Source: Magnetococcales bacterium
Lineage (GTDB): Bacteria > Pseudomonadota > Magnetococcia > Magnetococcales > UBA8363
NCBI GenBank assembly: GCA_015660855.1
Contig: JACSDG010000026.1
Span: 1-40,233, forward strand
Reading direction: 5' to 3'
DNA length: 40,233 nucleotides
How positions within the stretch are numbered: the stretch's first letter is position 1; each line of letters opens with the position of its first letter. A model generated the notes under the pieces. It made no database searches, had not been told where the DNA came from, and was given only the letters and a program-made list of their open reading frames with translations. Below are positions 1 to 40,233 of this stretch, piece by piece. The translations under genes and the position numbers were made by a program.

Positions 1-361
1 TCTGGCTTATACTCATTTTATCAACACAATGCGACAGGAACCCAGGATCTACCAACTGTTACCGCTCCCCCCGGAAGCCATGAAGAAGGAGCCTGATTTT
101 GGTTGGGATTATATTTATGAGCCGGATGCCAAGGTTGTGTTGGATGAGTTGTTGGTGCGTTATATTGAGGCACTGGTTTACCAGGCGGTGACGGAGAACA
201 TGTCTTCCGAGCAATCGGCACGCATGGTGGCAATGAAGGCTGCGTCTGACAATGCCAAGACCGTGATTGACTCCCTGAGACTGAGCTACAACAAGGCGCG
301 GCAGGCGGCGATTACCAAGGAGTTGTCTGAGATTGTTGGTGGGGCTGCGGCGGTTTCATGA
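1..361 (+). CDS. atpG: ATP synthase F1 gamma subunit, C-terminal part (5' truncated)
   Basis: Central-stalk subunit of F1Fo ATP synthase, which couples rotation of the c-ring to catalysis in the alpha3beta3 head. The reading frame is open from base 2 with no start codon needed: the codons before the first internal Met read [10 protein letters not shown], which matches the gamma segment just before its C-terminal helix. The rest ([19 protein letters not shown], then a long helix) is the conserved C-terminal gamma signature. The gene begins outside the window, presumably after atpA. It ends 48 bp before atpD. The identification is firm; only the 5' end is missing. Confidence 0.95.
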
Positions 362-394
362 TGCCCTTGTTGGTGTAAATGATCCTTAAAGTGA

Positions 395-1825
<1,431 letters not shown>

Positions 1826-1873
1826 CCTTTAGCCCGCTTTGGTCCCAGCCAACCCGAGACAGTGCAACCTGCC

Positions 1874-2296
1874 ATGAATACCATGAAAGTGTATGTTGTC
1901 AGTGCCGAAGAGACTATTTTCTCTGGTTTGGCTGAGTATCTTGTCGTGACCGGTGAAGTTGGCGAGTTGGGTATTTATCCCAGGCATGCGCCGTTGATCA
2001 CCCGGATCAAGCCGGGCATGATGCGGATCCGGGCGGCTGGGGCTGGACAAGAAGAGCTGCGGGTGTTCGTGGCGGGGGGAATTCTTGAGATACACCCGAA
2101 CGCCGTGACTGTTTTGGCCAATACGGCCATTCGGGCTACTGATCTGGATGAGGCGATGGCGGAGGAGGCCAGACGTCAGGCTTTGGAATCTCTTGCCGAT
2201 GCCAGGAGCGATATGGATTTCGCCAGGGCGCAAGGTGAGTTTGCGGGGATGGCGGCGCAAATTGCAGCAATTGCGAAGCTGCTGAAACGATTGTAG
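1874..2296 (+). CDS. atpC: ATP synthase F1 epsilon subunit
   Basis: Epsilon subunit of the central stalk, which binds gamma and the c-ring and can inhibit ATP hydrolysis. The protein has the usual N-terminal beta-sandwich ([14 protein letters not shown], then [14 protein letters not shown]) and a C-terminal two-helix region rich in Ala and Glu (about residues 95-140). About 140 aa is normal for the family. The start is uncertain: GTG 1862, ATG 1874 and ATG 1883 are all in frame and none has a strong ribosome-binding site; ATG 1874 is chosen as giving an ordinary N-terminus. It is the last gene of the atp operon here. Confidence 0.93.
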
Positions 2297-2299
2297 GTT

Positions 2300-2330
2300 G
2301 CGTTGTAGCCATTCAGTCCCCCCTCTATAA
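2300..2330 (-). repeat. Short degenerate fragment of the dispersed hairpin repeat
   Basis: Just after the atpC stop, the plus strand reads GTAGCCATTCAGTCCCCCC. This is nearly the reverse complement of the right end of the repeat copy near 19861-19885 (GGGGGGACTGAATGGTTAC). The fragment therefore lies inverted relative to the copies at 3551, 19789, 35920 and 40131. It is short and only the match itself supports it. Confidence 0.45.
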
Positions 2331-2366
2331 ACATGATAAAAACTCAAACAGACCAGAGGTAACCCC

Positions 2367-3329
2367 ATGATTATCGTCACCGGCGGAGCTGGATTTATTG
2401 GCTCCAACCTTATCGCCAGCCTCAATCAAATGGGACGTACCAACATTCTGGTGGTGGACAATTTGGAGAAAGGCGATAAATTTTTAAACCTGCGCAATCT
2501 CCACTTTGCCGATTATCTCGACAAACGCGAGTTTCGCCAGGCCCTACTTGGGGATCGTTATAAAAATATCCCCTTCAGTGCTATTTTTCACCAGGGTGCC
2601 TGTTCCGATACCATGGAGTACAATGGCCTTTACATGATGGATAATAATTATTCCTACTCCAAGGATTTGTTCCACTTTGCCGTTGCCAAGAAGATTCCCT
2701 TCGTCTACGCCTCCTCCGCCGCCACCTACGGGTCCTCCACCACCTTTGCCGAACATCCCGACAACGAAAAGCCGCTGAATATCTACGGGTACTCCAAGCT
2801 TCTCTTCGACCGCTACGTTCAACGCAACATCACCAACGCACGCAGCACCGTGGTGGGACTGCGCTATTTTAATGTTTACGGCCCGCGTGAAAACCATAAG
2901 GGACGCATGGCCTCCATGGTCCACCAACTCCACGCCCAAATCCAACAAACCGGCCATGCCCGTCTGTTCACAGGGTCGGGCGGCTACGGCGATGGCGAAC
3001 AACGCCGTGATTTTATCCACGCCCTTGATGTCGCCCGAATCAACATTAAACTTGCCGATTACCCCTCTCCCATCCAAGGTATCTTCAACATTGGCACCGG
3101 CATCAGCCGCAGTTTTAACGCCATCGTCGAAAACCTTTATAAAGCCATGGAACGCCCCCCGGAAAAAACCAACTATATCCCCATGCCTGAAGGTCTGGCC
3201 GCCAAATTTCAAAATTACACCCAAGCCGACATCGCCATCCTGCGAAGCATCCCAGGGCTATCCTTTGAACCCATGACCCTGGAACAAGGCATCGCCGCCT
3301 TTGTCCAGGCCAAGAAAGAGGGGCTTTGA
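2367..3329 (+). CDS. hldD: ADP-L-glycero-D-manno-heptose 6-epimerase
   Basis: Cytoplasmic NADP-dependent epimerase that converts ADP-D-glycero- to ADP-L-glycero-beta-D-manno-heptose, the donor for the LPS inner core. The protein (320 aa) is an extended short-chain dehydrogenase: nucleotide-binding GGAGFIGSN at residues 6-14, YASSAATYG near 114-122 with the catalytic Ser, and the YxxxK pair Tyr140/Lys144 in NIYGYSKLLFDRY. LRYFNVYGPRE and the C-terminal substrate region also fit HldD. Start ATG 2367 is preceded by AGAGGT at good spacing. It stands alone here; 5' heptose genes are not in the window. It implies a heptose-containing LPS. Confidence 0.95.
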   Translation: MIIVTGGAGFIGSNLIASLNQMGRTNILVVDNLEKGDKFLNLRNLHFADYLDKREFRQALLGDRYKNIPFSAIFHQGACSDTMEYNGLYMMDNNYSYSKDLFHFAVAKKIPFVYASSAATYGSSTTFAEHPDNEKPLNIYGYSKLLFDRYVQRNITNARSTVVGLRYFNVYGPRENHKGRMASMVHQLHAQIQQTGHARLFTGSGGYGDGEQRRDFIHALDVARINIKLADYPSPIQGIFNIGTGISRSFNAIVENLYKAMERPPEKTNYIPMPEGLAAKFQNYTQADIAILRSIPGLSFEPMTLEQGIAAFVQAKKEGL

Positions 3330-3344
3330 CCTCCCAAAACGACC

Positions 3345-3511
3345 CAGGGTTAATTTGTTCTGGGCTAATTCACATTAATAATCGGGCTGTTACAGCAATT
3401 TCTAATCGAATTTGGAGTAAACAACAAACAAAACAATTAGTTACGATTGTTTTGTTCTTTTATCGATTTGAGTAAAAACAATAACTTACAAGACAGAACA
3501 AATTAATCCTG
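3345..3511. mobile_element. 167-bp miniature inverted-repeat element with 10-bp target duplication
   Basis: Seen directly: the left end (3345-3362) and the reverse complement of the right end (3494-3511) match at 17 of 18 positions; both ends start CAGG and share TTAATTTGTTCTG. The identical 10-mer CAAAACGACC sits immediately outside both ends (3335-3344 and 3512-3521), exactly as a target-site duplication should. The interior is AT-rich, contains no ORF, and has a perfect 11-bp central inverted repeat (3427-3437 and 3446-3456, 8-nt loop). This is the anatomy of a non-autonomous DNA transposon mobilised by an outside transposase. CAGG ends and an 8-10 bp duplication recall ISAs1-type elements, but that assignment is only a suggestion. 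Confidence 0.85.
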
Positions 3512-3550
3512 CAAAACGACCAGCCGAACAGGCAAAATCCGCAAAATCTC

Positions 3551-3762
3551 TTAGTGCGTGCTGACATTCAATAATTTACTTACACCCCCATGGAAAACTG
3601 ACTCATCGTCAAGAACATGATGCCCTTCGGGCAAAAACCAAAACCTTGGAGGCTCCGCCTTCAAACCGCAGCACGGGGGAGAACCTCCCCCCGGACCCCC
3701 GCAATACTTTTAAAGAAAAAAAGGCGGGGGAACCGAACGGTTACAATGTCAACACGCCCTAA
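3551..3762 (+). repeat. 212-bp hairpin-rich miniature element, most complete copy of a dispersed family
   Basis: The left end (3551-3568) and the reverse complement of the right end (3745-3762) match at 16 of 18 positions and share GTGNTGACATT-type sequence. A TA dinucleotide sits at both borders (3552-3553 and 3760-3761), as for elements that target TA. Between the ends lie three hairpins: GCCC-TTC-GGGC (3622-3632), GGAGGC-TCC-GCCTTC (3648-3662, one G-T pair) and GGGGGA-GAACC-TCCCCC (3675-3691), then an A-run and GGCGGGGG. Parts recur at 11211, 19789, 35920, 40131 and inverted at 38336 and 2300. No credible gene lies inside. It occupies the space between convergent hldD and marR. Confidence 0.75.
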
Positions 3763-3796
3763 AGACTCCCTCTCCCCAGAAACACTGAAAAATAAT

Positions 3797-4303
3797 CTAT
3801 TCCCGATCACCATGGAGAGGGTTGAGCGTCAGCTTGCCCAGCGTTTGCGTCACCCGTTCAATTTCTTCCGCAGACACCGTGTTTGTAATCCACCCCCCCA
3901 CTTCCAGGCGAATGGACTGCAACGCCTGCTCAACCACCGGAATGGCGGCTGGAGTCAGACGGACCGGCTTGACACGCCGATCGGTGCGGGTTGTGGAACG
4001 GGTGACGAAAGCACGTTCCTGTAGTTGCTGTAATATTTTTGTCAACCCCCCCGAGGTGATCAACAAGGATTGCTGTAGCTGCGACGGAGTCAACTCGTGG
4101 GGAAATGGGGAACGACGCAAACTCGATAAAACATCAAATTCCGCCGGACTCAAACCATAACGCTCCATAACCCGGAAAGCCTGCCCCAAAAGAATACCGT
4201 GCGCACGATGCAACGTGTGGAAAAATGGCGTCAAAAGGGGATCAAAAGATTCTGGCCAATTGTCTCGATGCTGTTCAATAACCCGCAAAAGTTCCGAATC
4301 CAT
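3797..4303 (-). CDS. MarR-family transcriptional regulator
   Basis: A 168-aa cytoplasmic winged-helix regulator of the MarR type, which normally binds a palindrome as a dimer and is released by small hydrophobic ligands. The order helix-SPAEFDVLSSLRRS, then LTPSQLQQSLLITSGGLTKILQQL (recognition helix), then the wing TRTDRRVKPVRLT is typical. ATG 4303 is chosen: it has GGAG six bases upstream, and a sigma-70-like promoter lies at 4334-4362, which would place the alternative GTG at 4345 upstream of the transcription start. It is divergent from the efflux operon at 4419, so the likely job is ligand-controlled repression of that operon and of itself. Confidence 0.85.
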   Translation of the reverse strand: MDSELLRVIEQHRDNWPESFDPLLTPFFHTLHRAHGILLGQAFRVMERYGLSPAEFDVLSSLRRSPFPHELTPSQLQQSLLITSGGLTKILQQLQERAFVTRSTTRTDRRVKPVRLTPAAIPVVEQALQSIRLEVGGWITNTVSAEEIERVTQTLGKLTLNPLHGDRE

Positions 4304-4333
4304 GATGGCTCCATTGGGCAGGGGTGTGGGAAA

Positions 4334-4362
4334 AATATCTTGCACATGGGCTGGGAAGTCAA
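4334..4362 (-). promoter_or_regulatory. Sigma-70-like promoter for the MarR gene
   Basis: On the minus strand, TTGACT (4362-4357) is followed after exactly 17 bases by GATATT (4339-4334). These match the -35 and -10 consensus at 5/6 and 4/6. The predicted start is near 4327, giving a leader of about 24 bases before the ATG at 4303. Confidence 0.6.
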
Positions 4363-4377
4363 TTACAATCCGTAAAA

Positions 4378-4399
4378 TATCTATCTTGGAAGATAAATA
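4378..4399. promoter_or_regulatory. Palindromic candidate MarR operator
   Basis: A 22-bp near-perfect palindrome: perfect inner arms TATCTT (4382-4387) and AAGATA (4390-4395) around GG, one mismatch, then matching TAT (4378-4380) and ATA (4397-4399). Size and symmetry suit a MarR dimer site. It lies in the divergent gap, upstream of both the marR promoter and the efflux operon start. Binding is inferred, not shown. Confidence 0.6.
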
Positions 4400-4418
4400 A
4401 CGTGTATTGCTTTCATCA

Positions 4419-5864
4419 ATGGATTACCCATCTATGCCTCTCCCGTTACGGCGATTTTTCATGCTACTGGCACTCATCCCCCCAGGTTTGACGGGATGCC
4501 TGGTCTTGGGTCAGGATTATCAAAAACCAGCGGAAATTGTCCCGGTGGCAGCCTGGCAGGCGGCTCTCCCCCACGGTGGTTCCCAGGAACACATGACCGA
4601 TTGGTGGGGGCAGTTCGGAGATAAAGTCCTGACCACTCTCATGGATTCCACTCTGAACCATCATACCAGCCTGGAAGCGGCATGGGCGGCCATTGACGTT
4701 GCCCGCGCCGGTCTTGCAAGCCAACAGGCGGGAGATCGGTTGCATGCGGATGGGGGGGGCAAAGCCAGTCGTAGCGGCGATCATCGCAACTCCACGAACA
4801 GGGAAATGACGACGCTGGGAACGGTGGTGGATGCGGGGTGGGAGATCGATCTGTTTGGCCGGGTCAAACGGGCGACCGAAGAGGCCCAGGCCAAGGTGGC
4901 GGCGCGGCAAGCCGATTGGCAGGGATTGCGGGTGTCGCTGGCGGCGGAAGTCGCAACCCTGTATGTCGAATGGCGTGGGTGTGAACGCCTGCGGGAAAGC
5001 TTGTCGGCAGAGATTTCCTCACGTCAAATCAGCGTCGATACCAACGAAAAAGCGATTCAGGCCGGTCTGGTGGCCCCCAGCGAGGGTGAATTGGCCCACG
5101 GAGGTTTGGCCGATGCCCGCGCCCAACTCATCCTGCAACAAGCCTCCTGTGATCTGGTGATCAAAGGGTTGGTGGCATTGAGCGGATTGGGTGAGGTCTC
5201 ACTGCGGCAACATTTGGCGGCAAGTGCAAACCAATGGCCTGCGGTGGTCCCCTTCCGTGTCACCTCCGTCCCTGCGCAACTTTTAAGTCAACGCCCCGAT
5301 CTGGCCAGTGCCGAGGAAGAACTGGTGGCGGCCAATGCCGAAGTGGGCGTCGCCGAAGCCGGACGTTATCCCCGGTTGTCGCTGTTGGGCAGTGTGGGTA
5401 TCGGTATCGGTTCCGTGGGCAACTCAACCTTGAACAACCAACCCTGGAGCTTTGGTCCGGCCCTTTCGCTGCCGCTTTGGGATGGTGGCCTTCGAGAAGC
5501 CGGTGTGCGCTCGGCCAAAGGACGCCGACAGATGGCCTTGGCCAATTATCGCCTGGCGGTGCAAAACGCCGTGCGTGAGGTGGAAGTGGCCCTGGTCAAT
5601 CTGGCGGGGACAAAAAATCGCATCCAGGATACGCGTGAAGCGGCCTCCAGGTTTTCCGCCTATCTGACCGCCAGCCAAGACAATTGGCGCAAAGGGGGAA
5701 TCAGTCTCCTCACTTTGGAAGAGGCCCGCCGGAAAAGCATGGGTGCGGAACGCGCCGTGATTCAGTTGGAGCGTCAGGAAGTGCAACAATGGATCACCCT
5801 GTACAAGGCATTGGGAGGCGGTTGGAGCCAAACCATAAAACTAGGCTCAACAGGAGAGCCATGA
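4419..5864 (+). CDS. Outer-membrane efflux lipoprotein, NodT/OprM type
   Basis: Outer-membrane channel of a tripartite efflux pump. About 481 aa, usual for the family. The N-terminus has a basic patch (LRR), a hydrophobic stretch and lipobox LTGC (Cys27 from this start), so it is an acylated lipoprotein. Two OEP repeats follow: WWGQFGD near 60 and long helices, with the hallmark RPDLASAEEELVAANAEVGVAEAGRYP segment around 290-315. Start choice is uncertain: TTG 4407, ATG 4419 and ATG 4434 are in frame and none has a clear ribosome-binding site; 4434 also gives a good signal peptide. It is the first gene of the operon with the adaptor (1-bp gap) and the RND pump. Confidence 0.88.
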   Translation: MDYPSMPLPLRRFFMLLALIPPGLTGCLVLGQDYQKPAEIVPVAAWQAALPHGGSQEHMTDWWGQFGDKVLTTLMDSTLNHHTSLEAAWAAIDVARAGLASQQAGDRLHADGGGKASRSGDHRNSTNREMTTLGTVVDAGWEIDLFGRVKRATEEAQAKVAARQADWQGLRVSLAAEVATLYVEWRGCERLRESLSAEISSRQISVDTNEKAIQAGLVAPSEGELAHGGLADARAQLILQQASCDLVIKGLVALSGLGEVSLRQHLAASANQWPAVVPFRVTSVPAQLLSQRPDLASAEEELVAANAEVGVAEAGRYPRLSLLGSVGIGIGSVGNSTLNNQPWSFGPALSLPLWDGGLREAGVRSAKGRRQMALANYRLAVQNAVREVEVALVNLAGTKNRIQDTREAASRFSAYLTASQDNWRKGGISLLTLEEARRKSMGAERAVIQLERQEVQQWITLYKALGGGWSQTIKLGSTGEP

Positions 5865-5865
5865 T

Positions 5866-6948
5866 ATGAAAGTACTTAGAAATTATATAATAATACTGTT
5901 GGCATGGATTGTGAGCGGCCTGCCCGGTTTCGTCCGTGCGGCCCCCCCCACCAAGGAAGACAAGGCGGTTTTGAGTGTCACCGTGGTCCATCCCCTCCTG
6001 GAACAATGGCCGCAAACCGTGCTGGCATCGGGGGGGATTCATCCCTGGCAGGAAGCGGTGGTGGCCTCCCAGATTGGCGGGTTGGCGATTGCTTCCCTCT
6101 CGGCAGACGTGGGCAGCGAGGTCAAACAGGGCGATGAACTCATCCAGCTCGCCGATGCCACCGTCAAAGCGGCGATGGCATTGCAACGGGCCAATGTGGC
6201 ACGGGCCAGGGCAGGTTTGGCCCTGGCCAAGGCCAACGGTGATCGGGCACGCTCGGTAAAAGGTTCCGGAGCCTTGTCCGATCAGCAGGTGACCCAATAT
6301 CTCCTGGGAGAGAAAACGGCCCAGGCCGACCTGGAAGCGGCCCAGGCCACCCTGGAACTGGAAGAGGTCCGGCTGCGCCAAACCCGTATTCTGGCCGCCG
6401 ACGACGGTGTCATCTCGTCGCGCAGTGCCTCCCTGGGGGCGGTGGTGCAGGTGGGCAGCGAATTGTTTCGCCTGATCCGGCAATCGCGTCTGGAATGGCG
6501 GGCCGAACTGACCTCGGCACAATGGCTCCAGGTCAAACCGGGACAACAGGCGCGACTCAACCTTTCCAATGGAAAAACCATTCAGGCCACCCTGCGTCAG
6601 ATCGCCCCGACCCAGGATCCCAATACCCGCAAAAGCATGGCCTATTTTGATCTGCCCAAGGATCCCTGGCTTCAGGCGGGAATGTTTGCCCAAGGGGAAA
6701 TTCATCTGGGTAACGAAAAAGTTTTCACCCTGCCCCAGTCGGCCATCCTTTTCAGCGACGGTTTTTCCTATATTTTTGAATTGTCCGGAAAAGATCGGGT
6801 GGTACGGCGCAAGGTCACGGTGTCACAGCGGCAGGCGGATCGTGTGGCCATACCCTCCGGCCTTGATGAAACAACCTCTGCAGTATCCACGGGGGGGGCT
6901 TTTCTCAAGGATGGCGACCGGGTTTTGCTCACGGAGGTGAAACCGTGA
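5866..6948 (+). CDS. RND efflux periplasmic adaptor (membrane fusion protein)
   Basis: Periplasmic adaptor joining the inner-membrane RND pump to the outer-membrane channel (360 aa). Signal-peptide-like N-terminus (residues 1-26, ending VRA-AP). Then a biotinyl-lipoyl half motif (ASGGIHPWQEAVVASQIGGLAIA), a helical hairpin (about 95-160) rich in Ala, the second lipoyl half (RILAADDGVISSRSASLGAVVQVG) and beta-barrel and membrane-proximal domains. Start ATG 5866 has GGAGAG upstream. Its end overlaps the pump start by four bases (GTGA), implying translational coupling. Substrate cannot be told from sequence. Confidence 0.88.
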   Translation: MKVLRNYIIILLAWIVSGLPGFVRAAPPTKEDKAVLSVTVVHPLLEQWPQTVLASGGIHPWQEAVVASQIGGLAIASLSADVGSEVKQGDELIQLADATVKAAMALQRANVARARAGLALAKANGDRARSVKGSGALSDQQVTQYLLGEKTAQADLEAAQATLELEEVRLRQTRILAADDGVISSRSASLGAVVQVGSELFRLIRQSRLEWRAELTSAQWLQVKPGQQARLNLSNGKTIQATLRQIAPTQDPNTRKSMAYFDLPKDPWLQAGMFAQGEIHLGNEKVFTLPQSAILFSDGFSYIFELSGKDRVVRRKVTVSQRQADRVAIPSGLDETTSAVSTGGAFLKDGDRVLLTEVKP

Positions 6949-9936
6949 ATCTGTCTTCCCTTTCCATCCGGCATCCCGTCCCGGCCATCCTGCTGTTTGT
7001 GCTGTTGACCTTGTTGGGAATAACCTCTTTCAAGGGATTGGGAATACAAAATTTTCCCGACATCGAGGTTCCAGCCATCACCATCATGGCCACCCTCGAA
7101 GGAGCGGCCCCCCCCCAATTGGAAACCGAGGTGGCACGCAAGATTGAAGATGCCGTGGCCTCCCTGGGAGAGGTGGACCACATTCGCACCACCCTGACCG
7201 ACAGCACGGTTTCCATCGTCGTGGAATTTGCCATCGACAAGAACGCCGATGTGGCCCTCAACGAGGTACGCAATGCCGTTGACGCCATCCGCACCGACCT
7301 GCCCCAGGATTTGACCGCGCCGGTCATTTCCAAAAAGACGACCACCGGCGGCGTCATGATCGCCTTTACCATCCGCTCCGAAGTCCTGGATGAAGGCGAA
7401 CTTTCCTGGTTGGTGGACAACGACATCGCCAAGGCCATGCTGACCGTGCCCGGTGTGGGCAGGTTCAGTCGCATGGGCGGGATCGACCGGGAAATTCAGG
7501 TGGATCTGGATCCGGTACGGATGCGTTCCTTGAATATCACCGCCTCCGATGTGTCCCGTCTGCTACGGCAAGTTCGCAAAGATTCTCCCGGGGGGCGCGG
7601 TGACATTGCCGGCGAAGTGCAATCGATACGAACCCTGGCCGCCCCCGAATCCCTGGATGATTTACGCACCTTGGACATTCCACTGCCGGGTGGGCGAACC
7701 ATACCGTTGGCAGAAATCGCCACCATCACCGATGGCAAGGCGCAACCAAGCAGTATTGCTCTGCTCAACGGCGAACGGATGGTAGGGTTTGAACTGACCC
7801 GTTCCAAAGGGTTCAGCGAGGTTTCGGTGGCCCAGGAGGCTTGCCCCCGCCCTGGACAATTACACAGGATCCATGGAATTGCTCTACGAGGGGGCGGCCC
7901 TGGCCATTCTGGTTGTCTGGTGGTTTTTACGCGATGGTCGGGCGACACTGGTTTCGGCGGCCGCCTTGCCGCTGTCCATCATTCCCACCTTTTTCATCAT
8001 GAAACTGGCCCATTTCAGCCTGGATACGCTGACCTTGTTGGCCTTGGCCCTGGTGGTAGGCATCCTGGTGGATGACGCCATTGTGGAGGTGGAAAATATT
8101 GTTCGTCACCTTAAAATGGGCAAAACCCCCTATCAAGCCGCCATGGAGGCCGCCGATGAAATTGGTATGGCGGTCATTGCCACCACGCTGACCCTGGTTG
8201 CGGTGTTTTTACCCACAGCCTTCATGGGGGGAATTCCTGGCAAATTTTTTCGCCCCTTTGGCATGACTTCGGTGGCAGCCATCCTTGCATCTCTGGTCGT
8301 TGCCCGCCTGCTGACACCCATGATGGCGGCCTATATATTACGCCCCGACTCCCGTGAATATCGACAGAGTGGTTGGCAAAGGGTGTATCTTAAAATGGTC
8401 ACCTCCTGCCTCAACCATCCACGTCTGACCCTGTTGGCTTCGCTGCTGTTTTTTGCCGGTTCCCTGTCTTTGGCTCCCCTCCTTCCCTCCGGTTTTGTAC
8501 CGGCGGCGGATCGCAGTCAAACCCTCGTCAATCTGGAATTGCCTCCGGGATCCTCTCTTGACGATACCCTGGAAATATCCCGACAAGCCACCAACATCAT
8601 CCGAGGAATTCCCGAGGTCATCCGGGTTTACGGAGCCGTCGGTTCGGCGGCCAACTCCGAGGGGGGACCTTTGGGAGGGGGAGCCAGCGGCGATGTGCGC
8701 AAAGCAACTTTGATCGTCGTACTCAAGGATCGCCGCGAGCGTGACAAAAAACAACCCCAGGTTGAAGATGAACTGCGCAACCAGTTAAAATTTCTCCCTG
8801 GGATTCGTTTTTCCATTTCCTCCCATGGCCCAGGAGTCAAGCTGACTTTGGTTTTGGCCAGCAACGATTCTTTTGCCCTCAGCAAGGTAGTCAATGCCGT
8901 AGAGAAAGAATCGCGCACCTTGCAGGGAATCGGAAACGTCTTTTCCAACGCCTCGATGGAACGCCCCGAAATCCACATTGTCCCCGATTTTGCCAAAGCG
9001 GCCGATCTTGGGGTTTCGAGTGATATTATTGCGCAAGCGGTGCGCGTGGCTACCGCCGGAGATTTCAAGGTGCAACTGGCCAAACTCAACCTGACGGAAC
9101 GCCAGGTTCCCATACGTGTCCGCCTGGATCCCAGGGTACGGCACGACCTGGCAGCCATTCGGCAGTTGCCCATCGCCTCCCGCAATGGTGTCATCCCCCT
9201 GGAGGCCATTGCCACAGTTGAAATGAACAGCGGAGCCACCCAAATTGATCGTTTGGATCGTATGCGCCGTACCAGCATTGACATTGAATTGGGGCAACGG
9301 GTTCTGGGCGAACTCCTGGGGGAAGTCAATCGCCTGCCCGTCATGCAAAAACTTCCCCCCGAAGTCCATCGGCCCCCGGATGGCGAGGCCCAACGGATGA
9401 AAGAATTGTTTGGCAGTTTTGCCGGAGCCATGGCCATGGGGGTGCTGTGCATCTACATTGTCCTGGTACTGTTGTTTCATGATTTTTTGCAACCGGTGAC
9501 CATCCTGGCCGCCTTGCCTTTATCCCTGGGGGGGGCCTTTGTTTCGCTGTTGATCACCCACAACTCGTTTTCCATGCCGGCGGTGATCGGTATTTTGATG
9601 CTCATGGGAATTGTCACCAAAAATTCCATTTTATTGGTGGAATACGCGGTGGTCGCCCGGAGAGAAAGGGGATTGGAGCGGCGTGCGGCCCTTCTGGATG
9701 CCTGTCACAAACGGGCCAGACCCATTGTCATGACCACCATCGCCATGGGGGCTGGGATGTTGCCTGTAGCCCTGGGCATCGGTGCCGAACCCAGCTTTCG
9801 CTCTCCCATGGCCATTGTGGTTATCGGTGGCTTGATCACCTCCACCTTTCTTTCCCTGCTGGTGATCCCGGTCATCTATGGCTATGTGGATGATCTGTTG
9901 CAATTTGGGAAAAAAATGTTTACCAAAAATCGTTGA
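6945..9936 (+). pseudogene. RND efflux pump (AcrB/HAE-1 type), broken by a frameshift with missing sequence
   Basis: Inner-membrane proton-driven drug exporter of the AcrB superfamily, in two frames. Residues 1 to about 297 (6945-7833) give TM1 and the porter region (RHPVPAILLFVLLT, FPDIEVP). The rest (from about 7840; ORF 7873-9936, 687 aa) gives TM2 onward, with LVDDAIVEVENIVRH carrying the TM4 Asp pair, and MGIVTKNSILLVEYA in TM10. At the junction GFSEVSVAQE jumps to LAPALDNYTGSMELLYEGA, so about 20-30 residues usually found here are absent as well as the frame being lost. The combined length of about 990 against the usual 1030 agrees. Start GTG 6945 has GGAGGT upstream. Most likely inactive, unless the break is an assembly error at the C-rich junction. 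Confidence 0.8.
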
Positions 9937-10031
9937 ATGGTTACGTGGCCATTGCCTGTGAATGTCCAGAAAACAGCATTTTTTTTTTACCCTTTGGACG
10001 CAACAGGCTTTTGCCGATGAAGCAGAGAGAA

Positions 10032-10048
10032 GGAAGCTCTGAGCTTCC
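10032..10048 (+). other. Small GC-rich hairpin upstream of the receiver-kinase gene
   Basis: GGAAGCTC and GAGCTTCC (8-bp arms with one base between, so in practice a 6-bp stem and 5-base loop) lie 44 bases before the ATG at 10092. No T-run follows, so it is not a classical terminator. Role unknown; it may be chance. Confidence 0.3.
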
Positions 10049-10091
10049 GCTTTCGACCCGTCGTCGATTTCCCGTAGCCCGAACCGATCAC

Positions 10092-11213
10092 ATGCCAAAT
10101 ATGACAGAAGACTTTGAAAAACCAAAAATTTTAATTGTTGACGATGTCCCTTCCAACATTAAAATACTGGCAGAGATATTGAAAAATGATTATCAAATTT
10201 CGGCGGCCATCCGGGGACAGGATGCCCTGGATTCGGTGGCGTTAGAATCTTACGATTTGATCCTCCTGGATGTTGTGATGCCTGGCATGGATGGTTATCA
10301 GGTGTGCCAAACTTTGCAGGCCAATGAAAGCACCCGCGATATTCCAGTGATTTTTGTCACTTCCAAAAATGAAGAAACCGACGAAACCATGGCTTTGGCA
10401 CTTGGGGCGGTTGATTTTTTATCCAAACCGGTGGCCCCTTCCATCGTCAGAGCACGGGTAAAAACGCACATGGTTTTAAAAAAGGCCCGAGAAAAACTGG
10501 CGCAGCAAAACCAGGAATTGATCCAGGCGTCAAACCTGCGCGAAGAAGTCGATCGAATCATGCGTCATGATTTAAAATCTCCCCTCAACGCCATCATTGG
10601 TTTTTCCGGTTTGCTTTCCACCATTCTTCCCATGAACGACGAAGAAAAAAAAATGTGCCAACTCATTCATGAGTCGGGATACAAACTGTTAAACATGATC
10701 AATCTGTCACTGGACATGTTCAAAATGGAACAGGGCACCTATAGTTTTGAACCTAAACCAGTGGAAATCGTTGGATTGTTGGAAAAAATTTTTAGCACAA
10801 ACGCGGATCCCATGTGTTCAAAGAATCTGGCGTACAAAATTGTGTTGGATGGCCATCCCGCTACCGAAGCATCCCGATTTTTTATTTTGGGTGAGGAATT
10901 GCTTTGCTATTCTCTCTTCAACAATCTTGTCAGTAATGCTTTGGATGCGTCACCACCTGACCAGCCCATCACAGTGATTTTGGACCATCATCCAGGACAT
11001 CGTATCGCCATCCATAACCAGGGGAGCATCCCCATGGAAATCCGAGACCGTTTTTTTGACAAATATGTCACTTTCGGCAAAGCTCATGGCACAGGTCTCG
11101 GCACCTACTCAGCCAAGTTAATGACCGAGGTCCAAGGGGGGCGTATCGAGTTTGCAACTTCCGAATCCAACGGCACCACCGTCACGATTTATCTTCCACC
11201 CGATGGCTCTTAA
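10092..11213 (+). CDS. Receiver domain-histidine kinase protein
   Basis: A cytoplasmic two-component protein of about 373 aa with reversed order: receiver domain first (ILIVDD at 13-18, phospho-acceptor Asp60 in LILLDVVMPGMDG, Lys112 in SKP), then HisKA with His159 in RHDLKSPLNAIIG, then HATPase_c with NNLVSNALDAS and the G-box GTGLGTYSA. It has no membrane segment and no sensor domain, so it should be driven by a partner that phosphorylates the receiver. Possible starts are ATG 10017, 10092 or 10101; 10092 puts the receiver near the N-terminus as usual. The longer frame from TTG 9933 overlaps the pump stop and is unlikely. It resembles the receiver start of the protein at 19915. Confidence 0.85.
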   Translation: MPNMTEDFEKPKILIVDDVPSNIKILAEILKNDYQISAAIRGQDALDSVALESYDLILLDVVMPGMDGYQVCQTLQANESTRDIPVIFVTSKNEETDETMALALGAVDFLSKPVAPSIVRARVKTHMVLKKAREKLAQQNQELIQASNLREEVDRIMRHDLKSPLNAIIGFSGLLSTILPMNDEEKKMCQLIHESGYKLLNMINLSLDMFKMEQGTYSFEPKPVEIVGLLEKIFSTNADPMCSKNLAYKIVLDGHPATEASRFFILGEELLCYSLFNNLVSNALDASPPDQPITVILDHHPGHRIAIHNQGSIPMEIRDRFFDKYVTFGKAHGTGLGTYSAKLMTEVQGGRIEFATSESNGTTVTIYLPPDGS

Positions 11214-11310
11214 AGGTGTGTTGACATTCGATAATTTGTTTGCCCCCCCCCCGGAAAACTGACCCATCGTGAATAAGATTATTGAAAGAAAAAAAGGGGC
11301 TGGGGGATTG
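11211..11310 (+). repeat. Dispersed hairpin repeat, internally deleted copy
   Basis: Beginning at the stop codon of the preceding gene, GTGTTGACATTCGATAATTT, a C-run and GGAAAACTGACCCATCGT match the left part of the element at 3551-3762. The copy then jumps to GAAAGAAAAAAAGGGG, matching its right part, so the hairpin core is missing. The rest of the gap to the tRNA (11311-11480) shows no gene and no convincing promoter. Confidence 0.65.
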
Positions 11311-11480
11311 CCGCCAGGATTTTGACTTTGTTTCTGACATGCGCCAAATGTACGAATCGCAGAATTCTGTGCTGATTGCGCTTGCTCACAGTCTCAAGCT
11401 TTGTTATTAAGGGGCAGTTGGAATGTCAGACAGAACATCCATTGAGGAGCAAGCGGGATTTTTGTGATGGCGTTCCGCGT

Positions 11481-11557
11481 CGGGGTGTGGCTCAGACTGG
11501 TAGAGCACTGCGTTCGGGACGCAGGGGTCGGAGGTTCAAATCCTCTCACCCCGACCA
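11481..11557 (+). tRNA. tRNA-Pro (anticodon CGG)
   Basis: A complete 77-nt cloverleaf: acceptor CGGGGTG pairs with CACCCCG, discriminator A, encoded CCA at the end. The D arm is GCTC/GAGC; the anticodon stem CTGCG/CGCAG encloses loop TTCGGGA with CGG at 11515-11517 and G37 as in proline tRNAs; the T arm contains GGTTCAAATCC. It reads codon CCG. Confidence 0.97.
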
Positions 11558-11820
11558 AAGGTACCTCAAGCGTTTGCGCTGTTGGTCCCATTTGCTACGG
11601 CACACGCACCGCTCAAGGGAGCCGGGCGGTCGCCTTATTGGCAAGTGTGATTGAAACATGCCGCAAACGAAAGGTCTTGCCATGACCATTTCTGGCAGAT
11701 ACGCTTGCTAGGCGTAGAGGGGGCGAGGCGGTACCGCCTTTGCCGGCCATGGTGGCTGCTTAAGAAGGAAGTTGCGACCCACAAGTGAGATCTATTTTCT
11801 ATCCATAATGGACCTACGTA
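11558..11820. other. Gap between tRNA-Pro and the toxin-antitoxin pair
   Basis: No gene recognised. It contains a perfect 14-bp palindrome (see 11726-11739) and, just before it, a weak inverted repeat TACGC...GCGTA (about 11700-11716). No second copy of the tRNA 3' end was seen here, so there is no evidence for an attachment site. Confidence 0.5.
11726..11739. promoter_or_regulatory. Perfect 14-bp palindrome, candidate operator
   Basis: AGGCGGTACCGCCT is its own reverse complement and lies about 80 bp upstream of the antitoxin start. Toxin-antitoxin operons are often autoregulated through such sites, but DNA binding is only inferred and no matching promoter was found. Confidence 0.35.
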
Positions 11821-12051
11821 ATGCCAAATCTCTCTCGCATAACCTTGGATCCTAACACAATGGGTGGAAAGCCGTGTATCCGAGGCATGCGTGTTACGGT
11901 TGGAACTATCATCGGGTTGATTGCTTCAGGAACCTCCATTGATGTAATACTGGCAAACTACCCTTATCTTGAAGCAGATGACATCCGAGAAGCTTTGGCG
12001 TATGCGGCTTGGAGGACAGAAGAAATTGAGGTCAATCTTGTAGCATCATGA
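11821..12051 (+). CDS. DUF433-family antitoxin
   Basis: A 76-aa protein with the DUF433 signature: ITLDPNTMGGKPCIRGMRVTVGTIIGLIASG followed by LANYPYLEADDIREALAYAAW. The family has a winged-helix-like fold and usually acts as the antitoxin (VapB-like) of a neighbouring PIN-like toxin. Its last codons overlap the next start (ATGA, 12048-12051), so the pair is translationally coupled. Start ATG 11821 is the only sensible one; the ribosome-binding site is weak. The placement next to a tRNA suggests an acquired module, which is inference. Confidence 0.88.
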   Translation: MPNLSRITLDPNTMGGKPCIRGMRVTVGTIIGLIASGTSIDVILANYPYLEADDIREALAYAAWRTEEIEVNLVAS

Positions 12052-12413
12052 AAGTCCTGTTGGACATGAATATTTCTCCGTCCTGGAAGGATGTCTTGAA
12101 GGAGGGTGGATTCGAGGTAGTACACTGGTCAGACATTGGGTCTCCTGATGCCCCAGACACGACCGTCATGGCATGGGCGAGAGCACATGGGTACGTCATT
12201 TTTACCCATGATTTGGATTTTGGAACCCTCCTGGCTCTCAGCAATGCACGTACACCAAGTGTCTTCCAGGTTCGCACTCAAAACGTCACCCCGCAACATC
12301 TCGCAAGGTTAGTGGTTTCGGCATTAAGACAATTTGAGGAAACTCTGCATGATGGAGCCCTTGTCACCGTGGACGAGGGACAAGGACGCGCCAGAGTTCT
12401 TCCATTTCGTTGA
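12048..12413 (+). CDS. DUF5615 PIN-like toxin
   Basis: A 121-aa protein of the DUF5615/Mut7-C-like PIN group, predicted ribonuclease and partner of DUF433 antitoxins. The N-terminus KVLLDMNIS carries the first acidic residue (Asp6), DIGSPDAPDTTVMAWARAHG follows, and FTHDLDFG near residue 50 carries the Asp pair; together these form the usual metal-binding set. It starts within the antitoxin stop. RNA target unknown. The stretch 12414-12579 after it has no gene but holds a cluster of GTGAC motifs. Confidence 0.85.
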   Translation: MKVLLDMNISPSWKDVLKEGGFEVVHWSDIGSPDAPDTTVMAWARAHGYVIFTHDLDFGTLLALSNARTPSVFQVRTQNVTPQHLARLVVSALRQFEETLHDGALVTVDEGQGRARVLPFR

Positions 12414-12458
12414 AGCGTTCTTGTCTCGGGGTTAGTCGGTAAGGGGTCGGCATCCACC

Positions 12459-12517
12459 GTGACTAAAACGTGACGAACTCCTGTCACGATGGGGGTTTTC
12501 CTGTCACTTTCAGTCAC
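12459..12517. other. Cluster of GTGAC/GTCAC motifs
   Basis: GTGAC occurs at 12459 and 12470, and its complement GTCAC at 12483, 12503 and 12513. CGTGAC (12469-12474) and GTCACG (12483-12488) form a 6-bp inverted repeat with an 8-base spacer. The spacings of 11, 13, 20 and 10 bp are roughly helical. The cluster lies between the toxin gene and the convergent cobS end. It may be a protein-binding array or chance; no function can be assigned. Confidence 0.35.
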
Positions 12518-12579
12518 GTTTGCAACGGGGTCTGTAACGTAAGTTATTGTTTTTTCAATAAAGAATGGCATGGTGTCGT

Positions 12580-13311
12580 CTAAAGATTAGGCAACAGCAA
12601 TGCCGCCAGAAGGAAGATTGTTTCAGACAACTCGCATCCCGCACCCAGGACATCTCCCGTAACCCCCCCCAGGTGCCGCAGCATCAACCACCGAAACCAT
12701 ACTAGGCAAACCACCGTCGCCCCCACAGCCAAAGGAATTTTAACGGTGAGGGACGTGCCAACCAAAGCCACCACCATCCAGGCAGTGGTTTTCGGTACCG
12801 CCGCGATGGCGACCGTCGCCATTCCCTCCTTGCGCAGGTAGGGGGTGGAAAGCATCAACGGCAACAACACCGTCCTTCCCACCACGGGGGCAAAAAACAG
12901 CAAAAACTCATGCCGCTGTTGCACAAGTGCCTGGATAGCGACCCATTTAAACAGCAACTGCATGGTGATTGCCATAACCGCCGCAGGGCCGCAACGGGGA
13001 TCCTTCATGATCTCCAGCATGCGTCCGGGCCGACCCATCCCCCCCACCCAGGCATCGGCAAGATCACCCAATCCCTCCAGATGCAATCCCCCCGTCAAAG
13101 CCAACCATAAAAAAAGGATAAACACCCCGCGCATGTTTTCAGGCCACGACACTGTCACCATCGCCAGGCCCCAAACAAAAAAACCCACAATCACCCCAAC
13201 CAGGGGATACAAAAGAACCGAAAGCCCGATTTCCCGCTCTTTGGGGTCAACGACCCCAGGGACCGGCAGAGTCGTCAACAACCCCAAGGCCAACAACAAC
13301 GGGCGCAACAT
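12580..13311 (-). CDS. cobS: Adenosylcobinamide-GDP ribazoletransferase (cobalamin synthase)
   Basis: Inner-membrane enzyme that joins adenosylcobinamide-GDP and alpha-ribazole (phosphate) in the last assembly steps of vitamin B12. 243 aa, normal for CobS/CobV. LLTTLPVPG at the N-terminus, LTGGLHLEGLGDLADAWVGG near residues 60-80 with the conserved His/Asp residues, and MKDPRCGPAAVMA identify the family; several hydrophobic helices follow. The start ATG at 13311 overlaps the cobC stop by one base (TGATG); the frame stays open further upstream, but those residues do not resemble CobS. Last gene of the operon. Confidence 0.92.
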   Translation of the reverse strand: MLRPLLLALGLLTTLPVPGVVDPKEREIGLSVLLYPLVGVIVGFFVWGLAMVTVSWPENMRGVFILFLWLALTGGLHLEGLGDLADAWVGGMGRPGRMLEIMKDPRCGPAAVMAITMQLLFKWVAIQALVQQRHEFLLFFAPVVGRTVLLPLMLSTPYLRKEGMATVAIAAVPKTTAWMVVALVGTSLTVKIPLAVGATVVCLVWFRWLMLRHLGGVTGDVLGAGCELSETIFLLAALLLPNL

Positions 13312-13913
13312 CACGCCATCCCCATGAACACAAGTTCGGGGGGGCGGGACAGATGCCGAAGCAGCAGCACACGCAGGCAGGCGCACAAGGGAACATCAAA
13401 AGACCACATCGCCTGAAACGGACGGTTCAATACATGGGCCGCAACCTGGCGCAGCACCCCGCCATGCGTGATGACCAGGAGATGCCCCACCGCCGGAGTA
13501 TTGGCCAGTTTTTCCAAAGCCAAAGCGATTCTGTTGCTAAAATGATCCATGGACTCTCCCTGGGGAGGGGGATGGTTGGCGGGATCGTGCCAAAACGCCG
13601 ACAACCCTTGGGGGTCGGTGGCCATGATGTCTGCCGCCGTGCGCCCTTCCCACAAGCCGAAATCATATTCTCTGAATCCGGATTCCTCGGCGACCGGAAT
13701 CCCCGCCCCCCTCCCCCACCAACGCGCAAAAAAGGCACACCTTCCCAGGGGGGAGGTGACAACGGCATCGGCCCGGCGCGATTTTTCAGCAGCCAAGGTC
13801 ATGGCATGCCACCCGGCATCCGTCAAGGGCGGGTCGCTGACCCCGTTGAAACACGGCACCCCGGTGACCTGCCCATGGCGCAGAAAATCCAGCAACAAAT
13901 AGTTTTCCGTCAT
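13311..13913 (-). CDS. cobC: Alpha-ribazole-5'-phosphate phosphatase, histidine phosphatase family
   Basis: A 200-aa cytoplasmic member of the histidine phosphatase (phosphoglycerate mutase-like) superfamily. The catalytic LRHG near residues 11-14, REYDFGLWEGR in the middle and ITHGGVLR near 150 carry the two catalytic His residues and acidic partner. In this cob operon the expected role is dephosphorylation of alpha-ribazole phosphate or of cobalamin phosphate. ATG 13913 overlaps the cobT stop (ATGA). The longer frame to 13970 would start inside cobT and is rejected. Confidence 0.87.
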   Translation of the reverse strand: MTENYLLLDFLRHGQVTGVPCFNGVSDPPLTDAGWHAMTLAAEKSRRADAVVTSPLGRCAFFARWWGRGAGIPVAEESGFREYDFGLWEGRTAADIMATDPQGLSAFWHDPANHPPPQGESMDHFSNRIALALEKLANTPAVGHLLVITHGGVLRQVAAHVLNRPFQAMWSFDVPLCACLRVLLLRHLSRPPELVFMGMA

Positions 13914-14962
13914 TTTTTCCCGGAGACCGAAGCTTCCTGAAAGGTGGCCATACGATTGTGCAGGGCACACGCCACCTTGAGGATGGGTAACAATGTGGCA
14001 CCTCCGCTGGCCTCACCCAGGCGCATCCCCAAAGAAAGAACCGGAGCGACGTTGGCCGCCTGCAACAAGGCGGCATGGCCCGGTTCCTTGGACATGTGAG
14101 AAAACAACAACCAGGGCTGGATGGCCGGTTGCACCCGCAAAGCAGTCAGAGCAGCGGCAGCCGTGATGAAACCATCGACGACACACACCACTCCCGCCTG
14201 GGCTGCCGCCAGGTAAAACCCGGTCAAGGCAGCCATTTCCAATCCTCCCAGAAGGCGCATCACCTCCAAAGGATCGTCCCTGGAAGGTCCATGAAAGACA
14301 ACCGCTTCGGCGATTACCTTGGCTTTTCGGGCCATACCCTCGCCATCAACCCCGGTTCCCGGACCCGTCATGGCCTCGGGCGTCATCCCCGTCAGCACCG
14401 ACCCCACAGCCGAAGCCGCCGTGGTATTGCCAATCCCCATTTCCCCACCGATCAACAATTGCACCCCCGCCTCCACGCCCCGCCGCACCGCCTGCCGTCC
14501 CAATTCCAAAGCGGCATTGAACTGGGAATGGGTCATGGCGGCGGCATGGCGAAAATCGGCTGTACCCGCTGCGGCACGACCTGAAACCACCCCTGGCAGC
14601 GGACCACAATCGGTGACAACCCCCGCGTCCACCACCTCCAACTGCGCCCCGGTCTCCTGCGCCAAAACACAAATGGCCGCGCCACCATTGGAAAAATTTC
14701 GTACCATTTCCAAGGTAACCGCTTGCGGAAAAGCGGAAACTCCAGCCGCCGCAATGCCATGATCGCCGGCAAACACCACAATACGCATGCGGTCGAAGGA
14801 TGGCCGGTCACTCGCCAACCATCCAGCAGACCGAACCGCCAATTCCTCCAGCATCCCCAGGGAACCGGGGGGTTTGGTCAATTGATTTTGCCGTTCCAAC
14901 GCCCGTTGCATGTGCGGCGATGACACCGGGGGAACGGGATGGTTGATCCAATCGGGACGCAT
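13910..14962 (-). CDS. cobT: Nicotinate-nucleotide-dimethylbenzimidazole phosphoribosyltransferase
   Basis: Makes alpha-ribazole-5'-phosphate from dimethylbenzimidazole and nicotinate mononucleotide, the lower-ligand branch of B12 synthesis. 350 aa, as usual. Diagnostic segments: LTKPPGSLGMLEELA at 28-42, FAGDHGIAAAGVSAFPQ near 65-80, LLIGGEMGIGNTTAAS near 170-185 and the C-terminal ATFQEASVS. A conserved Glu in the C-terminal region is the expected catalytic base. It overlaps cobC by four bases and lies 3 bp after cobU, so it is tightly coupled in the operon. Confidence 0.95.
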   Translation of the reverse strand: MRPDWINHPVPPVSSPHMQRALERQNQLTKPPGSLGMLEELAVRSAGWLASDRPSFDRMRIVVFAGDHGIAAAGVSAFPQAVTLEMVRNFSNGGAAICVLAQETGAQLEVVDAGVVTDCGPLPGVVSGRAAAGTADFRHAAAMTHSQFNAALELGRQAVRRGVEAGVQLLIGGEMGIGNTTAASAVGSVLTGMTPEAMTGPGTGVDGEGMARKAKVIAEAVVFHGPSRDDPLEVMRLLGGLEMAALTGFYLAAAQAGVVCVVDGFITAAAALTALRVQPAIQPWLLFSHMSKEPGHAALLQAANVAPVLSLGMRLGEASGGATLLPILKVACALHNRMATFQEASVSGKK

Positions 14963-14965
14963 GAT

Positions 14966-15487
14966 TCAATCCTTTTTCAGTTCGATGGGAAGGCCCGCCA
15001 CCATCAGGGTAACGCGCCGACATGTTTGGGCCAAAGATTGGTTGAGCCAACCGTTTTCATCCACAAAACGGCGGGTTAATAACCCCATGGGGACCACTCC
15101 CAACCCGGTTTCGTTGTTGACCAGGAGGATGTTTCCCAAACTTTGGGTCATGTGCTGCAACAATGCCCGTTTTTCCCGCTCAAGGGTATGGGGGTCATCG
15201 GGATCGGTCAACAGATTGGTAAGCCACAAAGTCAGGCAATCCACCAACAGCACCCGACCGGGGGCGGCCTGGGCAGCGATGGCCCTGCCCAGATGGACAG
15301 GCTCCTCGACCAACCGCCAATGCGTCGGACGCGATTGCTGATGCCGCACGATACGTTGGCGCATCTCCGCATCATAAGCCCGGGCGGTGGCAATGTAGAC
15401 CACATCCTGACTCAGGGCGTTGGCCCGGTTTTGTGCAAAGGCGGTCTTGCCACTGCGCGCCCCTCCCAAGATCAATTCAACCGTCAT
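14966..15487 (-). CDS. cobU: Adenosylcobinamide kinase / adenosylcobinamide-phosphate guanylyltransferase
   Basis: Bifunctional enzyme that phosphorylates adenosylcobinamide and then transfers GMP to give adenosylcobinamide-GDP, the substrate of CobS. 173 aa. Walker A GGARSGKT lies at residues 8-15; YIATARAYDAEMRQRI with the conserved RIVRHQQSR and VDCLTLWLTNLL follow, and VNNETGLGVVP is the usual C-terminal motif. ATG 15487 is chosen because the family starts about seven residues before the P-loop; the frame extends to 15688 but those residues overlap cbiB. Confidence 0.94.
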   Translation of the reverse strand: MTVELILGGARSGKTAFAQNRANALSQDVVYIATARAYDAEMRQRIVRHQQSRPTHWRLVEEPVHLGRAIAAQAAPGRVLLVDCLTLWLTNLLTDPDDPHTLEREKRALLQHMTQSLGNILLVNNETGLGVVPMGLLTRRFVDENGWLNQSLAQTCRRVTLMVAGLPIELKKD

Positions 15488-15503
15488 ACATGAAAATCCA
15501 TTG

Positions 15504-16445
15504 TTACAGGAGGGAGCCAAGCCCCAGGAGAAAACACACGATCGCCCACGCCATCCCCCCCTGGCGCACCAGTCGCATCGCACGCCGGATATCCCCAGGA
15601 CCAGGAGGTTGGCTGCCCCCCAACACGGGGGATGCCTGCCATTGGCCATGGTAATAACCCCCACCTCCCAACCGCAATCCCAGAGCACCTCCTCCTACCG
15701 CCATGACCAGGGTGGCGTTGGGACTTTTCCTTTGGGTACAGCGTTTCCAGCCCTCAATGGCCCCACGAGCGTGGCCAAAAACCAGATAAGTCACGGCGGT
15801 CAAGCGCGCCGGCACATAACCCAATACATCGTCCAGGCGGGCGGCACACCAGCCAAAATAAAGATAACGCTCGTTGCGATAACCCCACATGGCATCCAGG
15901 GTGTTGGCCAGGCGAAACAAAACCGCCCCCGGTCCCCCAAAAAGGATAAACCAGAACAGGGTGGCAAACAGGGCATCACAACCATTTTCCAACACCGATT
16001 CCACCGTGGCGCGGGCCACATCCGGCGTTTCCATGGCCTGGGTGTCGCGGCTGACCATATACCCCACCCGACGACGGGATTCCGCCAGATCGCCACACTC
16101 CAAGGCCTGGCAAACCCTCAAGGCGTGTTGCTCCAGGCTTTTGCCCCCCAGCGCAAGATAGAGCAACAACACCTGCCAAAGCAAACCCCACCCCGGAATC
16201 AAAGAAACCCAGACAACCAAAACCAACCCCGGTCCAACCAAAAAGACGACGGCGATCAACCCCAACAAACGCCCCTGAAAACCCGATACCGAAAACCTGC
16301 GCCGGATCCCATTTTCCAAGGCCATGGCCACTTGGCCAAACCCCACCAAAGGATGAAACCGTTGCGGTTCCCCCAACCAACGATCCAACAACCACGCCAA
16401 CCCCACCAGGGTAAGGCAAGTCCCCGAGAACAAAAGCATCCACAT
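15504..16445 (-). CDS. cbiB: Adenosylcobinamide-phosphate synthase
   Basis: Inner-membrane enzyme (CbiB, or CobD in the Pseudomonas naming) that attaches the aminopropanol linker to adenosylcobyric acid. 313 aa, normal length. DRWLGEPQRFHPLVGFGQ near residues 21-38 is the signature, followed by ARATVESVLENGCDALFATLFW and several hydrophobic helices. It is the first gene of cbiB-cobU-cobT-cobC-cobS, which covers linker attachment, activation and lower-ligand assembly only. Corrin-ring genes must lie elsewhere or the cell salvages corrinoids. No cobalamin riboswitch is visible in the roughly 115-bp divergent gap upstream. Confidence 0.93.
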   Translation of the reverse strand: MWMLLFSGTCLTLVGLAWLLDRWLGEPQRFHPLVGFGQVAMALENGIRRRFSVSGFQGRLLGLIAVVFLVGPGLVLVVWVSLIPGWGLLWQVLLLYLALGGKSLEQHALRVCQALECGDLAESRRRVGYMVSRDTQAMETPDVARATVESVLENGCDALFATLFWFILFGGPGAVLFRLANTLDAMWGYRNERYLYFGWCAARLDDVLGYVPARLTAVTYLVFGHARGAIEGWKRCTQRKSPNATLVMAVGGGALGLRLGGGGYYHGQWQASPVLGGSQPPGPGDIRRAMRLVRQGGMAWAIVCFLLGLGSLL

Positions 16446-16560
16446 AAACTTTCAAAAAGAAATAAACGAGCCCCCGCAGCCTCCATCCCTCGACCACCGA
16501 GGCACTCTAGCACGCAACCCGGCAAAAAGACACAAAGACCCTGAACGCAACGGTTGCCGC

Positions 16561-18690
16561 ATGAAATACACCAGCATAGAATGGAACCCGAAACCACCGG
16601 CCCGAGGAATCCACATTGTGTCATCCCGAAACAAAAACAAACCCAAAAAACGCAACCAACCCCCCGGACCATCCCACCAACCGATAAAACAGGGGGCCAG
16701 GGAGAAAGCGTTCGCCCTCTATGCCGCAGGCAACATTCCAGCCGCTTTGGAGATAGCCAACAAAATTTTACGCACCGCCAAAAACGATTTTTTATTGTTG
16801 AACCTGGCGGCGATCTGCCACCAACTGTCGGGCAACCCGCAACAAGCCATTTCCTGTTGGCAGGAGGCGGTACGCATCCGACCGGACTATGCCGACGCTC
16901 ACTATAATTTTGGTAACCTGATGTACGAAATGAAACATTTCGCCGAAGCCGAGGCCGCCTATCGACTGGCGTTACGTTTCAAGCCCGAATTTGCCCAGGC
17001 GCACAACAATCTGGGAATCGTTCTCCATGCGATGCAACGTTATAACGAAGCGGCAGCGGCTTACCGGCAGGCACTGCACCACAAATGCGACTTTGCCTCG
17101 GCCTGCAATAATCTGGGAATCACTCTCAACCAGATGCAACAACGGCAACAAGCAGAAGCCGCTTTTCGCCAAGCCATACATTTCAAACCCGACTATACCG
17201 AAGCCTGCAACAATCTGGGGATCATCCTCAACGAACTGCAACGTTTCGACGAAGCCGAAGCGGCCTGCCGGCAAGCCCTGCATTTCAAGCCCGACGACGT
17301 CAATGCCTACAACAATCTGGGAATCATCCTCCACAATCAAAAACGTTTCGCAGAAGCCGAAGAGGCCTACCTTCAAGCCCTGCGTCTGCATCCCAATCAT
17401 GCCGAAGTCTTCAATAATTATGGAAATCTGCTGAAAGGACAAAAACAATTTGCAAAAGCCATGGTGGCTTTTCGCGAGGCATTGAGCCTGAACCCAAACT
17501 TTGCCGGAGCCTACAACAATCTGGGCAATCTGTTGCTGGAACTCAAACACGCCGAAGAAGCCGAAGCGGCCTACCGCCAAGCCCTGTGTCTTCAGCCTGA
17601 TTATCCCGAAGCCTATAATAATCTTGGAAATCTTTTTAAAGAACTGAAACAGGTTCCCCAATCCGAGGCGGCCTACCGCCAAGCCCTGCACCTCAGACCG
17701 GATTATCACGAGGCTAAGTATAATCTAAGTTTCCTTCTCCTGGGACAAGCACGATTCCAGGAAGGGTGGCTTGCGCATGAGGCGCGCCACAACGTCAACA
17801 GACATCAACGGATTCTGCCATCGGATGCCGGTCCCATACCCATGTGGAATGGTGAAGATCTCAGGGAAAAATCTTTATTGATTCTTCCCGAACAAGGGTT
17901 TGGCGACCAGATTCAATTTTGCCGTTACGCCAGAGTTTTGAAAACCATGGGGGTCAAACATCTGACCCTGGCATGCGAAGCCGCGCTCAAGGAATTGTTC
18001 CAATCCTTGCCGGAAAAGGATGCGGTCATGGAAAAGCAGACCCACCCCTATCCACGACATGATTTTTGGACCTTTTATCTGTCCATTCCCCACCATCTTG
18101 GAACAACACTGTCCTCGATTCCCGCACCGATTCCCTATCTGGCACCACCACCAGGACATGCGTTCGATGGAATCCAACACCTTCCCCAGCAAAGGTTTCG
18201 GGTTGGATTGGTTTGGAAAGGGGATCCTACCCATAAAAATGACGCCAACCGTTCCCTCCCCGGTTTGCATGTTTTGGCCCCCCTGTGGACGGTGCCTGGG
18301 GTTGCCTTTGTGAGTCTGCAAAAAGGGTGTGGGGAAGATGCGGCCAAAAATCCACCGCCGGAACAACCTTTGCTCCACCTGGGGGCATCCCTCCGCAGTT
18401 TTGCCGATACCGCCGCCCTGTTGGCCCGCCTGGATCTGGTGATCACGATCGATTCCGCCGTCGCCCATCTGGCCGGTGCGATGGGAAAACCTTGTTGGGT
18501 TTTATTGCCGTCGTGGGGAACCGACTGGCGCTGGTTACAAGACCGTAGCGATTCTCCCTGGTACCCGAAAGTCATGCGTCTGTTCCGCCAAACAAAACCC
18601 GATGACTGGTCCGAGGTCGTGCAACATATGACAGAGGCGTTGGCACAATCTTCTATGGAATGTAAGAGCGCAGCCCCAAAACCCCCATAG
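16561..18690 (+). CDS. TPR-repeat protein with GT9-like C-terminal domain
   Basis: A 709-aa predicted cytoplasmic protein. After a basic, Pro-rich N-terminus (residues 1-45) come about ten tetratricopeptide repeats; eight are near-identical 34-residue units from about residue 108 to 381, each with an NNLG helix and an AEAAYRQAL helix. Residues about 430-700 resemble the heptosyltransferase (GT9) C-terminal fold: RVGLVWKGDP, SLPGLHVLAPL, then LVITIDSAVAHLAGAMGKPCWVLLP and SPWYPKVMRLFRQ. The GT9-like part lacks a full N-terminal Rossmann half, so enzymatic activity is unproven; such TPR-GT fusions are thought to act in protein or surface glycosylation. Start ATG 16561 has no strong ribosome-binding site. 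Confidence 0.8.
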   Translation: MKYTSIEWNPKPPARGIHIVSSRNKNKPKKRNQPPGPSHQPIKQGAREKAFALYAAGNIPAALEIANKILRTAKNDFLLLNLAAICHQLSGNPQQAISCWQEAVRIRPDYADAHYNFGNLMYEMKHFAEAEAAYRLALRFKPEFAQAHNNLGIVLHAMQRYNEAAAAYRQALHHKCDFASACNNLGITLNQMQQRQQAEAAFRQAIHFKPDYTEACNNLGIILNELQRFDEAEAACRQALHFKPDDVNAYNNLGIILHNQKRFAEAEEAYLQALRLHPNHAEVFNNYGNLLKGQKQFAKAMVAFREALSLNPNFAGAYNNLGNLLLELKHAEEAEAAYRQALCLQPDYPEAYNNLGNLFKELKQVPQSEAAYRQALHLRPDYHEAKYNLSFLLLGQARFQEGWLAHEARHNVNRHQRILPSDAGPIPMWNGEDLREKSLLILPEQGFGDQIQFCRYARVLKTMGVKHLTLACEAALKELFQSLPEKDAVMEKQTHPYPRHDFWTFYLSIPHHLGTTLSSIPAPIPYLAPPPGHAFDGIQHLPQQRFRVGLVWKGDPTHKNDANRSLPGLHVLAPLWTVPGVAFVSLQKGCGEDAAKNPPPEQPLLHLGASLRSFADTAALLARLDLVITIDSAVAHLAGAMGKPCWVLLPSWGTDWRWLQDRSDSPWYPKVMRLFRQTKPDDWSEVVQHMTEALAQSSMECKSAAPKPP

Positions 18691-18766
18691 GTAATGGAGC
18701 TTTTTGTTTAAATTAAATCAACTGGGTACCGGAAAAATTCCGCAAATTTTGTCTCGGAAAACGGCG

Positions 18767-19777
18767 TCACTCCTTGTCCGAGAAGACATCGTCCAGTGAC
18801 TGGGCATCGAAGATACGGAGACTCCAGGCTTCCATAGATGCCAAATCAGCCTCGGAAACCTTTTCGCTCACCCACATGGGCAACTCGCCAAAACGACGTT
18901 GCAAAAGGCGAGTAAGAATTTTGGCCTCACCTTTCTTTTCACCTTTCTTTTCACCTTCCTGGCGTCCTTCCTGGCGTCCTTCCTGCAGGACCATCTGAGC
19001 CCATTTCGGATTTGTGTTCTCAATAACGCTTTGCGCAAATTGTGACATCATTTTCTCTTCCTCCTCTGGACGTACCCGTCGAACAATCTCCCGAATATCC
19101 TTTTCATCGTAACGCCTGTACGTTTCCACCACATACCGCATGATGAGCATGAAGTCATCGGCCGGAACCTCTGTCAAAACCTCAACGAGAAAATCCTTGA
19201 TCTCAAGTTGCTTCCCATCTCTCGTTGCATACTTGGCGGCCAACAACCAAGCCCGCAGGTATGGCTGTTTGGAAAGCTGCTGATCCTCAACATGGCCCAA
19301 ATCGAAAAGGGAAAACTTGAAGTCCAGCAGGTATGGCCTCCATCCTGTTGGTGCATCCACCAGCACCAGAAAATTATCCGAAATGCGCCATTGGTCCGCC
19401 CCATGATACACGACAAATGGAACAATAGCTGGCAGCCGCTCCCATTTGGGATTTTCTCGTTCCCATTGCTCAAGTGCCCTGACCATATACCGCAATAATT
19501 GCCACGCAACAAACCGATCCGGATAGCTCTTATGGTCAATCAAGACATACAAAAAGGCTTCTTGTCCATGAACGGTCTTCACCCGAAAAAGTCGGTCCGT
19601 CAGGTACTCTTGGAGTTCCTGATCAACAAATGAACCACCAACCAACTCCGGGAGTTTATCGGACAGCCATTCCGATATTTCGACCGGAAGTCGCTCACGC
19701 AGCAGGTGCGCCGCCTTTTCTGGATCCGAGAGAAGGATCTTTAGGAAACGATCATGTGGGTGGGCAATCTTACTCAT
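18767..19777 (-). CDS. Rpn family nuclease / putative transposase (transposase_31, YhgA-like)
   Basis: A 336-aa PD-(D/E)XK-type DNase-like protein of the recombination-promoting nuclease (Rpn) family. PHDRFLKILLSDPE opens the family domain; VLIDHKSYPDRFVAWQLLRY near residue 100 is the D-x-K active-site segment, with Asp where many relatives have Glu. The C-terminus has a low-complexity EGRQEGRQEGEKKGEKKGE stretch from short DNA repeats (about 18929-18985), then a DUF4351-like end (LTRLLQRRFGELP). ATG 19777 is chosen; upstream sequence belongs to a dispersed repeat. Relatives vary in copy number and act in recombination or phage defence; the role here is unknown. Confidence 0.82.
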   Translation of the reverse strand: MSKIAHPHDRFLKILLSDPEKAAHLLRERLPVEISEWLSDKLPELVGGSFVDQELQEYLTDRLFRVKTVHGQEAFLYVLIDHKSYPDRFVAWQLLRYMVRALEQWERENPKWERLPAIVPFVVYHGADQWRISDNFLVLVDAPTGWRPYLLDFKFSLFDLGHVEDQQLSKQPYLRAWLLAAKYATRDGKQLEIKDFLVEVLTEVPADDFMLIMRYVVETYRRYDEKDIREIVRRVRPEEEEKMMSQFAQSVIENTNPKWAQMVLQEGRQEGRQEGEKKGEKKGEAKILTRLLQRRFGELPMWVSEKVSEADLASMEAWSLRIFDAQSLDDVFSDKE

Positions 19778-19788
19778 AAAATCTGATC

Positions 19789-19899
19789 TGCCTCCAAACC
19801 GCCGCACGGGGGGATGATCCCCACCTTAACCCCCACAATAATTTCAACCTTAAAAAAAGGGGGGGGACTGAATGGTTACATCGTCACTGACCCACCCCA
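19789..19899 (+). repeat. Dispersed hairpin repeat, left-truncated copy
   Basis: CTCCAAACCGCCGCACGGGGG, then CCCCCACAATAATTT, an A-run, GGGGGGACTGAATGGTTAC and a degraded GTCACTGACCC end follow the same order as 3655-3760. The left third is missing, and the nuclease gene at 19777 begins where it would be. The copy separates the nuclease gene from the end of the signalling operon. Confidence 0.65.
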
Positions 19900-19914
19900 T
19901 GGAGTGAGAAAACG

Positions 19915-20814
19915 TTACGATTCAAATACGATAAAACACTCCACTTCATTGCCCGATCCAAGAAACTGGACAAGATCAAAACTGGCCTTGACAGCAATGG
20001 CAATTCCCCTCCCGTGCGTATCAAGCATCCTGTCGGGGTGAAAATCCAAATAGGGCTGCCAATCAAATCCATTCCCGGCATCCCGGATCCGAAAACGAAG
20101 CCCCCGTTCTTCGCGCTTGAAAAAAACAGTCACACGCTTGGATTGGTTTTCAGGTAACGCCAGACGACGTTTTATTTCACTCTCCAGTTGATCCGATTTG
20201 GAAAAAACGCTCTTTTCCTCGTAGGTAATGCCAAGGTTTCCATGCTCCACGGCATTGACAAGCAACTCCCGCAAACCAATGGAAGCCTTCTCGGGATTCG
20301 GACAAGCCATGGACAACAAAACAGCCAAATCAAAAGCGTCCGACAGGGTCCGGATGCTGAACTGAGCCTCGTCCATGTGCATGGACAACGGACAACGGGT
20401 CACCTGAATCTGTCCGTACAAACACTGGTGGACCATCCTCCTGGCAATAGCCGATTGAATGACGGCAACCAAAATTTTCATGTCCAAAGGTTTTGTCAAA
20501 TAATAAAACGCACCAAGAGACAATCCCTTGATGATTTCATCCGCACTCCGCCGCCCAGTGGTGAAAATAACGGGAATCTTGCGGGTCAGTTTTTTTTCTT
20601 TCAAACGTCTGCATACCTCAAAACCATCCATTCCCGGCATTTCCACATCCAGGAGAACCGTGTCTACTTCCTCAATTTCCGCCGTCCTCAGGGCATCTTC
20701 ACCATTGGTGGCCACCAAAACTCGATAATCCCGGTCTAAGGCCTTGGCCAAAACTTTAATATTACCAGGAACATCATCAACAATCAATATCTTGTGCTTA
20801 TTCTCTTCAGGCAT
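19915..20814 (-). CDS. Response regulator with serine-kinase-like HATPase output domain
   Basis: A 299-aa cytoplasmic protein. Residues 6-125 are a receiver (ILIVDD, Asp56 in VLLDVEMPGMDG, TKPLD). Residues about 160-298 are an HATPase_c_2 (RsbW/SpoIIAB-like) domain: GLRELLVNAVEHGN holds the N-box (Asn187, Glu190, His191) and RIRDAGNGFDW and GRGIAIAVKASFD the nucleotide-binding G-boxes. There is no HisKA, so it should act on a protein partner, as anti-sigma or switch kinases do, once phosphorylated by the hybrid kinase upstream. ATG 20814 overlaps that gene's stop (TGATG). The output partner is not in the window. Confidence 0.85.
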   Translation of the reverse strand: MPEENKHKILIVDDVPGNIKVLAKALDRDYRVLVATNGEDALRTAEIEEVDTVLLDVEMPGMDGFEVCRRLKEKKLTRKIPVIFTTGRRSADEIIKGLSLGAFYYLTKPLDMKILVAVIQSAIARRMVHQCLYGQIQVTRCPLSMHMDEAQFSIRTLSDAFDLAVLLSMACPNPEKASIGLRELLVNAVEHGNLGITYEEKSVFSKSDQLESEIKRRLALPENQSKRVTVFFKREERGLRFRIRDAGNGFDWQPYLDFHPDRMLDTHGRGIAIAVKASFDLVQFLGSGNEVECFIVFES

Positions 20815-23800
20815 CACTTGTCACCAAGTTCTTCGTTAATGTTAAAAATTTTCATAATTTCATTAAAAACACCAAGTGCCTCCTTGAAATCAAGTCTGTC
20901 AATCTTATCGCCAAGGGTATCAACGAGGTTTTCAAACGACGCGTCTCCGCCTGCCAACAAAAACGGCTTGAGCCGGGTAAACAGTTCTCCAGCATCAAAA
21001 TACTGCCCCTCCAGGGACCGTGACAGCTCACGCGCAAGGGGAAGAATGTCCGACATATTCCAACGCCCATGGCCAGACACTCGGGAAGCGACGGCAACAT
21101 CCTGCTCGGACTGCTTCATCTCTCCGATGGAACCCACCACCTCATGCAAAGCGTTTTCAAAATCATTCAACGCATCCGCAACCGAATCCCATTCCTCACG
21201 CAATCCCTGCTCAAGAATGGAAGCGGTATCGAACAAACGCATCGCAGAGATATTGCCAGCCATTCCGCGCACGGCATGGACGATACTGGCGGCGGATTTC
21301 AGATCGTTCATTCTTCTTCCCGCCAGTGCCGAACGGACTTCCGCCGCGACGCCAGCGTAATCGCGATGAAACTCATAGAAAAGAGACCGCAACAAACGAC
21401 GGTCACCATTGAGCCGCTCCAACCCTTTGTTGACATCGATCCCAGCCAGATGATCGGGAAAGGGCAACGATTCATCCGTGTTTTGTCCGACCGCAACCTC
21501 AAGACGGACCCCAAGACCTTCGCGCCCGCCAATCCATTGCACCAGCTTGGCGTAAAGATGCTCCCTTTCGATGGGCTTGGGTACATGGTCGTTCATGCCC
21601 GCATCAAGGCACCTTTCCCGATCCGAGGCCATAGCGTGGGCCGTCATGGCAATGATGGGCAACTGGTGCAATTCCAATTCTTCGCGTATCTTGCGCGCGG
21701 CTTCCAGGCCATCCATACGCGGCATTTGAATATCCATCAATACCACGTCCGGTTCCGCCCCTCCCTCGCTCAGCCTCTGCACCGCCTCCACCCCATCCCA
21801 GACCGTCTCCACAACCAAGCCCACAGCCGTCAGCAACCCCTCGGCTACCTGGCGATTGATGGCGTTATCCTCCACCAACAACACCCGCGCACCACCGATG
21901 CGCTCGGCAATCTTCGTCACATCGACAACATCCAGACTGTTGCGCAACGCCTTGGTAACCTGACGTTCAAACACGTTCATGATGGTGTCGAACAGGAATG
22001 AACAATTGACCGGCTTGGTAATCCATCCATCCACCATGGACGCATCCCCCGCTCCCTTGATTTCCTCCTCGTGGCCATAGGGCACCATCAGGATCGATTT
22101 GGGCGGCACCGCCTGAGAACTGTTTTCCCTGATCCGCCTGACGGTATCCACACCGTTCATCCCCGGCATAATCCAATCCACAATGGCCAGTTGAAAGGGT
22201 TTCCCCGCAGCCACCTCCCGGGTCAACAAGATCTCCGCCTCAGGCCCGGAAGCGGCAGCACAGGCATGAAAACCGAACATTTCCAAGGTTTTCAGAAGGG
22301 CACGTCTCGATGTTTCGTTATCATCAACCACCAGCACTCGGAGCCGGTGCATGTCATCGGGGGAAATCATGTCCTCGATCTCAGCCCCAAGCCGCCGTCG
22401 AAGCGTGGAGGTGAAATAAAACACACTGCCCCGCCCCGGTGTCGAATCCACCCAAAACCATCCACCCATCATTTCGACAAGCTTTCTGCAAATGGAAAGT
22501 CCCAGTCCGGTTCCGCCAAATTTGCGGGTGGTCGAATTGTCGGCCTGAGTAAAAGGTTTGAACAATTTGGCAATCTCAAACTCATCCAAACCGATGCCGG
22601 TATCACGGATGGAAAATTCCAAGGTTACGTCCTCCGAGGCATCCCGAAGAGTTTTGACCTGGATTTCGATTTCCCCTTCGTCAGTGAACTTGATGGCGTT
22701 GGCAACAAGGTTCATCAACACCTGTTCCAAACGCAACGAATCGCCATATAATTCAAGACGGCATTCTTCCGACATGCACATGACCAGTTCCAGGTGTTTT
22801 TCGCTGACCTGGGCCCGAAACATGTCCGACAGATGATCGAAAACATCCCGCAGCAGAAAGTGCGACATCTCCAGTTCCAATCGGCCCGCCTCAATTTTGG
22901 AAAAATCGAGAATATCGTTGATGATCCGCAACAATGACCGGGATGAATTGGAAATCTTGGAAAGATAGTCCTGCAATTGTGGTGACAAGGGCATCTGCAT
23001 GGCCAACTGGGTCAGACCAATCACCGCGTTCATGGGTGTCCGAATTTCGTGGCTCATGTTGGCAAGAAATGCGCTTTTGCTCTCGTTGGCCATCTCCGCG
23101 CTCCGTTGGGCGTGAATGATGGCCTCCTCAGCCTCTTTGCGCCTGGATATGTCATTGATGACCATAAGCAGATGCGGCTGCCCTCTGCTTTGAAAAACCG
23201 TGGCAAAAACGTCCCACCACACCCTTTGACCAGAACGGTCGGCATGCTGAAACTCCCAGCTCACCTCCTTGCCGGTTTCCATGACCTTTCGGGCACCTTC
23301 CAGAAGTTCAACCGGCCCGTGCCACGCATCGATCTGCCGAAAATTGATCTCCATGAGTTGTTCGATTGAGTCCATGCCAAAAAGGGAAATTCCCGCCGGA
23401 TTGGCAAAAACGCATCGGCCATTCTCAGACAGAAAGGCGATGATTCCCTGGTTGCTGGCTGAAAGAATCTTTCGGTTGATCTCCAGGGCATCGTTGAGTT
23501 GTTGCTGGATTTGCTCTTTGCGGAGCGTCAGATCGTTCAGACTGATCAGCATGTGTTCAAAGGACCGGACCAGGAGAGAGAATTCATCCTGCGTCGCATC
23601 GTTCGTGCTTTGCGTGGAGTTTTTCTTTATATCTTCCACTAAGCTTGAAAGATTTCCAGCAGAAACCGCCTTGGTCGTTTGAACCAACGCATGAACTGGC
23701 CGGGTAAAGCGGCGCGCAAAGAAAATGGCCAGAAGGGTTGCCAGGGCTACAATGATCAGGGAGGTGACGACAATACGCCGGCGCAGTTCCCTGGCTGGAG

Positions 23801-24617
23801 CCAGGGCAGTCTCCCTGGAGACGGCGAATTGCAACAACCAGTTGCTTCCCTTGAAATCCATGGTACCCGTGCTGTGGGCCAGGGAGGTCAGATAATCCCC
23901 CCCTGTGGATGCGCCCTGCCCGCCATCCGTTACCAACAAGTTTGCAGCCTTGTTTTTCATGATTCCGGCACGATCATGATTGGAAAAGAGCAGCAAGCCT
24001 TCCTCGTCCATGAGGTCTATCCTGACAGGCACGTTTTCCTCACCCGATGTGGCCACGGGAAAAAGGGCGTGCAACCTCCAGACATTGACCCCGGCCATGA
24101 TGACCCCACGAGGTTTTGGTTCGTCCAGGCACCAAACCGTCCGGGTGACGTAGATGAGGTCTGCGTTCAACAGACGGGAATGACCTACCCCATGGGTGAA
24201 GGTTCCATCCAATACCTGGGGCCAATGTTTTCCGGGAGGTGATTGAGGATCTACCGGTCGTCCGATTCCCAGACCGGAAGTGTCGGCCTGACGCATGCCG
24301 TCAGGGGTAAAATAGGACAGGCTTAAATAAACTTTGAAAAGATTGCGATAGTTGATCAGGCGGGCGGCTATTTTTTGCGCGGATACGTCGGGGGAACAAA
24401 ACAACGGATCTCCGGCGATCACTTGGACATTGACAATGTTTTGATAAAGCATGCCGTCCACCGCCAGCATGCGGTTGGTGGACCGCTCATGAAAACGATC
24501 CATGATTTCGGTCACCAATGTTTTGCTGGTGCTGACATAAGCAAGCCAAGCGATTCCCAGACTGGTCAACGTCACCAGCCCCACACACAGTAAAACCAGT
24601 TTGCTGGCGAATTTCAA
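20814..24617 (-). CDS. Giant hybrid sensor histidine kinase (dCache-HAMP-PAS-HisKA-HATPase-REC-REC-HPt)
   Basis: A 1267-aa inner-membrane phosphorelay kinase. TM1 (about 6-28) and TM2 (about 283-303) enclose a periplasmic dCache-like sensor; HAMP follows, then a PAS domain (about 375-500). HisKA has His523 in [13 protein letters not shown]; the HATPase contains [10 protein letters not shown] and GGTGLGLSI. Two receivers follow, with Asp814 ([13 protein letters not shown]) and Asp962 ([13 protein letters not shown]), and a C-terminal HPt with His1114 in [11 protein letters not shown]. Its ATG overlaps the binding-protein stop (ATGA) and its stop overlaps the output regulator, so binding protein, kinase and regulator form one coupled unit. 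Ligand unknown; its periplasmic domain probably contacts the neighbouring binding protein. Confidence 0.92.
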
Positions 24618-25666
24618 GGAGATGGTTCCTTGCTGGAAAGTGCCCTGACAAATTGGACATCAAGGAGCCTGTTAAGTTCCGGAACAATCCGCAATTGTCC
24701 CCGCTTCAGGAGAAATTGAATGATGAATTCACCGGAATTATGCAGCGATAAAGAATTATCTCCTGGAGTCAAGGCTTGAATGTTGGCTTTCAGATCCAGC
24801 GGAACGACACCTGCCAAACCATTGTTCATTTCAGCGACACTCATGCCCGTGGCCTGAGCCATGATGGCCAGGGATTCTTCCCGGTGCGTACCCACATAAA
24901 TTCGCGCCTCCACCATGGATTTGACAAAAGCCTGGATGGCCTGGGGCCGTTGATCAACGATTCGATTGTGGAAGGCATACACATCGGTGATAATACCCGG
25001 AATATCACCGGCACTAGAAAGGATCCTGTAACCTTTGGCCAAGGCCCGCGAGGTGGTGGGTTCCCAGGTATGCCCAGCATCGATGCGGTCTTCTTCCAAA
25101 GCCGCCAACACATCCTGGGAAGAAACCATCTCGAACCGCACCATACTTTCATCCAACCCCTGGGTCTCCAAAGCCTTCAGGACATAAAGTTGGGAAAACG
25201 AATTGATTCCCTCAAACGCGACCCGTCCCCCCTTCAAATCGGCCAGAGAGGTAAATTTTGGTTTTGCAATGATGCAATCGCCGGACTGTGAATAATCGGC
25301 AACATAGACGACCCGGGTCGGAACCCCTTCAGAACCATAAACAATGGTATTTGAAAGGACATCGCCCAGACCATCCACTTCACCATTCTTGTAGATGGCA
25401 GAGGAATCCTCCTGAGACCTGGTGAGGCGTATCTGGACCGCAACACCATTTTTGGTAAAATAGCCCATTTTTTCAGCGATAAAGATATGCGCCGAACCGG
25501 GCCACGGATTGATGGCGACCCGCAGAGGCAGATTCGAGTCCGGGTTTTGTCCAGGTTTGGACCGGAACAATGCCGATGTAAAAAATACGCCCACCCCGAT
25601 TCCAACCAGTGCGATGACAACCCATTTCAACACTTTCCACACGCTGGTTTCCCCATTAACAAACAT
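24614..25666 (-). CDS. Membrane-anchored ABC-type solute-binding protein (NMT1/SsuA-like)
   Basis: A 350-aa type II periplasmic binding protein of the NMT1/taurine-nitrate-sulfonate group: [23 protein letters not shown] opens the fold near residue 47, [25 protein letters not shown] is the mid hinge, and [12 protein letters not shown] lies in the second lobe. Residues 13-33 are a hydrophobic segment with no clear cleavage site, so it likely stays anchored in the inner membrane. No permease or ATPase gene adjoins it; instead it overlaps a kinase gene, which points to ligand sensing. Start is ATG 25666; GTG 25642, with GGGGA eight bases upstream, is an alternative that keeps the anchor. Confidence 0.85.
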
Positions 25667-25680
25667 TCAATTTAAACCCG

Positions 25681-25709
25681 ATTATGCACATCATCTCCGG
25701 TATTGACAA
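25681..25709 (-). promoter_or_regulatory. Sigma-70-like promoter for the binding protein-kinase-regulator operon
   Basis: On the minus strand TTGTCA (25709-25704), a 17-base spacer and CATAAT (25686-25681) each differ from the consensus by one base. The predicted start near 25674 would leave only about eight leader bases before ATG 25666, so translation may be near-leaderless or begin at GTG 25642. Confidence 0.6.
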
Positions 25710-25760
25710 GGGTGGGGCGGGAAACTTTCCATTGCCGGGTGGGGCTGGTATCCTGGGACA

Positions 25761-28718
25761 ATGAACGTATCTATCAAGAAACCCATTCTCTGGTCTTTCA
25801 TCGCTTCCGTTAGCGCACTGGTCGGCGGCGTCCTTTTTGCCATCCAAAAGACGCACCACACTTTGGAAGATTGCAAGTGGCTCGTCCTTCTGGGAATTTT
25901 GTGCCTGTCCACCTTCATGACCATCCTGTTTTATCGCCGCATGGGCATGGTGGAACGCGACGTTGCCCGCTCCATTCAAAGCCTGAAAGCCAGCGAAACC
26001 CGATACAGCACCATCCTCGACACCGCCATGGACGCTTTCATCAGTATCGACGCCAACGGCACCATCCTGGAATTCAACAAGGCCGCCGAAGCCATGTTCG
26101 GCTACTCAAGAGATGAGATCGTAGGCACCGCCATTACCCAAACCATCGTACCCAAGGAATTGGTTGGGCAACACCTTCAGGGGATGCAGCGTTTTCTCGC
26201 CACAGGGAAGAGCAATATTCTCAACCGCCGCATTGAAGTTACAACATTGCACAAGAATGGCCACAACCTGAATGCCGAGGTGGCCATCACCGTAGTCCCG
26301 ATGGAACAATCCACCTTTTTCACCGCCGTACTGCGCGACATCACCCAGAAAAAAATCATTGATGAACGCCTCCACCTCCAGTCGGCCGCCCTGGAAGCGG
26401 CGGCCAATCCCATCGTCATCACCGACATTCAGGGCAACATCCAATGGACCAATCCCGCCTTTTCCCGATTGACGGGTTATCTCCCCACCGAAGTTCTGGG
26501 CCAGAAGCCCAGCCTGCTCAAGTCGGGCGAACACGACGATTCCTTCTATGAACATCTATGGAAAACAATTTTGTCCGGCCAGGTCTGGCACCAGGAAGTC
26601 ATCAACAAAAAAAAGGATGGGACGCGTTACATCCAGGAAACGGTCATCACCCCCGTGCTGGATTCCTCGGGCAAGGTTCAAAATTTTATCGCCATCCAGC
26701 AGGATGTCACCGATAAAAAACGCATCGAAAACGAACGCAATCGCTTTTGGCTGGCGGTGGAACAAAGTCCCGTCACCACCATCATCACCGGCCCCGACGG
26801 CCTCATTGAATACGTCAATCCCCAGTTTTGCCGTGTCACCGGTTACAGCCAAGAGGAGGTCATCGGCAAAAATCCCCAATTTTTGCATGCCGATACCCTG
26901 ACACCATCCACCTACGCCGATATGTGGCAAACCATCGCCCTGGGAAAAACCTGGCGTGGAGAGTTGTTAAACCAGAAAAAAACGGGAGAGACTTTTTGGG
27001 AATCAACCTTGATTTCCCCCATTTTCAACGATGTCGGCAAAATTCAACATTATGTGGCCATCAATGAAGACATTACCGAGAAGAAAGCCTATGAAACCAC
27101 CCTGAAAGAGGCCAGACAAAAGGCGGATGCCGCCAACCATGCCAAAAGTGAATTTTTGACCACCATGAGCCACGAGATACGCACCCCCATGAACGGCATC
27201 CTGGGGATGGTGGAATTGCTCCTGGACAGCCCGTTGAACCAACAGCAGCGCAGACATGCCCAAACGGCCTATCGATCCGCAGAATCCTTGCTGACGCTGC
27301 TCAACGACATTTTGGATCTTTCCAGGGTCGAGGCCAGCCAGGTCAAGCTGGAAAAGACCCCACTGAATCTTGATGATCTTATGGGAGAAGTTGTCGATAT
27401 TTTTTCTCCCATGGCCCAAAACAAAGGTCTGGCATTGTCTCTTCGTCTCCCCCCTCCGGAAAAGCTGGGCCAGGTTCTGGGAGATCCGGTCCGTCTGCGG
27501 CAGATCATGGTCAATCTTACCGGCAACGCCGTCAAGTTCACCGAAAACGGCAGCGTAACGACGCATGTAACACTTTTGTCGGAATCGCCCGCCGAAGTCC
27601 GTTTGCGGTTTGAAGTCAAGGATACCGGCATCGGCATCGACGATGATGCAAAAACCCGGTTGTTTCAACCTTTTGTCCAAGCCGACAGCTCCACCACCCG
27701 ACGTTATGGCGGCAGTGGTCTGGGACTTTCCATCGTGCGCAAACTGATCGATCTCATGGGGGGACGTCTGGGTCTGGACAGTCATCCGGGCCAGGGCAGC
27801 TCCTTTTGGTTTGAAATTGCCTTGGAAAAAAGCTCGGCCCCCTTTTCCCTCGCCGAAGAGACAAGACGACTTGCGTCGGCATCGGACTCGGCCAACCATT
27901 TTTCCGGCATCCGGGTTTTGGTCGCAGAAGATTTTGAAATAAACCGTGATGTGATTCTGGAAATATTGCGCAAGCTGGGGTGCGAACCGCATTGGGCAGA
28001 GCATGGCCGCAAGGCGGTGGAAATGGCAGACGCATCCGCCTATGATCTGATTTTCATGGACATGCATATGCCAGAGATGGACGGAATCACCGCCACAAAA
28101 CACATTCGCCAGCAGCAGCTCGCACACCCCCATCGTCCCCGCACCCCCATCATCGCCGTCACCGCCGACGCCATGTCGGGAGATCGGGAAAAATGTCTGG
28201 CGGCGGGATTGGACGATTATATCGCCAAGCCCTACCGATCCAAGGATTTGCTGCGGGCGATCAAAACCTGGGTGCCGGAAAACAGATACGCGAATCGTCC
28301 TGCAAATCCCGCCCCCCCTCCAGTCACCGTCGCCGAGTCCACCTGCACCGATTCCCAAATCTTCGACCCCGGAGAATTATCCAATCTGTACCAGGAAGTT
28401 GGCGAAGAAATTGAAAATATTCTGGGCATATTTCTGCGTGTTCTTCCCGAGCGCGTTTTGAGCATTGTCAATACGGCCAACGATCCGGTCTCCCTGGCAG
28501 ACCATGCGCACCGACTCAAAGGGGGAGCCAAAACCCTGGGTGCCATCCAGTTGGCCCGTTTATGCCAACAATTGGAAACCATGGCCAAATCCGGTACCAC
28601 CGAAACCATCGCCCCCCTGATGGACGAACTTCGGGCGTCAGCGATTCACACGGAAACCCTGTTGCGCGACAAACTGAAAGAATTATCGGCATCTTGTGAA
28701 AGTGATCTCCATGGATAA
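25761..28718 (+). CDS. Hybrid histidine kinase with three PAS domains (PASx3-HisKA-HATPase-REC-HPt)
   Basis: A 985-aa inner-membrane hybrid kinase. Two hydrophobic segments (about 9-28 and 40-58) leave a very short periplasmic loop, so sensing is probably cytoplasmic through three PAS/PAC units (about 75-200, 205-325 and 330-450; [18 protein letters not shown] and GYSQEEVIG mark each). HisKA has His471 in [12 protein letters not shown]; HATPase has [13 protein letters not shown] and [13 protein letters not shown]; the receiver has Asp767 in [13 protein letters not shown]; the HPt has His917 in [12 protein letters not shown]. It is divergent from the binding-protein operon and overlaps the PP2C gene by eight bases, its probable phosphorelay target. 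Confidence 0.92.
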
Positions 28719-30219
28719 AAACACAACCGATTCTCCGATTATTCTGGTTGCTGACGATGACATTTTCAACCTGGAGTTAACCGCCGTCCGCCTCAAACAA
28801 GCGGGGTATGCCGTTGTTTCCGCCGAAAACGGTATCGACGCGCTACGCCTGTTTCATCACTCACCTCCGGCGTTGGTCCTTTTGGACGCCAGCATGCCGG
28901 AAATGGATGGTTATTCTGTCTGCCGGGAAATCAAAAGCTTACCTCATGGCAGGAATGTGCCCATCGTCATGGTCACTGCCGCGAATGATACCCCGTCGGT
29001 GCACCGGGCGTTCGATGCCGGAGCCGAAGAATTTGTATCAAAACCTGTCAAATGGGCGGTGCTGCATCGAAGAATTCGTCTGCTCCTGGAGCATCAACGA
29101 AGAAACCAGATATTGAATCATCGAAATCAGCAAATTCATTTTTTCATGAATAAAACGCCGGTTGCCGTTGCCATGTTTGACAATCGCATGCGCTACCTCC
29201 ATGCCAGCGACCGGTGGTTGGAAGATCATAACCTTGCCAACGTCGAAATTTCAGGCCGGACGCACCATGAACTGTTGCCGAATGAGGCCGAACATTGGCA
29301 AAAAATCGATGAACGTTGCGTGAAAGGTTTTTGGGAAAGAAACGATGCGGACCCGGTGCAACAAAAAGATGGAAGCCTCCGCTGGTATCGATGGGAAGCT
29401 TTCCCCTGGAAAAAGGATGATGGTCTCATCGAGGGGATCATCCTGTTCAAGGAGGATATCACCCGGCAGCAGGAAACGGAAAACGAACTCAAGGCGTACC
29501 ATGATCGGTTGGCCGTTGAAAGGGAATTCATCGAGGAAATCATCAACCGAATGCGCAACAGCAGCGAATGTAATTTCAATCACCTGCGCAGCATCCAGTC
29601 ACCGATGGAAAAGACAACCGGAGATATTTTATTGTCCGCCTTCCGGCCCAATGGTACCCAACACATCGTTTTGGGGGATTTCACCGGGCATGGTTTAAGT
29701 GCCGCCCTTGGTGGGCCCATGGTTTCCGATATTTTCTACACCATGACCCGCAAAAACATACCCTTGCGGGACATTCTGAATGAAACCAATGTTCAGTTGC
29801 ACCGAAAGACCCCTACGAGCATGTTCATGGCTGCGGGTTTTGTGGAAATATCCCCTGAGCGCAACAAGGTAAGGCTGTGGAACTGTTCCATTCCCGACAT
29901 GTTGATCTTTGACAAAAACACCTCGATCCGTCGGATTCAATCACGGTATTTTGCCCGGGGAATGCTTGCCAAACCGGATGATGACTCAGGGGTCGAGATG
30001 GATTGCACCCCCGGTGACCGAATCTACCTTTATACCGACGGATTCGTCGAACAACGAGATGCGGATGGCACCATGTTTGGTCAGGATCATTTGGAACAAC
30101 TTCTCGAACAGATGATACGGCACAGGGAACCTTTGGAGATGGTTCAAAGGGCAGTCCTTGGCTTCCGGTCCGGAGTCTCCCAGAACGACGACATGACCAT
30201 GGTAGAAATCACCTGTTGA
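28711..30219 (+). CDS. Response regulator with PAS-like and PP2C (RsbU/SpoIIE) phosphatase domain
   Basis: A 502-aa cytoplasmic protein. Receiver at 10-125 (ILVADDD, Asp59 in LVLLDASMPEMDG, SKPVKW), a PAS-like middle (about 143-255, NKTPVAVAMFDNRMRYLHAS) with a PAC tail ending ITRQQ, a short coiled linker, then a SpoIIE/RsbU PP2C phosphatase at about 295-502. The metal-binding Asp residues are in LGDFTGHGLSAALGG, LYTDGFVE and NDDMTMVEI. Such proteins dephosphorylate an anti-anti-sigma factor when their receiver is phosphorylated. ATG 28711 sits inside the end of the hybrid kinase gene; GTG 28696 is less likely. Confidence 0.9.
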   Translation: MDKNTTDSPIILVADDDIFNLELTAVRLKQAGYAVVSAENGIDALRLFHHSPPALVLLDASMPEMDGYSVCREIKSLPHGRNVPIVMVTAANDTPSVHRAFDAGAEEFVSKPVKWAVLHRRIRLLLEHQRRNQILNHRNQQIHFFMNKTPVAVAMFDNRMRYLHASDRWLEDHNLANVEISGRTHHELLPNEAEHWQKIDERCVKGFWERNDADPVQQKDGSLRWYRWEAFPWKKDDGLIEGIILFKEDITRQQETENELKAYHDRLAVEREFIEEIINRMRNSSECNFNHLRSIQSPMEKTTGDILLSAFRPNGTQHIVLGDFTGHGLSAALGGPMVSDIFYTMTRKNIPLRDILNETNVQLHRKTPTSMFMAAGFVEISPERNKVRLWNCSIPDMLIFDKNTSIRRIQSRYFARGMLAKPDDDSGVEMDCTPGDRIYLYTDGFVEQRDADGTMFGQDHLEQLLEQMIRHREPLEMVQRAVLGFRSGVSQNDDMTMVEITC

Positions 30220-30234
30220 CGCATTAACCATACC

Positions 30235-30264
30235 TTGCTTTTCACTACCCGAAGGACATAGAAT
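30235..30264 (+). promoter_or_regulatory. Sigma-70-like promoter of the alternative Hsp70 module
   Basis: TTGCTT (30235-30240), an 18-base spacer and TAGAAT (30259-30264) match the consensus at 4/6 and 5/6. It lies between the PP2C stop and the TPR start at 30287, the only gap upstream of the five-gene run. No heat-shock (sigma-32) pattern was recognised. Confidence 0.45.
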
Positions 30265-30286
30265 TCTAAAATCCCGTTCTCAATCC

Positions 30287-32845
30287 ATGGCGAGACTCAT
30301 GGCGCAAAAAAGGCGAAAAAAAGGATATTCCTCCCCCCCCCGACCAAAGAGTTCCGAGGGTCTGGACCATTTGCGCTCCGGTCATTTCAAAAAGGCCATT
30401 GAGAGTCTTAAACTGGCCCTCAAGGAAGATCCTCAATCCGCCGATTTGAAAAATCTCCTGGCCGAGGCCTATGTTGGACGGGCCAGGGAGTTGTCCGACA
30501 AGGGCATGGGGCAGGAAGCAGCCATTATGCTGGAAAGGTCCAGCCTGCTGACGGAAAAGCCGCCCGACCCGGTCATGTTGTTTTCCCTTTTCCTCAAGGG
30601 AGGCCAGATCGATCGGGCTGTGGCGTCGCTAAAACCCCAGAAAGAAAAATCGGAAACGGGAGAATCTCTCGATGCCGGTCCCCTCGGTGAAGCCCTGGCA
30701 GGGCTGTCTCTGGTGGGATGTGCGGAAGTGCTGACCCTTTTTGACGAAAATTCACCGTTTGTCAATCATCACCACACCGCACTGGAAATACTTCAGTCCT
30801 ACGACAGGGGGGAAGATGATGCCGCCCTTGTTCTTCTGAAAAAACTCCCCGTAGGATCTCCCTTTAAAAATTTCCGTCTTTTCATTCACGCGCTTATTCT
30901 TTCGGCCTCCCAGCCCGAAACCGCCCTTGGGTTGTTGGCCAAGGTGGGCGAGGACTCTTTTTTCCATCCTCTGGCCCAGGCGGTCAAGCTTGCCACTGCG
31001 TCGGACCCCTCCCAGATTGACGCACTTTCCTCCTTGAGCAGTCCGGCCAGCGATCTAGCAAGGCGACTGCTGAACATCGATGCCGATGCCTTGCGTACGG
31101 TGAGCCAACTGGAATCCTTGGCCTCCAACCCGGACAAACTCGCCAAAGCCCTTTTAAAGCCAGGTCTGGAACCCCTGTTTCCCAGGGAAGTCCTCAAAGC
31201 TCTGTGCCTGCCTCTCCTGCCCTCCGCCATAGGCCAATTGGAACCTTTCCAGCAACGATTTGGTCACCTTCCTCCGTGGGAAGTTCAAAGGATTCGTGCC
31301 CTGGCCATGGAAGAACAGAATCGCTGGTCAAGTGCTGTGGCTGAATGGAAAAAAGCCGCTGATAACGTAAACGACCCCATGATAAAAGCTTTGATTTACC
31401 AACGTCTGGCCGGTTTTCCTCACTTCCAGGATTCAAGAAATCTGTGGGAAATGTTTCAATCCGGGGGGAGGGAAAAAAACTCCAGAGCCGATTTTCTGGA
31501 ATCGAGCCTGCGCTACGACCCCAAAGACCGGGATACGCACCTCGCCCTGATCCATCTCCATGGTAAAAAAAAGAACAATCCAAAAGTACGGACGACGTTG
31601 GACCGAGCGGTCCGCGAGTTTCCCGAAGACCGCGAAATTCTCGAAGCCGCCATGGATGCTACCTTTGCTGCCGGCACCTTCAAGAAAGCCGGCACTTTCG
31701 CGGAAAAAATTCTGTCCTTCAATCCCATACACCATCGTGCCCACAGCGTCATGGTAGAGTCGCACCTGGCCCATGCCCGAAAAAAAATCAAGGAAAGGCG
31801 ACTGGATCTGGCCAACAAGGAATTGCTTGTGGCCGAATCCCTGGAAAAAAAACATGCACGAAGCGGTCGGGTTCAAGTGTGCCAAGCCATGGTCGCCTTT
31901 TTGAATGGCCAGGGACCGGAAGGCGAAGAAAAACTTCGCCTCGCTCGCAGTCTGCCAACTCACCCCCTCGAAACAGAACTGATGATCCAGGCCGAAGCGG
32001 CGCGCCTCAAGGTTCCCTCGGACATAGTCAAAAAAAATGAACTTACTTTCAAAGCTTTGTCAAAGAATGCCGTCCCCGACACGAGTTCCATCTTAAAATT
32101 GATCCAAAATATAGAACACTACTTGGAAGAAAAATCCCTGCCGGTCAAACACTGGATGGAAATATTACAGCCTCTTTTTATCAAAGCCGCCGTATTGACT
32201 TTCACGATGGAAGAAAGGCGTCTTATATGTAACATATTGCTTGAGAATAATTTTTTCAACATTCTCAATCATTTCGCCAAAGCAGGCCAAAAACAGTGGG
32301 CCGAGGAAGGTTCTTTTATTTTTTTCAGCCTGTCCGCCCAATCCGAGGGCAATGTCCTGGCGGTCCGTGATGGGAGAATCGGTATTCTCGAAGAGGCCAT
32401 GCATTCCACGGATTCCCGTCTGGACACCCGGACCATGGGAAACATGGAAAAGTTTCTGTCAGCATCTTTTCTGACTCCCAGAAGGCCGGTGTTTTTTGAT
32501 GACGACGATGACGATGACGATGACGATGTTGACTTCTCTTGTATGGATGATACCGATTTTGAGTCCGAACTCGGCCCCATCGTTGCCTTGTTGAAGGGAG
32601 AAATTGAGAGTCGGGTTGTGCGTGAGCATAAATTGCGGCGAAAAATGGGCGATAAAAAATATGGGGAAAGTCTGGCAAAGGAATTAGCCCAAGGGCTTCC
32701 CATGGGGAAGGAAATATTTGGAGAAATAATCCGTAAAATTCTTGAAAACAATCCCCTCCCCGACCATGGAACCAAAAAACAGAGTGAAAAATCAGACGCA
32801 GGGCATCGTTCTCCCCGGCAATTGGAGATAGAATTTGACGATTGA
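30287..32845 (+). CDS. Large TPR-like protein heading an alternative Hsp70 module
   Basis: An 852-aa protein with no signal peptide. A basic N-terminus (MAQKRRKKG) leads to a TPR unit at about 25-80 (GLDHLRSGHFKKAIESLKLALKEDP, then LLAEAYVGRA); the middle is built of degenerate helical repeats, with another clear pair near 405-470. An acidic run of ten Asp near residue 740 (DNA 32500-32529) splits off the last 110 residues, ending in LEIEFDD. It overlaps the J-domain gene by 11 bases. TPR proteins often dock Hsp70 clients or tails, so a co-chaperone or client-adaptor role is inferred. Starts ATG 30287 and 30299 both lack a clear ribosome-binding site. Confidence 0.75.
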   Translation: MARLMAQKRRKKGYSSPPRPKSSEGLDHLRSGHFKKAIESLKLALKEDPQSADLKNLLAEAYVGRARELSDKGMGQEAAIMLERSSLLTEKPPDPVMLFSLFLKGGQIDRAVASLKPQKEKSETGESLDAGPLGEALAGLSLVGCAEVLTLFDENSPFVNHHHTALEILQSYDRGEDDAALVLLKKLPVGSPFKNFRLFIHALILSASQPETALGLLAKVGEDSFFHPLAQAVKLATASDPSQIDALSSLSSPASDLARRLLNIDADALRTVSQLESLASNPDKLAKALLKPGLEPLFPREVLKALCLPLLPSAIGQLEPFQQRFGHLPPWEVQRIRALAMEEQNRWSSAVAEWKKAADNVNDPMIKALIYQRLAGFPHFQDSRNLWEMFQSGGREKNSRADFLESSLRYDPKDRDTHLALIHLHGKKKNNPKVRTTLDRAVREFPEDREILEAAMDATFAAGTFKKAGTFAEKILSFNPIHHRAHSVMVESHLAHARKKIKERRLDLANKELLVAESLEKKHARSGRVQVCQAMVAFLNGQGPEGEEKLRLARSLPTHPLETELMIQAEAARLKVPSDIVKKNELTFKALSKNAVPDTSSILKLIQNIEHYLEEKSLPVKHWMEILQPLFIKAAVLTFTMEERRLICNILLENNFFNILNHFAKAGQKQWAEEGSFIFFSLSAQSEGNVLAVRDGRIGILEEAMHSTDSRLDTRTMGNMEKFLSASFLTPRRPVFFDDDDDDDDDDVDFSCMDDTDFESELGPIVALLKGEIESRVVREHKLRRKMGDKKYGESLAKELAQGLPMGKEIFGEIIRKILENNPLPDHGTKKQSEKSDAGHRSPRQLEIEFDD

Positions 32846-33155
32846 TCCTTTTTATCTGTTGGGTGTGGAGCGGGAAACCGACGACGAAAGCGTGCGCAAG
32901 GCTTATCTGGAAAAAATACGGCAATGGCCCCCTGAGCATTATCCAGAGCGGTTCCAAAAGATTTCCGAGGCCTATTCACTGGTGCAAACGCGAAAAAAAA
33001 GGCTTGTTTTTCAGCTATTCCATAGAGGATCTGCGGATTTTGCCCCTGTAAAAGGTGGTTTTTTTTCCGCGAACACACGGGGGAGACCTACCCAGGATGA
33101 GTTGAAGGGATGGCTGAAAAAGGTCTTGATATCCTCGGGCATCAAGGGGAGGTGA
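32835..33155 (+). CDS. Small J-domain-like protein with degenerate HPD motif
   Basis: A 106-aa protein whose first 60 residues follow a J domain: DPFYLLGVERETDDESVRKAYLEKI (helices I-II) and then ERFQKISEAYSLV (helix III). Where DnaJ has the HPD that stimulates Hsp70 ATPase, this has WPPEHYPE. A 'PPE...PERF' form is seen in a known group of small J-like proteins, so the change need not mean decay. TTG 32835 is the start: GGAG lies seven bases upstream, and it overlaps the TPR stop. Its neighbours are GrpE- and DnaK-like genes, which supports a co-chaperone role despite the missing HPD. Confidence 0.75.
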   Translation: MTIDPFYLLGVERETDDESVRKAYLEKIRQWPPEHYPERFQKISEAYSLVQTRKKRLVFQLFHRGSADFAPVKGGFFSANTRGRPTQDELKGWLKKVLISSGIKGR

Positions 33156-33838
33156 GGGCATTGGATGAATTTACCCAAGAGTCGCTGATCGCCGAATTTC
33201 GCGCCTTTCTTGAGGAAACGCAGGCCGAAGAACAGGATGATGTCGCAACTGGGCAGGGAGAGGACATCGACGGTGATCTGGCACAGCTTTATCTTGCCTT
33301 GACCGGATTAAAAAACGAGGTTCGCATCGAATCCCGCCAGTTCAAGGAAGCGTTGGACCGTTTTCGCGCCCTCTTTGAAATGGTGGAAACAGGGCAGACA
33401 AACCTGGCCCGGGAGATGGACAACCGCTGGAAGATATGGGAAGGGCAGGCTCACAAATCCACGACGGCGATGTTTCTGGAATTTCTTGCCTTGAGGGACC
33501 GGCTGGAACAGAGTGCTGTCATGATCGAAAGCCATCAACCGTCGTTCCCGGCCAGGCTGTCGCGTCGGGAATCGGCTTGGCGAGCTGGAGTGGCCGAAGG
33601 GCAGCGCATGCTGTTGCGCAGGTTGGAGCAAATTCTTTTTGGACAGGGAATTACTCCCATAGCGACCGTGGACCGGCCTTTGGACCCTCGAACCATGCGG
33701 GTCGTCGGGGTGGAAAGCCATGAAGACAAGGATGGCGGAGCGGTTGTGGCCGAGGTACTCAAAGGTTACCAGTGGAATGGATACCTGTTGCGCGCCGCCG
33801 AGGTTCGTACCAATACAAAAGGGGAAAACGATTCATGA
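33110..33838 (+). CDS. GrpE-like nucleotide exchange factor
   Basis: About 242 aa. A helical N-terminal half (about 60-125, FKEALDRFRALFEMVETGQTNLAREMDNR) precedes a GrpE-type C-terminal head: GQGITPIATVDRPLDPRTMRVVG, then GGAVVAEVLKGYQWNGYLLRAAEVRTN, which follows the GrpE pattern of 'VVEVLQKGYxxxxRVLRPAxVxV'. It should release ADP from the DnaK encoded next. The start is unclear: ATG 33110 overlaps the previous gene by 46 bases; GTG 33152 and TTG 33161 (strong AAGGGGAGG upstream) are alternatives that lose no recognised domain. Its stop overlaps the DnaK start by four bases. Confidence 0.8.
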   Translation: MAEKGLDILGHQGEVRALDEFTQESLIAEFRAFLEETQAEEQDDVATGQGEDIDGDLAQLYLALTGLKNEVRIESRQFKEALDRFRALFEMVETGQTNLAREMDNRWKIWEGQAHKSTTAMFLEFLALRDRLEQSAVMIESHQPSFPARLSRRESAWRAGVAEGQRMLLRRLEQILFGQGITPIATVDRPLDPRTMRVVGVESHEDKDGGAVVAEVLKGYQWNGYLLRAAEVRTNTKGENDS

Positions 33839-35601
33839 ATGAACCCATCATCGGCATCGACTTGGGAACGACCAATTCGGAGGTGGCCATTTTTGAAAAC
33901 GGTCGGGCAAGATTGATCCGCGACGCCTCGGGGCGGGCCATTATTCCTTCGGTGGTGGGAATTGACGATCAAGGTCGGCTTTTGGTGGGAGAGCCTGCCA
34001 TGAACCAATATGTGGGCCGCCCGGAGTCCACCATTCGTTCCATCAAAAGGCGGATGGGCAGTACCGAGAAGGTTTCCCTTGGAGGGACCGACTACTCCCC
34101 CCAGGAGATTTCCGCTTTCATCCTCAGACATTTAAAGGAAATGGCGCAGGCCGACCTGAAAATAGCCGTGACCAAGGCGGTCATTACGGTACCGGCCTAT
34201 TTTTCCGACGCGCAGCGTCAGGCCACCCGGGAAGCGGGTGAAATCGCCGGTCTGGAAGTGGTGCGCATGATCAACGAACCCACGGCCGCCGCTCTGGCCT
34301 ACGAGGCTGGGCACCAGGGGTTGCGTCACGTTCTGGTGTTCGATCTTGGTGGTGGTACCTTTGATGTTTCCGTTGTGCGCATGGAAGATGAGATTGTCGA
34401 AGTCGTAGCCAGTACGGGTAACAACCATCTGGGAGGGGATGATTTTGACCAAAGAATCGGACAGCATCTCCTGAACCATTTGCAGCAGGAGCACCAGTTC
34501 AAGGCGGATCCTGGTACTTCATCCCATGCCCGCCTGCTGCGAACGTCCGAAGCGTCGAAGCGCGCCCTTTCGGACCATCCTTTTGCCAAGGTGGAGGAAG
34601 AATTTCTTGCCCTCAAGGATGGGATTCCGTTGCATCTGGACATGGAAATATCCCGGGATGCGTACGAAGAGATGATTGCTTCCTACGTCGATGAGACCCT
34701 GGATCTGGTGCACAAGGCTTTGAACGATGCCCGCCTGAATACGACCGATATTCAGGAGATTCTCCTTGTGGGTGGATCCACCCGAACCCCCATCATCAAA
34801 AAAAGGCTTGAAGAAACTTTCGGTATGATACCACGGGGTGAGGTGGACCCGGATGTATGCGTAGCCCTGGGGGCGGCCATACAGGGAGCCATCATCGGCG
34901 GGGAAAAGGGGACTGCGGTGTTGGTGGATGTCACCCCCTACACCTTTGGCACCGGTGCCATGGGCGAATTGGACGGGGTATGGACCCCTTTTTTGTATGT
35001 TCCCCTGATCCGTCGCAACACCTCCATTCCAACCAGCAAGAGCGAAGTATTTTATACCTCCCATAAAAACCAGGAAGCGGTGGATGTCAGAATTTATCAA
35101 GGGGAAGATCGGGATGCCTCCTTCAACATTGAAATTGGACAGTTCATGGTAGAAGGGTTGAGCCAGGCAGAAGAGGGGAGTCCCATCGTCCTGAGGTTGG
35201 ATCTGGATTTAAATGGTGTGTTACAGGTTACCGCCATTGAAAAGAATACCGGGCTGAAAAAAAGGATCACCATCAACAATGCCCTGACCCAAAAGGAGGG
35301 AGACAATCTTACCCATGCCAGGTCACGGGTGGCGGCCATGTTTGAAGATGCGTCTGTTGGAGATCATCCTGAGGGCGGTGCTGCGGCTGGAAAAATTGGG
35401 GAAGATCACACGGAGATTGCCACGGCCCGTGCAGTGATGGAAAAGGCCAAGGGAATGTTGGACGATGCCGCTGATGAGGATCGGGACGACATGGTCAATC
35501 TGATTGAGGCCATTCAGGACGCTTTGAAAGAGGAAAATTTCAAGGAGGTCCAATCATTGCGTGAGCAGTTGGCAGACATTCTGTTCTATATGGAAACATG
35601 A
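33835..35601 (+). CDS. Short DnaK-like Hsp70 chaperone
   Basis: A 588-aa Hsp70, shorter than the usual roughly 640 of DnaK. The nucleotide-binding domain is intact: IGIDLGTTNSEVAIF at 6-20, VPAYFSDAQRQATREAGEIAG, INEPTAAALAY, VFDLGGGTFDVSVV and VGGSTRTPIIKKRL. The substrate-binding beta-domain begins at VDVTPYTFGTGAMG, with an insertion (ELDGVWTPFLYVPL) where DnaK has a short loop, and ends near KRITINNALT. The helical lid is shortened to about 100 residues with no EEVD- or DnaK-type tail. ATG 33835 has AAGGGGA upstream. A second, housekeeping dnaK is expected elsewhere; this one looks specialised. Confidence 0.92.
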   Translation: MNEPIIGIDLGTTNSEVAIFENGRARLIRDASGRAIIPSVVGIDDQGRLLVGEPAMNQYVGRPESTIRSIKRRMGSTEKVSLGGTDYSPQEISAFILRHLKEMAQADLKIAVTKAVITVPAYFSDAQRQATREAGEIAGLEVVRMINEPTAAALAYEAGHQGLRHVLVFDLGGGTFDVSVVRMEDEIVEVVASTGNNHLGGDDFDQRIGQHLLNHLQQEHQFKADPGTSSHARLLRTSEASKRALSDHPFAKVEEEFLALKDGIPLHLDMEISRDAYEEMIASYVDETLDLVHKALNDARLNTTDIQEILLVGGSTRTPIIKKRLEETFGMIPRGEVDPDVCVALGAAIQGAIIGGEKGTAVLVDVTPYTFGTGAMGELDGVWTPFLYVPLIRRNTSIPTSKSEVFYTSHKNQEAVDVRIYQGEDRDASFNIEIGQFMVEGLSQAEEGSPIVLRLDLDLNGVLQVTAIEKNTGLKKRITINNALTQKEGDNLTHARSRVAAMFEDASVGDHPEGGAAAGKIGEDHTEIATARAVMEKAKGMLDDAADEDRDDMVNLIEAIQDALKEENFKEVQSLREQLADILFYMET

Positions 35602-36080
35602 ATACCATGGAGGGCGCATCTGCGAGGATCCTGAAGGATGCAAACCTTGGCAGCACCCTGCAAAAATGTCCCATCTGCCGGGCCAATCGTGCCAACGAGG
35701 ACTGTCTTTGCCGAAGGTGCGGATCGGACCTGACCTGGGTTCTGGAAGCCCAGCGTCTGGGGAGGAAACTGCTCGCCCATGCCGTGACCGCTCTGGCCCA
35801 GGGAGACCGGCACCGGGCGGTCGCATGGGCCAGACGCGCCCGCCTCGTCCATGCCACCCCTTTGTCCAAAGCCGTGGACCAATTTCTGACCCATTCTGGT
35901 TCTTGTCACGACTCGGAAGATCAAGGTGAAACATCATGCCCTTCGGGCAAAAACCAAAACCCTGGGGGCTTCGCCCCCAAACCCCCACCGGGGGAGGATG
36001 ATCCCCACCGGTCCCCCACTATAATTTTTACCAAACTTTGCGTTTCCAACACCCTCAAGCCTGGACAGACTTCGGCTTAA
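35598..36080 (+). CDS. Zinc-ribbon protein of the Hsp70 module, tail derived from a repeat
   Basis: A 160-aa protein. Residues about 24-45 hold a zinc ribbon (CPIC and CRRCG about 15 residues apart); residues 46-95 are helical and Arg/Ala-rich (LARGDRH-like TPR half, AVAWARRARLVHATP). ATG 35598 overlaps the DnaK stop (ATGA), so it is translated with the module. From about residue 113 the reading frame runs through a dispersed repeat copy (35920-36035): PSGKNQNPGGFAPKPPPGEDD is the repeat read as protein. The true functional part is likely the first 110 residues. Its 3' end overlaps the convergent CofD-GT2 gene by 26 bases. Confidence 0.7.
   Translation: MNTMEGASARILKDANLGSTLQKCPICRANRANEDCLCRRCGSDLTWVLEAQRLGRKLLAHAVTALAQGDRHRAVAWARRARLVHATPLSKAVDQFLTHSGSCHDSEDQGETSCPSGKNQNPGGFAPKPPPGEDDPHRSPTIIFTKLCVSNTLKPGQTSA
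35920..36035 (+). repeat. Dispersed hairpin repeat copy within the zinc-ribbon gene
   Basis: Matches the core of the element at 3551-3762 from CATNATGCCCTTCGGGC on. It has three perfect hairpins: GCCC-TTC-GGGC (35938-35948), GGGGGC-TTC-GCCCCC (35964-35978) and CCCCC-ACC-GGGGG (35982-35994), followed by CCCCCACTATAATTTTTA as in the other copies. It lies at the point where two genes converge. Confidence 0.75.
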
Positions 36081-38091
36081 GGGGAAACAACTTGCAGGCG
36101 ACAAACCGATACAAGGCCAAAAGCCCCCCCCCGAGCGTGGATTTTTTCCCCTCCGCAAGAGTTCTGGGAGAATACTCTATGGGAACCTCAAGAATATAAT
36201 TCCGCAATTGGTGGGCACGGGCAATAACCTCCATATCAAGGTCCATACCATTGGATTCAAGATGAAACGAACGCAAAACCTCGCTGTCAAAAGCTTTGAG
36301 AGAAGACAAAGGGTCGGAAAGATAGCGGTTAAACAACAACAATGAAAGAAAACTCAATATAAGGCCACCATATTTACTGACAAGATACATAGAAATTTTG
36401 TTTCCATATATTCTTTTTATAACCAAGTCCATATTCAAACATTTAATGGCCCGACTGCCAAAAACAATCTGGAATTGATCTTCGACGACGGGTCTGACCA
36501 CCTTTAAAATATCCTGGGCCGAATATTCACCATCGGCGGGAAATAAAACGATGATATTTCCCTTGGCCTTGGAAACACCCAACCGAATGGCCGCCCCCCG
36601 CCCCCTGACGTTCGCCTTCAATTGGAAACACCGCACAAACCGTTCTTTGAGTGCCTCTTTCAGAGTGCCGTCCTGAGAACCGCCATCAACAAAAACAATC
36701 TCCTTGCCTACCCCCAGAGGAGAAAAATCCAAATGAATCAACTCTTGCAAAACCCGACGAATTGTTGACACTTCATCAATTCCGGGAACGACAATGGATA
36801 CCATATAATGGTGCGGTTGCAGTTTGTATTCGTGTAACTGTTTGTAAAGGGTCAACAACTCGGAAAGAATCTGATCGCCGGAATGGCGGCCAGTAGACTC
36901 TTCCCAGTCGCCGATGGTCACCAACTTGGGATCAATTTGCAGATCGTTGATATTCAAAGGCAAATAAAAGGTTTTATTGGGGTTTCTCTCAATCTGGTCA
37001 CTATCGGGTTCCTGAACCATCATGCGGGTGATCAGGTTTGTCCTTTTGGGATGGCGGGTCCCCCTGGCCGACATGAAATAAAAAAAACGTTCAATCAATT
37101 CCTGAACGGTTGCCAACGGAATGTCATGATCAGGCACAATATTACCGATAAACACCTTCTCTGCCTTATCGTTGTGTTCAATGGATTCCGGAACCTGGGC
37201 CACCATGTAGGAAGGATACAGGGAAGAATGCTGGGTACCGGGGCCATAGACGATCAGGTCCGCCTGTTCCAACACCTGTAATGCTTCGGGATTGGGGGAG
37301 GGGACGATGTTTTTTTTGGCGAGAAATTCCCTGCGCCCATCCATGGACAGGGAATGGAGCGTTTGCAGTTCATCCTGAGATAAATAGTCCGGCAACAAAA
37401 ACAAATCGTCTATCTTCGCATCATCCGCGTGAACCGACACAATGCTGGCTTCATCATGCAGAAATACGCCGTTTTCCTTCAAACCGACAAGAACCTGATT
37501 GCTGCCATCGGTAATATTCAGGACACGGCCAAAAATTTCACAGCGATCCTGAAACACCTTCGTGGTCAGGTTAAAATCCCGGTTGCAGGCCAGATAGCAA
37601 CCACTGAACAGTAAATTGCCAATGGAGGTATCCCCGTAGTCAAAAAATATTTCTTGATGGCGTTGTTTTTGTTCGTATTCCAGAAAAACTTTGAGATAAT
37701 CGGAAATCCAATGACTTTGGCAAACCTTGATCGTCTGGTAGGGCTTGGCCAAAACTGGATAGGGAAAATCCCGTTCCCGGTTAACCAGAGCATTGAGACA
37801 GGTCAGGGCAAACTCCCGCGAGATTCCAAGGGGAAAACGATGTTCAAGAATGGTTTTCAGGGACTCTGCCCCGGACGCATCGTCGGGGATCAGGTTGATC
37901 ACGTTTTTGCGCACGTCGGAAGGACCCAACATGCCCGGAATGAAGGCACGCAGACGCCCGGTGGACAGGCCATCGTCGTAGGCGTTCACCAGAATGACCA
38001 AGTCAATCCCGGCATAATCCTGGAATGCCTTGATAATGTTGGATGCCCCACGGCCCCCACTGAAAACCACAACTTTGAGTAATTTTTTCAT
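36055..38091 (-). CDS. CofD/YvcK-like domain fused to a GT2 (DPM1-like) glycosyltransferase
   Basis: A 678-aa two-domain protein. Residues 1 to about 425 follow the CofD/YvcK fold (2-phospho-L-lactate transferase and gluconeogenesis-factor families): VVVFSGGRGASNIIKAF at the N-terminus, GMLGPSDVRKNVINLI, and LIVYGPGTQHSSLYPSYMV near 290. Residues about 440-678 are a GT2 domain like polyprenol-phosphate mannosyltransferase: VSIVVPGIDEVSTI, EIVFVDGGSQDGT, VRGRGAAIRLGVSKAKG, and FPADGEYSAQD where relatives have DAD; the first Asp is thus Pro. The C-terminus has one short hydrophobic stretch (LILSFLSLLLF) but no clear multi-TM anchor. Start ATG 38091 has GGAG upstream. Product unknown; a sugar-phosphate or lipid-linked sugar role is inferred. 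Confidence 0.8.
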   Translation of the reverse strand: MKKLLKVVVFSGGRGASNIIKAFQDYAGIDLVILVNAYDDGLSTGRLRAFIPGMLGPSDVRKNVINLIPDDASGAESLKTILEHRFPLGISREFALTCLNALVNRERDFPYPVLAKPYQTIKVCQSHWISDYLKVFLEYEQKQRHQEIFFDYGDTSIGNLLFSGCYLACNRDFNLTTKVFQDRCEIFGRVLNITDGSNQVLVGLKENGVFLHDEASIVSVHADDAKIDDLFLLPDYLSQDELQTLHSLSMDGRREFLAKKNIVPSPNPEALQVLEQADLIVYGPGTQHSSLYPSYMVAQVPESIEHNDKAEKVFIGNIVPDHDIPLATVQELIERFFYFMSARGTRHPKRTNLITRMMVQEPDSDQIERNPNKTFYLPLNINDLQIDPKLVTIGDWEESTGRHSGDQILSELLTLYKQLHEYKLQPHHYMVSIVVPGIDEVSTIRRVLQELIHLDFSPLGVGKEIVFVDGGSQDGTLKEALKERFVRCFQLKANVRGRGAAIRLGVSKAKGNIIVLFPADGEYSAQDILKVVRPVVEDQFQIVFGSRAIKCLNMDLVIKRIYGNKISMYLVSKYGGLILSFLSLLLFNRYLSDPLSSLKAFDSEVLRSFHLESNGMDLDMEVIARAHQLRNYILEVPIEYSPRTLAEGKKSTLGGGLLALYRFVACKLFPLKPKSVQA

Positions 38092-38402
38092 GGATGAGGC
38101 GACTCCAACTTAGTTTGCCAAGGGCATTCCCTCACTCCAACGTCGTCTTGATCTTAATCTGTTTTTGGTCCTACGGCCAAGCGAATAAGCACCGATGTGG
38201 TTCCTTTTCAAGGATGGCGGTTCAATCTGGATGCCCGTGGGGGATGTATGAATTTTGCATTTGACTTTTGCCCCAAAGTCAAGCATGTTTCCAAAGGAAA
38301 TCAAGGTAGTCGGATCAGTCGTTGCAGAAGCTTTATTGCCCATGGGGGTTTGGTTCTTGCCCGAAGGGTGCCATGTTTGCAAAACCTCAAGAGAGATTCA
38401 AA
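38092..38402. other. Divergent gap between the CofD-GT2 and GIN-domain genes
   Basis: No gene is recognised; an open 90-codon minus-strand frame (38110-38382) begins at a TTG inside the repeat and matches no family I know. It contains a perfect 8-bp hairpin (TTGACTTT, loop TGCCCC, AAAGTCAA, 38261-38282) and an inverted repeat fragment (38336-38378). No convincing promoter for either gene was found. Confidence 0.55.
38336..38378 (-). repeat. Dispersed hairpin repeat, inverted fragment
   Basis: On the minus strand it reads ATGGCACCCTTCGGGCAAGAACCAAACCCCC, matching the start of the hairpin core at 3618-3650 and 35935-35965. The first hairpin is decayed (CACCC against GGGC). It lies just upstream of the GIN-domain gene; a longer frame starting within it is therefore rejected as that gene's start. 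Confidence 0.6.
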
Positions 38403-39275
38403 ATGACCCATGCACCCGCTTGTGATCAAAAAAAATACCGGCCTGATCAGGGGCAAACGGAACGCCCGCTTTTCCGTGGGAAAACCAGCCTGGCCGGCTT
38501 GGCGGGCTGGTTATTCATTTCTTGTCTCGCAGCCCCGCAGGCCCACGCTGGAAACAAGCTTTTTTCGGCCAAATCCCTGGAATTTGAAGGGGTGGCTGCC
38601 AAAGTGACCATCACGGTCGAGGAGGGGCTTGCGGGAGTCCAATGGATCAACGAGGATGCGGCAAAAAAAGCCTACCGTTTTGATGTGGTCAAGGGTGTGC
38701 TTATGGTCACGCCCACCCATTCCGCAACCAATGACCATGTTTCGGTCGTTACGGAAGGCGGCGTTTCGGTAACCCAGTCGGGTTCCAACAATACCGTCTC
38801 CGTCAATGTCGGCGGTAACGACGCATCGGTTCACGTCACTTCCCGCCAGATGCCCCCCTTGGAACTTCGCATCCCAGGGCATTTTCCGATGAAAGCCAAG
38901 GGAGTCTCAGGCCTGTGGACGGTCGGCAACACAGGCGCACCCATGGAATTTTCCCTCAACTCCGGCGATGCCCATATTGGCAATGTCACACGGGCCAAAC
39001 TTGAAATTCAAGGGTCGGGAACCATTCACACCACCCGGGTCGATGAATCCCTGGTCGCCACCATCAGCGGCAGCGGTGAACTTGATGTGAAGACAAGCCG
39101 TCTGGACAGCCTCGACATTTCCATTGAGGGTGCCGGTTCTGTCCATGTAGGCGGAGAATCCCGGACGGCACGAGTTACGGTCCAGGGGACCGGCGATGTG
39201 GATGTTGAGCGGGTCAAAGAACGCCCGCAAGTAACAGTGGACGGCGTCGGCTCGGTCAACATCGGCGGCTGGTGA
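38403..39275 (+). CDS. Exported GIN-domain (DUF2807) protein
   Basis: A 290-aa exported protein. After a long polar n-region, residues about 29-48 (SLAGLAGWLFISCLAAPQAHA) form a signal peptide ending AHA-G. The rest is beta-strand repeats of the head-GIN type (DUF2807): FEGVAAKVTITVEEG, then runs such as LEIQGSGTIHT, VATISGSGELDVKT, DISIEGAGSVHVGG and VTVQGTGDVDVERV, each a Gly-Ser turn in a predicted beta-solenoid. Function of the family is not established; periplasmic or surface location is likely. ATG 38403 has AAGAGAG upstream; 27 residues of an upstream extension would be read from a repeat and are left out. Confidence 0.82.
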   Translation: MTHAPACDQKKYRPDQGQTERPLFRGKTSLAGLAGWLFISCLAAPQAHAGNKLFSAKSLEFEGVAAKVTITVEEGLAGVQWINEDAAKKAYRFDVVKGVLMVTPTHSATNDHVSVVTEGGVSVTQSGSNNTVSVNVGGNDASVHVTSRQMPPLELRIPGHFPMKAKGVSGLWTVGNTGAPMEFSLNSGDAHIGNVTRAKLEIQGSGTIHTTRVDESLVATISGSGELDVKTSRLDSLDISIEGAGSVHVGGESRTARVTVQGTGDVDVERVKERPQVTVDGVGSVNIGGW

Positions 39276-39300
39276 TTCCAAATCAAAGATCGTCGAGGCG

Positions 39301-40110
39301 TTATTTACCTTTCCGGTCTTTCATGGTCTTCACCCGCATTTTCGCTTCCACAACTTCCTCCCGGCTCATTTTCAAAGCCATGCGGTCGCGACGTTTGGCG
39401 GCCTCTGCGATGCCTTTGTCGGCGGCCATGGAATACCAATAATAGGCTTGCACCAGATCTTTTTCTACCCCAATCCCGTCTTCGTACAAACTGGATAACC
39501 GCACCATGGCCTTGTCATTACCCTGATCGGCGGCGCGCTGATACCATTTGGCCGATTCGCTGATATCCTTGTTCACCCCCTGCCCCAGGGCATACTTGAC
39601 ACCCAGATTGTAACTGGCACGATCGGAATAGTCGGCAGCCTTGCGATACCATTTGATGGCTTCAAGCTTGTCGGCGACAGTTCCAATGCCTCGGTCATAG
39701 AGGGTTCCCAGATTATTCTGCGATTCGGGATAGCCCTGTTGCGCCGACTGCTGCAAATATTTAAAGGCGACCGCCTGCTCTTCAGGCTTGGCTGGTCCTT
39801 CAAGAAATTTGGTGGCCACATTGAACTGGGCAACAGCATCACCACTTTCCGCCGCCATCTGAAACCATTTGACCGCCTCTTCGCGATTTTTTTCCACCCC
39901 CAGCCCATGGTCAAACAGCAGACCTATGTTGTTTTGCGCACTGCCACTGCCCTGTTCGGCCAGGGGATACCATAACCGCATGGCGGTCGTATAATCACCA
40001 TGCTGAAAAGCGACAACCCCCTGATCAAACGTCTCCTCGGCATGAAGATGTCCAGCCAGAAACAGAGAAAATAAAGATGCGACCATTGTTTTGATGATTG
40101 GACGATTCAT
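39301..40110 (-). CDS. Secreted Sel1-repeat (TPR-like) protein
   Basis: A 269-aa protein with a signal peptide (MNRPIIKTMVASLFSLFLA, cleavage after LHA) and about six Sel1-like repeats of roughly 36 residues, each with an A-x-x-x-L-x-x-x-Y/F-x-x-G-x-G-V pattern (for example AQNNIGLLFDHGLGVEKN, SQNNLGTLYDRGIGTVAD, AMVRLSSLYEDGIGVEKD). The C-terminus is basic (KTMKDRKGK). Sel1 proteins act as periplasmic or secreted scaffolds; partner unknown. ATG 40110 has GAGG seven bases upstream; the ATG/TTG-type start at 40122 is less likely. It is convergent with the GIN-domain gene, 25 bp apart. Confidence 0.9.
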   Translation of the reverse strand: MNRPIIKTMVASLFSLFLAGHLHAEETFDQGVVAFQHGDYTTAMRLWYPLAEQGSGSAQNNIGLLFDHGLGVEKNREEAVKWFQMAAESGDAVAQFNVATKFLEGPAKPEEQAVAFKYLQQSAQQGYPESQNNLGTLYDRGIGTVADKLEAIKWYRKAADYSDRASYNLGVKYALGQGVNKDISESAKWYQRAADQGNDKAMVRLSSLYEDGIGVEKDLVQAYYWYSMAADKGIAEAAKRRDRMALKMSREEVVEAKMRVKTMKDRKGK

Positions 40111-40130
40111 TGGAAACCTCATAAGCCTGT

Positions 40131-40233
40131 TTTTTGAACATGATGCCCTGCGGGCATAAAGTCAAAATCAAAACCCTGGGGCTGCGCCCCTAGACCCCCC
40201 TTGGGGGGCAGTAAAATCAAAATCAAAGTCAAA
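40131..40233 (+). repeat. Dispersed hairpin repeat, copy at the window end
   Basis: Three hairpins in the same order as at 3622 and 35938: GCCC-TGC-GGGC (40145-40155), GGGGC-TGC-GCCCC (40178-40190) and CCCCCC-TT-GGGGGG (40195-40208), followed by AAATCAAAATCAAAGTC. The loops differ from the other copies (TGC rather than TTC) while the stems stay paired. It continues past the window and lies upstream of the Sel1 gene. Confidence 0.7.

Follow-up and report, generated by a model that had tools for sequence, protein, structure and literature searches.

The element downstream of the epimerase gene

The window analyzed here is a stretch of 40,233 nt from a Magnetococcales bacterium (GCA_015660855.1, contig JACSDG010000026.1, positions 1-40,233, forward strand). 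Within it, a gene of the NAD-dependent epimerase family (2367-3329, + strand; Pfam PF01370) and a convergent gene for a MarR-family regulator (3797-4345, - strand; Pfam PF12802) lie on either side of, and outside, a short repeat-bounded interval. This interval opens with the 10-bp sequence CAAAACGACC at 3335-3344, which recurs as an exact direct repeat at 3512-3521. The two copies enclose an element of 167 bp (3345-3511) that begins 15 bases past the epimerase stop codon, contains no gene, and has a G+C content of 30.5%, against 53.2% for the window. Both of its ends are 18-bp terminal inverted repeats: CAGGGTTAATTTGTTCTG on the left (3345-3362, + strand), a motif that also bounds ISAs1-type insertion sequences (ISs) in relatives, and CAGGATTAATTTGTTCTG on the right (3494-3511, - strand, given as the reverse complement), which matches the same end motif. 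The element also contains a perfect inverted repeat at 3427-3456, with 11-bp arms at 3427-3437 and 3446-3456.

An earlier, sequence-only reading had described this interval as a miniature transposon with 17/18 terminal repeats directly adjoining a perfect 10-bp duplication, and these details were confirmed to the base. The terminal repeats are identical at 17 of 18 positions, the two copies of the duplication have 100% identity, and zero bases separate repeats from duplication on either side. The left end starts with CAGGG and the right end with CAGGA (one mismatch). When up to three mismatches were allowed, the end motif occurred at two sites in the window, namely, the two ends of the element (expected number 0.05; none of 100 shuffles reached two). 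A structure scan for 18-bp inverted repeats with up to three mismatches, a perfect 8-bp direct repeat immediately outside them, and a span of up to 600 bases likewise returned a single site in the window, whereas 60 dinucleotide shuffles gave no such site.

The same reading had stated that the window lacks a transposase. Inspection by eye of the six-frame translation of the 167-bp element revealed no transposase-like frame, and Pfam searches found no transposase domain in nine ORFs of the window's first 11 kb. A search for the ISAs1-family transposase had no match in the whole genome of this strain (4.5 Mb, 238 contigs, 97.8% complete). The statement therefore stands genome-wide for the ISAs1 family and, for other families, extends to those nine ORFs.

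A host sequence with a regulatory or structural role and only an outward resemblance to a transposon, for example a hairpin or terminator in the epimerase or marR-like transcripts, would fit the location just past a stop codon and between convergent genes, as well as the internal 11-bp hairpin and the folding of a single strand of the element, which was far better than that of shuffles (z -5.6). However, the fold score takes in the terminal repeats, no terminator or promoter was called inside the element, no Rfam family matched it, and no match was found in seven same-genus relatives. Moreover, a host sequence of this type leaves the flanking duplication without a place, and we consider this explanation extremely improbable. 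A secondary effect of the element on transcript ends is possible.

The DNA following the epimerase gene (position 3329 onward) differs from that of the same-genus relatives (L281-L287), indicating a rearrangement at this spot. In a comparison aimed at an empty site, the DNA downstream of the element was unmatched after the epimerase gene in all seven of these relatives, within loci that reach only ~1.5 kb beyond the query. Several of them continue past the epimerase gene with one kind of gene, which appears heptosyltransferase-like by its motif. With the perfect duplication as its sole basis, a fairly recent insertion is plausible.

Elements with the same ends in related genomes

Across 48 genomes of the order, we searched for a degenerate end pattern, CASGRNNAATTTGTTC, with the reversed pattern as a control. 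The pattern had 106 matches in 15 of the 48 genomes, and the control had one. In the high-copy genomes, nearly all matches are located ~40-130 bases from a contig end, as is typical of a repeat that has interrupted an assembly. Ends were read in G037 (all 46), G006 (12), G044 (17), and the sister species G001 (14). Those in G037 comprise 23 of type CAGGGTGAATTTGTTCCA and 23 of type CACGGTAAATTTGTTCTC, with 23 left and 23 right ends. Here, an exact 10-mer flank is common to the two ends of 12 left-right pairs (chance expectation 0.0005), while flank lengths of 8, 9, 11, 12, and 13 bases gave no pair and those of 6 and 7 bases gave one pair each. Partners of the 11 of 23 left ends that stayed unpaired may have been lost from the draft assemblies. 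Flank-sharing pairs were also found in G006 (two), G044 (three, one of which shares 11 bp), and G001 (one IS pair and two pairs of miniature elements).

The ISs in these genomes were recognized by pairing their ends through the flanks; no single contig spanned one completely with both motif and duplication. At one locus, in G134, a full-length transposase ORF is accompanied by a good right end, and our script called neither a left end nor a duplication. Because most IS copies break off at contig ends, routine annotation of these drafts would tend to miss them.

As for the prediction that the genome would hold other copies with different 10-bp duplications, no other intact copy was found in the strain's own genome, and the copies with different duplications were found elsewhere: two in G001, one in G028, and one in Nitrosomonas. 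The miniature element of G001 is also 167 bp long, has the same end motif, and is flanked by the duplications GACTTGGCTT and CATCCTGATG. In an ungapped comparison, its interior and that of the window copy are identical at 64 of 131 positions, whereas 2000 shuffles gave a mean of 40 and a maximum of 55. One copy, on contig C231 of G001, has two different flanks, which we read as an assembly join. The element in G028 is 176 bp long with the duplication AAACCCCATG; G028 also gave the single partial match, besides the window itself, when the whole element was searched against the strain's own genome and 60 relatives. The Nitrosomonas element is 183 bp long with the duplication GTTGAATGAA, and the same insertion is present in two MAGs (L019 and L053), the only two of 36 stretches from a genome-wide exact search that have an end pair and an exact duplication. 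Its interior has no similarity to, and cannot be aligned with, that of the window element.

The copies in G001 also bear on whether the interval could be the remnant of a full IS that shrank in place by internal deletion and was never mobile as a 167-bp unit. In favor of such decay, the strain has only one intact copy, and decayed IS pieces are present in the same genome (see below). However, the G001 element has the same length, an alignable interior, and several flanks, including two pairs that share 10 bp, and no stretch of transposase is visible by eye in a six-frame translation of the window copy. The equal length, alignable interior, and several flanks in G001 indicate that the 167-bp unit itself moved, and decay in place is very unlikely.

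Miniature elements with the same ends also occur in other lineages (L319 and L320 in Candidatus Magnetobacterium casense MYR-1; L328 in a Nitrosomonas MAG). Those of MYR-1 are 185 and 182 bp long and have duplications of 9 bp, not 10. A third candidate end pair in MYR-1 has no exact duplication.

The transposase at the shared ends

A 16-bp end motif is common to the window element and the ISs in relatives of the same order. In G036, an ISAs1-family transposase (NF033564, 1.1e-36) has its stop codon just before the right end, and, by eye, G001 and G037 show transposase C-termini and ends that fit this arrangement. A left-end piece in G037 (L187, G037:C380) encodes, in one frame, a DruA domain (PF14236, 2.2e-25) followed by DDE_Tnp_1_assoc (PF13808, 4.9e-12). 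In G001, the duplication ATCGACTGGA (one-side reading) links two contigs, one showing a DruA-like start and the other an ISAs1-type end. By its sequence, the transposase at these ends is assigned to the ISAs1 family. Since the whole IS lies on no single contig, its fusion with DruA is established for the N-terminal part only. The full IS with the same ends that the sequence-only reading had called for is present in the same genus and order as flank-paired pieces with 10-bp duplications, and no complete transposase was found in the strain's own genome.

According to a published account, ISAs1-family ISs have ends of 14-22 bp starting with CAGGG and generate 10-bp duplications (PMC11946415). The window element agrees in its CAGGG start, in the length of its repeats (18 bp at both ends), and in its 10-bp duplication. 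It differs in having no transposase, and, past CAGGG, its end sequence belongs to a subgroup with a DruA domain added to the transposase. A canonical ISAs1 element is present intact in G005, of the same genus (L130, G005:C194 1210-2625); it is 1416 bp long and has perfect 16-bp ends, CAGGGCAATCGCATTT, and a 10-bp duplication, ACTGGTTTTG.

The sharing between the window element and the ISs is limited to the terminal 16-18 bp, as might be found if the match were coincidental and a transposase of another family were the mover. However, two independent features agree, namely, the end motif (106 matches versus 1 in the control) and the exact 10-bp length of the duplication, and the published ISAs1 account reports the same CAGGG start and duplication length. 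A coincidence is hardly credible on this evidence. The window element is very probably a non-autonomous miniature element (MITE) of an ISAs1-family IS whose transposase bears an N-terminal DruA (DUF4338) domain. It is short and gene-free, has inverted repeats and a duplication, and occurs in multiple copies in relatives, and pieces of ISs with an ISAs1-family transposase carry its CAGGG ends and 10-bp duplication. The description as a miniature non-autonomous transposon was thereby borne out by the exact anatomy, by the copies elsewhere with other duplications, and by the ISs with the same ends in relatives.

In the transposase piece of L187, the ISAs1-type domain is preceded by a fused DruA (DUF4338) domain that also matches Mom weakly. 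DUF4338 is described as a GNAT-like domain (PMC10853773), and our search for literature pairing DruA with ISAs1 found none. With DruA as a family query, we obtained 14 matches, one of which is the IS left end on G037:C380. None of the loci from this query has such an end pair, and the top two matches are DruA genes of other kinds. Short peptides from the IS ends had no Pfam and no plasmid match, and a scan of viral contigs with the transposase found no relative. Plasmid matches to the transposase all had <60% identity, and the best of these (Thiodictyon) lacks such ends.

Proposed mobilization of the element and remnants in the host genome

Neither a second intact copy of the element nor a complete transposase of the parent IS was found in the strain's own genome. 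When one or two mismatches were allowed, the end motif occurred at two further sites in this genome (contigs C226 and C180), both close to contig ends. Another 11 of the 15 own-genome matches, those with three mismatches, were put down to chance because the reversed control gave five. C226 and C180 have the same sequence inside the end, with C226 a shorter second copy of the decayed right end in C180. In C180, this sequence extends further, and its opposite strand encodes the peptide GKSVAQVMQKLNKNTRMVFDYLKMTENSYANSVC, corresponding to a transposase C-terminus, which stops just short of the end motif. On contig C22, a weaker, decayed left end, CAGGGTGATTTTATTCTA, precedes the beginning of a DruA-type protein. 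We read these three sites as decayed pieces of the parent IS. This strain may no longer have the supplier of the transposase, or the 238-contig assembly may have lost it.

The shared ends and the duplication length suggest that an ISAs1-type transposase moved the window copy in trans. The element would keep just the ends that the transposase recognizes, CAGGRTTAATTTGTTCTG, with A+T-rich filler between them. A transposase produced elsewhere would have moved it and joined it to a 10-base staggered cut between the epimerase and marR-like genes, and gap repair would then have left CAAAACGACC on either side. Comparison by eye revealed no likeness between its interior and those of the ISs. Since its interior resembles neither the ISs nor the Nitrosomonas element, an internal deletion of the IS is unsupported as its origin.

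The element is ordinary mobile DNA, previously unlisted, of a known kind of MITE. A report on MITEPye1 of Paracoccus yeei describes an IS-derived bacterial MITE with ends of the IS1182 family (PMC11578231). Like the window element, MITEPye1 is short, gene-free, foldable, intergenic, and low in copy number, with IS-like ends and direct repeats; it differs in having IS1182-family rather than ISAs1-family ends. The literature passages on ISAs1 and MITEs that we consulted describe no ISAs1-type MITE. Searches for literature on Magnetococc with miniature inverted-repeat, and on magnetotactic with insertion sequences and MITE, found none. In the present case, two independent marks connect a gene-free repeat with its source transposase, and CASGRNNAATTTGTTC together with a 10-bp duplication provides a clean mark for annotating this IS and its MITEs in several lineages. 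A bolder and unlikely extension would be that a distinct ISAs1 subgroup moves the MITE, that its fused DruA/Mom-like domain, with an acetyltransferase fold, aids end recognition or modifies the joined DNA, and that these ends spread among Magnetobacterium (MYR-1), Nitrosomonas, and the order of the window by repeated transfer.

Other repeats were observed in this genome. The ISAs1-type IS remnants in C22 (L116), C180 (L005), and C226 (L004) stop at the same terminus of a GTAACC repeat, and one ISAs1-type IS end sits 14 bases within a GTAACC repeat; each of the two seems to have inserted into the other. At ~3640-3744 and ~19780-19879, the window carries a second dispersed element, whose ends, GTAACCRTTCAGTCCCCC, are sharp and whose copies lie behind different flanks. 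A full copy of 125 bp elsewhere in the genome (L084 1527-1651) shows inverted ends together with a perfect 8-bp duplication, CTTCCATC, and the element looks like another MITE. Furthermore, two overlapping ORFs in different frames at 6945-9936 of the window match consecutive parts of an AcrB-type efflux pump (profile positions 2-297 and 337-1020) and are likely a frameshifted pump gene.
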